Translations under genes and position numbers: made by a program
Assembly (NCBI GenBank): GCA_902774055.1
Contig: CACYGX010000013.1
Location: 62,001-126,000, forward strand
Direction: 5' to 3'
Source of the DNA: an uncultured Bacteroidales bacterium
GTDB lineage: Bacteria > Bacteroidota > Bacteroidia > Bacteroidales > Muribaculaceae
DNA: 64,000 bases
Notes under the pieces: model-generated
What the model was told of the DNA's origin: nothing
The model's input: only the letters and a program-made list of their open reading frames with translations
The model's database searches: none
In this document: positions 1 to 64,000 of the stretch, in pieces
Layout of the letters: every line of letters begins with the position of its first letter
Numbering within the stretch: the first letter of the stretch is position 1

Positions 1-418
1 CCTCGCCGCCGCTCCACAGTCGAGCATCAAGCTCGAGGACTACCGCCAGCGCTGCGCCGACGCGATGAACGACGACCTGAACACACCGACGGTCATTGCC
101 ACCCTGTTTGATGCCTGCAAGGTCATCAACCAGGCCAACGACGGCAAGGCCACCCTCTGTCAAGCCGATATCGACGAACTGAAGAGCGTCTTCCAGACCT
201 ATCTGTTTGACGTGATGGGCATCCGCGACGATGCCGCGGGTGGCGACAGCGTGAATCTGGAGCCCTACCGCAAGGCCATCGACCTGCTGCTGGAGATGCG
301 CCGCACCGCCAAGGCCAACAAGGACTGGGCGACGAGCGACCTGATCCGCGACAAGCTGAGCGAGTTCGGCTTTGAGGTCAAGGACACCAAGGACGGCTTT
401 GAATGGAAAGTAAAATGA
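1..418 (+). CDS. cysS: Cysteinyl-tRNA synthetase, C-terminal part (5' end outside window)
   Basis: The reading frame is open from the first bases of the window, so the start and the catalytic Rossmann domain lie upstream. What remains is the anticodon-binding helical DALR-type region (MNDDLNTPTVIATLFD) and the conserved tail 'WATSDLIRDKLSEFGFEVKD' ending in a TGA stop. The enzyme charges tRNA-Cys with cysteine in the cytoplasm. Recognition rests on the C-terminal signature only, since the HIGH and KMSKS motifs are not visible here. The next gene begins 180 bp downstream after an AT-rich repeat-bearing gap. Confidence 0.93.
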   Translation, partial: LAAAPQSSIKLEDYRQRCADAMNDDLNTPTVIATLFDACKVINQANDGKATLCQADIDELKSVFQTYLFDVMGIRDDAAGGDSVNLEPYRKAIDLLLEMRRTAKANKDWATSDLIRDKLSEFGFEVKDTKDGFEWKVK

Positions 419-424
419 TGAGTT

Positions 425-590
425 AATAGTTAAGAGTTAATAGTTGCTGCCGCAATCATCTGCTGCTCAACCCTCTATTAACTCTTAACGACTTAACTAT
501 TAACTATTCTCTATTAACTATTAACTATAAAAGTTTCAGCACACACAACCTTAACTATTAACTTTTCACTATTAACTATTAACTAAAAAG
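425..590. repeat. Intergenic TTAACTATTAAC-type short repeats
   Basis: The gap between cysS and the glycosyltransferase gene is built largely of 6-7 nt units (TTAACTA, AGTTAATAG) in both orientations. The left part, GAGTTAATAGTTAAGAG, is complementary to the later CTCTTAACGACTTAAC and CTATTAACTC segments, so the RNA can fold into a long AU-rich hairpin. It may act as a cysS terminator. No gene is seen in it. Confidence 0.6.
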
Positions 591-598
591 CTAACATC

Positions 599-1576
599 AT
601 GGATTCGCTAATTTCAGTTATTGTCCCCGTCTATAACGTGGCGCCTTATTTGGACCAGTGCCTCGAGAGCATTGTGAACCAGAGTTATACCCATCTCGAA
701 ATCCTCGTCGTGGACGATGGTAGCACCGATGGCAGTGGCCCCATGTGTGACCAGTGGGCCAAGCGGGATCAGCGTGTCCGGGTCATCCATCAGGCCAACG
801 GCGGCCTGTCGGCAGCACGCAATGCCGCCCTCGATGTGATGCGGGGCGAGATGGTCACGATGGTCGATAGCGACGACGTGCTGCATCCGTCGGCCATCCA
901 GGTGATGCAGGAGGCCATGCTCAAGAACCAAGCCCAAATCGTCGTCGGCCGCTACACACCCTTTGCCGAGGACGCCCAACCCACCTGGCCCGAGCAAAAA
1001 GGCGAGCCCGAGGCCCTGCGTTTCACCCAGTACCACTCGTTGCTCAAGATGTTCTATCAGCAGGGGCTTACCCACTCGGCGTGGGGGCGCCTCTATGACG
1101 CGTCGCTGTTCGAGGACATCCGTTATCCCGTCGGGAAGAACTACGAGGACCTTGCCATCATATACCCCTTGATGCTCAAGTGCGGACGACTGGTGAAAAT
1201 CGATTACGTGGTCTATGGCTACCGTCAGCGGCAGACCAGCATCCTGGGCGCTTTCTCGCCCAGCCGCGCCGTGGTGCTCGACATCCTCGAGGAACTGGAG
1301 CACCGCGTGATGCGTGAGGACGAGCGGTACGTGCCTGCCGTGCGCAGCCGCTTGCTGAGCGCCTACTTCAACATCCTGCTCCTGAGCAACCAGGACAAGA
1401 CACACGACCATCGCCAGCTGCAGGACCGTTGCTGGCAGGGCATCAAGCGCCTGCGCCGCGACTGCCTGCGCGACAGCAACGTCCGCCCCAAGAACAAAAA
1501 GGGCATCCTGGCCTCATACCTGGGCCGCAATTTCCTGACTAACATCGTCGGCCGCAACTACCAACCGACCCCGTAA
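599..1576 (+). CDS. Family 2 glycosyltransferase
   Basis: A 325-residue GT-A-fold transferase. The N-terminal strand 'ISVIVPVYNVAPYLDQCL' is typical of GT2. The nucleotide-sugar motif DDGSTDGS lies at about residues 39-46, and the metal-binding DSDD (DxD) at 90-93. No signal peptide or clear membrane segment is seen, so it is a cytoplasmic or membrane-associated enzyme that probably adds a sugar to a capsule, LPS or exopolysaccharide precursor. The acceptor and donor cannot be told. It stands alone, with no neighbouring polysaccharide genes, between cysS and a repeat-filled gap. The ATG at 599 gives a normal GT2 N-terminus. Confidence 0.88.
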   Translation: MDSLISVIVPVYNVAPYLDQCLESIVNQSYTHLEILVVDDGSTDGSGPMCDQWAKRDQRVRVIHQANGGLSAARNAALDVMRGEMVTMVDSDDVLHPSAIQVMQEAMLKNQAQIVVGRYTPFAEDAQPTWPEQKGEPEALRFTQYHSLLKMFYQQGLTHSAWGRLYDASLFEDIRYPVGKNYEDLAIIYPLMLKCGRLVKIDYVVYGYRQRQTSILGAFSPSRAVVLDILEELEHRVMREDERYVPAVRSRLLSAYFNILLLSNQDKTHDHRQLQDRCWQGIKRLRRDCLRDSNVRPKNKKGILASYLGRNFLTNIVGRNYQPTP

Positions 1577-1601
1577 CTTCCCAAACGGCGAATTATCTTT
1601 T

Positions 1602-1760
1602 TTTGAAACGGCGAATTACACGAATTATACGAATTATTTCTTTGATATTCAATTCGTTAAATTCGTTAAATTCGCATGAGCCCCCGCAGAGTCGTTATAA
1701 AGCGAATTTTTCTAATTGTAACGAATTAGTAAATAAGTAAAATTCGTGAAATTCGCATTT
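1602..1760. repeat. Dispersed palindromic GAATT element (two hairpins)
   Basis: Left arm 1611-1635 (GCGAATTACACGAATTATAC...) pairs with right arm 1651-1675 (AATTCGTTAAATTCGTTAAA...) around a short loop. A second, looser inverted pair lies at 1702-1727 / 1741-1756. The same arms recur at 17156-17212 and 39021-39080, always between genes. The trailing sequence GCATGAGCCCCCGCAG is nearly repeated after the 39 kb copy. This element and the promoter fill the 323-bp gap after the glycosyltransferase gene. Confidence 0.7.
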
Positions 1761-1830
1761 TAAAAAGGGTTTTGGCAAAAAAATGATGAAATAATGGGCT
1801 ACTTTATACCATTATGTGGTAAAAAATGCC

Positions 1831-1839
1831 TATTTTTGC
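1831..1839 (+). promoter_or_regulatory. Bacteroidota-type -7 box (TATTTTTGC)
   Basis: TATTTTTGC matches the Bacteroidetes -7 consensus TAnnTTTGC, 60 bp before the LRR gene start. No clear TTTG at -33 is present. Confidence 0.55.
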
Positions 1840-1899
1840 ATTTTCACCTCATATCCATTTAATTAGCCAACCAACAAACCAAATAAAACCTGACCGACA

Positions 1900-4800
1900 A
1901 TGAAACACCTTATCAAACTCGCTTTCCTCCTGCTGGCCCTCCTCCTGCCAGCCACCGCCACCGCCTACGACTTAATGGTCAACGGCATCTACTACAACAT
2001 CAGCGGTAGTAATGCTACAGTGACCTTTCAAAGCTATTCAAACTACACCTTCACAAGCGATTACAGTGGTAACGTAACCATTCCCTCAACCGTTACCGAT
2101 GGTGGTGCAACTTACTCCGTCACGACCATCGGCGACTATGCGTTCTGTAACTGCAGCGGCCTGACTAGCATCGAAATCCCCAACTCTGTCACAAGCATCG
2201 ACAATTCTGCGTTCTTCAACTGCAGCGGCCTGACCAGCATAACCATCCCTAACTCTGTTACTAGGATCGGAAACAGTGTGTTTCATGGCTGCAGCGGCCT
2301 GACCAGTGTGACTATCCCCAACTCCGTCACTTCCATCAGCGCATATGCGTTTTATGGCTGCAGTGGCCTGACCAGCATCGAAATCCCAAACACCGTCACA
2401 ACCATCTCACTCCGTGCGTTCTCTGATTGCAGCGGCCTGACTAGCATCGAAATCCCCAACTCCGTCACATTCATCGGATCCCGTGCATTTTATGGCTGCA
2501 GCGGCTTGACCAGCATCACAGTGGAAAGTGGAAACACAGTTTATGACTCACGCAATAATTGCAATGCCATCATTGAAACGGCTAGCAACAAACTGATTGC
2601 AGGTTGTAAGAATACGATTATCCCCAACTCCGTCATTTCCATCGGCCGCGAAGCGTTCTATCTCTGCAGCAGCCTGACCAGCATCGAAATCCCCAACTCT
2701 GTCACTTCAATCGGCAGTTCTGCGTTCTATGGCTGCAGCGGCTTGACGAACGTCACTATCCCCAACTCTGTCACCTCCATCGACAACCTTACGTTCTGTT
2801 TGTGTAGCGGTCTGACAAACGTCACCATCCCCAACTCCGTCACCACCATCGGCAACGATGCGTTTTATGGCTGCAGCAGTTTGACCAACATTGAAATCCC
2901 CAACACAGTCACCACTATCGGTAGAGGTGTGTTCTCTGGCTGCAGTGGCCTGACCAGCATAAATGTGGCAAGTGAAAACACTGTTTATGACTCTCGCAAT
3001 AGTTGCAATGCCATTATTGAGACTACAACTAACAAGTTGATTACAGGATGCAAGAATACAATTATTCCGAACTCCGTCATTACCATCGGCGTCAGAGCGT
3101 TCTCTGACTGCAGCGCCTTGACCAGCATCGACATTCCTAATTCTGTCATTACCATCGGCGAATCTGCGTTCCGTGGCTGCAGCGGCCTGACCAGCATCAC
3201 CATCCCCAACTCCGTCATTACCATCGGCGTCAGTGCGTTCTCTGGCTGCAGCGGCTTGACCAGCATTGACATCCCCAACTCCGTCACGACCATCGGCGAC
3301 GATACGTTCTCTTCTTGTAGCGGCCTGACGAACGTCACCATCCCCAACTCCGTCACCACCATCGGCTACTGTGCATTCTATGGTTGTAGCAGCCTATCCA
3401 GCATAAATATCCCCAACTCTGTCACGACCATCGTCAATGGTGCGTTCCATGGCTGTAGCGGCCTGTCCAACATAATTATCCCTAACTCCGTCACGGCCAT
3501 CGGTTTAGGTGCATTCGAATACTGTAGCACCCTTAATGAAGTTTATAGTTACATTGAAGATTTATCAAGCATCTCTATGGAAGATGATGTATTTGTTCAA
3601 AACCTTGAAAACTATGGTGACCGCACATTGTATGTTCCTAAAGGAACATCTGCTGATTATCAAGCTGATACGAGATGGAGTCAGTATTTTGGATCAATTG
3701 TTGAAATCGATAACTATTTGTCGGTGAATGATACTATTGCATTTCGTCATGAAGTGATTGTGGTTCCAGTTAAGATGTTTAATGAGGCGGATGTTATTTA
3801 TGAGGCGGATGTTATTTCGTTCCAGACTGACATTGTCTTGCCGGAGGGGTTGGAATTGTTGCAGGAAGATGGAGAATTCATTATTGACCCGTCGGAACGC
3901 ATGACGCGTACGCATAGCATCATGAGCAATCAATTGCCTGATGGCTCGATACGCGTGCTGTGTTATTCGTCGAACTATAAGCCGTTCACGGGCAATAGCG
4001 GCGATGACTTGTTCTACCTCACCGTCAAGGTGGCCGACAATGCCAAAGGCGATTGCACCATTCAGTTATGGAATACGTTGCTGACCAATGCGGACTTTGT
4101 GGATATGCCCGCTCCCGATGTGGCTGCAACCGTTAACGTAAAGATTCTGATGGGTGACGCCAACAACAGCGGACTGGTGACCGTGGGCGACGTGGTGACT
4201 ACGGCCCAATATGTGCTGCTGCTGAACCCGCAGCCCTTCAACTTCGAGGCCGCTGACGTGAACTTTGATGGCAATATCACAGTGGGCGATGTGTCGCGCA
4301 TCGCCTGGATGGTGCTCAACCCCGGTGTAAAGGCTCCGCGCCGCGCTCCCGCCCTGCTGAACAGCGGAGACCGCATGAGCGGTGAAGGCATCAGCCTGAT
4401 GCAGGGCGAGACCCGCAGGGTGAGCATCGCGCTCGACAACGCATTGGACTATAGCGCCTTCCAGTTCGACCTGAGTCTGCCCGAGGGGCTGACGGCCAGC
4501 AATTTCAACTTGACCGACCGTGCGGGCAGCCATGCCTTTGACGTGAACATGCTGGGCGGCGGCAAGTTCCGCGCCCTGTGCTACTCACCCGCGTTGACCG
4601 CCATCAGCGGCCATGAGGGCGCCTTGCTGACCTTCGACGTGACCGCGACCAGCGCCGTCACGGGCGCCATCGTGGTAGATGGCATCGAACTGGTAACGAC
4701 GGCCTGTGAGAGCGTAAGGCTGGACGGCTTCGCCATCGACGTGAACAGCACCAGCGGCGTCAACGAGCAGGTTGCAGGCAAGACCGTGGCCCGCGTGGAT

Positions 4801-4908
4801 TACTACAACCTCGCCGGCCAGCAGATCGACCGTCCCGAGGCCGGTGTGACCCTCGTCGTGACCACCTACACCGACGGCACCCGCACCACGGCAAAAGTCA
4901 TTAAATAA
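1900..4908 (+). CDS. Secreted BspA-like leucine-rich-repeat protein with cohesin-like and dockerin-like domains
   Basis: A 1002-residue exported protein with a signal peptide at 1-22 (MKHLIKLAFLLLALLLPATA). The conserved BspA N-terminal motif 'YDLMVNGIYYNI' follows. Residues ~75-545 hold about 18 LRR_5 units of 23 residues (AFxGCSGLTSIxIPNSVTxIG), interrupted twice by the 'NTVYDSRNxCNAIIET' insert. Residues ~610-745 and ~830-950 look like cohesin-fold beta domains. Between them, ~751-810, is a tandem EF-hand dockerin-like module (GDANNSGLVTVGDV, ADVNFDGNITVGDV). The C-terminus 'YYNLAGQQIDRPEAG...' resembles a type IX sorting tail; among the dockerin proteins here, it alone does not end in the dockerin. 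It is likely a surface adhesin, as BspA of Tannerella is. The ligand is unknown. Confidence 0.85.
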   Translation: MKHLIKLAFLLLALLLPATATAYDLMVNGIYYNISGSNATVTFQSYSNYTFTSDYSGNVTIPSTVTDGGATYSVTTIGDYAFCNCSGLTSIEIPNSVTSIDNSAFFNCSGLTSITIPNSVTRIGNSVFHGCSGLTSVTIPNSVTSISAYAFYGCSGLTSIEIPNTVTTISLRAFSDCSGLTSIEIPNSVTFIGSRAFYGCSGLTSITVESGNTVYDSRNNCNAIIETASNKLIAGCKNTIIPNSVISIGREAFYLCSSLTSIEIPNSVTSIGSSAFYGCSGLTNVTIPNSVTSIDNLTFCLCSGLTNVTIPNSVTTIGNDAFYGCSSLTNIEIPNTVTTIGRGVFSGCSGLTSINVASENTVYDSRNSCNAIIETTTNKLITGCKNTIIPNSVITIGVRAFSDCSALTSIDIPNSVITIGESAFRGCSGLTSITIPNSVITIGVSAFSGCSGLTSIDIPNSVTTIGDDTFSSCSGLTNVTIPNSVTTIGYCAFYGCSSLSSINIPNSVTTIVNGAFHGCSGLSNIIIPNSVTAIGLGAFEYCSTLNEVYSYIEDLSSISMEDDVFVQNLENYGDRTLYVPKGTSADYQADTRWSQYFGSIVEIDNYLSVNDTIAFRHEVIVVPVKMFNEADVIYEADVISFQTDIVLPEGLELLQEDGEFIIDPSERMTRTHSIMSNQLPDGSIRVLCYSSNYKPFTGNSGDDLFYLTVKVADNAKGDCTIQLWNTLLTNADFVDMPAPDVAATVNVKILMGDANNSGLVTVGDVVTTAQYVLLLNPQPFNFEAADVNFDGNITVGDVSRIAWMVLNPGVKAPRRAPALLNSGDRMSGEGISLMQGETRRVSIALDNALDYSAFQFDLSLPEGLTASNFNLTDRAGSHAFDVNMLGGGKFRALCYSPALTAISGHEGALLTFDVTATSAVTGAIVVDGIELVTTACESVRLDGFAIDVNSTSGVNEQVAGKTVARVDYYNLAGQQIDRPEAGVTLVVTTYTDGTRTTAKVIK

Positions 4909-4938
4909 ACCTATATAAAACGACAATAAAAGATATGG

Positions 4939-5014
4939 AAAACAATAAATACAATGGAATACAATGGCATGCGCATGTTTATCGAATGATTGTATTGGTT
5001 GTATTTATTGTTTT
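4939..5014. repeat. Large near-perfect inverted repeat
   Basis: Arms 4939-4965 (AAAACAATAAATACAA...AATACAAT) and 4989-5014 are complementary except for a 3/2-nt internal loop, and enclose a 23-nt loop that starts GGCATGCGCATG. The repeat lies between the LRR gene and the cohesin/dockerin gene and could act as a processing hairpin or terminator. The loop core belongs to the GGCATSCGC family seen in other gaps of this window. Confidence 0.7.
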
Positions 5015-5038
5015 TCTTTTATAAAGAAATAGAAGACT

Positions 5039-5704
5039 ATGAAGAAGATTGTTTTCGTGATGATGTTGGCGATGGTGGCGCTTGGGGCTGCCGCTACCGA
5101 CCGGTTGTATATCGAGGATTTCGCCATTGCGCCAGGCGAGACATGCATGGTGAGCATCGTGTTGGACAATGAGGCCGCCTATACCGCCTTCCAAGCCGAC
5201 CTGTACCTGCCCGCAGGGCTGACGATCGAGCAGGAGGACGGGGACTACATCTTTGACCTGACCAGCCGCAAAGGGCGTGACCACAACATCTCCTCGCAGG
5301 TGCAGGCCGACGGCGCCATCCGCGTGATGTCCTACTCGCCGAGCATCAAGGCCTACAGCGGCAACAGCGGCCCCCTGGTGACGTTCCAGGTTATTGCCGA
5401 TGGCACGTTCAGCGGCCCCGCTACCTTGATGATGAAAAACATCTGGCTCATCACCACGGCGGGCGTGGAACTCTCGTTTGCCGACGAGCAGTGCGAGGTG
5501 ACAGTTCCCACCACGGCGCTCAAGGGTGACGTGAACGGCAACGGCGAGGTGACCATCGCCGACGTGAGTGCCCTGATCGACTACCTGCTGGGCACCGAGG
5601 TCGAGAACTTCAACGCCGCCAATGCCCACGTGAACGACGACGATGATATCACCATTGCCGACGTGAGCGCCCTGATTGATATGCTGTTGTCAGGCGAGTA
5701 TTGA
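5039..5704 (+). CDS. Small secreted protein: cohesin-like domain plus dockerin-like domain
   Basis: A 221-residue exported protein. Residues 1-20 form a signal peptide (MKKIVFVMMLAMVALGAAA). Residues ~22-155 match the cohesin beta-sandwich pattern: 'VSIVLDNEAAYTAFQADLYL', then 'LPAGLTIEQEDG' and 'GPLVTFQVIADG'. Residues ~162-221 are two EF-hand repeats of dockerin type I form (GDVNGNGEVTIADVSALIDY, then DDDDITIADVSALIDM). Nothing else is present, so it could act as an adaptor if the first domain binds dockerins. It closely resembles the C-terminal half of the preceding LRR protein, 130 bp upstream on the same strand, and may share its transcript. The cohesin call is from pattern only. Confidence 0.75.
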   Translation: MKKIVFVMMLAMVALGAAATDRLYIEDFAIAPGETCMVSIVLDNEAAYTAFQADLYLPAGLTIEQEDGDYIFDLTSRKGRDHNISSQVQADGAIRVMSYSPSIKAYSGNSGPLVTFQVIADGTFSGPATLMMKNIWLITTAGVELSFADEQCEVTVPTTALKGDVNGNGEVTIADVSALIDYLLGTEVENFNAANAHVNDDDDITIADVSALIDMLLSGEY

Positions 5705-5768
5705 TGGGGCGCCCCCCCCTGTGCAGTGCGTCTTTTTACCGAAAAAATACGGACGTTCATAGAAAAGA

Positions 5769-5800
5769 TTTGGTGGAGAACAAGTGTATATATATCTTTG
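5769..5800 (+). promoter_or_regulatory. Orphan Bacteroidota promoter (TTTG - 20 bp - TATCTTTG)
   Basis: TTTG at 5769-5772, a 20-bp spacer and TATCTTTG at 5793-5800 match the -33/-7 consensus in full. It points into a gap between two convergent genes where there is no plus-strand gene to serve. Confidence 0.6.
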
Positions 5801-5805
5801 TACTA

Positions 5806-5941
5806 AATCAAGACATACTAGTACAGAAAAGTGATACTTGTTCCCTTTATTGATTACCATGAACATTTGGGTTTAGTTGATAATTTTTAGGCTTCAGAAC
5901 ACCAAAAAAGAAAAAGACGGAGCGTTGAGTTCCGTCTTTTC
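5806..5941 (+). ncRNA. Candidate small RNA between convergent genes
   Basis: A full-consensus promoter at 5769-5800 is followed about 110 bp later by an intrinsic-terminator-like stem (AAAAAGACGGA / TCCGTCTTTT). The interval has no ORF longer than a few codons. A transcript of about 135 nt is predicted. It is inferred from promoter and terminator only, and I do not recognise an RNA family. Confidence 0.4.
5911..5941. terminator. Bidirectional intrinsic terminator
   Basis: Stem AAAAAGACGGA / TCCGTCTTTT with a 9-nt loop has A-runs on its left and T-runs on its right. It can therefore stop both the plus-strand unit and the CotH-family gene arriving on the minus strand. Confidence 0.7.
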
Positions 5942-5963
5942 TGTATCTAATGGCCTGTGTGGC

Positions 5964-7436
5964 TCAATTGTCGAGGAGCATGTCGATAAGTATCGACACG
6001 TCGTTGATGGCCACCTTGCCGTCGTTGTTGATATCGGCAGCGTGGTAGGGATACTGGTTGCCGAGCAGGACGTCAATCAGGAATGAGACGTCGCCGATAT
6101 CCGTTGTGCCGTTAACATTGGCGTCTCCCACGGGATTCAACGCATCGATGGCGTCGTTCATCCAGAGGATACGGTTCTTGTACCAATAGGCGTGAGAATT
6201 TCCCAAATTCCAGATCGACTGATTGGCATTCCAACGGAGTTTCTCAAGTTCATAACTATCGATCAATGCCTTGCCGTCGGCCGATTGAAGGTAGCGGATG
6301 ATGAATAATGTGAAATTGTTGGTAAATGTTTTGTTGATCTTGCGATATTGCCACACATACTCATCGACGAACTGTCGGTTGGGGTTATTGAAGAGTTTGG
6401 TGAAAAACTCGGTGTGGCACAACGACCAAGCGCCCGATGTGCGTTCAGCCATATCAAAATCCCACAGCACGGGCATCTTTACCAGCGAAGTTTCGGTGCT
6501 GTCCCACTTGCTGTAGTATCGGTTGGCGCCGCCCGAGTCCTGGGTGCCGCACATGTCGTGCGCCAGGCACCATGTCGCCCACGACTTGACATCGATCAAA
6601 TCGGGGTAATTTGACGCCGAGAGGCTGTTCTCGAAGGCGGTGCATACTTGCTGGATGTAGGTCAATTGCTCGGGTAGCATGTCCTCGCTTTCGGGGTACT
6701 TGAACGTGAAGTTGTAGGAGGGCGCCGTGATGGAGTTGACGTAGAGATCCTCGTTCCACCAGTAAGGGTCGCACTCAAACAGGTATCCCGACGTCTTGTC
6801 CACGTCGATGCGGCAGTCGGGATTTCGCTTGACCGACTCGCACAACAGGTACAGGCCCCTGTATTCGCCATTCATGATCACATTGACATAGCCGAAGCCA
6901 GGAGTCCAAGGCATGTTCAACATGCTACTGGTCGTGAAACCCATCAAGGTGAGCAGGTAGGGATCCTTGAGCAGGAGCCAGTCCTTATCCTTATACTTGG
7001 CATCGTTGCCACGCATGAGCAAATCCGACTTCTTCTGCAGCTTGATTTTGTAGGGCTTCTTGGTGGTATAAGCACTTGTGTTGCCACGAATCCTAATGGT
7101 CATGCCGCTGACATCAGCCTCATAGTCACCGCTGTCATAAACGACCGAGTCCATCTCGCCAATCCGCTTGAAAATGACGAGGTGGCCAGGGACCTTGGTC
7201 GTGTTCGTGATACCCATGCCCATGCAGCCCGGAGGCGCCGAGACATAGTCGCAGGTGGGTTCCTCGCCCTCCACCGTCTCGATGTACAGGACGGGCAGCC
7301 CCTTGGCAATGACGTCGCTCAATGACATGCTCAGCGTGTCATTGATAACAATTGATGTTGAGGAGTCGCTGGCAACAGCCGATAGCGGCGCTAAAAGGGA
7401 CACGGCCAGTAAAAGAGCAGTTAAAGATTTCTTCAT
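5964..7436 (-). CDS. Secreted CotH-family protein with C-terminal dockerin-like module
   Basis: About 490 residues from the ATG at 7436; a GTG nine bases upstream is less likely because the signal peptide MKKSLTALLLAVSLLAPLSA begins at the ATG. The body carries CotH-family motifs: 'IRIRGNTSAYTTKKPYKIKL', 'WLLLKDPYLL', 'NGEYRGLYLLCESVKR', and the acidic 'LWDFDMAERTSGAW'. CotH proteins are atypical secreted kinases. The last ~55 residues are two EF-hand repeats (GDANVNGTTDIGDVSFLIDV, DINNDGKVAINDVSILIDML). Dockerin-bearing CotH proteins are known from clostridial cellulosomes. It starts only 33 bp after sufS on the same strand, so read-through from the suf operon is possible, although the function is unrelated. 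The kinase substrate is unknown. Confidence 0.83.
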   Translation of the reverse strand: MKKSLTALLLAVSLLAPLSAVASDSSTSIVINDTLSMSLSDVIAKGLPVLYIETVEGEEPTCDYVSAPPGCMGMGITNTTKVPGHLVIFKRIGEMDSVVYDSGDYEADVSGMTIRIRGNTSAYTTKKPYKIKLQKKSDLLMRGNDAKYKDKDWLLLKDPYLLTLMGFTTSSMLNMPWTPGFGYVNVIMNGEYRGLYLLCESVKRNPDCRIDVDKTSGYLFECDPYWWNEDLYVNSITAPSYNFTFKYPESEDMLPEQLTYIQQVCTAFENSLSASNYPDLIDVKSWATWCLAHDMCGTQDSGGANRYYSKWDSTETSLVKMPVLWDFDMAERTSGAWSLCHTEFFTKLFNNPNRQFVDEYVWQYRKINKTFTNNFTLFIIRYLQSADGKALIDSYELEKLRWNANQSIWNLGNSHAYWYKNRILWMNDAIDALNPVGDANVNGTTDIGDVSFLIDVLLGNQYPYHAADINNDGKVAINDVSILIDMLLDN

Positions 7437-7469
7437 AGTTCTCACGCGTATATTTGCAAAAAACAGATT

Positions 7470-8690
7470 TTAACTCAGCATGGCGGCCACGCGGCGGGTG
7501 GCGGCGACAAAGGCGGCCACCTCGTCGAGGGTGTTATAGACGGCAAACGAGGCCCTGACCATGCCCTGCACGCCATAGTGCGCCATCAATGGCTGGGCGC
7601 AATGGTGTCCCGTACGCACGGCGATGCCCAGTTTGTCAAGCAGCAGGCCCATGTCGTAACTGCTGATATTGCCCACTAGGAACGATACCACGCCGCTCTT
7701 GCCGGGAGCCGTGCCGAAAAGGCGTATGCCGTCGATGGTACTCAAGCCCTCGACAGCGGCCCTGAGCAACTCATGCTCATGAGCCGCGATGTTCTCGATG
7801 CCCAGCCCCTGGATATAGTCGATCGCGGCGCCAAAGGCGGCAATATCGACAAAATCGGGCGTGCCAGCCTCGAACTTGAAGGGCAGGTCGGCAAAGGTAG
7901 TGCGCTCAAACGACACATGGCCGATCATCTCTCCACCACCTTGATAGGGAGGCATTTTCTCCAGCCAGTAGCGCTTGCCATAGAGGATTCCCACACCCGC
8001 CGGGCCATACATCTTGTGGCTCGAGAAGGCGTAAAAATCACAATCCAAATCCTGAACATCAACCTTGACGTGAGGTGCGGCTTGTGCACCGTCAATAAGC
8101 ACGGGCACGCCATGACGATGTGCAATGGCAATCATCTCCTTTACCGGATTGACCGTCCCGAGCACGTTCGACACATGGGCCAGGGCGACAAAACGTGTGC
8201 TGTCGCTGAACAGGTCCTCATAGGCCTGCAAATCCACTTGGCCACTGTCGTCGATGGGCACAACACGCAGGGTAACACGCTTGCGTTGGCCGATGAGTTG
8301 CCAGGGCACGATGTTGCTATGGTGCTCCATCACCGTGACGATGATTTCGTCGCCATTCTCGAGCATTTGGCCAAAAGACGATGCCACAAGGTTGATGCCC
8401 TCGGTCGTGCCACGGGTGAAGATGACCTCCTGGATGCTGCCCGCGTTGATGAAGGCGCGCACCTTCTCGCGCGTGAGTTCCACCATGTCGGTAGCCTCCT
8501 GCGAGAGGGTGTGCACGCCGCGGTGCACGTTGGCCTTGTAGTGATAGTACATCTTGTCGATGGCCTCCACAACAGGGCGTGGGGTCTGGGACGTGGCGGC
8601 ATTGTCGAGATAGACGAGCGGGCGCCCTTCAATCTGGCGTTGCAGGATGGGATAGTCCTCGCGTATCTTGTTGATGTCTAGCAGTTCCAT
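7470..8690 (-). CDS. sufS: Cysteine desulfurase SufS
   Basis: A 406-residue class-V aminotransferase-fold PLP enzyme of the SufS/CsdA group. The Schiff-base lysine lies in 'AFSSHKMYGPAGVG' and the persulfide-forming cysteine in 'RTGHHCAQPLMAHYG'. It takes sulfur from cysteine for Fe-S cluster assembly on SufBCD. The start codon overlaps the sufD stop by one base (TAATG), showing translational coupling, and it is the last gene of sufBCDS. No separate sufE or sufU is present in the window. Confidence 0.96.
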   Translation of the reverse strand: MELLDINKIREDYPILQRQIEGRPLVYLDNAATSQTPRPVVEAIDKMYYHYKANVHRGVHTLSQEATDMVELTREKVRAFINAGSIQEVIFTRGTTEGINLVASSFGQMLENGDEIIVTVMEHHSNIVPWQLIGQRKRVTLRVVPIDDSGQVDLQAYEDLFSDSTRFVALAHVSNVLGTVNPVKEMIAIAHRHGVPVLIDGAQAAPHVKVDVQDLDCDFYAFSSHKMYGPAGVGILYGKRYWLEKMPPYQGGGEMIGHVSFERTTFADLPFKFEAGTPDFVDIAAFGAAIDYIQGLGIENIAAHEHELLRAAVEGLSTIDGIRLFGTAPGKSGVVSFLVGNISSYDMGLLLDKLGIAVRTGHHCAQPLMAHYGVQGMVRASFAVYNTLDEVAAFVAATRRVAAMLS

Positions 8691-10051
8691 TACTGATTAT
8701 TATTGTTGGGACGGCACGTCTGCATGCAGCCTGCGCAGTTGCTTAATGTGCCGGCAAAGCGTTTCTCAACGAGGAAGTGGAGGCGGTCCTTGAGGACATC
8801 CAGGCGGACACCATCGATGACATCGGCGACAAAGGCCTGCATCAACAGGCGGCGGGCCTCGTCGATGCCAATGCCGCGAGTGCGCATATAGAACAGGGCC
8901 TCCTCGTCGAGCTGGCCGATTGCCGAACCATGAGAGCACATCACGTCATCGGTGTAAATCTCGAGTTGGGGCTTGGTGTACATCTTGGCTGTCGGGGCGC
9001 CGCACAGGTTGCGGTTGCCCTGATAGGCCTCGACGCGCGGGCAGTTGGGCTTTACCAGAATCTTGCCGGCAAAGGCGCCCACGGCCTTGTCATTAAGCAC
9101 ATACTTGAACATCTCGTTGCTGTTGCAACGGGGAGCGTTGTGACTGATGAAGGTGTGGCTGTCCACGTGCTGTTCGCCGCTGGCGATGGTCATGCCCAGC
9201 AAGTGGGTCTCGGCGTGCTCGCCGTTGACCTCGACGTGGTAGTTGTTGCGGGTAAAGCCGTTGATGAGCGTAATGCCGTCGATGAGGACGTTGCTGCCCT
9301 CGTGCTGATCGACATAGATCGACGACACGCGGCTGGTGAGCGGCGTGCTCTCCTCCATGTCGTAGTAGTCCACGGTAGCACCTTGCATGGCGACAATCTC
9401 AACCACCTGATTGTTGAGGTAACGGTAGTCGGGGCTCTGGGTATGGTCGCAGGCGAGCAGCTTGAGGGCTGCATTTTTGCCTACCACAATGAGCAGACGG
9501 CGCTGTACCATCATGTCGAGTGCGGCATTGAAGATGTTGACCAACTGGATGGGACGTTCGGGAATGACGCCGTCGGGCACATAGATGAACAGACCGTCTT
9601 GCACCAGCAGGCTGTTGAGCGCCACTGTGGGGTCGCTCATGTGGGCCAACTTACCAAAATAGGCAGTCATCAATTCCGGATAGTCCACCGCGGCCATGCT
9701 GAAAGGCTCGACAACCACCTGGCCGATATTGCGCTCGGCGGTAGGACTGCTGTGGAAGGCATCGTTGCTGCTGTAGTACAGGCAAGTGCTCATGTTGGGC
9801 ACGTCACAGTGGAAGGTCTCGCCCGGGTCGGCATCAAAGGGCAGACGGTTCAGGTTCACACCATAGTCATGGGAAAACACCTCTTCGAGATCTGTCGCCT
9901 CATAGTCCTCGCTACCCTTGCGCGGCAGGTGAGCCGTCTCCAGTTGCTCACGGGCGCTGATGCGCAAGGTGTTCAACAGAGCGGGCGACTGGGCCTCGAT
10001 GAGGTCGCGGTACTCATCAAAGAGGTCGATATATTGCTTGAGCGCGTTCAT
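8690..10051 (-). CDS. sufD: Fe-S cluster assembly protein SufD
   Basis: A 453-residue member of the SufB/SufD beta-helix family. The C-terminal part shows the signature stretches 'ASGEQHVDSHTFISHNAPRC' and 'GNRNLCGAPTAKMYTKPQLE', and ends in a cysteine-bearing tail 'NCAGCMQTC'. SufD forms the scaffold complex SufBC2D in the cytoplasm, with a role in iron entry. It sits between sufC (6 bp away) and sufS (1-bp overlap). Confidence 0.95.
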   Translation of the reverse strand: MNALKQYIDLFDEYRDLIEAQSPALLNTLRISAREQLETAHLPRKGSEDYEATDLEEVFSHDYGVNLNRLPFDADPGETFHCDVPNMSTCLYYSSNDAFHSSPTAERNIGQVVVEPFSMAAVDYPELMTAYFGKLAHMSDPTVALNSLLVQDGLFIYVPDGVIPERPIQLVNIFNAALDMMVQRRLLIVVGKNAALKLLACDHTQSPDYRYLNNQVVEIVAMQGATVDYYDMEESTPLTSRVSSIYVDQHEGSNVLIDGITLINGFTRNNYHVEVNGEHAETHLLGMTIASGEQHVDSHTFISHNAPRCNSNEMFKYVLNDKAVGAFAGKILVKPNCPRVEAYQGNRNLCGAPTAKMYTKPQLEIYTDDVMCSHGSAIGQLDEEALFYMRTRGIGIDEARRLLMQAFVADVIDGVRLDVLKDRLHFLVEKRFAGTLSNCAGCMQTCRPNNNNQ

Positions 10052-10057
10052 CTCTCG

Positions 10058-10816
10058 TTATTGCTGTGAATCGACTTGTTCCTTAATCCAGTCATAGCCC
10101 TTGTCCTCGAGTTCAAGCGCCAATTCGGGGCCAGCGCTCATGACGATGCGACCCTTGTACAGGACATGCACAAAGTCGGGCTTGATGTAGTCAAGCAGAC
10201 GCTGGTAGTGGGTGATGACGATCGTGGCGTTGTCCTTGCTCTTGAGGGTATTCACGCCGCTGGCGACGATGCGCAGGGCATCGATGTCCAGACCGCTGTC
10301 CGTCTCGTCGAGGATGCTCAATTTGGGCTCCAGCATCGCCATTTGGAAAATCTCGTTGCGTTTCTTCTCACCGCCCGAGAAACCCTCGTTGACAGCGCGT
10401 GAGGCCAGTTTGTTGTCGAGTTGCACGATGCTGCGCTTTTCGCGCATCAGTTTCAGGAAGTCGGCGGCGCTCAACGGCTCTTGACCGAAATATTTGCGCT
10501 TCTCGTTCAAAGCGGTGCGCATGAAGTTGACCATCGACACACCAGGAATCTCAACGGGGTACTGGAAACTCAAGAACAGGCCCTCGTGGGCGCGATCTTC
10601 GGGTGAAAGGGCCAGCAGGTCCTTGCCATTGAACTCGACACTGCCCCCCGTCACGGTATAGGCGGGATTGCCCGTGAGAACGGCACTCAACGTGCTCTTG
10701 CCAGAGCCGTTGGGCCCCATGATGGCATGCACTTCACCTGGCTTGACGGTCAAGTTGATGCCTTTCAATATCTGCTTGTCCTCTATCGAGGCCTGTAAGT
10801 CTTTGATTATTAGCAT
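10058..10816 (-). CDS. sufC: Fe-S cluster assembly ATPase SufC
   Basis: A 252-residue soluble ABC ATPase. Walker A is 'GPNGSGKSTLSAVLTG', the signature is 'FSGGEKKRNEI', and Walker B is 'LSILDETDSGLD' with the SufC-typical DETDSGLD. It drives conformational change of the SufB-SufD scaffold. The start ATG follows a 70-bp gap from sufB that is filled with TTAGTCC microrepeats, the only sizeable gap in the operon. Confidence 0.96.
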   Translation of the reverse strand: MLIIKDLQASIEDKQILKGINLTVKPGEVHAIMGPNGSGKSTLSAVLTGNPAYTVTGGSVEFNGKDLLALSPEDRAHEGLFLSFQYPVEIPGVSMVNFMRTALNEKRKYFGQEPLSAADFLKLMREKRSIVQLDNKLASRAVNEGFSGGEKKRNEIFQMAMLEPKLSILDETDSGLDIDALRIVASGVNTLKSKDNATIVITHYQRLLDYIKPDFVHVLYKGRIVMSAGPELALELEDKGYDWIKEQVDSQQ

Positions 10817-10823
10817 ATTTAGT

Positions 10824-10868
10824 TGTTAGTTTTTAGTCCTTAGTCCTTAGTTTTTAGTCCTTGGTTTT
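10824..10868. repeat. TTAGTCC / TTAGTTT microrepeat inside the suf operon
   Basis: Tandem 7-9 nt units (TTAGTTTTTAGTCC, TTAGTCC) fill the sufB-sufC gap. Read on the minus strand they give GGACTAA...AAAAACTAA immediately before sufC, the same motif and orientation as at 32196-32229 before an LRR gene. Confidence 0.6.
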
Positions 10869-10885
10869 GGTTTTCACTTTTAAGA

Positions 10886-12346
10886 TTAGCCGACGGCGCC
10901 TTCGAGCGAGACGCTGAGGAGTTTCTGGGCCTCTACGGCAAACTCCATCGGCAATTTGGCCATTACCTCCTTGGCATAGCCGTTGACGATGAGCCCCACG
11001 GCGTCCTCGGTAGAGATGCCGCGCTGGTTGCAGTAGAAAATCTGGTCCTCGTTGATTTTACTCGTTGTAGCCTCGTGCTCGACCACCGACGTGTCATTAC
11101 CCACCTCGATAACGGGGAAGGTGTGGGCACCGCTGGTGTCGCTCAGCAGCAAGCTGTCGCATTGCGTAAAGTTGCGGCAATTTGTCGCCTTGGGGGCGAT
11201 TTTTACCATGCCGCGATAGCTGTTTTGGCTATGTCCGGCGCTGATGCCCTTGCTCACGATGGTGCTCGTGGTGTTTTTGCCCAAGTGGATCATCTTGGTA
11301 CCCGTGTCGGCTTCCTGCCAGTTGTTGGTGAGGGCCACACTGTAGAATTCGCCCACCGAGTGGTCACCCATGAGTACGCAGCTGGGATATTTCCACGTGA
11401 TGGCGCTGCCGGTCTCGACTTGGGTCCATGACAGCTTGCTGTGGTCGCCGCGGCACAGTCCGCGCTTGGTCACCAGGTTATAGATGCCGCCCTTGCCGTC
11501 CTTGTCGCCGGGATACCAGTTCTGGACGGTGCTGTACTTGACCTCGGCACGGTCCTCAACGATGATTTCCACGATAGCGGCGTGCAACTGGTTCTCGTCG
11601 CGCATGGGCGCGGTGCAACCTTCCAGATAGGAGACGTAGGCGTCGTCATCGGCCACGATAAGCGTGCGCTCGAACTGGCCAGTTTGGGCCGCGTTGATGC
11701 GGAAGTAGGTCGAGAGCTCCATGGGACAACGGACGCCCTTGGGGATGTAAACAAACGAGCCATCGCTGAACACCGCCGAGTTCAAGGCGGCATAGAAATT
11801 GTCGGTATAAGGCACCACCTTACCCAAGTACTTGCGCACCAGGTCAGGATAGTCCTTTACAGCCTCGCTGATAGAGCAGAAGATGACTCCCAGTTCGGCC
11901 AGGCGCTCACGATAGGTGGTCTTGACGCTCACACTGTCCATCACAGCATCTACTGCCATGCCACTCAAGCGCAATTGTTCCTCCAGGGGGATACCCAGTT
12001 TGTCGAAGGTCTTCTTCAACTCGGGGTCAATCTCCTTGGCTTCGCCTTCCTTCTTCTGTCGGGGAGCGGCATAGTAGCTGATGTCCTGATAATCGATATC
12101 GGGCACATGAACGTGGCCCCACGTGGGGGCTTTGAGTGTCAGCCAGTGGCGATAGGCTTTCAGGCGAAAATCCAGCAGCCACTCGGGCTCACCCTTCAAG
12201 GCCGAGATGCGGCGCACCACACCCTCGTCAAGCCCCTTGGGGATGACTTCGGTCTCGATGTCAGTCACAAAGCCGTACTTGTATTCGGCCTGTGCTGCTT
12301 CTTCTATAATTTGATTCCCTTTTTCGGGCTTTTCAATCTCTTTCAT
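10886..12346 (-). CDS. sufB: Fe-S cluster assembly scaffold SufB
   Basis: A 486-residue SufB with the family stretches '[20 protein letters not shown]', '[20 protein letters not shown]', '[20 protein letters not shown]' and '[20 protein letters not shown]'. The acid and cysteine residues of the cluster-building surface lie in these segments. It is the first gene of the operon; a TACCTTTG -7 box lies 35 bp upstream. Length and order (BCDS) are as in other Bacteroidales. Confidence 0.97.
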
Positions 12347-12380
12347 CAGTTAAAAATAAAACCTATTAGATTTGAGCCCA

Positions 12381-12388
12381 CAAAGGTA
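12381..12388 (-). promoter_or_regulatory. -7 box for the suf operon (TACCTTTG)
   Basis: On the minus strand TACCTTTG fits TAnnTTTG and is placed 35 bp before sufB. No iron or redox operator could be recognised nearby. Confidence 0.5.
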
Positions 12389-12474
12389 CAAAAAAGACTT
12401 CAGAATTTAGGCTTTAGACCATAGAATTTCACGGCACCCCAGCAAAATGGCATGCCGTTGAAATCGATGAGGTG

Positions 12475-12981
12475 TTACTCGTCGTGTTCTTCGATGGGCT
12501 GCCAGAGTTCGATGCGGTTGCCCTCGCCGTCGAGAATGTGGACGAACTTGCCGATTCCCTCATAGTCCTGAATGTCATCGACGATGGTCACGCCCTCCTG
12601 CCTCAACTGCTCCACAAGGCGCTCAATGTCATCCACGCGATAGTTGATCATCACTTGCTGGCTTGGGTCGCCAAAGTAGTTGCTCTCGGCAGGGAAGGGA
12701 CTCCACACGGTGCGGCCCACGAGGTCGCTGTCGCGTTGCTCATACCACTTGAAGGTGTAGCCGTAGGGATCCTGGGGAATGCCCAGGTGCTTCTCGTACC
12801 ACTGCTTCATCGCTTGAGGATCCTTGCACTTGAAGAAGATTCCTCCAATTCCTGTTACTCGTTTCATTGGTTCTTTATTTTGGTTCATTGTTTGTGCCGT
12901 GCTGGGGATGGCCATGAATGCCATCATGAGTGTCACCATCATGAGACGGTGACCAATAATGTATCTGTTTCTTGTCTTCAT
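12475..12981 (-). CDS. VOC (glyoxalase/bleomycin-resistance fold) family protein with signal peptide
   Basis: About 168 residues from the ATG at 12981, chosen because a longer frame would run into the gene upstream and because a hydrophobic signal-like segment (HRLMMVTLMMAFMAIPSTAQ) follows. The VOC core begins at 'MKRVTGIGGIFFKCKDPQAM', continues through 'YFGDPSQQVMINYRVDD', and ends 'VHILDGEGNRIELWQP', where the Glu is the usual metal ligand. An alternative start at MKRVTG would give a cytoplasmic VOC protein of ordinary length, so export is uncertain. The substrate is unknown. It follows the glycosidase gene by 22 bp. Confidence 0.8.
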   Translation of the reverse strand: MKTRNRYIIGHRLMMVTLMMAFMAIPSTAQTMNQNKEPMKRVTGIGGIFFKCKDPQAMKQWYEKHLGIPQDPYGYTFKWYEQRDSDLVGRTVWSPFPAESNYFGDPSQQVMINYRVDDIERLVEQLRQEGVTIVDDIQDYEGIGKFVHILDGEGNRIELWQPIEEHDE

Positions 12982-13003
12982 GTTTCTTGCCCTATAGTTC
13001 GTC

Positions 13004-15457
13004 TTATGTGCTGAGGATGAGGTTAATGACTGCATTGATGTCGGCGATGTTCACCTCGCCGTCGGCATTGACGTCGGCATTAGCACCCGTTTCACCTGCG
13101 AGAACGATGTTGATGAGGGCATTGACATCGGCGATGTTGACTTCTCCGTCACCATTCACGTCTCCTGTCAATCCCTGTGGAGTACTTGTAAGAGAATAGT
13201 GGCTATAGAACGACTTTAACGCGAGTGTGTGGTCACCGGTCTCACCGCCCTTGTTGAGAGTGAACTTGATGGTTTTGATGGTGATGGGATAGGTGCCCAC
13301 GTTGTCAGTGCCGCCCAGCGCATCCAAATCAAGCAGTATCCTGTGATTAACACCTGCGTCAAAGGTCTCTCCATCTTGTGGCTCTATCTTGAGGAAATTT
13401 GATATGGTGTTGTAGCGGTTACGGGCATCAATCTGTACATAGTCGATGGGCATGGTGGAGTTGAATACCAGTGCAACGGTGTCAGGCAGACTGTAAAGGG
13501 TGATTTCTTTGTTCATCTGCAAGTAGGGCGCACGGTTGTTGCTATAGGTGAAGGAAACAATGCCAGTTGCCTCATCCATCACGATGTTTTTGGCCCCTGC
13601 TCCCTTAAAGGTCCAGCCGTCCCATGCTTGGTAGATAAATGCCTCAGGGCTGATTTCTACCGTCACGTCGGTATTGTCGTTATACTCTCCCACGTTGCAG
13701 GCTAGCTTTGTCGTGCCGTTGGCCACGCCGCGAAGCACACCCTGGGTAACCGAGACCACATCTTCGTTGTAAAGGCTCCAGTCGAGAGTTGACGGGTCGT
13801 AGAAGTAAGTGTTGCCGTTGACCGTTGCTGCCACCTCGATAGGATAATCGCGGTTGTCGATGAGGATGGGATGCAGCGTGATTGCGGGTTGAGCGGCGAT
13901 GATGCGCACGGGGACCGTAGCGGTCATGTCGCCAAGGGTTGCCGTCAGTATGCCGCCGCTGATGTTACCGCCAGCCTTGAAGGTATTGCCATCGGTTGTG
14001 CCCAGTGACGGGTCACATGACAGAATCACGCCCTGCACATCCTCATCAATCAGTTCGCCTAACTTGTTGTAACCCAAGATGCGAGGCATCGCCGATGAGT
14101 ACTGCGGCAGGTCGATTCGGAAGAGATCAAAGGCGATGCTAGCCAATTCATTATCCTCTTCGCCCACGGCTTCGACCATCCATCCACAGGCCACGGCACG
14201 CGGTGTGCCTTCGGTCGTCGTGTTGATAATTTTTCCCCTCACCATCATTTCGGCCGATCCGCCAGCGTCCATATTCACGATTTCGGTCACGTCGGGGCAC
14301 ATCTGCTTCAAGATCTGGCACGCCACGGCCGTGGGACAGCCTGCTGACGGCCCGTATATCGGACTCGTGGACTTGTCGATGACGAGCAGGTAAAGGTGCT
14401 TGCCGTCGGCACTGCTGCCGTAGCATGTGCGAGAATATACCTGACTGTTATAGGTCTCATCATAGTTGCGCCCCAGCAATTCGCCGTTATGCATAATGGG
14501 CGCATTGCCCCAGACCAGGTTTTCGATGTCGGGGCGCAAGTGAGGCGCGTCGTCCTCAATGGTCGTCCACCCCGAGGTGATCTCAACCACGTCTCCTACG
14601 GTGAGAGCCGCCATAGCGGCTTTATTGGCATCGCCCGTGACCGTCAGGCAGGCGTCATAGTTGCCCAACGTCTGCCGGTCGGCATCGGGGACGATGGCGG
14701 CAATCGTGAAGCGCATGGGCGCATTGTTGGCCCATCCGCTGCCCTCGGCAAAGTTGAGGTAGTAGTTGTCGGTGTGGTTGTTGCCCCGTTCGTTGAAACC
14801 CGTCCAGTCGTCCTCGAATTCTCGTGTGCGCGTGTAATTCGGTCCCCACAGGCAGATTTCACCAGCCACAGCGCGGCGGTTGATGTTGTGATAGGGCAGA
14901 GGCTGTGCCAGTTTATTGCTGGTGATTGTTCCGTCCCACATGAGGCGACCCAGCACCAGGGTCTTGTCGTGGGTGATAGCAGCCGCCGCTGTGCGTGTCG
15001 GTCCGCCATTCCACCAGTCATTGGTCATGTTGTCATTGACCAGCACGGTGTCGTTGCGCACAACGCCGCCAAGCGGGGTACCCAGTTGGAAAGAACTCCA
15101 CGGAGCGCCATTGCCCGTCACCACCCAGAAGTTGGCGTTGCATGCTACCACAGGACGCTTTGTTGCAGTGCGGTTGCGGCTATAGGCGTTCACCAGGGCC
15201 TCGGTGCGGCCCACCGTGTTGTAGCCGATGGTGGTTTCGACACGGTTATTAGGGTTGTTCAAGTCTACTTCAATGACATAGACGTTGAGCGGGTAGCCAT
15301 GGATACGCACAATGGTATTGATCATGCCTGGCCCTACTTGGCGATGAACAAGCGTGTCGGCGCCATAGGTTGTGCCGTCAATCATAAAATCGGCCCGCGC
15401 CAGAGTGCAATTAAACGCTATCAAGGCAAGCACAAGAAGGAGATATTTACTAGTCAT
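13004..15457 (-). CDS. Secreted phosphodiester glycosidase (NAGPA-like) with C-terminal dockerin-like module
   Basis: About 817 residues with signal peptide MTSKYLLLVLALIAFNCTLA; the ATG at 15457 is preferred over an upstream TTG. Residues ~35-430 fit the phosphodiester glycosidase family related to the mannose-6-phosphate uncovering enzyme: 'VVACNANFWVVTGNGAPWSS', 'GPSAGCPTAVACQILKQM' and 'EIVNMDAGGSAEMMVRGKII' with the family's N-D-GGS signature. Ig-like beta domains follow. The last ~57 residues are two EF-hand repeats (GDVNGDGEVNIADVNALI, then DVNADGEVNIADINAVI), nearly perfect calcium loops. It probably cleaves phosphodiester-linked sugars outside the cell. The substrate is not known. 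Confidence 0.85.
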   Translation of the reverse strand: MTSKYLLLVLALIAFNCTLARADFMIDGTTYGADTLVHRQVGPGMINTIVRIHGYPLNVYVIEVDLNNPNNRVETTIGYNTVGRTEALVNAYSRNRTATKRPVVACNANFWVVTGNGAPWSSFQLGTPLGGVVRNDTVLVNDNMTNDWWNGGPTRTAAAAITHDKTLVLGRLMWDGTITSNKLAQPLPYHNINRRAVAGEICLWGPNYTRTREFEDDWTGFNERGNNHTDNYYLNFAEGSGWANNAPMRFTIAAIVPDADRQTLGNYDACLTVTGDANKAAMAALTVGDVVEITSGWTTIEDDAPHLRPDIENLVWGNAPIMHNGELLGRNYDETYNSQVYSRTCYGSSADGKHLYLLVIDKSTSPIYGPSAGCPTAVACQILKQMCPDVTEIVNMDAGGSAEMMVRGKIINTTTEGTPRAVACGWMVEAVGEEDNELASIAFDLFRIDLPQYSSAMPRILGYNKLGELIDEDVQGVILSCDPSLGTTDGNTFKAGGNISGGILTATLGDMTATVPVRIIAAQPAITLHPILIDNRDYPIEVAATVNGNTYFYDPSTLDWSLYNEDVVSVTQGVLRGVANGTTKLACNVGEYNDNTDVTVEISPEAFIYQAWDGWTFKGAGAKNIVMDEATGIVSFTYSNNRAPYLQMNKEITLYSLPDTVALVFNSTMPIDYVQIDARNRYNTISNFLKIEPQDGETFDAGVNHRILLDLDALGGTDNVGTYPITIKTIKFTLNKGGETGDHTLALKSFYSHYSLTSTPQGLTGDVNGDGEVNIADVNALINIVLAGETGANADVNADGEVNIADINAVINLILST

Positions 15458-15486
15458 AGACAATCCTTTTTACAGTTAGCGGTTAT

Positions 15487-15495
15487 GCAAAGATA
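15487..15495 (-). promoter_or_regulatory. -7 box (TATCTTTGC) for the phosphodiester glycosidase gene
   Basis: Minus-strand TATCTTTGC lies 30 bp before the ATG and fits the consensus exactly. The downstream VOC gene may share this transcript. Confidence 0.55.
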
Positions 15496-15556
15496 ATCCT
15501 AACTGCAGACATATCAAAGAAAATGAAAAGCAAATGTTGTCCGCTTTGGCCAAGAA

Positions 15557-16627
15557 TTATTTGCCGATGAGGAATTTGTGGAAAGGCAGGCTGCGCAGCA
15601 GCAGAACGAGGACAAAGCAGACGATGAAGGTGAAGATGGCGCACACCAGGCTGTCGAGGAGCCAGTGGGCGTTCCCGAGCCAGGATGCGGTCAAGGGCCA
15701 AACAACCTGGCGCATGACGATCATCTGCGACAGATAGATGCCGAAGGTGCATACGCTCAATCGTGGCCACCATGATGCGGCGGCAGGATGGTCTTTGAGG
15801 TCATACTGCTTGGGTGCGAAGCGCTGCACAAGGGCAAACAGCAGTGTGGCCATGGCGATGTTATTGACGCTGATATCGCTTGTAATTGTGTCTAAATGCT
15901 GTTGCCAAGTGATGTCAAAATGTCCCTGCACCAGAAATTCAAACAAGGGCATCGCTACGATGCCAAAGGCGAGCAATAACGCCCATTTCCAGCCGTGAGT
16001 GCGGCTGAAGATGGGCAAGCCGTACCGATGCATGTAATAGCCCAGCAGGACGTAGCCGTAGTAATTGGCAAAGGCGCCAAACATGTTGTGACTGTACTGT
16101 GTCGCCTCGATAAAGACGCCATGCTGATAAGGGATGAACGACGAGAGTACCCATAGGACGAGCAGCGTCTGCACACCCCGCTTGCCGATGGCCTCGATGC
16201 ACTTGCTCACCAGCGGCAGGGTCACATAGATCACCAACAGGACATAGACATACCACAATAAGCCCTCGACAGGGTTAAACAGGATGGACGTCAATAGCCG
16301 TGGCGTGAAATTGTGCAGCAGGAAAGCATGCTCGAGCAGATAGACGATGGTCCACACGATGAGCGGGAACAAGATGACACGCAGGCGCCGCTTGAGAAAC
16401 CGCTTATTGGGCATCGTCACCGGCAGCAACAAGGCGCCCGTAATCATGAAGAAGAGGTTGCAGTTCACGGCCACCAGCACGGTATAGACAGCGCTGGCAA
16501 TGGACGGCGTGTTATAGTAGGCGTCATATTGCCTGATGGGCGTGTGGATGAGGATGACCAGCAGGCATGCGATGACACGCAGGATGTCAAGATAGGGGAT
16601 GCGCCGTTGCAGTTGGGCCTGGGTCAT
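15557..16627 (-). CDS. Acyltransferase family 3 membrane protein (OafA/WecH-like)
   Basis: A 356-residue integral membrane protein with about ten hydrophobic segments. It opens with the family signature 'RIPYLDILRVIACLLVILIH', whose arginine and histidine are typical of acyltransferase 3. Such proteins O-acetylate or acylate cell-surface sugars or peptidoglycan. No periplasmic SGNH domain is attached. It begins 27 bp after ispF on the same strand. The substrate cannot be told. Confidence 0.85.
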   Translation of the reverse strand: MTQAQLQRRIPYLDILRVIACLLVILIHTPIRQYDAYYNTPSIASAVYTVLVAVNCNLFFMITGALLLPVTMPNKRFLKRRLRVILFPLIVWTIVYLLEHAFLLHNFTPRLLTSILFNPVEGLLWYVYVLLVIYVTLPLVSKCIEAIGKRGVQTLLVLWVLSSFIPYQHGVFIEATQYSHNMFGAFANYYGYVLLGYYMHRYGLPIFSRTHGWKWALLLAFGIVAMPLFEFLVQGHFDITWQQHLDTITSDISVNNIAMATLLFALVQRFAPKQYDLKDHPAAASWWPRLSVCTFGIYLSQMIVMRQVVWPLTASWLGNAHWLLDSLVCAIFTFIVCFVLVLLLRSLPFHKFLIGK

Positions 16628-16654
16628 GGGCTTTGGGTGTTAAAGGAGTGAGGT

Positions 16655-17134
16655 TTAGGTCTTTGTTTGCAGGAGCGCGACGGCATAGGCGGCAATGCCC
16701 TCGCCGCGGCCTGTATAGCCCAACTTCTCGGTCGTGGTCGCCTTGATGGAGACCTGGTCGGGGTCACAGGCCATGCAGGTAGCCAATTGCTGCTGCATGG
16801 CTGGAATGTGAGGATTCAACTTGGGCTGCTCGGCACAGATGGTGATATCGCAGTTGCCCAGGCAGTAGCCTTTTTCATCAAGCAGTTGCATCACGTGACG
16901 CAGCAGCAGGCGGCTGTCGATGCCCTTGTATCGCAGGTCGGTGTCGGGGAAATGGTAGCCGATGTCGCGCAGGGCGGCTGCTCCCAGCAGGGCATCACAC
17001 AGGGCATGGATGGCAACATCGGCGTCGCTATGGCCCAACAAGCCTTTTTCCCAGGGGATATTCACTCCTCCGAGCCACAATTCACGGCCTTCAACGAGCC
17101 GGTGAACGTCAAAACCCATTCCAACCCTAATCAT
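16655..17134 (-). CDS. ispF: 2-C-methyl-D-erythritol 2,4-cyclodiphosphate synthase
   Basis: A 159-residue IspF of normal length. Zinc-binding 'GMGFDVHRL' (Asp and His), the loop '[20 protein letters not shown]', '[10 protein letters not shown]', and the C-terminal '[20 protein letters not shown]' are all present. It makes the cyclodiphosphate of the MEP isoprenoid pathway. It is the only MEP gene in the window. A palindromic GAATT element separates it from porV. Confidence 0.97.
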
Positions 17135-17155
17135 CTTCTCAGTTATCTTGAAACT

Positions 17156-17212
17156 ACGAATTTCACGAATTTAACGAAGGTTTTACCTTGGATTCAAATT
17201 CGTGAAATTCGC
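17156..17212. repeat. Dispersed palindromic GAATT element
   Basis: Left arm ACGAATTTCACGAATTT (17156-17172) and right arm AAATTCGTGAAATTCGC (17196-17212) are complementary at 16 of 17 positions around a 23-nt loop. It occupies the porV-ispF gap, where it could serve as a hairpin terminator. Confidence 0.75.
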
Positions 17213-17229
17213 AGTTTGGTTTATTTCTT

Positions 17230-18408
17230 TTAGTTGCGACCGAAGAGGTTCTTGATGCCGTCCATGTCGAATGACAGGGTGAAGCGCAGCGTCTGGTCCA
17301 GAGGACTGTTCTGTGCCGTGGCAATCATGTAACTGGCGTCAATCTTGATGACATTGAGCGAGAAACCGGCACCCAGACCGAAGTACTGGCGATTACCGGC
17401 ATACTTGCTCTCGTAGTAGTAACCACCACGCAGGAAGAACTGCTGGTTATAGGCATACTCGGCACCCACCGAATAGGTGATGCGCTTGGCAAAGTTGTCC
17501 TTGAAGCTGTCGAAAATACCCGAGATGCTGGACTTGTTTTTCCAGGCTTGTACAGCGTCGTCATAGGCCAGGTTGTCACCCGCGTAATCCTCGGGGCGAG
17601 GCTTGGCAGGAACCAGAATCTTGTTGGCGTCAACGCCGATGGTCAGGTTGTTGTAGTCGGCTAGCGGGAAGGTGAACGCGGTACCAAGTTTCAGGTTGGC
17701 GGGCAGATAGGCGGGATCGTTGCCCTTATTGTAAGACACCTTGGAACCGATGTTCGAGATGTTGAAACCCAATGACCACTGGCACTCGTTGCGCCCGATA
17801 ATGGGGAAAGTGGTGTAATAACCCGACAAGTCGGCCGAGAATGCCGATGCACTCGTGTTCTCGCCAGTGTTCATCTGGCTGCCGTAGCCCAAGTCACTGT
17901 AGATGTAACGCAGGACAACACCCATGGCGAACTTCTCACTCAGTTTGCGGCTATAGCCCACATCGACAGCCATCTCAAACGGGTTGATGGTTGCCAGCGA
18001 GGGCTCGTCGGGGCTACCGCCAAGGCTGACCTCACCCAGCGAGAAATAGCGCAGCGAGGCGCTGACCGCCTGGTTGTCACCGCTACCAATCTTATAGTAG
18101 CCCGACAGGTTGGCCAGATAGATGTCGTTGACAAGTTTGCGCAGCCAAGGCGTGTAGGAGAGCGATACTCCCGCGGTGCTGTAGGCAAAGGCATACTTCG
18201 ATGGATTCCAGAACTGGGAGTTAACATCGGCCTCGGTGGCGGCACCCAGGTCACCCATCGACGCACCACGAGCGTCAGGAGTGATGCTCAACGAGGTCAC
18301 ACCCGTGGTGACGGGGTTGAACTCGGTATTCTTGATGTCATCCTGAGCCAGGGCAGTTAATGTCGTTGCCATCAATGCGATGGCAAGTATTGATTTTGTC
18401 AGTTTCAT
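17230..18408 (-). CDS. porV: Type IX secretion system outer-membrane protein PorV
   Basis: A 392-residue outer-membrane beta-barrel with signal peptide (MKLTKSILAIALMATTLTAL). The N-terminal 'SLSITPDARGASMGDLGAAT' and 'NSQFWNPSKYAF' are characteristic of the PorV/LptO family, followed by alternating barrel strands and a C-terminal strand. PorV shuttles type IX substrates from the SprA channel to the attachment complex and is related to FadL transporters. Its presence implies a working type IX system elsewhere in the genome. The upstream neighbour, 102 bp away on the same strand, is a secreted amylase, a plausible export client. Confidence 0.92.
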   Translation of the reverse strand: MKLTKSILAIALMATTLTALAQDDIKNTEFNPVTTGVTSLSITPDARGASMGDLGAATEADVNSQFWNPSKYAFAYSTAGVSLSYTPWLRKLVNDIYLANLSGYYKIGSGDNQAVSASLRYFSLGEVSLGGSPDEPSLATINPFEMAVDVGYSRKLSEKFAMGVVLRYIYSDLGYGSQMNTGENTSASAFSADLSGYYTTFPIIGRNECQWSLGFNISNIGSKVSYNKGNDPAYLPANLKLGTAFTFPLADYNNLTIGVDANKILVPAKPRPEDYAGDNLAYDDAVQAWKNKSSISGIFDSFKDNFAKRITYSVGAEYAYNQQFFLRGGYYYESKYAGNRQYFGLGAGFSLNVIKIDASYMIATAQNSPLDQTLRFTLSFDMDGIKNLFGRN

Positions 18409-18510
18409 TCCTTTCTAATTAGAAAAATTGGTTTGTCATTTATCTAATTAACTAAGAAAACCGCTAATTATTGTATTATACCCCTTAAACTTATCCTGCA
18501 TGTGCCCGCA

Positions 18511-20589
18511 TCAAGCGCCCAGCAGGATGTCGATGAGGGCACTGACGTCGGCAATCGTGACGCCTTGATCATGGTTCACATCGGCAGCATCCATGTCGAT
18601 TGCCGATTGGTCTCCGTCGAGCAGATAGTCGATGAGGGCACTCACATCGGCGATGGTCACATCACCGTCCATGTTCACGTCACCTGGCTGGAAATCGTCG
18701 TTCAGGTAGGGCAAATAGGTGTCGGTTACATTGGCCACCTGATATTTGTTGGTCTGTGTCGTCACCTCAAAGAAGGAGGTCTCTCGCACGCCCATGACAT
18801 CAACGGTCTGATGCGAGCCCGCTGTGCTGCCGCCCTGGTTGAACACGAAGTTCACGCTGTACTGGCTGCCCGTGATCGTGAACGTCTTGTAGTAGAATTT
18901 CTCGCCATGGACCATGCGGGTGTCGGTAATCACCTCGCCAGGCCAGTTGCCGCACTGCTGCGCGTTGTTGCTGTCCCAGCAGTAGTAGGTGACGCGAGGC
19001 CAGTTGTTGGGGGCAACAGTCGGGTCCTTGAGGAAGACGGTGATTTCATAGGAGTCATAAACCTCGTTGATCACCGTGTAGTTGCGGGTGATGACGCCCG
19101 TGACCGTGCCGTTAATCAGCAGACCAGCCTTGAGGGTCAGGCAGCGCTCGATGTGGACGCTCGATCCGCTGGTAATGACATGGCCGTTGGTGGCAGTGGG
19201 CTCAGTGCCGTCGAGGGTATAGACGATCTGGGCGCCTGCAGTCTGGCTCACGGCGGTCAGGGTGACATCGAACGGATCTTGACTCACGCCGCTGGGAACG
19301 CTGGCCCAAGCGGTCTCGGTGCTCTTGCTCAGCGCCAGGCGGTAGTTGGTGCCACTGGCCACCAGCACATAGGTCGAAGGAATGGAATAGGTCGTGCTTC
19401 CCATTGCTGCCATCAGGGTGCCGCGTGTGCCTGTGGTGCGCTGCACGTGATAGTTGTTGGCCGAACTGCTGGCCTGTTGGGCCGTGACGCTCGTGTTAGT
19501 GATGCCGGCCAGCTGTCGGGCATAAATCATCTGCTTGATGCTCTCCTTGTAGCTCATCCAGTGCTTGAGGAAGATACATGGCGTGCCAGGCATGGCGAGC
19601 ATGTAGGCATTGGCGGCCTCAACATACTGGTTGAGGGGATCTTGGGGATCGCTGGCGCTGCGGTATTGGGTGTCGTGGTTCTCGACGAAGGTCACCGAGT
19701 AGCGTCGATAATTGGTCTCCATGTTCATGCCTCGGCCCGACAAGTTGGTCCACTTGTTATTGTTGACTGCATCGCGGACCCCATAACGGAATGGAAAGTC
19801 AAAGGCAGCGCTCTGAATGACGCCATTCACCTTGGTGCCGTCAACCCATGATTTGAGGGCACTCACGTTGCCGTCCCAGTACTCGCCCACCGAGTAGGTC
19901 GGGATGATGGTCGAATTATACATGCCAGTGAAACTGGCCGCATAACCCTTGGTCATGTCGTAGCGGAAACCTGCATATTTCAAGTCGTCGAGCAGCATTC
20001 TCAAGTAGGCCTTGACCGTGTTTTGCACGTTGGTGCTGTTATGGTCCAGGTCGCGCAAGCCGCCCCAATCTTCGCCCGTATCGTTATTGGCGCTCAGTGA
20101 CTTGCCGTTGTTGTTCGCCCAGTTGAGCGTCGCGCCACCGTCGTCGTCGCGGCAGATGTCGGTCGATTTGATCTGATAGGTCACGCCCTTATAGGTCTCG
20201 CTGGGGAAGGTGACCCAGTCGTTGATGCTCTTGCGGTGGTTGATGACCACATCGGCGATGGTGCCGATGCCCTTGGCCTGGAAGGCGTTAATCATCGAGC
20301 GCAACTCCGACTCAGAGCCGAACGAGCTGTTGTAGTTGGTGAACCAGTACAGGTCGTCGTAGCCCATCGAGTTATAGCCGCCACAGTTGGCACTCTGTGG
20401 AATCCACACCAGTTTGAAGAACTCGGCCAACTCATTGGCCTGTGACTGGAGATTGGTCCATCTGGAATCATTATATGAGTCCCAGTAGAACCCCTGCAAC
20501 ATCACACCGCTGTAGCCCGATGGCCATCCCTGAGCCATCATTACCACGGGCAGCAAAGCAAGTAATACGATAGTATGAAATCTTTTCAT
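18511..20589 (-). CDS. Secreted GH13 alpha-amylase with starch-binding and dockerin-like modules
   Basis: 692 residues with a signal peptide at 1-19. The catalytic barrel spans ~25-400 and keeps all three acids: nucleophile D211 in 'GFRYDMTKGY', acid/base E236 in 'SVGEYWDG' and D306 in 'FVENHDTQ'; region I is 'ADVVINH'. Then come a chitobiase-C-like domain ('VYTLDGTEPTATNG'), a CBM26-like starch-binding domain ('VTYYCWDSNNAQQCGNWPGE') and a dockerin-like EF-hand pair (GDVNMDGDVTIADVSALIDY, then ADVNHDQGVTIADVSALI). It hydrolyses alpha-1,4-glucans outside the cell. No susC/susD pair is present, so this is not a classical PUL. A TATCTTTGC box lies 35 bp upstream. Confidence 0.93.
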   Translation of the reverse strand: MKRFHTIVLLALLPVVMMAQGWPSGYSGVMLQGFYWDSYNDSRWTNLQSQANELAEFFKLVWIPQSANCGGYNSMGYDDLYWFTNYNSSFGSESELRSMINAFQAKGIGTIADVVINHRKSINDWVTFPSETYKGVTYQIKSTDICRDDDGGATLNWANNNGKSLSANNDTGEDWGGLRDLDHNSTNVQNTVKAYLRMLLDDLKYAGFRYDMTKGYAASFTGMYNSTIIPTYSVGEYWDGNVSALKSWVDGTKVNGVIQSAAFDFPFRYGVRDAVNNNKWTNLSGRGMNMETNYRRYSVTFVENHDTQYRSASDPQDPLNQYVEAANAYMLAMPGTPCIFLKHWMSYKESIKQMIYARQLAGITNTSVTAQQASSSANNYHVQRTTGTRGTLMAAMGSTTYSIPSTYVLVASGTNYRLALSKSTETAWASVPSGVSQDPFDVTLTAVSQTAGAQIVYTLDGTEPTATNGHVITSGSSVHIERCLTLKAGLLINGTVTGVITRNYTVINEVYDSYEITVFLKDPTVAPNNWPRVTYYCWDSNNAQQCGNWPGEVITDTRMVHGEKFYYKTFTITGSQYSVNFVFNQGGSTAGSHQTVDVMGVRETSFFEVTTQTNKYQVANVTDTYLPYLNDDFQPGDVNMDGDVTIADVSALIDYLLDGDQSAIDMDAADVNHDQGVTIADVSALIDILLGA

Positions 20590-20623
20590 ATTCTCATCCT
20601 TTTTAATCTTGGTTAATAACGCC

Positions 20624-20632
20624 GCAAAGATA
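20624..20632 (-). promoter_or_regulatory. -7 box (TATCTTTGC) for the amylase gene
   Basis: Minus-strand TATCTTTGC, 35 bp before the start codon, is an exact match to TAnnTTTGC. Confidence 0.55.
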
Positions 20633-21090
20633 ATACAATTCTAGCAACGCTCAATATGTTGTTTGGCAAATGGCTAAAGTTTATCATAAGTAAACGATAT
20701 TGAAGTTGACCCTGAAAATTTTTTAAAGCGAATTTCGCTAATGAGATGAACTTTTAGCTTGGCGAAACCAATTTCACGAAAGATATTTCACATGGTCCAT
20801 TTCGTATAGCCTCACGTTTTAAAAGGGCTCATGCCATCAGACTAAGAGACAACAGGGTTGGGCTGCTGTCAAAAAGCAAAAAAGCCCTTTTGTGCCATTG
20901 GGTTGCTAATTGCCTAACACACAGACTGTCATCTTCATTTCTTTGCCACCTCTCAACGATGAAAGGGGTGGGGCGGAAGTGTTAATGGTGATTAACAATT
21001 CTTGGGTTTGCGTCCCGTGAGTGAAGATACAACCACGAGAATTGCCCCACCATGCTAAAAATTTTTATAAACGGCGAATTATACGAATTT
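20633..21090. other. Gene-free AT-rich stretch
   Basis: No credible gene is present. It contains degenerate GAATT-element fragments (GCGAATTTCGCTAATG near 20728, GGCGAATTATACGAATTT near 21073) and a weak long-range pair AAAAGGGCT/AGCCCTTTT. The short minus-strand frame across 20982-21170 lacks any protein-like signature and runs through the repeat. Confidence 0.5.
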
Positions 21091-21171
21091 AGCAAATGGG
21101 CATCCGCATCCTTGTTATCAAACAACATAAACAACAACAAAAAACAACATTGATTAATAAAAAAATACAAC
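21091..21171. repeat. ~80-bp direct repeat, copy 1
   Basis: Begins AGCAAATGGGCATCCGCATC and continues through an A/C-rich AACAACATAAACAACAACAA tract to AAATACAAC. The same block recurs at 21203-21291 with a 9-bp length change in the AACAACA tract. Confidence 0.85.
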
Positions 21172-21202
21172 TACGAAGTGATGAAGCACATTAATGGTGG
21201 GA

Positions 21203-21291
21203 AGCAAATGGGCATCCGCATCCTTGTTATCAAACAACATAAACAACAAAACAACAACAAAAAACAACATTGATAAATAAAATATTACAAC
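21203..21291. repeat. ~80-bp direct repeat, copy 2
   Basis: Second copy of the GGCATCCGCATCC plus AACAACA block, 31 bp after copy 1. The difference in AACAAC unit number suggests slippage. Confidence 0.85.
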
Positions 21292-21311
21292 AGCATCGGG
21301 GAATTACTGCC

Positions 21312-21411
21312 GCCCCGATGGGGCTTGAATGGGTGTGTTCTATGGCAGGGGTGTAGCGAGGCAAAGCCGAGCGCAACCCCTGCCTATGATCTGGTCGCCC
21401 CTCATGGGGCT
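21312..21411. repeat. Triple-hairpin GC-rich extragenic element
   Basis: Three stems in 100 bp: the palindrome GCCCCGATGGGGC (21312-21324), a central hairpin GGCAGGGGT (21344-21352) / ACCCCTGCC (21376-21384) with an inner GGCAAAGCC stem, and the palindrome GCCCCTCATGGGGC (21397-21410). It is far more GC-rich than its AT-rich surroundings and sits 30 bp beyond the uvrA-like stop codon. It resembles a REP-type element. Confidence 0.7.
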
Positions 21412-21440
21412 GTTTAGCGACAGTAGTAGTGATGGGTGGG

Positions 21441-23705
21441 TTATTTGAGGTAGTGGGCGGTGATGGATTGGGGGCAGGCCTTCATGGCGCGAGGGGTGCC
21501 GTGGTAGATGATGGTGCCGCCCAGGTCGCCGGCGCCGGGGCCTAGTTCGATGACGTAGTCGGCGGCCTTGATGACGTCGGTGTTGTGCTCGATGACATAG
21601 ACCGTGTTGCCCATATCGACCATCTGCTCGAAGAGGTCGATGAGGTGGCGCACGTCCTTGAGGTGGAGTCCGTCGGTAGGTTCATCAATGACGAAGGTGC
21701 CGCGCTGCCCGCCTGCCTCGATGGGCATCGTGTATTGCTTGAGGCATGAGGCCATCTTGAGTCGCTGGAGCTCGCCTCCGGACAAGGTGCTCAGGGCTTG
21801 GTTCAGGTGCAGGTAGTGCAGGCCGACGTCCATCATGGGTTTGAGTTTTTCCTCGATGCTGGTGCCCTTGAAGAACTCGCTGGCTCGTCGAACGGACAAG
21901 TCCATGACCTCAGCGATGTTCATGCCGTCGAGCGTATATTCCAGTGCTTCACGGCTGTAACGCAGGCCGTGGCAGGCCTCGCATGTCGTCTCGATGTTGT
22001 CCATGAAGGCCATCTCGGCGATAACGACGCCCTTGCCGCCGCACACGGGGCAACCGCCCTTGCCGTTGAAGGTAAAGTACTGCTCTTTGATCTTATGGGC
22101 CTTGGCAAAGCGCTTGCGGATGTCGGGAGCCACGTCCATGTAGGTCGCTGGCGTGGAGCGGAGGCTCACGCCGATGTTTTTCTGGCTGATATACACGACG
22201 TCACCGTGTTCGCGGCGAAAGCATTCCATCAGCGAACTCTTGCCCGAGCCAGCCACTCCCGCGACGACGGCAAAAATGCCCATGGGCAGGTCGATGGAGA
22301 TGTCCTTGAGGTTGTGCAGCGTGGCGTGGCGTAGCGGGAAGGTTTGGTGCACTTCGCGCGGTTGGGGCTTGAAGTCGCCGTGCTGACTCAGCATCTGGCC
22401 CGTGCTGGTGCCGCTGTGCAACAACTGCTGGTAGTTGCCTTCAAAGATGATGCGGCCTCCCTGACTGCCTGGTCCTGGGCCCAAATCGACGATGTGGTCG
22501 GCAATGCCAATCATCTCGCGGTGGTGCTCGACGAGCAGGACGGTGTTGCCCGCGTCGCGCAGGCGCTTGACCGAATGCTTCATCTTCTCGATATCGTGGT
22601 CGTGAAGGCCCGTGCTGGGCTCATCCAGGATGTAGAGCACGTCAGCGAGCGACGAGTTGATGTATTTGGCGATTTTGCAGCGTTGTGCTTCACCGCCCGA
22701 TAGCGTGCCCACGCCGCGGTCCAGACTCAGGTAGCCCAAGCCGATTTCTTCCAGTGCCGTCAATCGGGCGCTGATGGCCTGCTTGATGTCAACAGCGAGA
22801 GGCGAGATGAGCGACTTGACCCACTTGTTAAGGCGGGTGATGGACATGGCACAGGCGTCGGCGATGTTGATGCCATCGATTTTGCACGAGAGGACACGGG
22901 GACTCAATCGGGAACCGCCGCAGTCGGGGCATACGCCCATGTTGAGCATGGGGTTGAGGACGGCGGCGTGCAGCAGGCCTTCTTCGCTGTTGATGATGCT
23001 GCGGTACATGCGTGGGATGATGCCCTCATACTTGGCCGACTTGGGCCAGTTGGCGGGCGGGTTCTTCAGGCGGATCTGCGGACTGTTGAGGAAGAGGTCG
23101 AGTTCCTCGGGTGAGTAGTCGCGGATCTTTTTGTCCAGGTCAAAAAGGCCGCTGTGGGCATAGCGGATCCAGCGCCAGCCGCCCTTGCCGAAGGCGATAT
23201 AGTGAATCGTGTCCTCGTCGTTGAGGCTCTTGTCAAAATCGACGAGTTTGTGGATGTCCAGTTCGCGGATTTCGCCCAGGCCCGAACATCGCGGACAGCT
23301 ACCCTCGGGGTGGTTGAAACTGAACGACTCGGCATAGCCCACAAAGGGCTGGCCTACACGTGAAAACAGCAAGCGCAGCAGCGCGGCGATGTCGGTGTAG
23401 GTCGCCACGGTCGAACGTGAGTTCTGGGCGGGCTTCTTCTGGTCGATGACGATGGCTATGGGCAGATTCTCGATGGCGTCCACATGGGGACGGCCGTACT
23501 TGGGCAGGTACTGCTGCACGAACGACGGGAAGGTGTCGTTCAGTTCCCGCCTCGACTTGGCCGCAATGGTGTCGAGCACGAGCGAACTCTTGCCCGAGCC
23601 TGATACGCCCGTGAACACTGTGATCTGATGCTTGGGAATCTCCAGGGAGACCTCTTTCAAGTTGTTCTCCCTCGCCCCCTTAATAACTATCTTGTCGCCA
23701 TTCAT
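21441..23705 (-). CDS. UvrA-like ABC ATPase (short, UvrA2-type)
   Basis: 754 residues against about 940 for canonical UvrA. Two ABC domains are present: Walker A '[13 protein letters not shown]' and '[13 protein letters not shown]', signatures '[11 protein letters not shown]' and '[11 protein letters not shown]', and Walker B '[13 protein letters not shown]' and '[12 protein letters not shown]'. Zinc-type CxxC pairs occur in 'CPRCSGLGE', 'CPDCGGSRL', 'CPVCGGKG' and 'CEACHGL'. The reduced length suggests the UvrA2 class, which is tied to drug tolerance rather than the UvrB-dependent repair complex; that is an inference. It is transcribed alone, away from the four-helix-bundle gene. Confidence 0.88.
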
Positions 23706-23709
23706 GTCT

Positions 23710-23718
23710 GCAAAGGTA
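23710..23718 (-). promoter_or_regulatory. -7 box (TACCTTTGC) for the UvrA-like gene
   Basis: Minus-strand TACCTTTGC begins only 5 bp before the ATG, so the transcript would be nearly leaderless. Confidence 0.45.
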
Positions 23719-23726
23719 ATGATTTT

Positions 23727-23789
23727 CTAGAGGTTCTAGAAAAACTAGACAGGATAGATTATCTGGAAGCTCTTGTTTTTCTTGAAATC
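23727..23789. repeat. Degenerate CTAGANNNN array, 9-bp phase
   Basis: CTAG occurs at 23727, 23736 and 23745, exactly 9 bp apart. In the same phase come decayed units ATAG (23754), CTGG (23763), CTTG (23772) and CTTG (23781). It looks like the eroded outer end of the array at 23833-23895. Confidence 0.75.
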
Positions 23790-23814
23790 GAACTGGATGT
23801 TGTGGTTTTAATAG

Positions 23815-23823
23815 TATCTTTGC
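23815..23823 (+). promoter_or_regulatory. -7 box (TATCTTTGC) for the four-helix-bundle gene
   Basis: An exact TAnnTTTGC match. Transcription would start at about 23830, so the intact CTAGA array becomes the 5' untranslated region. No clear -33 TTTG is seen. Confidence 0.55.
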
Positions 23824-23826
23824 GGG

Positions 23827-23904
23827 ATGGAACTAGATGTTCTAGAGGAACTAGATGTTCTAGATAATCTAGAGGATCTAGATGTTCTAGAGGGATTTTG
23901 TTAA
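23827..23904 (+). CDS. Possible 25-codon leader ORF made of the CTAGA repeat
   Basis: ATG at 23827 opens a frame through the whole repeat array to TAA at 23904. It encodes a leucine every third residue (LDVLEELDVLDNLEDL...). It is in the same frame as the downstream gene, from which two stop codons separate it. It may be a translated leader or only a by-product of a 9-bp repeat that happens to contain no stop in this frame. Confidence 0.25.
   Translation: MELDVLEELDVLDNLEDLDVLEGFC
23833..23895. repeat. CTAGANNNN tandem array, seven units, 9-bp phase
   Basis: CTAGA begins at 23833, 23842, 23851, 23860, 23869, 23878 and 23887 without a break. The four variable bases are TGTT, GGAA, TGTT, TAAT, GGAT, TGTT and GGGA. 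Each unit contains the palindrome CTAG. Confidence 0.95.
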
Positions 23905-23925
23905 AAATAAAACGTCTTGTTTATT

Positions 23926-24606
23926 ATGAGTAATGTTGAGAACTCTAGGCCTGAACGGCAGCTGGAAACGGTCTTGCGTAAACAGACTAACTGGAAGAAC
24001 CTGTGGTTCTACCAGAAAACGGTGGTGCTCTACCAAATGACCTATGTCTTCACAAGGAGATTCCTTGCTCCCTATGGGGATCGCACCGTTGACCAGATGG
24101 TGCAGGCTGCTCGCTCGGGAAAGCAGAATATTGTTGAGGGCTCGGCCGATGGGGTGACCTCGATGGAGATGGAACTGAAGTTGCTCAATGTTGCACGTTC
24201 TAGCATTCAAGAACTCCTGGAGGACTATGAGGATTATCTGCCGGCTCACAAGCTGTCGAAGTGGACTCCACGGCATCCGCGATATGACCAAATGCTGTGC
24301 TATTGCCGTGAGCATAACCACTTGAAGGATTATGAGCCCTATTTCGAGAAATGGTCGGATGAGGAGGCCGCCAACATCGCTATTACGCTTTGCCGCATGG
24401 TGGACAAGATGATGATGACCTACCAGAAGAAAAAAGAAGAGGAGTTCGTCACTGAAGGCGGCATAAAAGAGCGCATGACTGCAGCACGCTTGGGTTATCG
24501 CACCAACCAACGTGAGATGATAGAACGGCTTAACCGGGAAATCGAAGAACTCAAGAGCGAGAACGCGATACTGAAGGAGAAATTGAAAGAGTTGAGGGGA
24601 TTTTAA
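23926..24606 (+). CDS. Four-helix-bundle protein of the 23S rRNA intervening-sequence (S23) family with suffix domain
   Basis: 226 residues from the ATG at 23926; an upstream TTG start is possible but less likely. Residues ~20-130 match the S23 four-helix-bundle family: 'WKNLWFYQKTVVLYQMTYVF', 'MVQAARSGKQNIVEGSADGV', 'MELKLLNVARSSIQELLEDY'. A long extension follows, and the protein ends in a coiled coil 'REMIERLNREIEELKSENAI'. Relatives are encoded inside 23S rRNA insertions and include the Avd subunit of diversity-generating retroelements, which binds nucleic acid. Here the gene is free-standing, with no reverse transcriptase or rRNA nearby, and is flanked on both sides by CTAGANNNN arrays. 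The cellular role is unknown. Confidence 0.85.
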   Translation: MSNVENSRPERQLETVLRKQTNWKNLWFYQKTVVLYQMTYVFTRRFLAPYGDRTVDQMVQAARSGKQNIVEGSADGVTSMEMELKLLNVARSSIQELLEDYEDYLPAHKLSKWTPRHPRYDQMLCYCREHNHLKDYEPYFEKWSDEEAANIAITLCRMVDKMMMTYQKKKEEEFVTEGGIKERMTAARLGYRTNQREMIERLNREIEELKSENAILKEKLKELRGF

Positions 24607-24608
24607 TT

Positions 24609-24680
24609 CTAGATGCTCTAGAGGAACTAGAAACACTAGATGCTCTAGAAGCTCTAGATTATCTAGATTTTCTAGAGGGG
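24609..24680. repeat. CTAGANNNN tandem array, eight units, 9-bp phase
   Basis: CTAGA begins at 24609, 24618, 24627, 24636, 24645, 24654, 24663 and 24672. Variable tetramers are TGCT, GGAA, AACA, TGCT, AGCT, TTAT, TTTT and GGGG. It starts two bases after the stop codon of the four-helix-bundle gene. Confidence 0.95.
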
Positions 24681-24691
24681 TGAGGGTAAAA

Positions 24692-24723
24692 AAATGAGGC
24701 GGGTTGTGGGGCCCGCCTCATTT
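24692..24723 (-). terminator. Intrinsic terminator of the prolyl oligopeptidase gene
   Basis: Stem AAATGAGGCGGG / CCCGCCTCATTT with an 8-nt loop is followed on the minus strand by a run of T. It lies just past the expected stop at 24733 but inside the frameshifted extension, which supports 24733 as the ancestral gene end. Confidence 0.8.
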
Positions 24724-24732
24724 GCTTGGTGT

Positions 24733-26839
24733 TTACTTTTTGTACTTGTACTTGACGCCCAGGTTGTACATGATGAAGGCCTGGATGTCGGTGTACTCGT
24801 CGATGATCTTGCTGATGGGCTTGCTGTGGCCGTGGCCAGCCTTGCTGTCGATGCTGGTTGCCGGTGTTGCAGTGCTGCAACTCGGCGGCATACTTGAAGC
24901 TGTGGGCGGGCACGACGCGGTCATCGTGGTCACCAGTGGTTACCATGATGGCGGGGTAGGGCGTGCCATCGTTCTTGATGTTGTGCAGGGGAGAGTAGCT
25001 GCGCAGGTAGTTGAACATCTCGGGGCTGTCGTCGCTGCGGCCATAGTCGGGAGCCCAGTTCCAACCGATGGTGAACTCGTGGTAGCGGAGCATGTCCATC
25101 ACACCCACCTGGGGCACTGCTGCGGCAAACAGGTCGGGACGCTGATTAACGACGGCGCCGACGAGCAGGCCGCCATTGCTGGCACCGTTGCAGGCGAGCT
25201 TCTTGGGGTTGGTGTACTTGTTGTCGATGAGCCACTCGGCAGCGGCGATGAAGTCGTCAAACACGTTCTGCTTGTTCATCTTGGTGCCTGCCTGGTGCCA
25301 CTCCTCGCCGTACTCGCCACCACCGCGCAGATTGACGTAGGCGCAGATGCCGCCACAGTCCATCATGGCAAACAGGGTGCGGGTATAGGTGAAGGCGGGG
25401 TTGAGGCTCACGTTGAAGCCGCCGTAGCCATAGAGGAAGGTGGGACGCTGACCGTCACGCTTCAGGCCCTTCTTGTAAACGAGGAACATGGGGATGCGCG
25501 TGCCGTCCTTGCTGTTGAAGAAGACCTGCTCGGTGACATAGTCCTCGCTCTTGAGGTTCACCTTGGGCTGGAAGAACAATTCGCTCTTGCCGGTCTCCAG
25601 GTCGTACTTGTAGATGGCGCCGGGGAAGGTGTAGCTGGTAAAGCTGTAGAAAACCTCCTTGGCCTTATTCTTGGCGCTGAAGCCTACCGAGCCATAGGTG
25701 GGCAACTCAATCTCGCGGATGAGCTTGCCATTCTGGTCGTAGAGGTAGGGATGGCTCGAAGCGTCCTTGTCATAGGTGAGGATGAATTTATGGTCGGCCA
25801 TCGTGGCTCCAGTGAGAACCGATTCCTGCTCGGGAATGAACTCGGCCAGGGTAGCGGGCGACAGGTGCTCGGCATCATAGGTGACGATCTTGCCCTTGGG
25901 GGCATTCTCGTTGGTGGTGACATAGATCTTGCCGTTGTCGATGCCGATGATGCCGCGCTCATACTTCATGCCTCCAATGAGCTGCACGTAGTGCGGATTG
26001 CGGTCCTTGAGGTCCTTGACGTAGATGTCGTTGCCCTCGGCGTCGCTCTTCCACAGGATGACGTAACGCTCGTCATCGCTGACGCTCACCTGGTGGAAGT
26101 GCAAGGGCTCGCTCTTGTCCTGATACTCGATGTAGTCCTCGCTTTGGGGCGTGCCCAGCTTGTGGTAATACACCTTCTGGTACTCATTCTTGGACGACTT
26201 GGCATCGTCGGGGGCATCATAGCCGCTGTAGAAGAAGCCGTCACCCAGCCACTGGGCGTCGGTGAACTTGGCCCAGACGATGTGGTCATCGAGCACCTTG
26301 TCCTCCTTGAGGTCCTTGACGTAGATCTCGTTCCAGTCGCTGCCGTTGCGGGTGATGACGTAGGCCAGGTAGCGGCCGTCGTTAGAGAAATCCAGCTGCT
26401 GCAGGGCCACGGTGCCGTCGTCGCTCAACGTGTTGGGGTCGAGCACCATCTTGTGGTTGCCATTCTTGTCGTACTCGTAGAGCACGCTCTGGTTCTGCAG
26501 ACCGTCGTTCTTGAAGAAGTAGAATTTGTCCTTCACCTTGAACGGAGCGCCCATCTTCTCGTAGTTGGCGAGTTCGGTAATGCGCTTTTTCACGTCCTTG
26601 CGGAACGGGATTTTTGACAGGTAGTTTTGAGTCACCTTGTTCTGGGCATTCACCCAAGCCTCGGTCTCGGTGCTGCGGTCATCCTCGAGCCAGCGGTAGG
26701 GGTCGGGCACCTGTGTGCCGAAGTAAGTGTCCACCGTGTCCATGCGCGGAGGGTCGGGATAGTTGATGCGAGCCTGCGCCGTTACAGCCGACGCTGCAAT
26801 CAATGCACTGCTCATGAGTAAAATCCTTTCTTTTTTCAT
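24733..26839 (-). pseudogene. Prolyl oligopeptidase (S9A), frameshifted before the catalytic histidine
   Basis: A secreted S9A serine peptidase with signal peptide MKKERILLMSSALIAASAVT and N-terminal 'PDPYRWLEDDRSTETEAWV'. The propeller and hydrolase domains are intact through the Ser motif 'CNGASNGGLLVGA' and the Asp motif 'GDHDDRVVPAHS'. After 'TGNQ' near 24854 the frame shifts. The family tail 'IDSKAGHGHSKPISKIIDEY', with the catalytic His, continues in another frame and ends at 24733. The residues usually found between (Pro-Val-Leu-Ile-Arg) are missing, consistent with a ~14-bp deletion. The shifted frame instead runs on to 24659 through a terminator with junk sequence. It is either a real inactivation or an assembly error. 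Confidence 0.85.
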
Positions 26840-26879
26840 TGTGATTCTTGAATTAAATATTTCGCTTTCTTGATATTGC

Positions 26880-27851
26880 TTATTGTTCGAGTTGGGCAAT
26901 GACATTGAGGAGGGTCTGGCCGACCTGGGCGAGGGTGGCGGGGTCAATGCTGCTCATGGTGTCGCCCAACGTGTGCCACTCGGGGCAGAACCCCGACGGG
27001 CTGTCGCTGCGCAGGTCGATGATATCGACGCAGGGAATGCCCGCGCGGTTGATGAAGATGTGGTCGTCGGTCACAGCACCACCCTGGGCGTTGATGAAGT
27101 GATTGCCCGCGGCATTTTTCCAGACAAGGTCAACAAAACCGCCCGCATATTGTGTCGAGTAGTACTCGCGGGTGAAAGTGGCATTGGCCGAACCCACCAT
27201 GTCGAGCAGGATGCCGAATAGCGGTTTGTAGCTTGACACATGGGGATGCTGCGTCCAGTACTGTGTGCCCAATCCCCAAGACTCCTCATTGTCGTCCACA
27301 CCCATGTCCTCGGCATCCACGAGCAGGATGTCGATGCCCAGAGCGGTTCCTTCCTTTTTGAGTTGCTGTGCCAGTTGCAGCAGTACGCCCACGCCGCTGG
27401 CACCGTCGTTGGCGCCCATGACGGGCTTGCGGTGGTTGGCGGCGTCGGGATCATTGTCGGCCCAGGGGCGGGTGTCCCAGTGGGCGAGTAGCAACAGGCG
27501 CTGGCTGGCTTCGGGGTTGATGACGCCAATGATGTTCTTGATGCCCAACGGCCCCTCGGTAGCCGTCTGCACAGTGCCCGTCTGCATAATGACGGTGTCG
27601 CAACTGGCCTTCAAGGTTGCCATGAGCCAGTCGGCGCACTGGGCGTGAGCCGGCGTGCCGGGCACACGAGGCCCAAATTCACACTGCTGGCGTGTCAAGT
27701 CCAGGGCGGCATTGCCGTCGAAGGCTTGCCTATTGTTGCTAGCCGTTGCAGCCGTGTCGCTTGCTGCCTGTCCGCTGGCAGTAGAGCCATTGGTGCTGCC
27801 ACATGCCGTGATGAGGGAGAGCAGCATTATATACAATAATGTCATTCTCAT
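26880..27851 (-). CDS. M28-family zinc peptidase / glutaminyl cyclase-like lipoprotein
   Basis: 323 residues with a lipoprotein signal (LLSLITACGS, lipidated Cys at ~17). The M28 fold shows metal ligands in order: 'LLAHWDTRP', 'GANDGASGVG', 'LLVDAEDMG', 'AVTDDHIFIN' and 'CPEWHTLGDT'. The overall pattern is closest to bacterial glutaminyl-peptide cyclotransferases, which form N-terminal pyroglutamate on exported proteins, but an aminopeptidase role cannot be excluded. It sits on the outer or inner membrane facing the periplasm or surface. The prolyl oligopeptidase gene follows 40 bp downstream. Confidence 0.87.
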   Translation of the reverse strand: MRMTLLYIMLLSLITACGSTNGSTASGQAASDTAATASNNRQAFDGNAALDLTRQQCEFGPRVPGTPAHAQCADWLMATLKASCDTVIMQTGTVQTATEGPLGIKNIIGVINPEASQRLLLLAHWDTRPWADNDPDAANHRKPVMGANDGASGVGVLLQLAQQLKKEGTALGIDILLVDAEDMGVDDNEESWGLGTQYWTQHPHVSSYKPLFGILLDMVGSANATFTREYYSTQYAGGFVDLVWKNAAGNHFINAQGGAVTDDHIFINRAGIPCVDIIDLRSDSPSGFCPEWHTLGDTMSSIDPATLAQVGQTLLNVIAQLEQ

Positions 27852-27858
27852 GATGAAA

Positions 27859-27917
27859 ATAAAAAAAAGATGCGGTATGTCCTGACCCGCTGTGATGCGG
27901 ATACGACATACCGCATC
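27859..27917 (-). terminator. Intrinsic terminator after secG
   Basis: A perfect 13-bp stem (GATGCGGTATGTC / GACATACCGCATC) with a 23-nt loop is followed on the minus strand by eight T residues. It closes the five-gene operon ending in secG. Confidence 0.85.
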
Positions 27918-27947
27918 CTTGATGTTGTTTAAGATACGGTGAATAAC

Positions 27948-28346
27948 TTACTTGGCCTCCTTGGCGGGAGCTTCCTTAGCGGGGGCTTCCTTGGCGGGAG
28001 CAGCAGCTTCCTGCTTAGCCGAAGCCTCGGCTGCGGGAGCCTGCTCGGCCTCTGCGCCGAAGTTGGGAGCCTGGGTCTCGCTGGTGGGCAACTTCTCGAT
28101 TTGCGGTGCGCCCTCAACGATGCTGGGAGCGGTAACAAATGCCGAAGCGATGCTCAGCGCGCAGATGAATGCAGACAGACCCCAAGTTGCCTTCTCAACG
28201 AAGTCGGTGGTCTTGCGCACACCCATGAACTGGTTATAATTATTCACGTTGGCAGCAAGGCCGCCACCTTTAGATTTTTGGATAAGGATTACACCGACCA
28301 ACAGAATCGATGCGATCACAATCAGAATTGCAAAAATAGTGTACAT
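27948..28346 (-). CDS. secG: Preprotein translocase subunit SecG
   Basis: 132 residues. The N-terminal 75 form the normal SecG pair of membrane helices around 'VILIQKSKGGGLAANVNN'. The rest is an extra cytoplasmic tail rich in Ala, Glu, Lys and Pro (APAKEAPAKEAPAKEAK), common in Bacteroidales SecG. It assists SecYE export. It is the last gene of an operon, 6 bp after its neighbour, and is followed by a strong terminator. Confidence 0.94.
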   Translation of the reverse strand: MYTIFAILIVIASILLVGVILIQKSKGGGLAANVNNYNQFMGVRKTTDFVEKATWGLSAFICALSIASAFVTAPSIVEGAPQIEKLPTSETQAPNFGAEAEQAPAAEASAKQEAAAPAKEAPAKEAPAKEAK

Positions 28347-28352
28347 TTTTTC

Positions 28353-29114
28353 TTATTTTTTGTCGTTTAGTGTCTCATTTAAGACCAATTTGGTCAAGAA
28401 CCGAATTTGGTCTGCAAAGTAAATACTATTTTTTGGATATTTCAAATTTAATTGCTTAATAATTTCAAGTGCCTGAGAATATTTGTGTCTGGAAATATAC
28501 ATTTTGGCTAGGCTTTCGCTCAGCATCGACTCATCGGTTTGGGTAGGATTGTCGATGATATCGTCAGCGATTTCGGCCTTCTCCTGCTCGTCGATGGGCA
28601 CTGCGATGGGCGTTTGTGCGGCTTGCTCTCCCAGCTGCATCTGTTCGGCGATGAACTGGTTGATGAGTTCGTCTTGCGAGTCCCCTCCATCGAGTTTGGC
28701 GCCGCCTTCTTCCTTTTCTTGGGCCGCTAGCACATCGGCATAGTCGGGCTGAGGGTTGAAAATGGCCTTGTTGATGGCCTCGACCTCGCCCGGGCTGGTC
28801 TTGCCGTAGTTGTCCAGAAAACGGTCGATGGTGGTAAAGGTGTCGGGGGTCTGCGGCAAGTTCTCGGGCGGATAGAAATCGGCCATCACGCCTGCATCTT
28901 CGCCCAGTTGCATGGCCAGCGCCAGGCGATCTGGAAAGATGATGGCCAGTTTGGACAAGACGTCCTCGTTGCCCTTGACGCCGTTGTGCTTGAGGAAAAA
29001 CAGGGGCGGCAGCACGCTGTAGGGGGCGTCCTGCATGGCCTGCTCCAGCCACTCTCTCGTCAGCTCACAGGTCTCGCCAGTGGCCAAATTCTTGATATCT
29101 TCAACCCAGGTCAT
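28353..29114 (-). CDS. Conserved Bacteroidales protein of unknown function (TPR-like C-terminus)
   Basis: A 253-residue soluble protein with no signal peptide. The N-terminal part 'LTREWLEQAMQDAPYSVLPP' reads as helical repeats. The middle is acidic and low-complexity ('EEGGAKLDGGDSQDELIN'). The end 'LAKMYISRHKYSQALEIIKQ' looks like a single TPR hairpin. It sits between lptE (20 bp) and secG (6 bp), so a role in envelope biogenesis is plausible but unproven. I do not recognise a named family. Confidence 0.75.
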   Translation of the reverse strand: MTWVEDIKNLATGETCELTREWLEQAMQDAPYSVLPPLFFLKHNGVKGNEDVLSKLAIIFPDRLALAMQLGEDAGVMADFYPPENLPQTPDTFTTIDRFLDNYGKTSPGEVEAINKAIFNPQPDYADVLAAQEKEEGGAKLDGGDSQDELINQFIAEQMQLGEQAAQTPIAVPIDEQEKAEIADDIIDNPTQTDESMLSESLAKMYISRHKYSQALEIIKQLNLKYPKNSIYFADQIRFLTKLVLNETLNDKK

Positions 29115-29134
29115 TTTATTGCAAAAACTAACGA

Positions 29135-29650
29135 TTACCAGTCACCCAGGGTGGCGTTGAAGATGAGATCTGACAAGTCCTTGCAGATCTGGTTACACAA
29201 CTCGTCCTGCACGTCGATGAGCAACTCACTGCTCGAGAAGTCGCGGTAGGCGCTGAATGACAAGTCCTTAGACAGGCTCTGGTTCTTGTTGTTGATGTAC
29301 TTGACGCGCACGCTGATGGTGAGTCGTGTCTGGGTCGCATAAGCGTCCTCGCCGACAGCCTGAGGCGACAGCTGGTAGTTGGTGATCTCGCCTTCCATGC
29401 GCAGGTCGGCATTGTTGCTGTCGATGACGCGCAGACGAGTCTGCTGGGCTATCATGTCGGTCATGCGGTTCTCAAACATCGTCTGCAACGGTGGATAAAC
29501 CAGGGCGGCGCGAATGGGGAACTCGCCAAAGGAGATGGTCTTATAGACGTTATAATCGATCGACGCACCGTTAAGGGTGTAGCGAGGGACACACGCCTCC
29601 CAACCGAGGGTGGTGATGGCAAGGGTCAGTATGATGAAGAGCCGTTTCAC
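29135..29650 (-). CDS. lptE: LPS assembly lipoprotein LptE-like
   Basis: A 171-residue LptE-family protein with a signal and a probable lipidated cysteine (TLGWEACVPRY). The domain reads 'YTLNGASIDYNVYKTISFGE', 'LQTMFENRMTDMIAQQTRLR', 'ADLRMEGEITNYQLSPQA', as in Bacteroidetes LptE. It plugs LptD during LPS insertion into the outer membrane. The start is GTG, overlapping the stop of the sigma-54 activator gene by 4 bp (GTGA). Confidence 0.88.
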   Translation of the reverse strand: MKRLFIILTLAITTLGWEACVPRYTLNGASIDYNVYKTISFGEFPIRAALVYPPLQTMFENRMTDMIAQQTRLRVIDSNNADLRMEGEITNYQLSPQAVGEDAYATQTRLTISVRVKYINNKNQSLSKDLSFSAYRDFSSSELLIDVQDELCNQICKDLSDLIFNATLGDW

Positions 29651-30915
29651 TGCCGTTCCAGGTTGTATTGCTTGATTTTACGATAGAGCGTACGCTCGGA
29701 GATGTTCAGCTCCTGGGCAGTGGACTTGCGGCGGCCGTTGTTGCGGCGCAAAGCACTCTCGATGGTCTCGCGCTCGGTTTCCTCGAGGGTCTTGACGGTC
29801 TCGCCCTCGACGTCCATTGCCGAAACCTCGTCGACGCGCCCCAGCTCCTGGGTTTCGCGCTGCATGTCGCGATAGGGCGAATCCATGGACATCTGGCTGT
29901 TGTCACGGTTGCTGCCGTACTCCAGCAGCGAGGTCGGCTCGCGTTTGAGCTCATGGACGCTGGTGGCCACGTGTGACGTGGGTCCAGCATTGTCCATGCG
30001 TTTCTTGAGCGCTTCGATTTCGGCTCTCATCGATAGGATGAGCGTGAACAGTTGCTCGCGCTCGGCGTTGTAGTCATAGGTGGGCTGTGACTGGATGGTC
30101 AGGGCCGTCTCGCGGGTGTCGGGCATGTATTGGCGCAGGGTGGCTGCATCCACCGTGTTGCCCGACTCGAACAGGGCCACCTGCTCGATGACGCTCTTGA
30201 GCTGGCGCACGTTGCCCGGCCAGTGGTAGGCCTTGAGCAGTCGCTGAGCATCGTCGGTGAGGGTGACTTCGCTGGTGCGGTTCTCGTTGATGAAGTTGCG
30301 CAGGAACAGCCTGGACAGCAACACGATGTCGTCGCCGCGCTCGCGCAGGGGCGGCACGTTGATCAACACCGTCGAGAGGCGGTAATACAGGTCCTCGCGG
30401 AACTTGCCGTCCTTGACGGCCTGCAGCATATCCTTGTTGGTGGCTGCAACGATGCGGATGTTGGTCTTGCGCACGGTGCTGTCGCCCACACGCATGTATT
30501 CGCCGTTCTCGAGCACGCGCAGCAGTCGCGCCTGGGTGCTCATGGGCATCTCGGCGACCTCGTCGAGGAAGATGACTCCCCCGTCGGCCTCCTCAAAGTA
30601 GCCCTTGTGGTCGGCAATGGCACCGGTAAACGAGCCCTTGACGTGGCCAAAGAGTTCACTGTCGATAGTGCCCTCGGGGATGGCGCCACAGTTCACGGCG
30701 ATGTACTTTTTGTGCTTGCGCGGGCTGCTCTCATGGATGATCTTGGGGAACGATTCCTTACCGGAACCGCTCTCGCCGATGATGAGCACGCTCAGGTCGA
30801 TGGGTGCCACGAGCATGGCACGCCTAATGGCGGCAATCAGCGCGGGTGACTCGCCCACGATGCCAAAGCGCAGTTTCAATGCGCGGATGTCGTTATCGGT
30901 TATTTTTGTTGCCAT
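29647..30915 (-). CDS. Sigma-54-dependent transcriptional activator without receiver domain
   Basis: 422 residues. The AAA+ domain begins almost at the N-terminus: Walker A 'GESGSGKESFPKI', the sigma-54 contact loop 'GSFTGA', Walker B 'GGVIFLDEVAEMP', and sensor 'LLRVLENGEYMRVG'. A linker follows, then a Fis-type HTH 'NNGRRKSTAQELNISERTLY'. There is no phosphorylation receiver or obvious sensor domain, so activity is set by abundance or a partner. It overlaps the acyltransferase gene upstream (16 bp) and lptE downstream (4 bp), so it is co-expressed with envelope genes. Confidence 0.93.
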   Translation of the reverse strand: MATKITDNDIRALKLRFGIVGESPALIAAIRRAMLVAPIDLSVLIIGESGSGKESFPKIIHESSPRKHKKYIAVNCGAIPEGTIDSELFGHVKGSFTGAIADHKGYFEEADGGVIFLDEVAEMPMSTQARLLRVLENGEYMRVGDSTVRKTNIRIVAATNKDMLQAVKDGKFREDLYYRLSTVLINVPPLRERGDDIVLLSRLFLRNFINENRTSEVTLTDDAQRLLKAYHWPGNVRQLKSVIEQVALFESGNTVDAATLRQYMPDTRETALTIQSQPTYDYNAEREQLFTLILSMRAEIEALKKRMDNAGPTSHVATSVHELKREPTSLLEYGSNRDNSQMSMDSPYRDMQRETQELGRVDEVSAMDVEGETVKTLEETERETIESALRRNNGRRKSTAQELNISERTLYRKIKQYNLERQ

Positions 30916-31793
30916 TTCTTCATTTTATAAGTTTCACCTTTCAAGAATACTCCCAATTCCTCGGGCGTCTTGAATTGCTCATACTCCTCGGGCATGATGG
31001 GGTCATGCACGCTGACGCGGAAGTTGTAGTTCTTGCGGCGGAAGACCTCGGCGGGGAGCCTTAGCGTCCTCAGTTTCCAGCTGATGACGCCCAGTGCGAG
31101 CGATATCCAACTGTTGTGCCCATGGATGTAGATGGGGATGACGGGCACCTTGAGTTTCTGGATCAGACGCATGATGACGGGTTGCCACTCGCGGTCCTCG
31201 ACGCGTAGGTGCTTGTTGAGTTTGCTCACAGCGCCAGCGGGGAAGAAACCCAGCGGGTGCCCTGCCTTGACATGCTTGAGCGACTCGCTGATGCCCTGCA
31301 TCGACACGGCGCGCTTGGCGGGATCGGTGCTGGCCAGGGCGTCAACGGTGATGAAGTTGGGCATCATGCCGCCGATTTTGCTCAGCAGCATGTTGACCAT
31401 GAACTTGTAGTCGGGACGATGGGTGCCGATGATGTGAATCATCATCACGCCATCGAGGGCGCCAAAGGGGTGGTTGGTGACCGTGATGAAGGGTCCCTCG
31501 GGCAGGTTGTCCAGCACTTCGCCGTTATCGTAGGTGATGGTGGCGTTCAAGTCCTTGAGCATGCCGGTGCAGAAGGGTACACCTGGCGTGCCGCAGTTGT
31601 GGCCGTGGATCCAGTTGACGTCGTCCATGTCGAGCAGGTGAAATAACCATTTCACCAGTTTGGGCTTGCCGTCAAAGAAGGGCACCATCTTGCGCACGTC
31701 GTCATAGTCCAGGATGTCGGGCTTTACGGGTGTGGTTTGTTGCTCAGTGGTCTGCTCTTCGGGCTTGGTTTGTTCTATCTTGTTTTCGTCCAT
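30900..31793 (-). CDS. Lysophospholipid acyltransferase-like protein (PlsC superfamily)
   Basis: About 297 residues from the ATG at 31793 (MDENKIEQTK); a start six codons upstream is less likely. The acyltransferase block I appears as 'VTNHPFGALDG' (the H-x4-D motif) and a later block as 'HPLGFFPAGAVSKL'. 'PVIPIYIHGHNS' is also typical. It transfers an acyl chain to a lysophospholipid or ornithine-type lipid at the inner membrane. It heads the operon with the sigma-54 activator, lptE and secG, and has a TAATTTTGC box 28 bp upstream. Confidence 0.85.
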   Translation of the reverse strand: MDENKIEQTKPEEQTTEQQTTPVKPDILDYDDVRKMVPFFDGKPKLVKWLFHLLDMDDVNWIHGHNCGTPGVPFCTGMLKDLNATITYDNGEVLDNLPEGPFITVTNHPFGALDGVMMIHIIGTHRPDYKFMVNMLLSKIGGMMPNFITVDALASTDPAKRAVSMQGISESLKHVKAGHPLGFFPAGAVSKLNKHLRVEDREWQPVIMRLIQKLKVPVIPIYIHGHNSWISLALGVISWKLRTLRLPAEVFRRKNYNFRVSVHDPIMPEEYEQFKTPEELGVFLKGETYKMKKWQQK

Positions 31794-31820
31794 TGTGTAA
31801 ATACGCTCCAAAATTGGACT

Positions 31821-31829
31821 GCAAAATTA
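31821..31829 (-). promoter_or_regulatory. -7 box (TAATTTTGC) of the acyltransferase-secG operon
   Basis: Minus-strand TAATTTTGC fits the -7 consensus and lies 28 bp before the first gene of the operon. Confidence 0.5.
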
Positions 31830-31930
31830 CAACAATTTTCGGGAACTGACACAAGGGGAGTGTTAAAATATGACATTTTGGCAGAAAATCCGTCTGCTGC
31901 GGGGGGGGGAGACTCCATAACTCGACTATG

Positions 31931-32126
31931 ATGGCATCAGCGTTCTAATTGAAAAACAACTGAAAAATCTGAAAAATCTGGGGGCATGCGCGTTCTTTCT
32001 TTTAACAACAAGAAATACAAGAAATACTATGGCATCCGCGTTCTGGTTGGAAAACAACTGAATAATCTGAAAAATCTGGGGGCATGCGCGTTCTTGATTT
32101 TTAACAACAAGAAATACAAGAAATAC
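31931..32126. repeat. Two tandem 98-bp repeats
   Basis: Copy 1 starts at 31931 and copy 2 at 32029. Each runs ATGGCATC(A/C)(G/C)CGTTC, then AAAACAACTGAA.AATCTGAA, GGGGGCATGCGCGTTC and AACAACAAGAAATACAAG. The copies differ at few positions. With the adjoining short repeat they make up most of the 512-bp gap. Confidence 0.88.
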
Positions 32127-32195
32127 AATATTATTATATTTAATTGTCTTTGTTGTCTTTCTTTACTTCTGATTAAAAGTATGCGGATGATAACT

Positions 32196-32229
32196 GAGGA
32201 CTAAGGACTAGGGACTAAAAACTAAAAAT
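32196..32229. repeat. GGACTAA / AAAAACTAA microrepeat
   Basis: Tandem units GAGGACTAAGGACTAGGG then ACTAAAAACTAAAAATA, the same family and orientation to the next gene as the repeat before sufC. Confidence 0.6.
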
Positions 32230-32265
32230 AATGCCCTTTTTCTTTCATTTTAGTGAATGTTTCAT

Positions 32266-32274
32266 TATATTTGC
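32266..32274 (+). promoter_or_regulatory. -7 box (TATATTTGC) for the LRR/DUF285/dockerin gene
   Basis: An exact TAnnTTTGC match 32 bp before the ATG. Confidence 0.6.
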
Positions 32275-32305
32275 GGCAGTTATTAACTTTTAAACTCGAT
32301 TGAAT

Positions 32306-34819
32306 ATGGAAAAGAAATCATTACTCCTTCGTTTGGTCGTCCTGGTGGCGGCCATGGTGTGCGCCCTCGGCGCCAGTGCCTACGACTTCGAGTATGGAGG
32401 CTATTACTACAACATCTTGACTGACAGCACTGTCGCAATCACCTACAAGACCTATGCTGGAAACTCTTACAGCGGCAATGTGACCATTCCTGAAGGTGTT
32501 CGCAACACCAGCACTCACACTTACTATACCGTTACGGAAATCGACATGGAAGCGTTCATAGGAAGCACGAGCCTGACCAGTGTGACAATTCCAAATACGG
32601 TAACCCTTATTGGTTCACGTGCTTTTCAAAATTGCACAGCACTTCGGTCGGTTGTGATGGGCAAAAATTGCTCGTTTTATGACCCCTTTACTTATGGGTA
32701 TACGCTTAATGTCTTCCAGAATTGTCCGAATCTTACTTCCATCACTTGCTGGATGTTTAGTCCAGATAAGTGGTTTGAACATGATGGTTACTATAATTTT
32801 GACCAGTCTGTACTCAACAACGCAACTTTGTATGTGCCCCGCGGTGCCGTCCCCAACTATCAGGCTACAGAGGGCTGGAGGCTCTTTGCCCACATCCAGG
32901 AAGCCCCAGGTGACTACAACTATGACTTTTATCAGGACGGCATCTTCTATAAATTCAGGGGCGGTAGTCAAGTGAAGGTCACCTACCGGGACGAAGATTA
33001 CAATAACTATAGTGGCACGGTTACTGTCCCTGCGACGGTGAATTATAACAATACGAACTACACGGTGAAGGGCATCGGCGATTATGCTTTCAGGGATTGT
33101 GGCAACCTGACGAAAGTGAACCTGCCTGCCACGATAGATTCCATCGGCTCTTATGCCTTTACGTACTGTTCCAAGCTCACCGATATTGACATCCCCAACG
33201 GAGTGACTTATATCGCCGATGGCGCTTTCGCGAGCTGCAGCACACTCAAATCCATCATGTTCCCTGCTGGCGTGACTAAGATCTACGGCAGCACATGTCG
33301 CGGTTGCTATGCGCTTGAAACCGTCTGGCTCCCCGTTAATCTCACCAATATCTATGCCGGTTCGTTCTCCTACTGTAACGCTATAAAGAACATCTTCAGC
33401 CTGAACAGGGTTTCGCCCGACTTGTACAACAATTATGTTTTCAGTTCGGTCTATAACAACGCAACGCTTTATATCCCCGAGGATGCCTACGGCAACACCT
33501 ACACTTCAACAAATGGCTACTGGTATAATTTCACTACTCAGAATCCCTACAACCAGTATCTGTCTGCTGCCATCAACGCCGCTGGCACCGACATCACGTT
33601 CTCCACGCCATCGACCGACAATTACCCCTGGCTAATCAAGACCAATGCAGGTCGCACCTGTGCCCAGTCGGGCAACACGGGCATCCACAGCACCTCATCG
33701 GTCATGACAGCCACCATCACGGGCGCCGGCAGCCTGTCGTTCGATTTCAAGGCCTGGGGTGAGGGCTCATCAACAGCGTATGACTATTGCGTCTTCATGG
33801 TCGATGGCGTGGAGAAGTTCCGCTATGGCTCCCGCGACAACGGCTGGGAGACCTACACGGTGGAACTGGGCGACGGCACCCACACGCTCACCTGGAGTTA
33901 CATCAAGGACGGTAGCGTCCATGCGACAGGCGACTACTTCGCCATCAGCAATGTCCGCTTCACATCCTATGCCCCCGAGGCCTACGCCTGCTACACGCCG
34001 TCGAACACGACGCTGACGTTCTACTACGACACCCAGCGCAGCTCCCGCACGGGCACGACCTACGACCTGAACACGGGCTCCAACGACACCGGCTGGGACA
34101 CCGACGGCACCAAATCCTATGTGACCAAGGTGGTCTTTGACCCCTCGTTCGCTGGTGCCCGCCCGACGACCACCTACGGTTGGTTCTATTCCATGAATAA
34201 TCTTGAATCCATCACGGGCATGGAGCACCTGAACACCAGTGAGGTGACCAAAATGTCTTGGATGTTTACGAATTGTAAAAAACTAACGAGCCTTGATTTG
34301 AGCCACTTCAACACGTCCAAGGTGACTAGCATGAATTCCATGTTCGGTGCCTGCTGGGGACTGACGAGCCTTGACTTTAGCAGTTTCAACACGTCCAAGG
34401 TAACCAATATGTACAACATGTTCTATGGCTGCACTAATCTGCGTACCATCTACGTGGGCAGTGGCTGGAGCACGGCGGCCGTGACGTCCTCGAGTGATAT
34501 GTTCTTTAACTGCACCAGCCTGGTGGGCGGACAGGGCACGACCTACAATTCCTCCAACCCGACGGACATGACCTATGCCCACATCGACGGCGGCACGAGC
34601 AACCCGGGCTACTTCACCGACAAAAACGCTGGCCTGCGCGGCGACGTGAACGGTAGCAGCGATGTGACGATTGCCGATGTGTCGGCCTTGATCGACTACT
34701 TGTTGACGGGCGATCCTACTGGCGTCAATCTGGCGGCCGCTAATTGCAATGGCGATAGCGATGTCAGCATCGCTGACGTCAGTGCGCTGATCGACTATCT
34801 GCTCACTGGCAGTTGGTGA
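32306..34819 (+). CDS. Secreted mosaic surface protein: BspA LRRs, DUF285 repeats and dockerin-like module
   Basis: About 837 residues from the ATG at 32306 (an in-frame TTG is six bases earlier), with a signal peptide ending at ALGASA. Two BspA-type LRR blocks flank a second copy of the 'YDFYQDGIFYKF' N-terminal motif. A jelly-roll-like domain follows ('FDFKAWGEGSSTAYDYCVFM'). Next are 25-residue DUF285 surface repeats ('LNTSEVTKMSWMFTNCKKLT', 'FNTSKVTNMYNMFYGC'). The protein ends in a dockerin-like EF-hand pair (GDVNGSSDVTIADVSALIDY, CNGDSDVSIADVSALIDY). It is a probable adhesin or matrix-binding protein. The two unrelated solenoid types in one chain are unusual. Confidence 0.82.
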   Translation: MEKKSLLLRLVVLVAAMVCALGASAYDFEYGGYYYNILTDSTVAITYKTYAGNSYSGNVTIPEGVRNTSTHTYYTVTEIDMEAFIGSTSLTSVTIPNTVTLIGSRAFQNCTALRSVVMGKNCSFYDPFTYGYTLNVFQNCPNLTSITCWMFSPDKWFEHDGYYNFDQSVLNNATLYVPRGAVPNYQATEGWRLFAHIQEAPGDYNYDFYQDGIFYKFRGGSQVKVTYRDEDYNNYSGTVTVPATVNYNNTNYTVKGIGDYAFRDCGNLTKVNLPATIDSIGSYAFTYCSKLTDIDIPNGVTYIADGAFASCSTLKSIMFPAGVTKIYGSTCRGCYALETVWLPVNLTNIYAGSFSYCNAIKNIFSLNRVSPDLYNNYVFSSVYNNATLYIPEDAYGNTYTSTNGYWYNFTTQNPYNQYLSAAINAAGTDITFSTPSTDNYPWLIKTNAGRTCAQSGNTGIHSTSSVMTATITGAGSLSFDFKAWGEGSSTAYDYCVFMVDGVEKFRYGSRDNGWETYTVELGDGTHTLTWSYIKDGSVHATGDYFAISNVRFTSYAPEAYACYTPSNTTLTFYYDTQRSSRTGTTYDLNTGSNDTGWDTDGTKSYVTKVVFDPSFAGARPTTTYGWFYSMNNLESITGMEHLNTSEVTKMSWMFTNCKKLTSLDLSHFNTSKVTSMNSMFGACWGLTSLDFSSFNTSKVTNMYNMFYGCTNLRTIYVGSGWSTAAVTSSSDMFFNCTSLVGGQGTTYNSSNPTDMTYAHIDGGTSNPGYFTDKNAGLRGDVNGSSDVTIADVSALIDYLLTGDPTGVNLAAANCNGDSDVSIADVSALIDYLLTGSW

Positions 34820-34835
34820 AGCTCGCTTCGCTCGC

Positions 34836-34863
34836 AGATTAGAGATTAGAGATTAGAGATTAG
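34836..34863. repeat. Four perfect AGATTAG heptamers
   Basis: AGATTAG repeated four times head to tail, 17 bp after the preceding stop codon. Confidence 0.9.
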
Positions 34864-34867
34864 TGAG

Positions 34868-34906
34868 TGGCATCCGCATCCCTAACGACAGGGGTGCGGA
34901 TGCTAT
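34868..34906 (+). terminator. Hairpin after the LRR/DUF285 gene
   Basis: GGCATCCGCATCCCT (34869-34883) pairs with AGGGGTGCGGATGCT (34890-34904). The stem is strong but without a clear T-run. Its left arm is the GGCATSCGC core shared with other gaps. Confidence 0.6.
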
Positions 34907-34955
34907 CAGATGATTCAGATTGTTCAGTTGTTCCTGAATCTGAGTGGCAGTGTTG

Positions 34956-35486
34956 TTATTTGTGTGGGTTGGTCTTGACCAAGTTGGTGTCGGGCTCTAT
35001 CTTGGTGACGACTTGGCGTGAATTGCCGCGCCATAGCACTTTGCCCTTGTACTCCTTGTAGGTGAGGACGATGCGCTTGCCGTCCTGGGACCATCGCATG
35101 GCTTGGCGCATGAGGCTGTCGTCGGGGATGCTGAACTTGAAGTCGGTCTTCATGGCCAGGAGGGTGTCCTCGATATAGCCCTCGCTGATCATCTCTCCCT
35201 CAAAGGTCTTGAAGATTGAGCCCTCGTTGCTGACCTTCATGATCCAGCCCTTCTCCTGGCTAACACGGTAGGGGTGGAAGTAGTATTGCCATACCCACCA
35301 TCCCAGGAACAAGACCATGGCGACGATGATGAGGGCAAGCAGCATCTTGACCGAGGCGCCGCGGCGCTCGATGGTCGCTTCCTTGATCTCGCGTTCCTCA
35401 CGTTCCTGTTCGGTCTCCTGGTGCTCCCGTGGCTGCTCCTCGGGGACATTCTCGTCGGTGAAATAGTCGTTAAAATTATCGTCCAT
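34956..35486 (-). CDS. Single-pass membrane protein of unknown function
   Basis: 176 residues. The N-terminal ~45 are very acidic and charged (EEQPREHQETEQEREEREI) and presumably cytoplasmic. One membrane helix lies at ~50-70 (MLLALIIVAMVLFLGWWVWQ). The C-terminal ~100 residues are outside the membrane ('WSQDGKRIVLTYKEYKGKVL'). It follows the flippase-like gene by 41 bp on the same strand. I do not recognise the family. Confidence 0.75.
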   Translation of the reverse strand: MDDNFNDYFTDENVPEEQPREHQETEQEREEREIKEATIERRGASVKMLLALIIVAMVLFLGWWVWQYYFHPYRVSQEKGWIMKVSNEGSIFKTFEGEMISEGYIEDTLLAMKTDFKFSIPDDSLMRQAMRWSQDGKRIVLTYKEYKGKVLWRGNSRQVVTKIEPDTNLVKTNPHK

Positions 35487-35527
35487 AGCTTTAAGTTAGA
35501 ATTGCTAGCTCCTTGTGTTGTTGGCTA

Positions 35528-36580
35528 TTATAATTGGATTTCGTCGTTGGTGGTATCTACCACGGTCTTGCCGCTCTCGATGCGGTTGCGGTCAATGGCC
35601 ATGCTGGTAAAGGCATAGATGCCGAGGATGATGAGCAGCACGGTCTGGAAGCCCCACACGAGCATGGCAAATGCCGAGGCGCGCGGGTCGAAGTTGGAAG
35701 GCGAGAAGACGCCCACGCCATAGATCGACAGACCGAAGATGATGGCCACATGCCAGGATCCCAGTCCGCCGTTGGTGGGCACGCCCATGCCGATGCTGCT
35801 GAGCACGAACATTACGAGCACGGCGAGCACGGTCAGGCCGTTGGTGAACGAGAAGGCCTGGCAGGCGAGGTACAACTGCAGGAAATAGCATCCCCAGATG
35901 AGGATGGTATAGAGCAGGAACATCCACTTGCCGTCCATCTTGGTGATAGCGTAGAATCCCTCCCACAGGTTGCGCGCCATGAGCTGTATTTTCTTGATAA
36001 TCTTGTTCTCGGTCTTCATCACCATCAGCCATCCCAGGGCGATGATGAGCACGGCGGCGCCAATCCAGATGCGGCCATCGCTGGCGATGTTCAGGAAGTT
36101 CTCTTTCATCTGTGGATAGGCGTCAAAAAACTTGCCGAAGGCGCTCTGTGCCAGTAGGAAAGTAACCAGCGTCAAGAGCAGTACAGTGACGGTATCGCTC
36201 AGCCTGTCGGCGACCATCGAGCCCATGACCTGGGTGACCGAGGCCTTCTGTCGGTTGGCGATGTAACCGCAGCGCCACACCTCGCCCAGTCGGGGGAAGG
36301 CCAGGTTGACGACGTAGGTGCCAAAGATGCTGTTCAGCACGGCGCTAAACGACGGCTTGACGTCGATGGCCTTGAGTTGCAGTCGCCATCTCAGGGCCCT
36401 GAACACGTGGCTCAGGATGCTTACAATGGCTACTGGCAGGAACCACCAGTAGTTGACGTCGGTCTTGAGCGTTTCCATCATCGAGTCGATGTCCACGTTC
36501 TTGTAGAGGAAATACATCAGTCCCACGCCAATGACGAGGGGTATGCCGTATTTCACCAGATAGGATATTGCCTTTTTCAC
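35528..36580 (-). CDS. Lysylphosphatidylglycerol synthase-TM/YbhN-type flippase-like membrane protein
   Basis: 350 residues, a GTG start, and about eight membrane helices. Diagnostic stretches are 'ALRWRLQLKAI', 'FGTYVVNLAFPRLGEVWRCG' and 'SSIGMGVPTNGGLGSWHVAI'. The family includes the membrane part of MprF and stand-alone UPF0104 proteins thought to move or handle lipid-linked substrates. No aminoacyltransferase domain is attached. It is divergent from rsmA. Confidence 0.85.
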   Translation of the reverse strand: MKKAISYLVKYGIPLVIGVGLMYFLYKNVDIDSMMETLKTDVNYWWFLPVAIVSILSHVFRALRWRLQLKAIDVKPSFSAVLNSIFGTYVVNLAFPRLGEVWRCGYIANRQKASVTQVMGSMVADRLSDTVTVLLLTLVTFLLAQSAFGKFFDAYPQMKENFLNIASDGRIWIGAAVLIIALGWLMVMKTENKIIKKIQLMARNLWEGFYAITKMDGKWMFLLYTILIWGCYFLQLYLACQAFSFTNGLTVLAVLVMFVLSSIGMGVPTNGGLGSWHVAIIFGLSIYGVGVFSPSNFDPRASAFAMLVWGFQTVLLIILGIYAFTSMAIDRNRIESGKTVVDTTNDEIQL

Positions 36581-36644
36581 TGTTTTATCGTAATTGATGA
36601 GTTAAAATGTAGCACTGGATGCGTCAAGTACGGCAAAAAAGCAG

Positions 36645-36653
36645 TACCTTTGC
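36645..36653 (+). promoter_or_regulatory. -7 box (TACCTTTGC) for rsmA
   Basis: An exact consensus match 58 bp before rsmA, in the divergent gap with the flippase-like gene. Confidence 0.55.
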
Positions 36654-36710
36654 ACTATAATAGCCAACTGACGCTACAGAGCGTGCAAAGGTAACAATAA
36701 ATGGCCAAAT

Positions 36711-37493
36711 ATGAGGAAAGTTAGAGCAAAAAAGTCACTGGGACAGCATTTCTTGACCGATCTGTCAATAGCCGAGCGCATCGCCCACACGCTGGACGAC
36801 TTCAAGCACCTGCCGGTGCTCGAGGTGGGGCCTGGCATGGGCGTGTTGACCCAATATCTGCTCGACATGGGCCTGGACCTGACTGTGGTGGAACTCGACC
36901 GCGAGAGTGTCGATTATCTCGAAGTTGCCTATCCGCAGTTGCACGGACGCATCATCGGTGAGGATTTCCTCAAGATGGACCTCCACAAGCTCTATGGCGA
37001 CCAGCCGTTCTGTGTCATTGGCAACTACCCCTATAACATCTCGACGCAGATTTTCTTCAAGGTTCTGGAGTATCGCGACCAGGTGAAGTGCTGCAGCGGC
37101 ATGTTGCAGCGCGAGGTGGCGCAGCGCATCGCCGAGCCGCCGGGCAGCAAGACCTATGGCATCTTGTCGGTGCTGCTGCAGGCGTGGTATGACATTGAGT
37201 ACCTCTTCACGGTTGATGAGCACGTCTTCAATCCGCCGCCCAAGGTCAAGAGCGGCGTTGTGCGCCTCGTGCGAAACGATGTGACAGACCTGGGCGTTGA
37301 CGAGCGCATGTTTAAACGGCTGGTGAAATTGTCCTTCGGCCAGCGGCGCAAGATGTTGCGCAGTTCGTTGAAATCAGTCTTCATGGCCGACCCGTCGGTG
37401 ATGGAACGCGATGTGTTTCGACAACGTCCCGAGCAGTTGGGCGTTGAAGATTTCATTGCCCTGACAGAGCTTGCCACCTCGATAGCACGGTAG
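36711..37493 (+). CDS. rsmA: 16S rRNA dimethyladenosine transferase RsmA/KsgA
   Basis: A 260-residue SAM-dependent methyltransferase. It begins with the KsgA signature 'KKSLGQHFLTDLSIAERIA'. The SAM site is 'VLEVGPGMGVLTQYLL' and 'VVELDRESVDYLE', and the catalytic NPPY-type motif is 'VIGNYPYNISTQIFF'. 'VFNPPPKVKSGVVRL' closes the domain. It dimethylates two adjacent adenines near the 3' end of 16S rRNA during 30S assembly. mgtE follows on the same strand after 100 bp. Confidence 0.97.
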   Translation: MRKVRAKKSLGQHFLTDLSIAERIAHTLDDFKHLPVLEVGPGMGVLTQYLLDMGLDLTVVELDRESVDYLEVAYPQLHGRIIGEDFLKMDLHKLYGDQPFCVIGNYPYNISTQIFFKVLEYRDQVKCCSGMLQREVAQRIAEPPGSKTYGILSVLLQAWYDIEYLFTVDEHVFNPPPKVKSGVVRLVRNDVTDLGVDERMFKRLVKLSFGQRRKMLRSSLKSVFMADPSVMERDVFRQRPEQLGVEDFIALTELATSIAR

Positions 37494-37546
37494 GCACACA
37501 AGAGGTTTAAAATGAGTTAGGTATCATCCGAAAGACATCGGGAACC

Positions 37547-37571
37547 GAGGCGCCAGCCGAAAAGGTGCCTC
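37547..37571 (+). promoter_or_regulatory. Small hairpin in the mgtE leader
   Basis: GAGGCGCC (37547-37554) pairs with GGTGCCTC (37564-37571), 22 bp before the mgtE ATG. It could be the end of rsmA or a leader structure. No known magnesium riboswitch is recognised. Confidence 0.35.
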
Positions 37572-37593
37572 TACAAACACAAAACTGAAAACA

Positions 37594-38988
37594 ATGAAAG
37601 AATTTACCGAGGAATATCTGCACAATCTCAACGATCTCATCGACCGCAAGGATGAAGAGCAGGTGCGCGCCCAAATCCAGGACCTGCACCCTGCCGACAT
37701 CGCCGAACTGGTGGGCGACCTTGACGATGAAGAGGCGTTGTTCATCATGCTCCTGCTCGACGACGAGACCGCTGCCGACGTCCTGGTAGAACTCGACGAG
37801 GACCAGCGTCACGACCTGATGGAACTCATGCCCAATGAGGAAATTGCCAAGCAGGTCGAGCAGATGGATGCTGGCGACGCTGTTGACGTGATCCAGGAAC
37901 TCGACGAGGAGGACCGTGAGGACGTCATCAGCCACATCGACGATGTGGAGCAGGCGGGCGACATTGTTGACCTGCTGCAATATGACGAGGATACCGCCGG
38001 CGGCTACATGTCCACCGAGATGATTGTCGTCAACGAGAACATGTCGATGCCCGACTGCATCAAGGCGATGCGCCAGCAGGCCGAGGAAATTGATGAGATT
38101 CATAACATCTATGTCGTTGACGATGATAACCGCCTGAAGGGCATTTTCCCCTTGAAGACCACGATTACCAACCCCTCGGCCAGCAAGATCAAGCACGTCA
38201 TGGAGCCAGACCCCCTGAGCGTGCGCACCGATACCCACATCGAGGATGTAGCCCTGGATTTCGAGAAATATGACCTTATAGCGATGCCCGTCGTGGACAG
38301 TATCGGTCGCCTGGTGGGACGCATCACGGTTGACGACATCATCGACCGCGTGCGCGAGCAGGGAGAGGACAACTACCAGTTGGCATCAGGTATCTGGGGT
38401 GACATCGAGACCGACGACAACGTCTTCCGTCAGGTGCGCGCCCGCCTGCCGTGGCTGCTCATCGGCCTGGTGGGTGGTATCATTAACGCCCTGATTCTGG
38501 GTGGTGGCGAGGGCGATGCCGACCTGTTGCGCATCTTGCCCGGTTTGGCGTTGTTCATCCCGTTGATTGGCGGTACTGGCGGTAACGTGGGCACCCAGTC
38601 GAGCGCTATCGTCGTGCAGGGTCTTGCCAACGGCAGCCTTGACATCAAGCATGTGGGAAAGCACTTGTTCAAGGAGTTCAGCACCGCGTTGATCAATGCG
38701 CTGGTGATGGGACTGCTCATCTTCTTGTATGCCTACTTCTTCCCCGTAGATAATGACCCCACCAAGTCGCATATCGCTGCTGCTGCAGTAACGACCTCGT
38801 TGTTCCTGGTGGTAATGTTTGCCTCACTCTTCGGCACCGTGGTGCCGCTGGTGCTGGAGAAGATAAAGATTGACCCGGCTATCGCCACGGGCCCCTTTGT
38901 CACGGTGACTAACGATATTGTGGGCATCACCATCTACATGGCCATCAGTGGCTGGCTCATCAACGTCTTCTCCTCCTTCATGGGATAG
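37594..38988 (+). CDS. mgtE: Magnesium transporter MgtE
   Basis: 464 residues with the full MgtE layout. An acidic N-terminal superhelix (~1-125; 'LHPADIAELVGDLDDEEALF') is followed by a CBS pair (~130-255; 'DEDTAGGYMSTEMIVVNENM', 'MPVVDSIGRLVGRITVDDII'). Five membrane helices (~280-464) carry the pore motif region 'GLALFIPLIGGTGGNVGTQS'. The cytosolic domains gate the channel by intracellular magnesium. Confidence 0.96.
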   Translation: MKEFTEEYLHNLNDLIDRKDEEQVRAQIQDLHPADIAELVGDLDDEEALFIMLLLDDETAADVLVELDEDQRHDLMELMPNEEIAKQVEQMDAGDAVDVIQELDEEDREDVISHIDDVEQAGDIVDLLQYDEDTAGGYMSTEMIVVNENMSMPDCIKAMRQQAEEIDEIHNIYVVDDDNRLKGIFPLKTTITNPSASKIKHVMEPDPLSVRTDTHIEDVALDFEKYDLIAMPVVDSIGRLVGRITVDDIIDRVREQGEDNYQLASGIWGDIETDDNVFRQVRARLPWLLIGLVGGIINALILGGGEGDADLLRILPGLALFIPLIGGTGGNVGTQSSAIVVQGLANGSLDIKHVGKHLFKEFSTALINALVMGLLIFLYAYFFPVDNDPTKSHIAAAAVTTSLFLVVMFASLFGTVVPLVLEKIKIDPAIATGPFVTVTNDIVGITIYMAISGWLINVFSSFMG

Positions 38989-39020
38989 ACCTCTATTTTT
39001 AATGCGGATTACGTTTTTTT

Positions 39021-39080
39021 AATGCGAATTACACGAATTTTACTTATTTATTATTCGTTATAATTCGTGAAATTTGCATT
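39021..39080. repeat. Dispersed palindromic GAATT element
   Basis: AATGCGAATTACACGAATTT (39021-39040) pairs with TAATTCGTGAAATTTGCATT (39061-39080). The following AGCCCCGCAGGG matches the flank of the copy near 1.68 kb. It lies between the convergent mgtE and methyltransferase genes. Confidence 0.75.
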
Positions 39081-39092
39081 AGCCCCGCAGGG

Positions 39093-39911
39093 TTAGCCCA
39101 TGGGTGTGGGCCTCTGGCGCAGTTCCCAGAAGGCGACTGCGGCTGCTGCAGCGACGTTGAGCGAATCGACGCCGTGCTGCATGGGTATGCGCACGACATG
39201 GTCGGCAGCGGTAATCACCTCGTGGGCGAGGCCGTCGCCCTCGGTGCCCATGATGATGGCAAGGCGCGGCACTTTTTTCAATTCGGGGTCATCGAGTGGA
39301 ATGGAATCATCGCTCAGTGCCATCGCGGCAGTGATGAAGTCCAATTGGTGCAGATGGGGGGTGACAGGTTCTTCAATCCACGTCCAGGGCACGAGAAAGA
39401 CCGAGCCCATCGACACGCGCACGGCACGGCGGTTGAGCGGGTCGCACGATGTGGGCGTGAGCAACACCGCATCGATGCCCAAAGCGGCTGCCGAGCGAAA
39501 GATGGCGCCGATGTTGGTCGTGTCGGTAACGCCGTCGATGACTACCACGCGGCGAGCATTGCGGCAAACGTCGCTGACGGGGCGCGGCTGGGGGCGTCGC
39601 ATGGCGCAGAGCACGCCGCGCGTCAACGTGTAGCCCGTGAGGGTAGCGAGCAGGTCGCGTTCACCCGTATAAACAGGGATATCGCCGCAGCGCGCTATAA
39701 TGCTGGCGGCATCGCCCGTGATGTGTCGCCGTTCACACATCAGCGACAGCGGCTCGTAGCCCGCGTCGAGGGCCACGTGGATGACCTTGGGACTCTCGGC
39801 GATGAAGATGCCCTTATCGGGCTCCAAGCGGTTGCGCAGTTGGGCCTCGGTGAGCGTTCCATAGACTTCCACGCCCGGGTGCTGCAACGAAGAAATCTCA
39901 ATAATCGGCAT
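39093..39911 (-). CDS. TrmH/SpoU-family RNA 2'-O-methyltransferase
   Basis: 272 residues. The N-terminal substrate-binding part ('KGIFIAESPKVIHVALDAGY') precedes a SPOUT knot domain with motif 1 'DTTNIGAIFRSAAALGIDAV', motif 2 'LAIIMGTEGDGL', and motif 3 'IPMQHGVDSLNVAAAAAVAF'. It methylates the ribose of rRNA or tRNA. The exact target is unknown. It is transcribed after the PH-domain gene with a 14-bp gap. Confidence 0.92.
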   Translation of the reverse strand: MPIIEISSLQHPGVEVYGTLTEAQLRNRLEPDKGIFIAESPKVIHVALDAGYEPLSLMCERRHITGDAASIIARCGDIPVYTGERDLLATLTGYTLTRGVLCAMRRPQPRPVSDVCRNARRVVVIDGVTDTTNIGAIFRSAAALGIDAVLLTPTSCDPLNRRAVRVSMGSVFLVPWTWIEEPVTPHLHQLDFITAAMALSDDSIPLDDPELKKVPRLAIIMGTEGDGLAHEVITAADHVVRIPMQHGVDSLNVAAAAAVAFWELRQRPTPMG

Positions 39912-39925
39912 GCTGGTCTAAGTTA

Positions 39926-40288
39926 TTATGGATTGGTGCTGGTTCCGGCGCCCTGAATGGCGCGAACCTGGCGCTGGAACTCGATGGGTCGCTTGATGAA
40001 GGGCAGGATGATGGTGCCTGCACCAGTGCCCGAGACCTTGACGGTGCCATAGTTGAAGATGCGTCCCCACAGGTTCTGCTCGACCAGAATGCTCTCAACC
40101 TTGCCGATGACAATCTCGTGGGCATGGCGGTGAATCCAGCCGTGGCTATGGAAGAAGCGTTTGTCGCTTACAAAGATGGTTGTCGTCAGATTGCGGATAA
40201 ATCTGCCGAGGTTCAAATAGGCCCACTTGCTGAGTTTGGGTTGATAAATGATGGTTTCGCCAGGGGCGATAATCTTGCTTATTTTCAT
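39926..40288 (-). CDS. Bacterial PH-domain (bPH2) protein
   Basis: 120 residues from the ATG at 40288 (MKISKIIAPGETIIYQPKLS). This start is chosen over a longer frame because a TATTTTTGC promoter box lies only 30 bp upstream of it, inside the longer version. The fold pattern 'GETIIYQPKLSKW', 'TTTIFVSDKRFFHSHGWIHR', 'VEQNLWGRIFNYGTVKVSGT' fits YdbS/bPH2 proteins. The function is unknown. It shares a divergent promoter region with lepB. Confidence 0.82.
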   Translation of the reverse strand: MKISKIIAPGETIIYQPKLSKWAYLNLGRFIRNLTTTIFVSDKRFFHSHGWIHRHAHEIVIGKVESILVEQNLWGRIFNYGTVKVSGTGAGTIILPFIKRPIEFQRQVRAIQGAGTSTNP

Positions 40289-40317
40289 AACTAATCCTAA
40301 AAATCGTTTCTTGTAGC

Positions 40318-40326
40318 GCAAAAATA
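40318..40326 (-). promoter_or_regulatory. -7 box (TATTTTTGC) for the PH-domain gene
   Basis: Minus-strand TATTTTTGC, which decides the start of the PH-domain gene at 40288. Confidence 0.5.
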
Positions 40327-40379
40327 GTGCAAATTCCACATTATTTAGTAATTTCGCAGCAAATTTTTCCAAACATCAG

Positions 40380-41813
40380 ATGATTATGACAAACGACAAG
40401 GATAACAACAAGGACAAGAAAGAAGAATATGTAAGGCAAACAGGGTCGCTCAAGGAGCGCTTGGGACGCGTGAAAAAGACCCGTTGGTGGCGATTTGGCA
40501 TCGTAGCGCTGATTTATGTGCTATGGACCATCTGGATGGGCAATCCCTGGCTCTTGCTGGGCTTGCTACTGCTGGGCGACATCTACCTGACGCAGTTCAT
40601 CCCATGGGGCGCATGGAAGGGCATGAAGAGCGGCCCCCTGCGCACGCTCATGAGCTGGGTGGACGCCATCGTCTATGCCCTGGTGCTGGTTTATTTCCTG
40701 TTCCTGTTTGTTGGGCAGAATTATCAGATTCCCTCGTCTTCGCTCGAGAAATCGTTGCTCACGGGCGACTTCCTGTGGGTGAATAAGGTGACCTACGGCC
40801 CCCGCGTGCCGCAGACGCCGCTTCACTTCCCCCTGGCCCAGAACACGCTGCCCATCCTCAACTGCAAGTCCTATATCGAGACTCCGCAACTGAGTTACCA
40901 CCGCCTGAAGGGCCTGCGCAACGTGGAGCGCATGGACATCGTGGTGTTTAACTTCCCCGCTGGCGACACCGTTGTGCTGAAACATCCCGACCCATTGGAG
41001 CCCAACGACTATTACACGCTGTGCTACGAGAAAGGGCATGACTTCGTCAACAATAATAAGGAAATGTATGGTGACATCATCTATCGCCCCGTTGACCGTC
41101 GCGACAACTATGTGAAGCGCTGCCTGGGTCTGCCCGGAGAGACGCTCCAGATCAGGGACGGCATCGTCTATGTGAACGGCAAGGCGGTTCCTCAGCCCAA
41201 GAATGTGCAGTACTTCTACTGTGTCGAGACCGATGGCACGTTTATTACCGATGAGATGTTCGAGGAATTGGGCATCAGTCGAGAAGACCGCCACATCTAC
41301 GGCAACCAGTATGTCGTTCCCCTCACTGCCGAGATGAAGAAGACGCTCGAGGGCAAATCATGGGTGAAGGATATCCAGCGCATCCAGCCCAGCCCCGACG
41401 AGACCATGGTGACCTATCCCGTGGGCGTGGATTATGGCTGGACACATGCCAACTACGGCCCCGTCTGGATTCCCAAGAAGGGCGCCAAGGTCGATTTGAC
41501 CCCCCAGAACCTGCCGCTCTATGAGCGCTGCATAAAGAATTATGAGGGCAACACGCTCGAGGTGAAGAATGGCCAGATTCTCATCAACGGCAAGCCGGCC
41601 ACGAGTTATACCTTCAAGATGGACTACTACTGGATGCAGGGCGACAACCGTGACAACTCGCTCGACTCCCGCTACTGGGGCTTTGTACCCGAGGACCACA
41701 TCGTGGGCACTCCCTCCATCATCCTCATCTCGTTTGATAAGGACCACAGGCTCTTTGACGGCGGTATTCGTTGGAACCGCATCTTCAAGATGCCCAATCC
41801 CGACAAGAAGTAA
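40380..41813 (+). CDS. lepB: Signal peptidase I
   Basis: 477 residues, long as in other Bacteroidales. Two or three membrane segments lie before residue ~115 ('WWRFGIVALIYVLWTIWMG', 'ALVLVYFLFLFVGQN'). Catalytic Ser lies in 'QIPSSSLEKSLLTGDFLW' and catalytic Lys in 'DNYVKRCLGLPGETLQI'. A large inserted region follows before 'MQGDNRDNSLDSRYWGFVP'. It cleaves signal peptides from exported proteins, of which this window encodes many. Its stop overlaps the next start (TAATG). Confidence 0.95.
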   Translation: MIMTNDKDNNKDKKEEYVRQTGSLKERLGRVKKTRWWRFGIVALIYVLWTIWMGNPWLLLGLLLLGDIYLTQFIPWGAWKGMKSGPLRTLMSWVDAIVYALVLVYFLFLFVGQNYQIPSSSLEKSLLTGDFLWVNKVTYGPRVPQTPLHFPLAQNTLPILNCKSYIETPQLSYHRLKGLRNVERMDIVVFNFPAGDTVVLKHPDPLEPNDYYTLCYEKGHDFVNNNKEMYGDIIYRPVDRRDNYVKRCLGLPGETLQIRDGIVYVNGKAVPQPKNVQYFYCVETDGTFITDEMFEELGISREDRHIYGNQYVVPLTAEMKKTLEGKSWVKDIQRIQPSPDETMVTYPVGVDYGWTHANYGPVWIPKKGAKVDLTPQNLPLYERCIKNYEGNTLEVKNGQILINGKPATSYTFKMDYYWMQGDNRDNSLDSRYWGFVPEDHIVGTPSIILISFDKDHRLFDGGIRWNRIFKMPNPDKK

Positions 41814-42460
41814 TGTCCGACAGCCAGGCTGCCGTTGTCATGGGCAGCATGTGTGCCGCCAGCGTGCGCTGCTATGCCGCAGCTCTCAAGGCGGGCACCT
41901 TGCTGGTTGACCTGGGCGAGCGCCGTCTGCCCCTGCGCCATAGCCATCACCGCTACCGCATCGACGGTCCCAATGGCCTGCAGACGCTTACCGTGCCCCT
42001 CGTGGGCTCCACCAACAACATGATGACGCCCCTCAAGGACGTGCTCATCTCGGAGCATGGCGATTGGCGTCGCCTGCACTGGGGCGCCCTGTTCTCGGCC
42101 TACGGCCGCTCTCCCTATTTTGATTATGTCGCCGACGACCTGTCGCGCGTCATCCATGGTTCACAGCGATACCTGCACGAGTTCAATATGCAGCTACATG
42201 AGGTGATTGTGGAATTTATGGATTTACCCCTGACGACACGCTATCTAGATGAGGGTGAACCGCTTGACGGGGTGGTGGCCGACCTGCGGGGACGCATTGC
42301 CATGAAAAAGCCCGACACACTGGCCATCGCCAATGTCCCGTATTACCAAATGTGGAAAAATCAGGCGGGTTTCAAGCCCGACTTGAGCATTCTGGACCTG
42401 ATGATGAATCTGGGCAGGGAAGCAGTCCTAACGCTTCTTGATATGACACGAGGGAAATAA
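41813..42460 (+). CDS. WbqC-family protein
   Basis: 215 residues from the ATG at 41813, coupled to lepB by a 1-bp overlap. The WbqC-like pattern is 'VDLGERRLPLRHSHHRYRID', 'LQTLTVPLVG', 'WRRLHWGALFSAYGRSPYFD' and 'LSILDLMMNLG'. WbqC proteins occur in O-antigen clusters and beside lepB in Bacteroidetes. Their activity is not established. A weak hairpin GGTCCAAGCA...TGCTGAGACC follows the stop. Confidence 0.85.
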   Translation: MSDSQAAVVMGSMCAASVRCYAAALKAGTLLVDLGERRLPLRHSHHRYRIDGPNGLQTLTVPLVGSTNNMMTPLKDVLISEHGDWRRLHWGALFSAYGRSPYFDYVADDLSRVIHGSQRYLHEFNMQLHEVIVEFMDLPLTTRYLDEGEPLDGVVADLRGRIAMKKPDTLAIANVPYYQMWKNQAGFKPDLSILDLMMNLGREAVLTLLDMTRGK

Positions 42461-42760
42461 AAAAGGTCCAAGCATCACTGCTGAGACCCTCATAATAATT
42501 ACTAATACTTGAAAACTATATTTACCCCATAAAAGCATTTATCTTATTCATTTAGCTCATTGGCTAAATGCTCATCACTTTTGAACGATGCAAATTAAAT
42601 AATTTTTTCTCTAATAAGAATAAACTAATTGTTTAAAAAATGTGAAAATGCGAGTTTTTACTCTTGTATAGGGCACTACTGAGTTCCAGAAGCATACATG
42701 ATGAAGATGTCCCGTGGTAGAAACCTTTTAGACATCGGCACAAAAAAAGTGGTTAAAGGA
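42461..42760. other. Gene-free AT-rich stretch before the tRNA
   Basis: No gene is seen. It holds a hairpin at about 42466-42490 after the WbqC-like gene and a small ATTTAGC/GCTAAAT stem near 42560. Confidence 0.5.
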
Positions 42761-42791
42761 TTGCCAAATCATAAATAATTTGTAAATTTGC
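42761..42791 (+). promoter_or_regulatory. tRNA promoter (TTG - 19 bp - TAAATTTGC)
   Basis: TTG at 42761 and TAAATTTGC at 42783-42791 with 19-bp spacing, about 30 bp before the tRNA. The short leader also has a perfect 8-bp stem (TTCATGGC/GCCATGAA, 42800-42818). Confidence 0.65.
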
Positions 42792-42821
42792 ACCCGCTTT
42801 TCATGGCAAGGCCATGAAGCC

Positions 42822-42895
42822 GGTCCTATAGCTCAGTTGGTTAGAGCACCTGACTCATAATCAGGGAGTCCTTGGTTCAAGCCCAAGTGGGACCA
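42822..42895 (+). tRNA. tRNA with CAU anticodon, probably tRNA-Ile2 (lysidine)
   Basis: The full cloverleaf is present: acceptor GGTCCTA/TGGGACC, D-arm GCTC..GAGC, anticodon stem CCTGA/TCAGG with loop CTCATAA, T-arm with GGTTCAAGC, and A73. CCA is not encoded. CAU could mean Met or Ile2. C4-G69 and C5-G68 in the acceptor stem match the known TilS recognition pairs of E. coli tRNA-Ile2, and GACTCATAATC also resembles it. I therefore favour Ile2, with elongator Met as the alternative. Confidence 0.9.
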
Positions 42896-42911
42896 CGATA
42901 AAAGTGGATAG

Positions 42912-42965
42912 AAACAGTAAGGTGCCTGGTGAAGCTTGTTGGCTAAACTAGGCACCTTGCTGTTT
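42912..42965. terminator. Strong hairpin between the tRNA and the LRR operon
   Basis: AAACAGTAAGGTGCCT pairs with AGGCACCTTGCTGTTT around a 22-nt loop, followed by GTTTGTT. It can end the tRNA transcript and, on the other strand, the LRR operon that converges on it. Confidence 0.75.
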
Positions 42966-42984
42966 GTTAGTGGGTTATGCGGCT

Positions 42985-45057
42985 TTATTGCGCATCGAGG
43001 AGCATGTCGATGAGGCGGGATACGTCACCGATGTCGATGATGCCGTTGCCGTTGAGGTCACAGCCCTCGGTGTTGAAGAAGCCCAGATCCTCGCCCAGCA
43101 GGTAGTCGATCATGTAGGAGACATCACCAATGTCAACAGTTCCGTTGCCGTTGCTGTCGCCTGGGATATCGGTATATACCTCCTTGATGTTCTGGAAATT
43201 ATACCAGTAGTTGGTGGCCATGTAGGCGTCCCGAGTCCCGCCAGGAATTGTCAACACAGCGTTATTGTAAACAGAAGTTTCGAAGTTGGTTGCCATTACG
43301 GGCGGGGTGGTACCCCTGCAAGTTACTGATGTGGGATAGCTGCTCAAGAAGGCCCAACGCCCGATGCTTTCCATGCTCTTGCCGAAAACCACATAGGTGA
43401 GGCCAGTACGGGTGAAGGTGCCTTCAGGGATCACCTTCACCGAGTCGGGAATCGTGATGCCATTGAGATCCCAGCATCCTGCAAAGGCAAAGTCACCGAT
43501 TTCCTTGACGGTGTTCGGCAGTTCGATCTCCTGCAACTTTTTGCAGTCGTCAAACGCGCCATCACCGATGGCATGAACCACTTCGGGCAGTTGGATTGAA
43601 ACGAGTTCTTCACACCCCTGGAATAATCCGTTAGGAATCGTGTTGATGGAGTTGGGCAGAACGACCGATGTCAGGCTCTTGAGGCCCTGGAACGTGTAAT
43701 TGCCAACGATATAGACCGAATTGGGGATGTTGAGGCTTGTCGCACTAGTACAGTTGCCAAAGGCATAGTATTCAATCCAACGAACTGAGTTGGGGATATC
43801 GATGGATGTCAGAGCATAGCAATCGGCAAAAGCGCATTGGCAGATATGAACCACCGAGTTGGGAATGGTGATTGTCGTGGCCTCGGAGCAGCCTTCAAAG
43901 GCATAATCGCCGATCGTGCGGATTGTGTTGGGGATGACCGTGTTCTTGCAGCCGAGGATGAGTTCCCGGTTCGCCGTCTTGATGATGGCATTGCAGTTGT
44001 CTCTCGAGTCAAAGACGGGATTACCGCTTGCGACACTGATGCTCTCCAATTTTGGGCAGTAGGCATAAGCTTCACGACCGATAGAATCGACCGATGCCGG
44101 AATCATTATACTCTGAAGGCTAGAGCACATTCTAAACGCTTGCGCATCGATGATTTTCACCGTATTGGGAATGTTAACGTTGATGAGGTTCTCACAGCGT
44201 TCAAAGGTATACTTGTTGATGATAGTGATGCCGTCGGGGATGGTGACGCTGGTTAGGTCGGTGCAGTTATAGAATGCACGACTGCCGATGCTGGTGACCG
44301 AGTTGGGAATGTTGACGTTGACCAGCCCTGTTAAGCCACTGAACGCACTATTGGCGATGCTGGTAACGGAGTAGGGGATATATGTGTTCTTGCATCCGAT
44401 AACCAGGGTGTTGGTGGCCGTGTGGATGATAGCGTTGCAGCCGTCACGAGAGTCATACACGGGGTTGCCAGCATCCACCGTCCAGCTGGTAATGCCCGTG
44501 CAACCGCCAAATGCTCCGTCGCCAATGGATGTCACTGACGCGGGAATGTTAACGTGGGTGAAACCACTGCAGTTATTGAAAGCGCTCTCTCCAATGGTGG
44601 TGAGTGTGCTGGGCAATACCATGTCGCCTTCAAGTTTGGGTAGTCCTGCAAATGCGCTTTTGCCGATTCTGGTGACACCTTCAGGGATATTCACACTTGT
44701 AAGCTCGGGACAACTCGCCAAACCCATCTCGTCAATGCTGGTGACCGTGCTCGGGATGTGAACAGCCTTCAGATATTTACACGTGTTGAAGGCGGCATAG
44801 CCAACTCGAACGACCGTGTAGGTAATATCGTTATAGGTCACTGTTTCGGGAATAATGACCGTGTCCCGGTATTCTCCTGACCAGATGTTGCTGTTCTTGT
44901 AGGTAACGCTTACGGTCTTGTCGGTTGATGAAGAGATATTATAGTAAATGCCATCGACTGTAAAACTATAGGCTGATGCCGTTGCCGAGATGCCCGCCAG
45001 GAGCAACGCCAGCAGGAGGGTCTTGAATGATATGGTTGGGATTTTCATAATAACCAT
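42985..45057 (-). CDS. Secreted BspA-like LRR protein with dockerin-like module (paralogue 3 of operon)
   Basis: 690 residues with a signal peptide; starts at 45057 or at the ATG three codons in (MKIPTISFKTLLLALLLAGI). The N-terminal motif is 'YSFTVDGIYYNISSSTDKTV'. LRR_5 units (~23 residues, 'AFxGCxxLTSVxIPNSVTSI') with two 'DSRDxCNAII' inserts fill ~75-600. The C-terminus is a dockerin-like pair (GDSNGNGTVDIGDVSYMIDY, GNGIIDIGDVSRLIDMLLDA). It is a surface protein. It is the last of three tandem paralogues on one transcript, and its 3' ~370 bp nearly match those of the next gene upstream. Confidence 0.85.
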   Translation of the reverse strand: MVIMKIPTISFKTLLLALLLAGISATASAYSFTVDGIYYNISSSTDKTVSVTYKNSNIWSGEYRDTVIIPETVTYNDITYTVVRVGYAAFNTCKYLKAVHIPSTVTSIDEMGLASCPELTSVNIPEGVTRIGKSAFAGLPKLEGDMVLPSTLTTIGESAFNNCSGFTHVNIPASVTSIGDGAFGGCTGITSWTVDAGNPVYDSRDGCNAIIHTATNTLVIGCKNTYIPYSVTSIANSAFSGLTGLVNVNIPNSVTSIGSRAFYNCTDLTSVTIPDGITIINKYTFERCENLINVNIPNTVKIIDAQAFRMCSSLQSIMIPASVDSIGREAYAYCPKLESISVASGNPVFDSRDNCNAIIKTANRELILGCKNTVIPNTIRTIGDYAFEGCSEATTITIPNSVVHICQCAFADCYALTSIDIPNSVRWIEYYAFGNCTSATSLNIPNSVYIVGNYTFQGLKSLTSVVLPNSINTIPNGLFQGCEELVSIQLPEVVHAIGDGAFDDCKKLQEIELPNTVKEIGDFAFAGCWDLNGITIPDSVKVIPEGTFTRTGLTYVVFGKSMESIGRWAFLSSYPTSVTCRGTTPPVMATNFETSVYNNAVLTIPGGTRDAYMATNYWYNFQNIKEVYTDIPGDSNGNGTVDIGDVSYMIDYLLGEDLGFFNTEGCDLNGNGIIDIGDVSRLIDMLLDAQ

Positions 45058-45089
45058 GTATTAGGGTGATTAATAATCTGATGGGTTGT

Positions 45090-47093
45090 TTATTCCTCGC
45101 TCTCGAGGAGCATATCGATGAGTCGGGATACGTCACCGATGTCGATGATACCGTTGCCGTTGAGGTCACAGCCCTCGGTGTTGAAGAAGCCCAGATCCTC
45201 GCCCAGCAGATAGTCGATCATGTAAGAGACGTCACCAATGTCAACAGTTCCGTTGCCGTTGCTGTCGCCGGGAATGTCGGTATATACCTCCTTGATGTTC
45301 TGGAATTTATACCAGTAGTTGGTGGCCATGTAGGCGTCCCGAGTTCCGCCAGGAATTGTCAACACCGCATTATTATAAACAGAAGTTTCGAAGTTGGATG
45401 TCATTACGGGAGGGGTGGTTCCCCTGCATGTTACTGCTGTGGGATAGCTGCTCAAGAAGGCAGAACTGCCGATGCTCTCGACACTTTTGCCGAAAACAAC
45501 ATATTTGAGGCCAGTACGGGTGAAAGTGCCTTGCTTGATCTCCTTCACCGAGTCGGGAATCGTGATGCCATTGAGTACCCAGCATCCAGCAAAGGCAAAA
45601 TCATCGATTTCTTTGACGGTGTTTGGCAGTTCGATCTCCAGCAGTTTTTGACAGTCGCTAAATGCCGAGCGTCCAATGGCGTCAATTTGATCTGGAAGTT
45701 TGATTGAGACGAGTTCTTTGCAATTAGCGAATAATCCGTCAGGAATCGTGTTGATGGAGTTGGGCATAACCACGGATTTAAGACTTGCACAGTTGTTGAA
45801 CGCATGGTTGCCCACGATATAGACCGAGTTGGGAATATTAAGGGTTGTCGCTCCCGTACAGTTGCCAAAGGCGAAATAGTCGATCCAGCGAACCGAGTTG
45901 GGGATGTCGATGGAGGTGAGGCTTGAGCAGTTACTGTAAGCTTCTTGACCGATGTAAACGATCGAATTAGGGATGGGTAGGCTTGTGGCCTCAGAGCAAC
46001 CCGCAAAAGCATAATTGCCGATACGGCGAATTGACGTGGGGATGACTGTGGTCTTGCAGCCTAAGAGGATTTCACGTTTTGCCGTCCTGATGATCGCATT
46101 GCACCCGTCCCTGGAATCAAAGACAGGGTTTCCATTGGCAACGGTGATGCTGGTCAGCTTGGGACAAAAGGCAAACGCTTCATAACCGATAGAGTCCACC
46201 GTTTCGGGTATGTAGATGCTCTGAAGGTTAGCACAAGAATAAAACGTTTGTTGATTGATGATGCTTATTGAATTGGGAATAGTGACGTGGGTCAGTCCGT
46301 TACAGCCATAGAATGCAGAACTGCCAATGCTGGTGACGGTGCTGGGGATCTCAATATCGGTAAGATTGTCAATCCTCCAAAAAGCGGACTTGTTGATGGT
46401 GGTGACAGAACTGGGGATAAAAGAGTTCTGGCATCCGGCAATCAGGGTATTAGTAGCCGTGTGTATGATTGCGTTGCAGCCGTCCCTAGAGTCATACACG
46501 GGGTTGCCATCATCCACCTGCCAGCTTGAAATGCCAGAGCAGCCGGCAAATGCACCGTCGCCAATGGTCGTCACCGACGCGGGAATATTGACGTGAGTAA
46601 AAGATCTGCAGTTTGCGAATGCACTCTCACCGATGTAAGTGAGCGTGCTGGGCAATACCATGCCTTGCAGTTTCGGTAAGCCTGAAAAGGCGCTTTTGCT
46701 GATTTTGGTGACACCTTCGGGGATGTTCACACTGGTAACCTCACTATTGCCGGCAAAAGCGCTTTCATCGATTATTGTAATGGTGCTCGGAAGCTGAACA
46801 GCCTTCAGATACCAACAGCTGTTGAAGGTGTCCCAGCCGATTCTTGTGACAGTATAAGTGACGTCGTTATAGGTCACGGTCTCGGGGATGATGACCGTGT
46901 CACGGTAGGAACCCGGGACCACATTGCGGCTCTTGTAAGTGACGGTCACAGTCTTGTTGGCCTCGGAAGAGATATTGTAGTAGATGTTATCGACTCCAAA
47001 ATCATAGGCCTGTGTTGTCGTCCAGATGCCAGCAAGTATTATAGCCAGCAGGAGTGTCTTGATCGAAATAGTTGAAATTTTCATAATAACCAT
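45090..47093 (-). CDS. Secreted BspA-like LRR protein with dockerin-like module (paralogue 2 of operon)
   Basis: 667 residues, closest to its downstream neighbour throughout, with the same signal-peptide style (MKISTISIKTLLLAIILAGI) and 'YDFGVDNIYYNISSEANKTV'. LRR_5 units with two 'DSRDGCNAII' inserts are followed by a C-terminal wall 'TRDAYMATNYWYKFQNIKEV' and a dockerin-like pair identical in its first repeat to that of paralogue 3. The gaps to its neighbours are 21 and 32 bp, so it is co-transcribed. Confidence 0.85.
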   Translation of the reverse strand: MVIMKISTISIKTLLLAIILAGIWTTTQAYDFGVDNIYYNISSEANKTVTVTYKSRNVVPGSYRDTVIIPETVTYNDVTYTVTRIGWDTFNSCWYLKAVQLPSTITIIDESAFAGNSEVTSVNIPEGVTKISKSAFSGLPKLQGMVLPSTLTYIGESAFANCRSFTHVNIPASVTTIGDGAFAGCSGISSWQVDDGNPVYDSRDGCNAIIHTATNTLIAGCQNSFIPSSVTTINKSAFWRIDNLTDIEIPSTVTSIGSSAFYGCNGLTHVTIPNSISIINQQTFYSCANLQSIYIPETVDSIGYEAFAFCPKLTSITVANGNPVFDSRDGCNAIIRTAKREILLGCKTTVIPTSIRRIGNYAFAGCSEATSLPIPNSIVYIGQEAYSNCSSLTSIDIPNSVRWIDYFAFGNCTGATTLNIPNSVYIVGNHAFNNCASLKSVVMPNSINTIPDGLFANCKELVSIKLPDQIDAIGRSAFSDCQKLLEIELPNTVKEIDDFAFAGCWVLNGITIPDSVKEIKQGTFTRTGLKYVVFGKSVESIGSSAFLSSYPTAVTCRGTTPPVMTSNFETSVYNNAVLTIPGGTRDAYMATNYWYKFQNIKEVYTDIPGDSNGNGTVDIGDVSYMIDYLLGEDLGFFNTEGCDLNGNGIIDIGDVSRLIDMLLESEE

Positions 47094-47114
47094 GTATTTT
47101 GGTGATTGATACTA

Positions 47115-49394
47115 TTAATTGCTCTCAAGCAGCATGTCGATGAGTCGGGAAACATCACCGATGTCGATAGTGCCGTTGCCGTTGAGGTCGGCGGCTTCGA
47201 GGTCGAAGGAGTCGGTAGTGCCGTCGAGCAGGCTGTCAATCAGGAAGCTGACATCGCCGATGGTGACGGTATCGTCGCCATTGATGTCGCCAGGCGTGGC
47301 ATTCACATAGGGGTTGATCATGTAGAATTCGCTCCAGCGCGGGTGAGTAATATAGTCCCTGATGTACTCAACGGGCACCTGGAGTTGAGCGTTGTCATAG
47401 GCAGCCATCGTGAAGCAGTTCATGCTCACCATGATGGGAGGCACGTTCACCGGGCACTTGATGGATTGCAGAGCGTCACATCCGTCAAATGCGAGAGAGG
47501 CGATAGAGTCAAGCCTGTTGCCGAAGCGTACCGAAGTCAGGCCCGTGCAACCCTGGAAGGCCGCTTGATGGATAGACGTTACTGAGTTGGGCAACTTGAC
47601 CCCTGTCAACTCGGTGCTGCCGCTGAATGCCGACTCGCCGACATAACGTACGTCATAGGTCGTTTCGCCATTGACGGCGCTGCTGGGGACATTGACCATG
47701 CCGCTATAGAGTCCTTCTTTCTTGGACGACACGCAGACTGATTTCTCGCTGATGCGGGCGAAGGTGACATCGTTGTACTCAAACTTGGTGTCAATGCCCA
47801 CTTTGTTCTGGAAAAGCTTCCAGATGCGTGCATCGGCATAGGCGTCCAGAACCTCTTCGGGAACATACAATGTGGCCGAGTAGTAGGTGCTAAACGCGCT
47901 GTTGTCGATTGTGGCCGATGCCGGTGGCGTTGTGGCCAGGCAAGTGATGGATAGCAGATTAGGAGTCATGCTGAATGCTCCCCTGCCCACATAGGTTACA
48001 GTTGCAGGGATCACGATTTCGGACAGAGGCTTGCAGTTGTAGAACGCTCCATCATCGATGGTTACAATGGAACTACCTAGAGAGACGTGTTCCAGATTTG
48101 AGCAACTCTGGAAGGCATAGTCACCAATAACCTTTAATGAGTTGGGGAAATCGACAGAGGTGAGCCCTGTACAGAAGGTGAATGCTCCCGCCTCGATGTT
48201 CTTGACAGATTCTTCACCAAAGGTGATTTCAGTCAAATTGCTGCAAGATTGAAAAGCGTAGGAGCCAATTGTGGTGAGTCCGTTGGGAATGTGAATGCTT
48301 GTGAGCCCTTTGCACATGTAAAAGGCATTGCCGTAGATGGCCTTGACCCCTTCAGGAATAACGGTGGTGTTGCAGCCAAGGAACAATTTGTCGGTCTGTT
48401 TGTCGATGATAGCGTTGCAGTTGTTGCGAGAGTCATAGTAGTTGTTCCCTTCCTCGACCACAATGCTGTTGAGCCCAGAGCAATTATAGAAGGCATTGTA
48501 ATAAATGCTGGTGACGGTTTTGGGGATGAAGATGCTCTCTAGCGAAGTGCAACCATAGAAGGTGCTGGCATTGATTTTTGTCAGATTGGAGGGTAATTGC
48601 ACGCTCGTCAGCGCTGTACAGCCATTGAACACACCCGACTCAATGGTGGTGACGTTATCGGGGATGACGATGCTGGTCAATTCTTTGCAGTAAGAAAATG
48701 CTGACGATAGTATCGTCTTGACATTTGAGGGAATGACAGTTGTGATGCAGCCCATCTTTAAAGCGTTGTTTGAGCGCTGGAAGATGGCGTTGCAGTCTGC
48801 CGAGTAGTAGTTGGGATTCTCGTCGTCAACAACAATGCTTGTCAAGCCGACGCAACCCGAGAAGGCACCGGCGCCGATGTCGGTAACATTGCGGGGAATG
48901 TAAATACTCGTCAGTGGTGCACCTCTAAAAGAGCTGGGGCCGATCGTCTTCAGTGATTCGGTGAAAACGACGTCACTGAGGCTCGAGCAATTCAAGAATG
49001 CGCTGCTGCCAATGGTTGTGAGGGATTCGGGGAATTCAATGTGAGTCAGCATCGTACAGTTCTCAAAACCGCTATACTCAATCTCAGTAACAGTGTTGGG
49101 GATAACAAAACTTGTTAGACTGTCACACTTGTTGCAGGCGTGGTTGCCGATCTTGGTCACCGTGTAGGTGTTGCCGTTGTAGGTGACAGTGCTGGGGACA
49201 TCGACATCGCCGCGGTAGGATTTCCCTTTGTCGTACGTCGTCTGGTAGGTCACACTAACTGTTGTGGTGTCGGCGGTGTTGATCTTGTAGAAAATCTGGT
49301 CAACTTCAAAGTCGTAGGCGTTGGCGACAATGGCACTGCCGATAAGCAATAGAGCAATCAACAGTTTCTTGAGTTGGAAGGTAAATTTTTTCAT
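47115..49394 (-). CDS. Secreted BspA-like LRR protein with dockerin-like module (paralogue 1 of operon)
   Basis: 759 residues with signal peptide MKKFTFQLKKLLIALLLIGS and 'YDFEVDQIFYKINTADTTTV'. More divergent than the other two. Its LRR field is broken by a second 'FEYNDVTFARISEKSVCVSS' N-terminal-like segment near residue 525, so it reads as two LRR blocks in series. It ends in a dockerin-like pair (GDINGDDTVTIGDVSFLIDS, LNGNGTIDIGDVSRLIDM). It is first in the operon, with a TAACTTTGC box 73 bp upstream. Confidence 0.85.
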   Translation of the reverse strand: MKKFTFQLKKLLIALLLIGSAIVANAYDFEVDQIFYKINTADTTTVSVTYQTTYDKGKSYRGDVDVPSTVTYNGNTYTVTKIGNHACNKCDSLTSFVIPNTVTEIEYSGFENCTMLTHIEFPESLTTIGSSAFLNCSSLSDVVFTESLKTIGPSSFRGAPLTSIYIPRNVTDIGAGAFSGCVGLTSIVVDDENPNYYSADCNAIFQRSNNALKMGCITTVIPSNVKTILSSAFSYCKELTSIVIPDNVTTIESGVFNGCTALTSVQLPSNLTKINASTFYGCTSLESIFIPKTVTSIYYNAFYNCSGLNSIVVEEGNNYYDSRNNCNAIIDKQTDKLFLGCNTTVIPEGVKAIYGNAFYMCKGLTSIHIPNGLTTIGSYAFQSCSNLTEITFGEESVKNIEAGAFTFCTGLTSVDFPNSLKVIGDYAFQSCSNLEHVSLGSSIVTIDDGAFYNCKPLSEIVIPATVTYVGRGAFSMTPNLLSITCLATTPPASATIDNSAFSTYYSATLYVPEEVLDAYADARIWKLFQNKVGIDTKFEYNDVTFARISEKSVCVSSKKEGLYSGMVNVPSSAVNGETTYDVRYVGESAFSGSTELTGVKLPNSVTSIHQAAFQGCTGLTSVRFGNRLDSIASLAFDGCDALQSIKCPVNVPPIMVSMNCFTMAAYDNAQLQVPVEYIRDYITHPRWSEFYMINPYVNATPGDINGDDTVTIGDVSFLIDSLLDGTTDSFDLEAADLNGNGTIDIGDVSRLIDMLLESN

Positions 49395-49466
49395 AATATA
49401 AAAATGATTTAATGTTAAGTAATATCAGGGTTGGAACAAGTGCATGTGTTGATTTGTCATGCATCT

Positions 49467-49475
49467 GCAAAGTTA
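49467..49475 (-). promoter_or_regulatory. -7 box (TAACTTTGC) for the three-gene LRR operon
   Basis: Minus-strand TAACTTTGC. No comparable box occurs in the 21- and 32-bp gaps between the three genes. Confidence 0.55.
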
Positions 49476-49538
49476 ATGTTTATTTTCTTCATTTTTTAAT
49501 AATTTATAAGATTTTTGCCGTTTTTTTTCAATATAACG

Positions 49539-49581
49539 CACGCGAGGACATGCCGTTATGGGTTCGGCATGCCCTCGCGTG
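49539..49581 (-). terminator. Hairpin after the coiled-coil protein gene
   Basis: CACGCGAGGACATGCCG (49539-49555) pairs with CGGCATGCCCTCGCGTG (49565-49581), 16 of 17 positions, around a 9-nt loop. It lies just past the stop of the minus-strand gene. No T-run follows. Confidence 0.65.
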
Positions 49582-49605
49582 TGGTTCTGGAAGCAGCTGT
49601 AAATA

Positions 49606-50310
49606 CTAGTTGGCGTAGAGCATGTTCAGCGCTTCGTTGAACTGTTTCTCGCTCTTGAGACCCTCGTTCTTGAAGAGCATGATTTTGTCCATGACGCGGT
49701 CCAGATAGTCAATGCTCTCGTTTTTCTCTTTCTTATTATAGATTTTCCAGTACTTGGTGCCCTTGAGTCCTTTCTCAAACTTCTTGTAAACGTCGCTTGT
49801 TGAGGATTGGTAAGCCCACTTGGTCTTTGCGAGCTCTTTTTTCTGCTTCTCGAGGAATTCCTTGAGGTTCTTGGTGTACTCACCGTATTTCTCGACCATG
49901 TCCTTCTTTTTCAGGACATCCTTGGTCTCCATGCCCTCAAAGCTCTTGAGCGCGTCCTCGACATCACTCTTGTTGTAGGGGTTGTACAGGACGTCGGCAA
50001 TTTCCTCATCATAGACGAGATCGTCGCGCATGGTGAATTTGTCCTTGCGCATCTTGGTCTCGCTTTTTACCTCCTTCTCGAGGGTCTTCTTCTGCGACTC
50101 AAGTTCCTTGAGTTGCGCCTTGAGGTCGTCGATTTTTTCCTCGAGTGACTTGATGGCATCCTCTTTTTCCTTGATGTTCTTCTCGTGCATCTCGATGTCC
50201 TTCTCGAGTTGCATAACATTCTGTGTCGCCTGCTGGGCCACGGCGTTAGGCGTCATTGCGGCAACAATCATGATGGTCATCGACATGACCAGGAATCTTA
50301 ATTTGTTCAT
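49606..50310 (-). CDS. Exported coiled-coil protein of unknown function
   Basis: 234 residues with signal peptide (MNKLRFLVMSMTIMIVAAMT). A long charged coiled coil covers ~30-95 ('MHEKNIKEKEDAIKSLEEKI'), followed by a lysine-rich helical domain ('YDEEIADVLYNPYNKSDVED', 'YLDRVMDKIMLFKNEGL'). It is probably periplasmic. No family is recognised. Two -7 boxes lie upstream (50345-50352 and 50544-50552), suggesting two start sites. Confidence 0.8.
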   Translation of the reverse strand: MNKLRFLVMSMTIMIVAAMTPNAVAQQATQNVMQLEKDIEMHEKNIKEKEDAIKSLEEKIDDLKAQLKELESQKKTLEKEVKSETKMRKDKFTMRDDLVYDEEIADVLYNPYNKSDVEDALKSFEGMETKDVLKKKDMVEKYGEYTKNLKEFLEKQKKELAKTKWAYQSSTSDVYKKFEKGLKGTKYWKIYNKKEKNESIDYLDRVMDKIMLFKNEGLKSEKQFNEALNMLYAN

Positions 50311-50344
50311 AGTTATGGGTCGTTATTGTTTGACTATTTGATGA

Positions 50345-50352
50345 CAAAGGTA
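50345..50352 (-). promoter_or_regulatory. -7 box (TACCTTTG), proximal, for the coiled-coil protein gene
   Basis: Minus-strand TACCTTTG, 35 bp before the ATG. Confidence 0.5.
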
Positions 50353-50543
50353 CAAAATTGTTTTCAGTTTTCAATTTTCGCTTGGCAGTTTTTTAAAGCG
50401 TTGGGGTATATAAAAAGCGAAAGTGCACTTTTTCACAAAAGCGCACCATCTTCATAACCAAAATTCAAGTATATATGTTCTTGTTGTTTGTTACTAAATC
50501 GTTGTAAAAACATCATGGAACACAGTTTGCTCATGATTGCAAT

Positions 50544-50552
50544 GCAAAGGTA
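50544..50552 (-). promoter_or_regulatory. -7 box (TACCTTTGC), distal
   Basis: An exact minus-strand consensus 234 bp before the coiled-coil gene. It is either a second promoter with a long leader or the start of a small RNA. Confidence 0.4.
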
Positions 50553-50826
50553 ATATATTTATTTTGAATATTCCAAATTTTTTTGTCGTTATTTGAATAA
50601 AAATGCTTGATAATTATTTTGATTTTATACTGCAATATTCAGATTGACAGCGAGTTATGGTGGTTATAATCCAAGCAGTGAAAAGTAGGTTTTATAGATT
50701 GTTAACTTTTCGGGTGCTAAAATAGATGTCTGAAATACAAATAATTGTGGTATTGAATATCCTATATATAGAATATGCAATGCCACAAATGATGGTTAAT
50801 GTGCATTAATACACTTAACTTGTATG
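50553..50826. other. Gene-free AT-rich stretch with a hairpin past der
   Basis: No gene is seen. GTGGTATTGAATATC (50747-50761) pairs imperfectly with GAATATGCAATGCCAC (50771-50786). This lies 40 bp past the der stop and is a probable terminator. Confidence 0.5.
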
Positions 50827-52140
50827 TTATTTCTCTCGGAAGAACAGGTTGATGGGTGTTCCGTGGAGGTTCCAGTGCTCGCGTATCTTGTTTTCAAGAT
50901 AGCGCTTGTAGGGATCCCTGATCCACTGGGGCAGGTTGCAGAAGAAGATGAACGTGGGTACATGTGCGCCCTTGAGCATCGTGATGTACTTGATCTTGAC
51001 ATATTTGCCCTTGACCGCTGGGGGCGGGAAGGCTGTGATGTCGGCCTGCAGGATGTTGTTGAGCTGCGAGGTGGGGATGGTCAAGTGACGGTTGTTGTGG
51101 ACGTCGAGGGCCGTTTGCAGCACCTTGTGGATGCGCTGCTTGGTGAGCGCCGAGCCAAAGATGATGGGGAAATCGGTAAAGGGCGCGAAGCGTTCCCTGA
51201 TGGTGGCCTCGAAGTGGTCAAATGCCTGTTGTGACTTGTCCTGTGCGATATCCCACTTGTTGACGAGCACGACAAGGCCCTTGCGGTTCTTCTGGATGAT
51301 AGAGAAGATGTTCACGTCTTGAGACTCAATGCCACGGGTGGCGTCGATGAGCAGGATGCACACGTCACTGTTCTCGATGGCACGGATGGAACGCAGCACC
51401 GAGTAGTACTCGATGTCCTCGTTGACCTTGTTCTTCTTGCGGATGCCTGCGGTATCGACGAGGTAGAAGTCAAAACCGAACTTGTTATACCTCGAATAGA
51501 TGCTATCACGGGTTGTGCCGGCACTGTCGGTGACGATGTTGCGCTGCTCGTCCATGAGCGAGTTGATGAGCGACGATTTGCCGGCATTGGGCCTTCCCAC
51601 AATGGCAAATCGAGGCAATTCCTCGTCAATGCTCTCCTCGGCCTTGTCGGGCATTTTCTTCACCACCTCGTCAAGCAGGTCGCCAGTGCCGTTGCCGTTC
51701 ACTGCCGAGATTGAGAACGGTTGTCCCAATCCCAAGGCATAGAACTCGGCCTCGGCATACATGCTCTGGTTGTTGTCGTCCTTATTGGCGACCACGATAA
51801 CGGGTTTGGATGTGCGGCGCAGGATGTCGGCAACATGATCATCAAGGTCGGTGATGCCGTTCTTGATGTCCACGACAAAGAGGATTACATCTGCTTCCTC
51901 GATAGCCAGATGCACCTGCTTGTTGATCTCTTCCTCAAAGATGTCCTCGCTGTTCACTACCCATCCGCCGGTGTCCACAACCGACATTTCCATGCCGTTC
52001 CACTCCATCTTGCCATACTGGCGGTCGCGGGTGGTGCCGCTGGTGTCGTTCACGATGGCGGCGCGCGTCTGCGTCAGGCGGTTAAACAGTGTTGACTTGC
52101 CCACGTTGGGCCTTCCCACGATTGCTACTAGTCGTCCCAT
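50827..52140 (-). CDS. der: Ribosome-assembly GTPase Der (EngA)
   Basis: 437 residues with the tandem G-domain layout unique to Der. G1 motifs are '[14 protein letters not shown]' and '[14 protein letters not shown]'. DTxG appears as 'VVDTGGWV' and 'LVDTAGIR', and NKxD as 'VANKDDN' and 'VLVNKWD'. The C-terminal KH-like domain ends '[14 protein letters not shown]'. It acts in 50S maturation. It follows era by 65 bp on the same strand. Confidence 0.97.
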
Positions 52141-52205
52141 GATTATTCAGTGTTTGCTGCTATTAGCGCTGAGCTGCAAGCAAGGGTTATTTTGTATCAG
52201 TTTAA

Positions 52206-53087
52206 TTACTCGATATAGCCGAAGGCGCGCAGTTTGCTCTCCTGGTTGCGCCAGTCCTTTTCCACCTTGACGTAGAGTTCCAGGAATACCCTTTTCTCAA
52301 AGAATGTCTCGATGTCCTTGCGGGCCAGTGTGCCCACCTTCTTGAGCATCTTGCCCTGGTGGCCAATGATAATGCCCTTCTGGCTATCGCGCTCGACATA
52401 GATGACCGCCATGATGTGAATGGCATTGTCGCTCTCGTCAAACTTCTCGACGATGACCTGTGTGGCATAAGGGACCTCTTTGTCATAGGTCATGAGGATT
52501 TTCTCCCTCACAATCTCGGTGACAAAGAATCGGCTGCTGCGGTCGGTCAAAGCGTCCTTGCCGAAGTAGGGCGGGCTCTCGGGCAGGAGTTCGACGATGC
52601 GCTTCATGATGTTATCGACATTGAAGTTCTCGAGTGCGCTGGTGGGGAACACCTCGGCATTGGGCAGCAGTTGCTTCCACTGGTCAATGATGCGCACCAG
52701 TTCCTCGTTGCCCTTCAAGAGGTCAATCTTGTTGATGACCAGCAGGATGGGAATCTTCTCCCGAGCCACACGGTCGAGAAAGTCCTGATTCTTGGTCGGG
52801 GACTCGATGACGTCGGTCACATACAGGAGCACATCGGCATCAACAAGGGCACCCGTGGAGTATTCCAGCATGCTCTGCTGGAGGCGGAATTTGGGCTTGA
52901 GCACACCAGGCGTGTCGCTGAACACGATCTGGTAGTCCTCGCCATTGACGATGCCCATGATGCGGTGGCGCGTTGTCTGGGCCTTGCTGGTGATAATAGA
53001 CAGGCGTTCTCCCACCAGGCGGTTGCTCAGTGTCGATTTCCCCACGTTGGGGTTGCCCACGATGTTGACAAATCCTGCTCGATGCAT
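52206..53087 (-). CDS. era: GTPase Era
   Basis: 293 residues from the ATG at 53087 ([20 protein letters not shown]), which gives the normal Era N-terminus; the longer frame adds 29 unlikely residues. The G domain includes 'FSDTPGVLKP' and 'LVINKIDLL'. The C-terminal KH domain has 'IYVERDSQKGIIIGHQGKML'. It binds 16S rRNA during 30S assembly. A strong hairpin separates it from fabH. Confidence 0.96.
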   Translation of the reverse strand: MHRAGFVNIVGNPNVGKSTLSNRLVGERLSIITSKAQTTRHRIMGIVNGEDYQIVFSDTPGVLKPKFRLQQSMLEYSTGALVDADVLLYVTDVIESPTKNQDFLDRVAREKIPILLVINKIDLLKGNEELVRIIDQWKQLLPNAEVFPTSALENFNVDNIMKRIVELLPESPPYFGKDALTDRSSRFFVTEIVREKILMTYDKEVPYATQVIVEKFDESDNAIHIMAVIYVERDSQKGIIIGHQGKMLKKVGTLARKDIETFFEKRVFLELYVKVEKDWRNQESKLRAFGYIE

Positions 53088-53174
53088 ACTTTGTTTTTGT
53101 TGTTTATTGATGTGACGCGGAATAATCTTGCGCCTCGATGCGAAATTGGACGGATATATCGGATACTTATTCAA

Positions 53175-53221
53175 GAAGCATCGCTACTCTTGTGTTTTGC
53201 AGTCTTGAGTAGTGATGCTTC
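53175..53221 (-). terminator. Hairpin between fabH and era
   Basis: GAAGCATCGCTACTC (53175-53189) pairs with GAGTAGTGATGCTTC (53207-53221), one G-T pair, around a 17-nt loop. No strong T-run follows, so it may be an attenuator or processing site rather than a full stop. Confidence 0.65.
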
Positions 53222-53314
53222 ATTGTATTGTAGTTTTCACTCTCTCAACGGGTGCTGCCAGGGTGGGGCGGTGCTGTCGCAGCAATGGTGGCCGCGGCAT
53301 GCGTCGCCATGCCA

Positions 53315-54298
53315 TTACAGCGACCAGATGAGGTAGAGAGCGCCCCAAGTGAAACCAGCGCCAAAGGCGGTGAGAATCATCTTGTCGCCCTTCTTGAGCA
53401 GATGCTTTTTCTCGTCGAGACACAAGGGGACGCTGGCAGCACTGGTGTTGCCACGGTTCTGGATGTTGACCAGCACCTTGTCCTCGGGAATGCCCAGACG
53501 GGCGCCGACGGCCTCGATGATGCGCAGGTTGGCCTGATGGGGCACAAACCACTGGATGTCGTCGTTGGTGAGGTTGTTGCGCTTCATCACGTCCCTGCTC
53601 GAGGTGAGCATGTCGATGACGGCGTGGCGATAGACGGCGCGTCCTTCCTGGTAAACACAGTGATAGTTGGCGTCAACCGTCTCGTGGCTGGTGTGCAGCG
53701 CTGAACCGCCTGCCTTATATACCAGATGCTCCAGACCCGAGCCGTCAACATGGAAGATGCCATCCATGATGCCGACGGGCTCCTCGGTGGGCTCAATCAG
53801 CATGCATGCTGCTGCGTCACCAAAGAGGGGGCAGGTGGCACGGTCATTATAATCCACCATGCTCGACATCTTCTCGGCCGAAACGACGATGACCTTCTTG
53901 TAGATGCCAGAGCGGATAAAGGCAGTGGCCTCATACAGTCCAACGAGAAAACCAGCGCATGCGGCCTGGATGTCGTAGGCGTAACACTTTTTCTCGATGC
54001 CCACGCCATGAGCGATTACCGATGCCGTTGAGGGGAAACGGTAATCAGGATTGGAGGTGGGGCAGATGAGCAGATCGATGTCGTCACGGTTGGTTCCAGT
54101 CTCCTCAAGCAACTTGTTCACGGCCTGAATGCCCATGTAGGACGAACCGACCGGCTTCTTGAGGATGCGACGCTCTTTCACACCCACACGGGTGGTAATC
54201 CATTCGTCGTTGGTGTCCACCATCTGTGAGAGCATCTCGTTGTCCAGCACATCGTCGGGAATGTAAGACGCGATGCCTGTAATCTTTGCGTTCAGCAT
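53315..54298 (-). CDS. fabH: Beta-ketoacyl-ACP synthase III
   Basis: A 327-residue thiolase-fold enzyme with the full triad: Cys in 'AYDIQAACAGFLVGL', His in 'WFVPHQANLRIIEAV' and Asn in 'NIQNRGNTSAASVPL'. It starts fatty-acid elongation by condensing acyl-CoA with malonyl-ACP. It follows rpmF, but plsX, often between them, is absent. Confidence 0.96.
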   Translation of the reverse strand: MLNAKITGIASYIPDDVLDNEMLSQMVDTNDEWITTRVGVKERRILKKPVGSSYMGIQAVNKLLEETGTNRDDIDLLICPTSNPDYRFPSTASVIAHGVGIEKKCYAYDIQAACAGFLVGLYEATAFIRSGIYKKVIVVSAEKMSSMVDYNDRATCPLFGDAAACMLIEPTEEPVGIMDGIFHVDGSGLEHLVYKAGGSALHTSHETVDANYHCVYQEGRAVYRHAVIDMLTSSRDVMKRNNLTNDDIQWFVPHQANLRIIEAVGARLGIPEDKVLVNIQNRGNTSAASVPLCLDEKKHLLKKGDKMILTAFGAGFTWGALYLIWSL

Positions 54299-54488
54299 AA
54301 GCTAGATAAGCTAGTAAGCTTTTCTTTTTGTTGATATATAGATTCAGGTGAAACCTGTTGTTATTAAATTCAATATCCCAAATGCGGATGAACACCGATG
54401 TGGATTCAGCCCATTCAGGATATCTTTTTAGCTTTAATCGTGATGTGCCGTTTCAATGGAAGTCCCATGTCACAGCATGACCGACGAT

Positions 54489-54671
54489 TTAGGCTTCCTC
54501 CTTGTTCATCACGTTCTTGCCACGGTAGTAACCGCACTCGGGGCATACGGTGTGATAAACATGCCATGCGCCACAGTTAGAGCATTGAGCGATGGTCGGA
54601 GCCACAGCCACATCGTGGGTGCGGCGCTTAGCGGTACGAGTCTTAGACTGTCTTCTTTTAGGATGTGCCAT
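54489..54671 (-). CDS. rpmF: 50S ribosomal protein L32
   Basis: 60 residues, standard length. 'MAHPKRRQSKTRTAKRRTHD' and the zinc ribbon 'CSNCGAWHVYHTVCPECGYY' (two CxxC) are diagnostic. It lies 21 bp after yceD, the usual pairing in bacteria. Retaining all four cysteines marks the zinc-binding form. Confidence 0.97.
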   Translation of the reverse strand: MAHPKRRQSKTRTAKRRTHDVAVAPTIAQCSNCGAWHVYHTVCPECGYYRGKNVMNKEEA

Positions 54672-54692
54672 TTTCTTGTTGTTATTTAAAAG

Positions 54693-55235
54693 TTATTGTT
54701 GTTCTTTTAGTTTTTTAAGCGCCTCCCACCTGGGGTCGGTGCCGGTTGTTTCACTCACGTCGTCATCGTCGGGGACGGCCTCGGCGCGATGACTGTCGAG
54801 CAGCTCAAGCATGTCGGCGTTGCAATCGTCTTCGTTCTCGTGACAGCGCGTCATCGGCAGGGCGAGGAGCACTGTATCACGCACGATGGGTGCGGCGTCC
54901 AGTTCTCGCCAGTCCGATGGCACAATCAAGAGCCCGTCATTGCTGTCGTCAAGCTCAGTGCCCAGTTGCTCCACGTTCAGGCAGTAGTCCGTTTCCACCG
55001 GCAAATCCAGATTGTCAAGGCATCGGTCGCAGGGTATAGTCACTGTGCCGTCACATGCAATCTCCAGGCGGAAGGTGTTCTCGCTCTTGCGGGTCACATT
55101 CATGGTGACATTCACATCGGCGTGGCGCACCTCGGTTTGCTCTTCAATGTTGAAAAATGACTCATCAAGATGACACTCAACCGTGTGAGTGCCAAACGGT
55201 AACGTCTTGAGTTTCAACTTCAAAGCATCTACCAT
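54693..55235 (-). CDS. yceD: YceD/DUF177 family protein
   Basis: A 180-residue DUF177 protein: 'RLEIACDGTVTIPCDRCLDN' contains the family CxxC, followed by the acidic 'LNVEQLGTELDDSNDGLLIV' and a C-terminal 'DPRWEALKKLKEQ'. YceD is linked to 23S rRNA accumulation in plants and bacteria and nearly always precedes rpmF, as here. It heads the yceD-rpmF-fabH run, with a TACCTTTG box 27 bp upstream. Confidence 0.9.
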   Translation of the reverse strand: MVDALKLKLKTLPFGTHTVECHLDESFFNIEEQTEVRHADVNVTMNVTRKSENTFRLEIACDGTVTIPCDRCLDNLDLPVETDYCLNVEQLGTELDDSNDGLLIVPSDWRELDAAPIVRDTVLLALPMTRCHENEDDCNADMLELLDSHRAEAVPDDDDVSETTGTDPRWEALKKLKEQQ

Positions 55236-55261
55236 TTCCTGAAATTTTCGTTAAAGCGCCA

Positions 55262-55269
55262 CAAAGGTA
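55262..55269 (-). promoter_or_regulatory. -7 box (TACCTTTG) for yceD-rpmF
   Basis: Minus-strand TACCTTTG, 27 bp before yceD. Confidence 0.5.
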
Positions 55270-55335
55270 TAACAAATCCCGCTAATAATCAACGTTTTTC
55301 CGATTTTTTTTGATATGACTTCAGCGATTAGGTGC

Positions 55336-56598
55336 TCAGTCGTCGGCCTCGGGTTGGTGACTCGTCTCCTGGTTGAAGATGTAGTCATAGATGAGTTGTG
55401 TGCCGCCCAGGTGGGAATGGATATAGTCGCCGGCGGCCTTGCCACACTTCTGGCGCAGGGGCTCATTCTCGAGCAGGGGATCCATCGCGGCCGAGAACGT
55501 GTCGGCATCGTGGATGCTCATGGCTCCATCCAGGGCGATGAGGTCGCTGGCTTCCTGGAACTTGTGGTGCTTGGGCCCAAAGATGACGGGGATACCATAT
55601 ACAGCAGCCTCGTTGATGTTGTGGATTCCGGCACCAAAGCCGCCTCCCACATAGGCTGCCTGGCCGTAGCGGTAGAGCGATGACAACAACCCGAAACTGT
55701 CGATAATCAGGCAGTCAACATTCTTGATGTTCTTGGGGGTCGCCTCGCTGTAAAAACGTGCGGGACGCGACAGTTTGGACATGAGCACATGCAGGCGGTG
55801 GCGGTCAAACTCGTGTGGGGCGATGATGATCTTCATCTCGCGGTGGGCATTGAAATAGGGGATGACGATATCCTCGTCGGCAGGCCACGAACTGCCCATG
55901 ACCAGTGTGAAACGTGCATTCTCGACAAACTTGGCCACCAGGGGAAATTCGCGTGCGGCGGCGCGGACGTCGGCCACGCGGTCAAAGCGCGTGTCGCCCG
56001 CCACAATCACGTTATCGACGCCAATAGAGGCCAGCAAGTCGCGCGACTGCTCGTTCTGGACGAAGAGCGTGTCGAAGCACTTGAGCATCTTGCGGAACAT
56101 GCCGCCCCAGGGCTTAAAGAAAATCTGTTTGGGACGGAAAATCGCCGAGATGATATAGGTGGGGACGCCGCGCCGCTTGAGGGCGCTCAGGTAGTTGCCC
56201 CAGAACTCATACTTGACAAAGATGGCCACCGAGGGCTTGACGATGTCAAGAAATGTCTTCACGTTATTGGGCAGGTCAAACGGCAGATAGACCACTGTAT
56301 CCACCATGCTGAAGTTCTTGCGCACTTCATAGCCCGATGGGGAGAAGAACGTCAGCAGAATGCGTGTGTCGGGATTGTCGCGCTTGATTCTCTCGATGAG
56401 CGGGCGCCCCTGCTCAAACTCGCCCAGCGATGAGGCATGAATCCAGATGTATCCGCCTGCAGGGTCTAACTTGCGTTGCAGGGTGCGGAAACAGCGACGC
56501 TGTCCTCGCAGCATCAGTTTGGCCTTGGGATTGTTCAGCGCTGCAATCCTGACGGCGTTGCGGTAGGTGGCTATACCTATATTATAAATAGGATCCAT
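55336..56598 (-). CDS. waaA: 3-deoxy-D-manno-octulosonic acid (Kdo) transferase
   Basis: 420 residues from the ATG at 56598 (MDPIYNIGIATYRNAVRIAA); the longer frame overlaps the upstream gene. A membrane-associated GT-B transferase: 'GGYIWIHASSLGEFEQGRPL', 'ILLTFFSPSGYEV', 'VIAGDTRFDRV', 'GSSWPADEDIVIPYF' and 'YVGGGFGAGIHNINEAAVYG'. It adds Kdo to lipid A precursors. It is last in the surE-gltX-barrel-waaA run. Confidence 0.95.
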   Translation of the reverse strand: MDPIYNIGIATYRNAVRIAALNNPKAKLMLRGQRRCFRTLQRKLDPAGGYIWIHASSLGEFEQGRPLIERIKRDNPDTRILLTFFSPSGYEVRKNFSMVDTVVYLPFDLPNNVKTFLDIVKPSVAIFVKYEFWGNYLSALKRRGVPTYIISAIFRPKQIFFKPWGGMFRKMLKCFDTLFVQNEQSRDLLASIGVDNVIVAGDTRFDRVADVRAAAREFPLVAKFVENARFTLVMGSSWPADEDIVIPYFNAHREMKIIIAPHEFDRHRLHVLMSKLSRPARFYSEATPKNIKNVDCLIIDSFGLLSSLYRYGQAAYVGGGFGAGIHNINEAAVYGIPVIFGPKHHKFQEASDLIALDGAMSIHDADTFSAAMDPLLENEPLRQKCGKAAGDYIHSHLGGTQLIYDYIFNQETSHQPEADD

Positions 56599-56620
56599 TT
56601 TCTTTCGGAATTGCTTGTTG

Positions 56621-57709
56621 TTAGTAGAGAGTTGAGATATGTCCGCTCTTGAGATAATCGCGGTCGTGGCGTTTTTTCCACAAGCCGTTGTCGATATAGA
56701 ATCGGCAAGCGACTTGCTGCCAAAAACCCGTGTAACGGTCGGTGGCATGAAGCGTGAGAGACCCCGTCAGGTCCACAAAGCGGTTGCTCACGATGTGGAA
56801 GACCAGGTCGGTGCGGCTATAGGCCTTGTTGTGGTAGTAGGGGTCACCCTGGATGAGCTGACTGCCGGCATGGAGATATAGCGGCATGAGTCGCTGACCC
56901 GCATAAAAAGTTTCGTCTAGCTCAACCCAGTGCCAGCGTGCAACGGCAGTGGCGATGAATCCGGCGGGCTTTTCCCAATGGTTGAAGCCGCGGTCGCGCT
57001 GCATCGCTATGATGGCTCCTGCCGAGAAACGTAGCGAGTCGAGAGCCCCGCGTCGCGACAGGTCGAGCGACAACATGGGGTTGATGATGAAATCGTCGTT
57101 GACGTGTTGCACATCGTGGCGGTTGCGTGACATGGCCAGGTGGCTGTACTGTATGTGCCCTCCCAGCCTCACGGGGCCCTTGATGCGCCAGTCGGTGTTA
57201 AACATAACGGTGAAGGCCTCGCGTTGACGCTCGGTCTGCAACTGGCGCCAGTCCACCAGCGCCTCGGCATATCCGGCGGGCTTGATGAACTGTGCCATGA
57301 TGCCGCGCATGTTGGGCTGGCAGTAGTTGAGCGAGTCGCTCCACATGTAGCGTGGGGCGCGCTCGACCATGAGTGAGCGGGGCATCAGTCCGGCAGTGAC
57401 GTGCCATCCGTTAGGGTCATTATAGCGGTAGTAGAGTGTTGGCAATATTTTGTAGCCCTCCATGTCGTCAATCATGGGCTGATACCACACGGCGCCCCCC
57501 TTGAGCACATGCTGGCCGTTCACCATCGAGATGCCCACCTCGGGGGCAAGTCGGGTAAAGGCAAAAGTCTGGTCGGGGGTGTAGGTGTCGTTGCCGCCCT
57601 CACGGTTGTTGATGAGCATGCTGGCGTCAACACTCCATTCCACCTCTTGGGCTGCAAGAGGTGGAATAGCGAGAAACAGGGTCAATATGGCTGACAGCCA
57701 CTTAAGCAT
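56621..57709 (-). CDS. Outer-membrane beta-barrel-like protein of unknown function
   Basis: About 362 residues from the ATG at 57709 ([20 protein letters not shown], signal peptide). This start overlaps the gltX stop by 8 bp, a common coupled arrangement. The body is rich in aromatic, alternating beta strands ('[20 protein letters not shown]', '[20 protein letters not shown]') and no catalytic motif is seen. Position between gltX and waaA (22 bp) suggests an envelope role. I do not recognise a family name. Confidence 0.78.
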
Positions 57710-59240
57710 CGGCGGGCATCTTGATGGCCTCGACGCCGGCATTGAGGCGTGCGAGGGTCTCCTCGCGTCCCAGCAGGCGTGTGATATCAAACATGTGCGG
57801 TCCACGGCACTCGCCAACCACGGTGAGGCGGAAGGCGTTCATCACGTTGCCCTTGTGGTAACCGTTCTTGTCGATCCAGTCCATGACGACAGCCTCACAG
57901 GCCTGTACGTCCTCCACATCGGTGGTCTCGAGCAGTGCGGCGAGTTGGTGCATCAGTTCGGGCGTCTCGGGTTTCCAGCGTTTGCGTATGTCCTTCTCGC
58001 TGTAACTGGTGGGACGGGTGAAGAAGAATCCTGCCTGATCCCACAGTTCGCCCACAAAGTTGATGCGGCTCTTGACAAGCGACACCACGCTGGCGATGAA
58101 CTTGTCGCTGTAGTCGGCCAAGTTGACACCGTGCGCTACAAGAACGGGTTTGAACAGTTCGGCCAGTTCCTTGTCGTCCATGTTCGAGAGATACTCGTGG
58201 TTGAACCACTTGCCCTTCTCAAAGTCAAACTTGGCACCCTTGCGCGAGCAATGGTCGATGGAGAATTCCTTGATGAGCTCTTCCATGGAGAAAATCTCGC
58301 GGTCGTCACCGGGGTTCCATCCCAGCAGTGCCAGGAAATTGACCACGGCCTGAGGCAGATAGCCTGCCTCGCGGTAGCCGCTGGAGCGTTCGCCGCTCTT
58401 GGGGTCGTGCCAGTCGAGCGGGAACACGGGGAAGCCAAGGCGGTCACCGTCGCGCTTGCTCAGCTTGCCCTTGCCGTCAGGCTTTAGCAGCAATGGCAGG
58501 TGTACAAATTCGGGCATGGTGTCTTCCCAACCGAAGGCTTTGTACAGCAGCACGTGCAGCGGGGCACTGGGCAACCATTCCTCACCGCGGATGACATGGG
58601 ACACCTCCATGAGGTGGTCATCAACGATATTGGCCAGATGGTAGGTGGGCAGGTCGTCAGCGCTCTTGTAGAGCACCTTGTCGTCAAGAATCGACGAGTT
58701 GATGGTCACGTCGCCGCGCAGCAGGTCGTGTACCACTACGTCCTGGTCGGGCTCGATGCGGAATCGCACCACCCATTTCTCACCCTTGTCCATGAGGGCC
58801 TTGACCTCCTCGGCGGGCAGTGACAGAGAGTTGCGCATCATGCCGCGCGTGTGCGCGTCATACTGGAAGTTCTTGATCTCTTGGCGTTTGGCCTCGAGTT
58901 CCTCGGGGGTGTCAAAGGCATAGTAGGCGCGTCCTGCATCCACGAGTTGCTGTGTGTACTTGCGGTAGAGGTCGCGACGTTCGCTCTGCTTGTAGGGGCC
59001 GTAGTTGCCACCCTCGCGCACGCCCTCATCGATGCCGATTCCCAGCCAGTGCAGGGCCTCGTTGATATATTCCTCGGCGCCGGGCACAAAGCGTGTGCTA
59101 TCGGTGTCCTCGATGCGCAGGATCATGTCACCGCCGTGCTGGCGGGCAAACAGGTAGTTGAAAAGGGCAGTACGCACGCCGCCAATGTGCAGCGGTCCTG
59201 TGGGTGATGGCGCAAAGCGCACTCTTACTCGTCGTTCCAT
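57702..59240 (-). CDS. gltX: Glutamyl-tRNA synthetase
   Basis: A 512-residue class I synthetase. The HIGH-type motif is in '[20 protein letters not shown]' and the KMSKS-type motif is '[15 protein letters not shown]'. '[11 protein letters not shown]' is the substrate-binding stretch. A C-terminal anticodon-binding helical domain completes it. It charges tRNA-Glu. It lies 38 bp after surE. Confidence 0.97.
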
Positions 59241-59278
59241 GTTCTTATCTTGTTATATATATTATATTAATGTGTTCA

Positions 59279-60052
59279 TTACAGTAACAGGTCGGCAATC
59301 TGTGACATTGACGCGAAGTCGGTCTGGTCGACATGGGTAGGCGTGACGGTCACATAGCCGCGCTGCAGCCAGTAGTAGTCGGTGAGACCCTTGTCTTTGT
59401 CGGCGATTTCAAAGTCGCCCGTCAGCCAGTAGTAGTCGCGGCCCTGGGGGTCGATGCGGTGTTCCCACTCGTTGACCCATCGGCCCATGTCGCCTGTCGT
59501 CACCTTCATGCCGTTGAAGGGGCCATCCATTTTGGGAATGTTCACGTTCAGGCACACGTCCTTGGGCAGGCCGCCCTTGAGCACTCGCTCGACAACATGC
59601 TTGACAATGGGCTCACACACGCTGGTGTCGGCATCGGCGCTGTAGTCGCCAAACGAGAATGCTACCGACGGCACACCATGAAGGATGCCCTCGAAGACGC
59701 AAGCCATTGTGCCGCTGTATAACGTGTTGAGGCCGCTGTTGTAGCCATGATTGATGCCTGCAAGCACCAGGTCGGGCATGTGGTCGGCCATGAGTTGGCT
59801 CAGGGCGAGCTTCACGCAGTCGGCTGGAGTGCCAGTTGCCAGATAGGCAGTGAACCCCTCTTCCCGGGCGATGCAAGTGGTGCGCACCGGGTTGACAAAC
59901 GTGATGGCGCTTGACTTGCCGCTCTGGTGTACAGCAGGAGCAACGACAAACACATCGCCCAGGGTGCGTGCCACCTTGATGAGCGAACGAATGCCGTTGT
60001 AGTTGTAACCGTCGTCGTTGCTGACTAGGATAAGGGGTCTCTTGTTGTCCAT
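59279..60052 (-). CDS. surE: 5'/3'-nucleotidase SurE
   Basis: 257 residues. The metal site is 'ILVSNDDGYNYNGIRSL', with later 'GTPADCVKLALSQLM', 'AGINHGYNSGLNTLYSGTMA' and 'VNIPKMDGPFNGMKVT'. It dephosphorylates nucleoside monophosphates. The order surE-gltX-barrel-waaA on one strand with short gaps suggests an operon; a TAACTTTGC box is 26 bp upstream. Confidence 0.96.
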   Translation of the reverse strand: MDNKRPLILVSNDDGYNYNGIRSLIKVARTLGDVFVVAPAVHQSGKSSAITFVNPVRTTCIAREEGFTAYLATGTPADCVKLALSQLMADHMPDLVLAGINHGYNSGLNTLYSGTMACVFEGILHGVPSVAFSFGDYSADADTSVCEPIVKHVVERVLKGGLPKDVCLNVNIPKMDGPFNGMKVTTGDMGRWVNEWEHRIDPQGRDYYWLTGDFEIADKDKGLTDYYWLQRGYVTVTPTHVDQTDFASMSQIADLLL

Positions 60053-60077
60053 TTGGTTTGTTTTGGTAAATTTGGGT

Positions 60078-60086
60078 GCAAAGTTA
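60078..60086 (-). promoter_or_regulatory. -7 box (TAACTTTGC) for surE
   Basis: An exact minus-strand match, divergent from the nagB promoter 34 bp away. Confidence 0.55.
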
Positions 60087-60119
60087 CAACTTTTTTGTGG
60101 AGTTTTGGCAGATTTGGTT

Positions 60120-60128
60120 TAACTTTGC
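60120..60128 (+). promoter_or_regulatory. -7 box (TAACTTTGC) for nagB
   Basis: An exact match with a TTTG at 60094-60097 about 22 bp upstream; the same box as surE in the opposite orientation. Confidence 0.55.
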
Positions 60129-60163
60129 CATGTTAAAAACAATTCTACTAAAAACCAAGATTT

Positions 60164-60973
60164 ATGAGACTTATCATTGAACCCGATTACGAGAAAGTGT
60201 CAAAATGGGCAGCCCGCTTTGTGGCAAAGCGCATCAACGATGCTCATCCCACGCCCGAGAAACCTTTTAAACTGGGTTGTCCCACGGGAAGTTCTCCGCT
60301 GGGCATGTACCGTGAACTCATTGAGATGAACAAGGCCGGTAAAGTGTCTTTCCAGAATGTCATCACATTTAACATGGATGAATACTGCAACCTGCCCGAG
60401 GAACACCCCGAGAGTTACCACTCCTTCATGTGGAACAACTTTTTCTCCCATATCGATATCAAGCCCGAGAATGTGAACATCCTCAATGGCAACGCCCCCG
60501 ACCTGGTCAAGGAGTGTGCCGAATATGAGGCACGCATTCAGGCTGCTGGTGGCATTGACCTGTTCATGGGTGGTGTGGGTCCTGACGGCCACATCGCATT
60601 TAATGAGCCGGGTTCGTCGCTCACTTCACGCACGAGGCAGAAGACCCTTACCCAGGATACCATCATCGCCAACAGCCGTTTCTTTGACGGCGACCTGAAC
60701 AAGGTGCCCAAGACTGCATTGACGGTGGGCGTCGGCACCGTGATGGATGCCCATGAGGTGATGATTATCGTCAACGGTCACAACAAGGCACGCGCCCTGC
60801 AGCAGGCCGTTGAGGGAGGCGTGTCGCACATGTGCACCCTGAGCGCCCTGCAGATGCATCCCCACGCCGTCATCATCGCCGATGAGATGGCTGTGGATGA
60901 GCTCAAGGTGAGCACCTATCGCTATTTCAAGGATATCGAGGCTGCTAACCTCGACCCCGACACCCTGCTGTAA
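60164..60973 (+). CDS. nagB: Glucosamine-6-phosphate deaminase
   Basis: 269 residues, typical length. '[20 protein letters not shown]', '[20 protein letters not shown]' and '[20 protein letters not shown]' are the NagB substrate and catalytic stretches (Asp, His, Glu). It converts glucosamine-6-phosphate to fructose-6-phosphate and ammonia, feeding amino sugars into glycolysis. It is monocistronic, with its own promoter and a downstream hairpin. Confidence 0.97.
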
Positions 60974-60995
60974 CACGAATCAACACAGGTAATAG

Positions 60996-61050
60996 AATTT
61001 TCACCCTATAGCGACTATACAATCTATAGAAGCTATAGGGTGAAAAATTT
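60996..61050 (+). terminator. Hairpin after nagB
   Basis: TTTTCACCCTATAGC pairs with GCTATAGGGTGAAAA, 15 bp perfect, around a 19-nt loop, followed by ATTTTGTTT. Confidence 0.8.
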
Positions 61051-61073
61051 TGTTTAATAACGTGTATGGGCAC

Positions 61074-61111
61074 AAAAAAAGCTGCTCGGGCCTAACGGCG
61101 GGAACAGCTTC
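61074..61111 (-). terminator. Terminator of the small lipoprotein gene
   Basis: The minus strand reads AAGCTGTTCCCGCC, a short loop, then GGCCCGAGCAGC and seven T residues: an imperfect stem with a T-run. Confidence 0.7.
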
Positions 61112-61137
61112 AAACTCTCTTGTTGTAAAAGTCTTGC

Positions 61138-61368
61138 TTACTCAGCGGGAGCAGCCTCAGCCTCAGCGGGAGCAGCCTCTGCGGGAGCGGCCTCAGCCTC
61201 AGCAGCAGCAGCGGTGCTGTCAACAGCAACAACGGTGGTGTCTACGGGAGCCTCCTCAACAACTGCGGTGGTGTCCTCAGTAACCTCAGCCTGCTCGGCG
61301 GTGTTGTTGGTGCAGGAAATCATGCTAACGCTAGCGATAACAGCAAGAGCTAAAACTAACTTCTTCAT
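61138..61368 (-). CDS. Small Ala/Glu/Thr-rich lipoprotein
   Basis: 76 residues from the ATG at 61368 (MKKLVLALAVIASVSMISCT), with a lipobox giving Cys ~19. The mature part is almost wholly Ala, Glu, Val, Thr and Pro, ending in imperfect repeats of AEAAPAE. No fold or function is recognised. It is a disordered, acidic, surface or periplasmic lipoprotein. It has its own promoter box (61425-61433) and terminator, so it is a separate unit. Confidence 0.8.
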   Translation of the reverse strand: MKKLVLALAVIASVSMISCTNNTAEQAEVTEDTTAVVEEAPVDTTVVAVDSTAAAAEAEAAPAEAAPAEAEAAPAE

Positions 61369-61424
61369 TTTCTTTTGTAATTTTAAATAATAAAACAATT
61401 AATTTTCTGTTGTTAAAATCGGGT

Positions 61425-61433
61425 GCAAAATTA
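61425..61433 (-). promoter_or_regulatory. -7 box (TAATTTTGC) for the small lipoprotein gene
   Basis: Minus-strand consensus 57 bp before the ATG. Confidence 0.5.
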
Positions 61434-61635
61434 GAACAAATTTTTCACCTGCAAACTTTTTTCGACTTTTTTTTATTCGTTTTTTTCAATCGATTAAAAA
61501 TTTTTCTAAAAATTTCGATTGTTATACGTTGATTATCAATTAGATAAAACAGCAAGCGCCGTTGTATGGGCGATTGTTAAATTTTGTTAATGCCAGGTAT
61601 GGGTATGCAAAAACCCATCATTTTTGGCTCCGAAA

Positions 61636-63297
61636 TCAGTTGCTGTAGAGGTAGCGTTTGATGCTACGTTTGGGCGTTTTTTCGAATTCGGTGGCAATCA
61701 ACTGGATTTTGGCAATGCGCTCATAGGGGGCAACGAGTTTGTTCAACTCGGTGCGGATTTCCTCCATGAGCCCTGGCAGTTTGTCGCGGGTGACACCCAA
61801 CTGGTCCATTGCGTCATAGTCGGGATAGACGAGCGCGATGAGTTTGCCCTCGCGCATGACGACGAGGCTCTCGCTCACGTAGAGCATATTGTTCAGTTTG
61901 GCCTCGATCTCCTCGGGGTAGATGTTCTGTCCGCTGGAGCTCAGGAGCATCGTCTTCAATCGTCCCCTTATAAATAATGTGCCATCGGCGTTGAGGGTAC
62001 CCATGTCGCCGGTGTGCAGCCATCCGTCCTCGTGGAGGACTTTGTCGGTGGCTTCGCTATTATGGAAATAGCCCTGCATGACATTCTCGCCGCGCACGCA
62101 GATTTCGCCCGGGATGTTCTCGGGGTCATCGCTCAGGATTTTACACTCCATGATACCAGGCAGGATGCGGCCCGCGCTGTGGGGCACGAACTCGCGCCAG
62201 GGCGTGTGGCTCACCAGCGGGGCACATTCGGTCATGCCGTAACCCACTGTGAACGGGAATTTGATTTTGTACAAGAAGTCCTCTACCTCGGCATTGAACG
62301 GAGCGCCACCGACGATAACCTCTTCGAATGCTCCACCGAAGGCCTCAATCAACTTGTTGCGTATCTGGCTATAGATGCGGCGGTCCAGATAGGGTACTGC
62401 CAGCGCCCAGCGCAGGGCACCCCTGCTGATCATGGGCACAATCATCTTGCTGTAAATCTTCTCCAGCACCAGGGGCACGGTGAAGACCACGTTGGGCTTC
62501 ACCTCGGCCATGGCCTTAACCAGGATGTTGGGCGAGGGGATGCGGCCCAACAGGGTAATGTGACCACCTGTTGCCAGGGGGGTGAGCATGTCGAAGGCGC
62601 AGCCAAAGGCGTGTGCCAGCGGCAGGAAAGCCAAGTCTCTAGACCCCTTGAAGTGCAGTCCCGAGTTGATACCATAGACAATGTTACCTGCCAGATTGTT
62701 GGCGGTAATCATTACGCCCTTGCTGAAACCCGTTGTTCCCGACGTGTAGTTGATCTCGACCAGCGCGTCGTTGGGAATCTCGGGATAGTGGATGTCGTTG
62801 CGGTAGAAGCCATTGCCATATTGTGCCTCAAAAGCCTCTTCCAGACCGGCACGGGCAGCGCCCACCGTCTCGCCCTCGTTCTCGGCCAGCAGTGACATTT
62901 TCTCGAGTTGGAATGCGGCACGCACGCGCGGCATTTTCTCAAATTCCAGGTTTTCCCAGATGCTCTTGCTGATGAACAGCATGGTCGCCTCGCTGTGGTT
63001 GATGATGTGCTGGGCATCGGCGGGGTTGAACTCCTGCAGGATGGGCACGATGACGGCGCCATAGGTGATGGTGCCCATAAAGACGGTGACCCAGTTGGGC
63101 GTGTTCTTGCCGATGAGGGCAATGCGGTCACCAGGTTTCACGCCACTGTTCTTGAACAACATGTGCAACTTTGCGATATTGCGGGCAAAGTCACCATAGG
63201 TCAGGCTCTCGCCGGTATTGTAGTCGGTCAATGCAGGCAGTTCCCAGTTGTCGATGAAACTGCGCTCATAAATTTTGATCAGGTTTTCCTTCATCAT
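61636..63297 (-). CDS. Long-chain acyl-CoA synthetase (AMP-forming)
   Basis: About 553 residues from MMKENLIKIYERSF; two adjacent ATGs at 63297/63294 are equivalent. An ANL-superfamily enzyme: P-loop 'INYTSGTTGFSKGVMIT', 'LPLAHAFGCAFDML', 'VGYGMTECAPLVSHTPW', 'HTGDMGTLNADGTLFIRGR' and 'QNIYPEEIEAKLNNM'. The usual A10 lysine lies in 'KTPKRSIKRYLYSN'. It activates fatty acids with ATP and CoA. It is monocistronic with a TACCTTTGC box 23 bp upstream. Confidence 0.93.
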   Translation of the reverse strand: MMKENLIKIYERSFIDNWELPALTDYNTGESLTYGDFARNIAKLHMLFKNSGVKPGDRIALIGKNTPNWVTVFMGTITYGAVIVPILQEFNPADAQHIINHSEATMLFISKSIWENLEFEKMPRVRAAFQLEKMSLLAENEGETVGAARAGLEEAFEAQYGNGFYRNDIHYPEIPNDALVEINYTSGTTGFSKGVMITANNLAGNIVYGINSGLHFKGSRDLAFLPLAHAFGCAFDMLTPLATGGHITLLGRIPSPNILVKAMAEVKPNVVFTVPLVLEKIYSKMIVPMISRGALRWALAVPYLDRRIYSQIRNKLIEAFGGAFEEVIVGGAPFNAEVEDFLYKIKFPFTVGYGMTECAPLVSHTPWREFVPHSAGRILPGIMECKILSDDPENIPGEICVRGENVMQGYFHNSEATDKVLHEDGWLHTGDMGTLNADGTLFIRGRLKTMLLSSSGQNIYPEEIEAKLNNMLYVSESLVVMREGKLIALVYPDYDAMDQLGVTRDKLPGLMEEIRTELNKLVAPYERIAKIQLIATEFEKTPKRSIKRYLYSN

Positions 63298-63319
63298 AAT
63301 GGTTACAGGTTTATTAACC

Positions 63320-63328
63320 GCAAAGGTA
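63320..63328 (-). promoter_or_regulatory. -7 box (TACCTTTGC) for the acyl-CoA synthetase gene
   Basis: An exact minus-strand match 23 bp before the first ATG. Confidence 0.55.
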
Positions 63329-63552
63329 ATCAAATAATTCCAAACCCACTAATTAAAAAATAATAATTGACTATCAGAGCATGCGCTTGTTGCTGTTTCG
63401 CCCAAAGTCTCCTGCCGCAAGTGCTGCAAAACGCGACAAACTGAAAAAAAGAAATACAATTGACAATTCCAATTGTACTTCTCCTTCTTGTCCTTCTTGG
63501 TCCCCAAAAGAGAATGTCGGGTGGTTGATCGAGAAATTAGGGTGGGGAGGTG

Positions 63553-64000
63553 TTATATGTCGGGGAATTTGAGGTCGGCGATTTGCATCATGCGGGAGAT
63601 GTCGAAGTAGAAGCCCTCGGCGCTCTTGCCGGCGACAGGCTGTACCTTGATGTAGTCGATGCCTCCCTCGAGGGTCTCGTGGTCGGTAGCGACGAAACCG
63701 AGGAAATTGATGATGTTGTACTCGTGCTCGGGGGCGATAACCACCCAGGGCTCTTCCTTGGTGCCCCTGCCGCTGGACATGATGGCGGCGATGAGTCGGT
63801 CAAGGCGGTACTGCCACACTGCAGCGCGGGCATGTTTCTTCTTCTCCTTGAGGACGTAGATGAAGAAGTTCATCTGGTTCAAGTCGAACATGTTGTCGTT
63901 GAGCGACTTGTCGGCATACTTCTCGATGCTGTCACACTCGGCGCGGGAATGAGGCTGCTTGTAGTAGAGCTGCTCGACAACGTTGCTATAGACGCTCTCG
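63553..64000 (-). CDS. DUF4919-like protein, C-terminal part (start outside window)
   Basis: The minus-strand frame is open to the window edge; the visible part is ~148 residues. It includes 'VVEQLYYKQPHSRAECDSIE', 'QYRLDRLIAAIMSSGRG', 'WVVIAPEHEYNIINFLGFVA' and the ending 'AEGFYFDISRMMQIADLKFP'. This is the pattern I associate with DUF4919, a Bacteroidetes family of unknown role. The N-terminus and any signal peptide lie beyond the window. Confidence 0.7.
   Translation of the reverse strand, partial: ESVYSNVVEQLYYKQPHSRAECDSIEKYADKSLNDNMFDLNQMNFFIYVLKEKKKHARAAVWQYRLDRLIAAIMSSGRGTKEEPWVVIAPEHEYNIINFLGFVATDHETLEGGIDYIKVQPVAGKSAEGFYFDISRMMQIADLKFPDI

What the first reader, a model, noticed from the sequence alone, without database searches (positions are those of the whole stretch)
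23727..24680. Four-helix-bundle (S23-family) gene enclosed by 9-bp-phased palindromic CTAGANNNN arrays
Seven uninterrupted CTAGANNNN units (23833-23895) precede the gene and eight (24609-24680) begin two bases after its stop, with a decayed block further out (23727-23789). Units are exactly 9 bp apart and only the four trailing bases vary. A consensus -7 box (23815-23823) lies just before the inner array, so both intact arrays would be in the mRNA, one 5' and one 3'. Because CTAG is its own complement and both arrays have the same period, the two ends can pair at every unit and close the ORF into a stem-loop. S23 relatives are encoded inside 23S rRNA intervening sequences closed by a terminal stem, and the Avd subunit of diversity-generating retroelements shares this fold and binds nucleic acid. 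Inference: a self-structured RNA, or an RNA/DNA element recognised by its own protein.
Basis: partly seen in the sequence, partly recalled or inferred. Interest (0 to 1): 0.82.

Follow-up and report, generated by a model that had tools for sequence, protein, structure and literature searches.

The report
S23 genes with matching repeat arrays
A little-understood bacterial protein family is usually encoded between rows of short evenly spaced DNA repeats, branches of the family have their own repeat motifs, and the same repeats lie scattered between other genes of the genome, which suggests a protein-repeat partnership for which I found no description.

Summary
The arrays are real and far beyond chance. 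The gene encodes an S23-type four-helix-bundle protein with the TIGR04258 suffix. The architecture is general: by the strict test 53 of 59 TIGR04258 loci of the own genome and 60 relatives, and 65 of 77 further named loci, have a phased array on at least one side, as do 46 of 53 plain S23 genes (mostly 7-bp period, inverted). Protein branches have their own core and period: CTAG/9, CTCnGAG/9, GTCnGAC/10, TCGA/8, ACGGA/9, GTTTAG/7 and more. Core class follows the protein tree (21 changes against a shuffled mean of 57.7). Arrays also lie solo in intergenic gaps, and genomes owning a gene class have more arrays of that class, not of the other classes tested. At one orthologous site 12 of 14 species lack the gene, and 9 of these 12 carry a solo array, of differing classes. 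The logic resembles REP/RAYT, but the protein matches no transposase domain, no reverse transcriptase was found in the own genome, and arrays show no selected hairpin. The RNA stem is not supported as the general principle. Most likely: a DNA-binding protein that maintains and spreads its cognate arrays. Binding and spreading are inferred, not shown.

The parts
23926..24606 (+). four-helix-bundle (S23/TIGR02436) gene with TIGR04258 suffix and C-terminal long helix, 226 aa
23833..23895 (.). 5' phased array, 7 units of CTAGANNNN, period 9
24609..24680 (.). 3' phased array, 8 units of CTAGANNNN, period 9
23727..23789 (.). outer decayed array; lies at the spot where gene-less relatives carry solo arrays
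   Evidence: 7 of 500 shuffles as high for this block
23816..23823 (+). TATCTTTG, fits the Bacteroidota -7 box TAnnTTTG (consensus recalled)
   Evidence: position relative to the array varies among relatives
21441..23705 (-). flanking UvrA-like gene (754 aa), next to the peptidase gene without the family gene in 12 species
24659..26947 (-). flanking prolyl oligopeptidase ORF; its C-terminal end is in another frame than in 22 of the 24 nearest matches
24690..24724 (.). G+C-rich inverted repeat between array and peptidase gene, likely terminator
   Evidence: by eye; similar hairpins at this place in most relatives, by eye

Best explanation
The S23-type protein is the partner of the phased arrays. 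It recognises the array core as DNA (inferred), with core classes that go with protein branches, and it promotes persistence and spread of arrays of that class through intergenic DNA (inferred), much as RAYT proteins are thought to do for REP repeats. Gene plus flanking arrays is the gene-bearing unit; solo arrays are its gene-less relatives, either deletion remnants or independent copies. Shown: frequent gene-array linkage, co-diversification, class-specific enrichment in genomes, intergenic solo arrays, presence or absence of the gene at an orthologous site. Not shown: binding, and any movement. No catalytic domain was matched in the protein, so it probably works through host replication, repair or recombination (inferred).
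For: Linkage: strict test (0 of 200 shuffles) 53 of 59 and 68 of 80 suffix loci (three loci are in both sets, leaving 65 of 77), 46 of 53 plain S23 loci, against 32 of 544 control stretches in the same loci as the 80 (0 of 100). Co-diversification: 19 labels, one of them 'none', need 21 changes on the protein tree (least 18, shuffled mean 57.7, 0 of 200; 85 rows); protein identity against array 5-mers among pairs of at most 80% identity, r=0.54 (n=95) and 0.60 (n=37), 0 of 500 permutations each. Class-specific enrichment within the genus, rank test: TCGA p=0.00013, CTCnGAG p=0.00026, CTAG p=0.011; the six cross-class comparisons have p 0.16 or more (from counts). Solo arrays: 16 of 16 viewed lie between the main ORFs (by eye). 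Site turnover: 2 of 14 species carry the gene between UvrA and peptidase; 9 of the other 12 carry a solo array. Between G000 and G017 the protein is 84% identical, UvrA 97.7% (first 128 residues) and peptidase 96.8% (249 residues). Asymmetric cores occur in both orientations, fitting double-stranded DNA.
Against: CTAG arrays occur in 21 of 53 genomes without a CTAG-class gene, and the presence/absence test for CTAG within the genus is not significant (Fisher p=0.11); G015, G021 and G008 have 119, 83 and 63 CTAG hits without a CTAG-class gene found. Genomes are drafts. No nuclease, recombinase or known DNA-binding domain was matched. No target-site duplication or recent transposition event was seen. 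Core class is inherited with the locus, so common descent explains part of the correlation. Adjacent spacers are no more alike than distant ones (0.584 and 0.573), so the birth of arrays is unexplained.
Confidence: 0.55

Rival explanations
1. The protein is a DNA-binding regulator or nucleoid organiser; arrays are its operators, kept by selection on the host and autoregulating the gene.
For: Arrays sit between genes and near promoters: the POP-UvrA arrays lie just upstream of the UvrA -7 box (by eye), and in CTAG/9 loci upstream arrays end a median 32 bp before the family's start codon (n=52). Cores are constant while spacers vary.
Against: Array class at one site changes between close species: G061 and G036, 98% identical in flanking coding DNA, differ. 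Of 12 gene-less species 9 have an array there and 3 do not. Arrays also sit between convergent genes.
Confidence: 0.22
2. The unit acts as RNA: arrays in the transcript pair to close the ORF, as in 23S rRNA intervening sequences, and the protein binds that RNA.
For: Window arrays pair in the predicted fold; plain S23 arrays are inverted in 29 of 33 loci, with slight excess spacer matching.
Against: No energy excess over spacer shuffles in 79 arrays; mixed orientation in asymmetric suffix classes; promoter-like boxes on either side of the array; solo arrays without the gene.
Confidence: 0.08
3. Arrays are moved by another enzyme, a Y1 (HUH) transposase or a reverse transcriptase, with the S23 protein as accessory as in diversity-generating retroelements.
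For: Avd of these retroelements belongs to the same fold (recalled); Y1 genes occur in G000 (5 matches) and in 34 of 37 genomes searched.
Against: No RVT_1 match in G000, G007, G008, G015, G017 and G021, all with 30 or more CTAG hits. Y1 numbers do not track arrays by inspection: G015 has 119 CTAG hits and one Y1 match under the cut-off, G016 has nine Y1 matches and 1 CTAG hit. None of 5 own-genome Y1 loci has CTAG, CTCnGAG or TCGA arrays in the 3.4-3.5 kb fetched. None of the 7 recurring neighbours scanned is a reverse transcriptase.
Confidence: 0.07
4. Coincidence: phased repeats are common in these intergenic regions and S23 genes merely share the niche.
For: Control stretches also score at times: 32 of 544, 11 of 125.
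Against: Flanks of the 80 named genes score about ten times as often as controls (91 of 156 at 0/200 against 32 of 544 at 0/100), and class goes with protein branch.
Confidence: 0.04

Closest known systems
REP repeats with RAYT (TnpA-REP) genes, 'REPtrons' (PMC2817692: abstract and one section read; PMC8266576: abstract; PMC3733652: abstract start in a listing)
   Same: gene flanked by its repeats, repeat and protein co-diversify, gene presence goes with repeat number, repeats intergenic, protein evolves faster than neighbours
   Different: protein is S23 fold, not HUH/Y1; repeats are phased short cores without selected hairpin, not 20-40 bp palindromes; flanking arrays not always inverted in the suffix family
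S23 / 23S rRNA intervening-sequence proteins (PF05635, TIGR02436)
   Same: same family and fold (2rld BT_0352, 2gsc Xcc0516)
   Different: not inside rRNA; carries TIGR04258 suffix; the array linkage was not found described in my ten searches
Avd of diversity-generating retroelements (recalled)
   Same: related four-helix-bundle fold
   Different: no reverse transcriptase found in the own genome; no template/variable repeat pair sought

Membership tests
REP/RAYT | gene flanked by cognate repeats | tested here: met
   at least one side in most loci, both sides in 29 of 59
REP/RAYT | repeats and protein co-diversify | tested here: met
REP/RAYT | gene presence correlates with number of cognate repeats in the genome | tested here: met
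   clear for TCGA and CTCnGAG; CTAG weaker (rank test p=0.011, Fisher p=0.11 within the genus); other classes not tested
REP/RAYT | protein is a Y1/HUH transposase (PF01797) | tested here: not met
   only PF05635 matched
REP/RAYT | repeat forms a structured hairpin | tested here: not met
   no excess over spacer shuffles
REP/RAYT | flanking repeats inverted | tested here: inconclusive
   plain S23 29 of 33 inverted; suffix family 4 of 10 inverted; CTAG core is symmetric
S23/IVP four-helix-bundle family | profile match | tested here: met
   TIGR02436 30.3 bits (cut-off 24), TIGR04258 65.2 (cut-off 40); PF05635 E 1.8e-05 but 25.4 bits, under its gathering score 33.8
S23/IVP four-helix-bundle family | fold | tested here: met
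   chains of 2gsc and 2rld take 8 of the first 10 ranks, probability 0.98-1.0, target TM 0.60-0.79, E 0.05-0.8; unrelated helical proteins are interleaved at lower probability
S23/IVP four-helix-bundle family | encoded inside a 23S rRNA intervening sequence | tested here: not met
   between UvrA-like and peptidase genes
Diversity-generating retroelement (Avd) | partner reverse transcriptase | tested here: not met
   0 RVT_1 matches in G000 (94% complete)
Diversity-generating retroelement (Avd) | template and variable repeat pair | not tested
   -

The most novel reading that the evidence does not exclude
The S23/IVP fold as a whole, from plain S23 genes with mostly 7-bp arrays to suffix genes with 8-10-bp arrays, is the protein half of a large class of gene-repeat elements that spread short phased arrays through Bacteroidota and Verrucomicrobiota genomes without a transposase or reverse transcriptase of their own, with a motif specificity that can switch; rRNA intervening sequences and Avd would be offshoots.
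Probability: 0.3. Interest if true: 0.95.

Novelty: categorically new. Interest (0 to 1): 0.85.

Why it matters
A widespread family of unknown function gains a concrete, testable partner. Some eighteen core classes with matched proteins give ready-made specificity swaps. It would explain short phased repeats scattered through many gut and rumen genomes, and would be a second, unrelated solution to what REP/RAYT does. If the protein spreads arrays with no nuclease, the route is itself new.

Tried and rejected
RNA stem: rejected as the general principle, though the window pair and plain S23 pairs keep it alive. Reverse-transcriptase or Y1 driver: set aside on absence or lack of tracking, judged by inspection. 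Fixed operon partner: neighbours of the 80 named genes vary; the commonest clusters, named from one representative each, are HsdM (10 of 80 loci), HsdS (10), HsdR (6), an Eco57I-type methylase (5) with a T5orf172-domain protein (6), and an alpha-2-macroglobulin-like protein beside the GATAG-class genes (7); UvrA and peptidase were found only beside L118. Phage carriage: no relative in viral contigs or phage records. Defence library: no match. PHROGs: weak matches only, best E 0.0018. PDB by sequence: none. Recent slippage origin: adjacent spacers no more alike than others. Papers: the ten searches listed no paper whose title or abstract start describes the linkage; only open-access papers are held. 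Passages of PMC10910872 and PMC5524665 only name such genes.

Cautions: core classes were defined by me from inspection and scored by rule, L050 labelled by hand; the tree used 55 of 59 relatives (by length) and 30 of 80 named loci picked by hand, it is a quick tree, and the TCGA/TAACG rows hang on a very long branch. Without the 'none' label it needs 19 changes for 18 classes. The correlation used 95 of 139 and 37 of 53 loci, those whose array passed a score. The 59 and 80 sets share three loci. In one search I labelled G024 'none' and G007 'other'; one search shows 7-bp arrays in both, so that tree's group counts are off; the G061/G036 contrast stands. The G006 hit runs into the peptidase gene and I count it as no array. 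In one search, 53 of 70 plain loci gave an ORF by my motif and 17 were dropped; most of the 53 are of the window's genus, and they were taken from the better-scoring matches, not drawn at random. In one search G028 is left out of the TCGA gene list because L046 is cut at a contig end; gene classes include matches under the TIGR04258 cut-off. Control and gene thresholds differ (0/100 and 0/200). In one search three arrays (L082, the first of L083, L084) are covered by overlapping ORFs that I took for shadow ORFs. GTTTAG/7 was counted but not tested against gene class.

Full report
What is there. The window holds the two intact CTAGANNNN arrays and the decayed outer block as described. The gene between them (23926-24606) matches TIGR02436 and, more strongly, TIGR04258 (65.2 bits, cut-off 40); Pfam PF05635 is matched under its gathering score. 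A model built on 63 sequences (mean pLDDT 83.5) has a helix bundle over residues 27-177 and a long C-terminal helix 180-223; the best solved matches are S23-family structures 2gsc and 2rld (E-values 0.05-0.8, so the match rests on fold and probability, not on E-value).

The architecture is general. Of 61 genomes (own plus 60 relatives), 26 have a TIGR04258 match over the cut-off. I examined all 59 places listed, some under the cut-off: 54 have a phased array on at least one side and 29 on both at 1 or fewer of 100 dinucleotide shuffles; 53 of 59 at 0 of 200. Three of the five misses are cut or broken (L024 and L046 at contig ends, L041 without a full ORF); L072 and L073 are not. The same test called 11 of 125 control stretches of the window positive. 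Control stretches from these loci: 32 of 544 (0/100). A Prevotella nigrescens record annotated as a plasmid carries the family with a run of four CTAG units, period 9, after its stop (array by eye).

Protein branches have their own core. CTAG/9, CTAG/8, GATAG/9, CTATAG/9, CTCnGAG/9, GTCnGAC/10, TTATAAG/9, CTTAA/9, ACGGA/9, CTGGA/9, CCGG/9, TCGA/8, TAACG/9 and others. On the protein tree the 19 labels, one of them 'none', need 21 changes, the least possible being 18 and the shuffled mean 57.7. CTAG/9 itself needs 4 changes, and five labels (CTATAG, CTCnGAG, TTATAAG, TAGGA, CTTAG) need 2 when each is held against all others, so the fit is close, not perfect. The own genome shows the pattern: its paralog on another contig, 44% identical, has CTCnGAG arrays on both sides. 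Among pairs at most 80% identical, array 5-mer sharing rises with protein identity (r 0.54).

Plain S23 genes do the same. Genes of the family without the suffix, mostly about 120 aa, have arrays in 46 of 53 loci; 64 of 77 scoring flanks have period 7; where both sides score the arrays are inverted in 29 of 33, direct in 2 and ambiguous in 2. GTTTAG/7 arrays occur in 22 of 61 genomes, up to 90 hits on both strands together in one.

Arrays without the gene. The own genome has 68 four-unit CTAG hits (control 1), 9 of them at this gene. Sixteen arrays viewed in context all lie between the main ORFs, by eye; three are covered by overlapping ORFs that I set aside as shadow ORFs, and one sits in a gap of 46 bases between two genes of the same strand. 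CTAG arrays occur in 28 of 36 same-genus relatives and 0 of 24 genomes of other families. Within the genus, genomes with a gene of a class have more arrays of that class (TCGA 7 of 8 against 6 of 29; CTCnGAG 5 of 5 against 8 of 32; CTAG 8 of 8 against 21 of 29) and not of the other two classes. For CTAG only the rank test is significant (p 0.011; Fisher 0.11).

One site in many species. The UvrA-like gene lies beside the peptidase gene, with or without the family gene between them, in 14 of 30 fetched loci. Two carry the gene with CTAG arrays; of the other 12, nine carry a solo array at the same place, with CTAG, CCAG, CTTTAAGG-type or 7-bp cores, and three have none. Array class does not follow the species tree; G061 and G036 are 98% identical in flanking coding DNA and differ. 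Arrays of G061 and G035 share spacers while several cores differ by C/T (by eye), which hints at core switching in place. A second site between convergent genes could be read in 15 species: by eye CTAG in three and mixed CTAG/CCAG in one, CTATAG in one, decayed CCAG in one, GTCnGAC/10 in one, and no clear array in eight. The GTCnGAC array is in G025, which owns a GTCnGAC-class gene (L018).

Mechanism. The pattern is that of REP repeats and RAYT genes: RAYT genes lie between their repeats, co-evolve with them, and their presence goes with repeat number (PMC2817692, abstract and the section on RAYTs, REPs and BIMEs read). Here the protein is unrelated, so this is likeness in logic, not membership. 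Double-stranded DNA recognition is favoured because asymmetric cores occur in both orientations around suffix genes (10 of 26 loci resolved: 3 ++, 3 --, 3 +-, 1 -+) and arrays show no selected folding. How arrays are born and spread is open: several array-rich genomes show no reverse transcriptase, and Y1 transposases do not visibly track arrays.

Range. Eight of the 80 records are titled Kiritimatiellae or Verrucomicrobia (64-69% identity). Six of the eight have a CTAG array at 0 of 200 on at least one side; L184 and L192 do not. Those six, with two records of uncultured bacteria, form one supported group (98; L184 and L192 were not in the tree). They are metagenome bins, so misbinning of single contigs cannot be excluded.

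Noticed in passing
window 10814-10868, 32186-32231, 34824-34872, 486-594: Other phased 7-bp arrays (TTAGTCC, GGACTAA, AGATTAG, CTATTAA types); the AGATTAG type resembles the arrays of an own-genome plain S23 gene (L274).
   Followed up: partly
window 24727-24900: The peptidase gene's C-terminal part is in another frame than in 22 of the 24 nearest matches, so the gene looks frame-shifted near its end here.
   Followed up: no
L124, L125, L128, L129, L164, L167, L168, L175, L179, L185, L190, L192; and L152, L153, L155, L157, L159, L160: Family genes often sit inside restriction-modification loci (HsdM, HsdS or HsdR neighbours in the first set; Eco57I-type methylase or a T5orf172-domain protein in the second).
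   Followed up: partly
L200, L207, L216, L217, L199, L203: In six of 20 relatives another family gene (CTTAA or CTAG class) lies within about 2.3 kb of the 3' end of the same UvrA-like gene.
   Followed up: no
L323: In Prevotella nigrescens the family gene also neighbours a prolyl oligopeptidase gene, in a different arrangement.
   Followed up: no
L083 4040-4130: Short-period AACTATT/TTAACT-type repeats directly beside a CTAG array, so array classes can be stacked.
   Followed up: no
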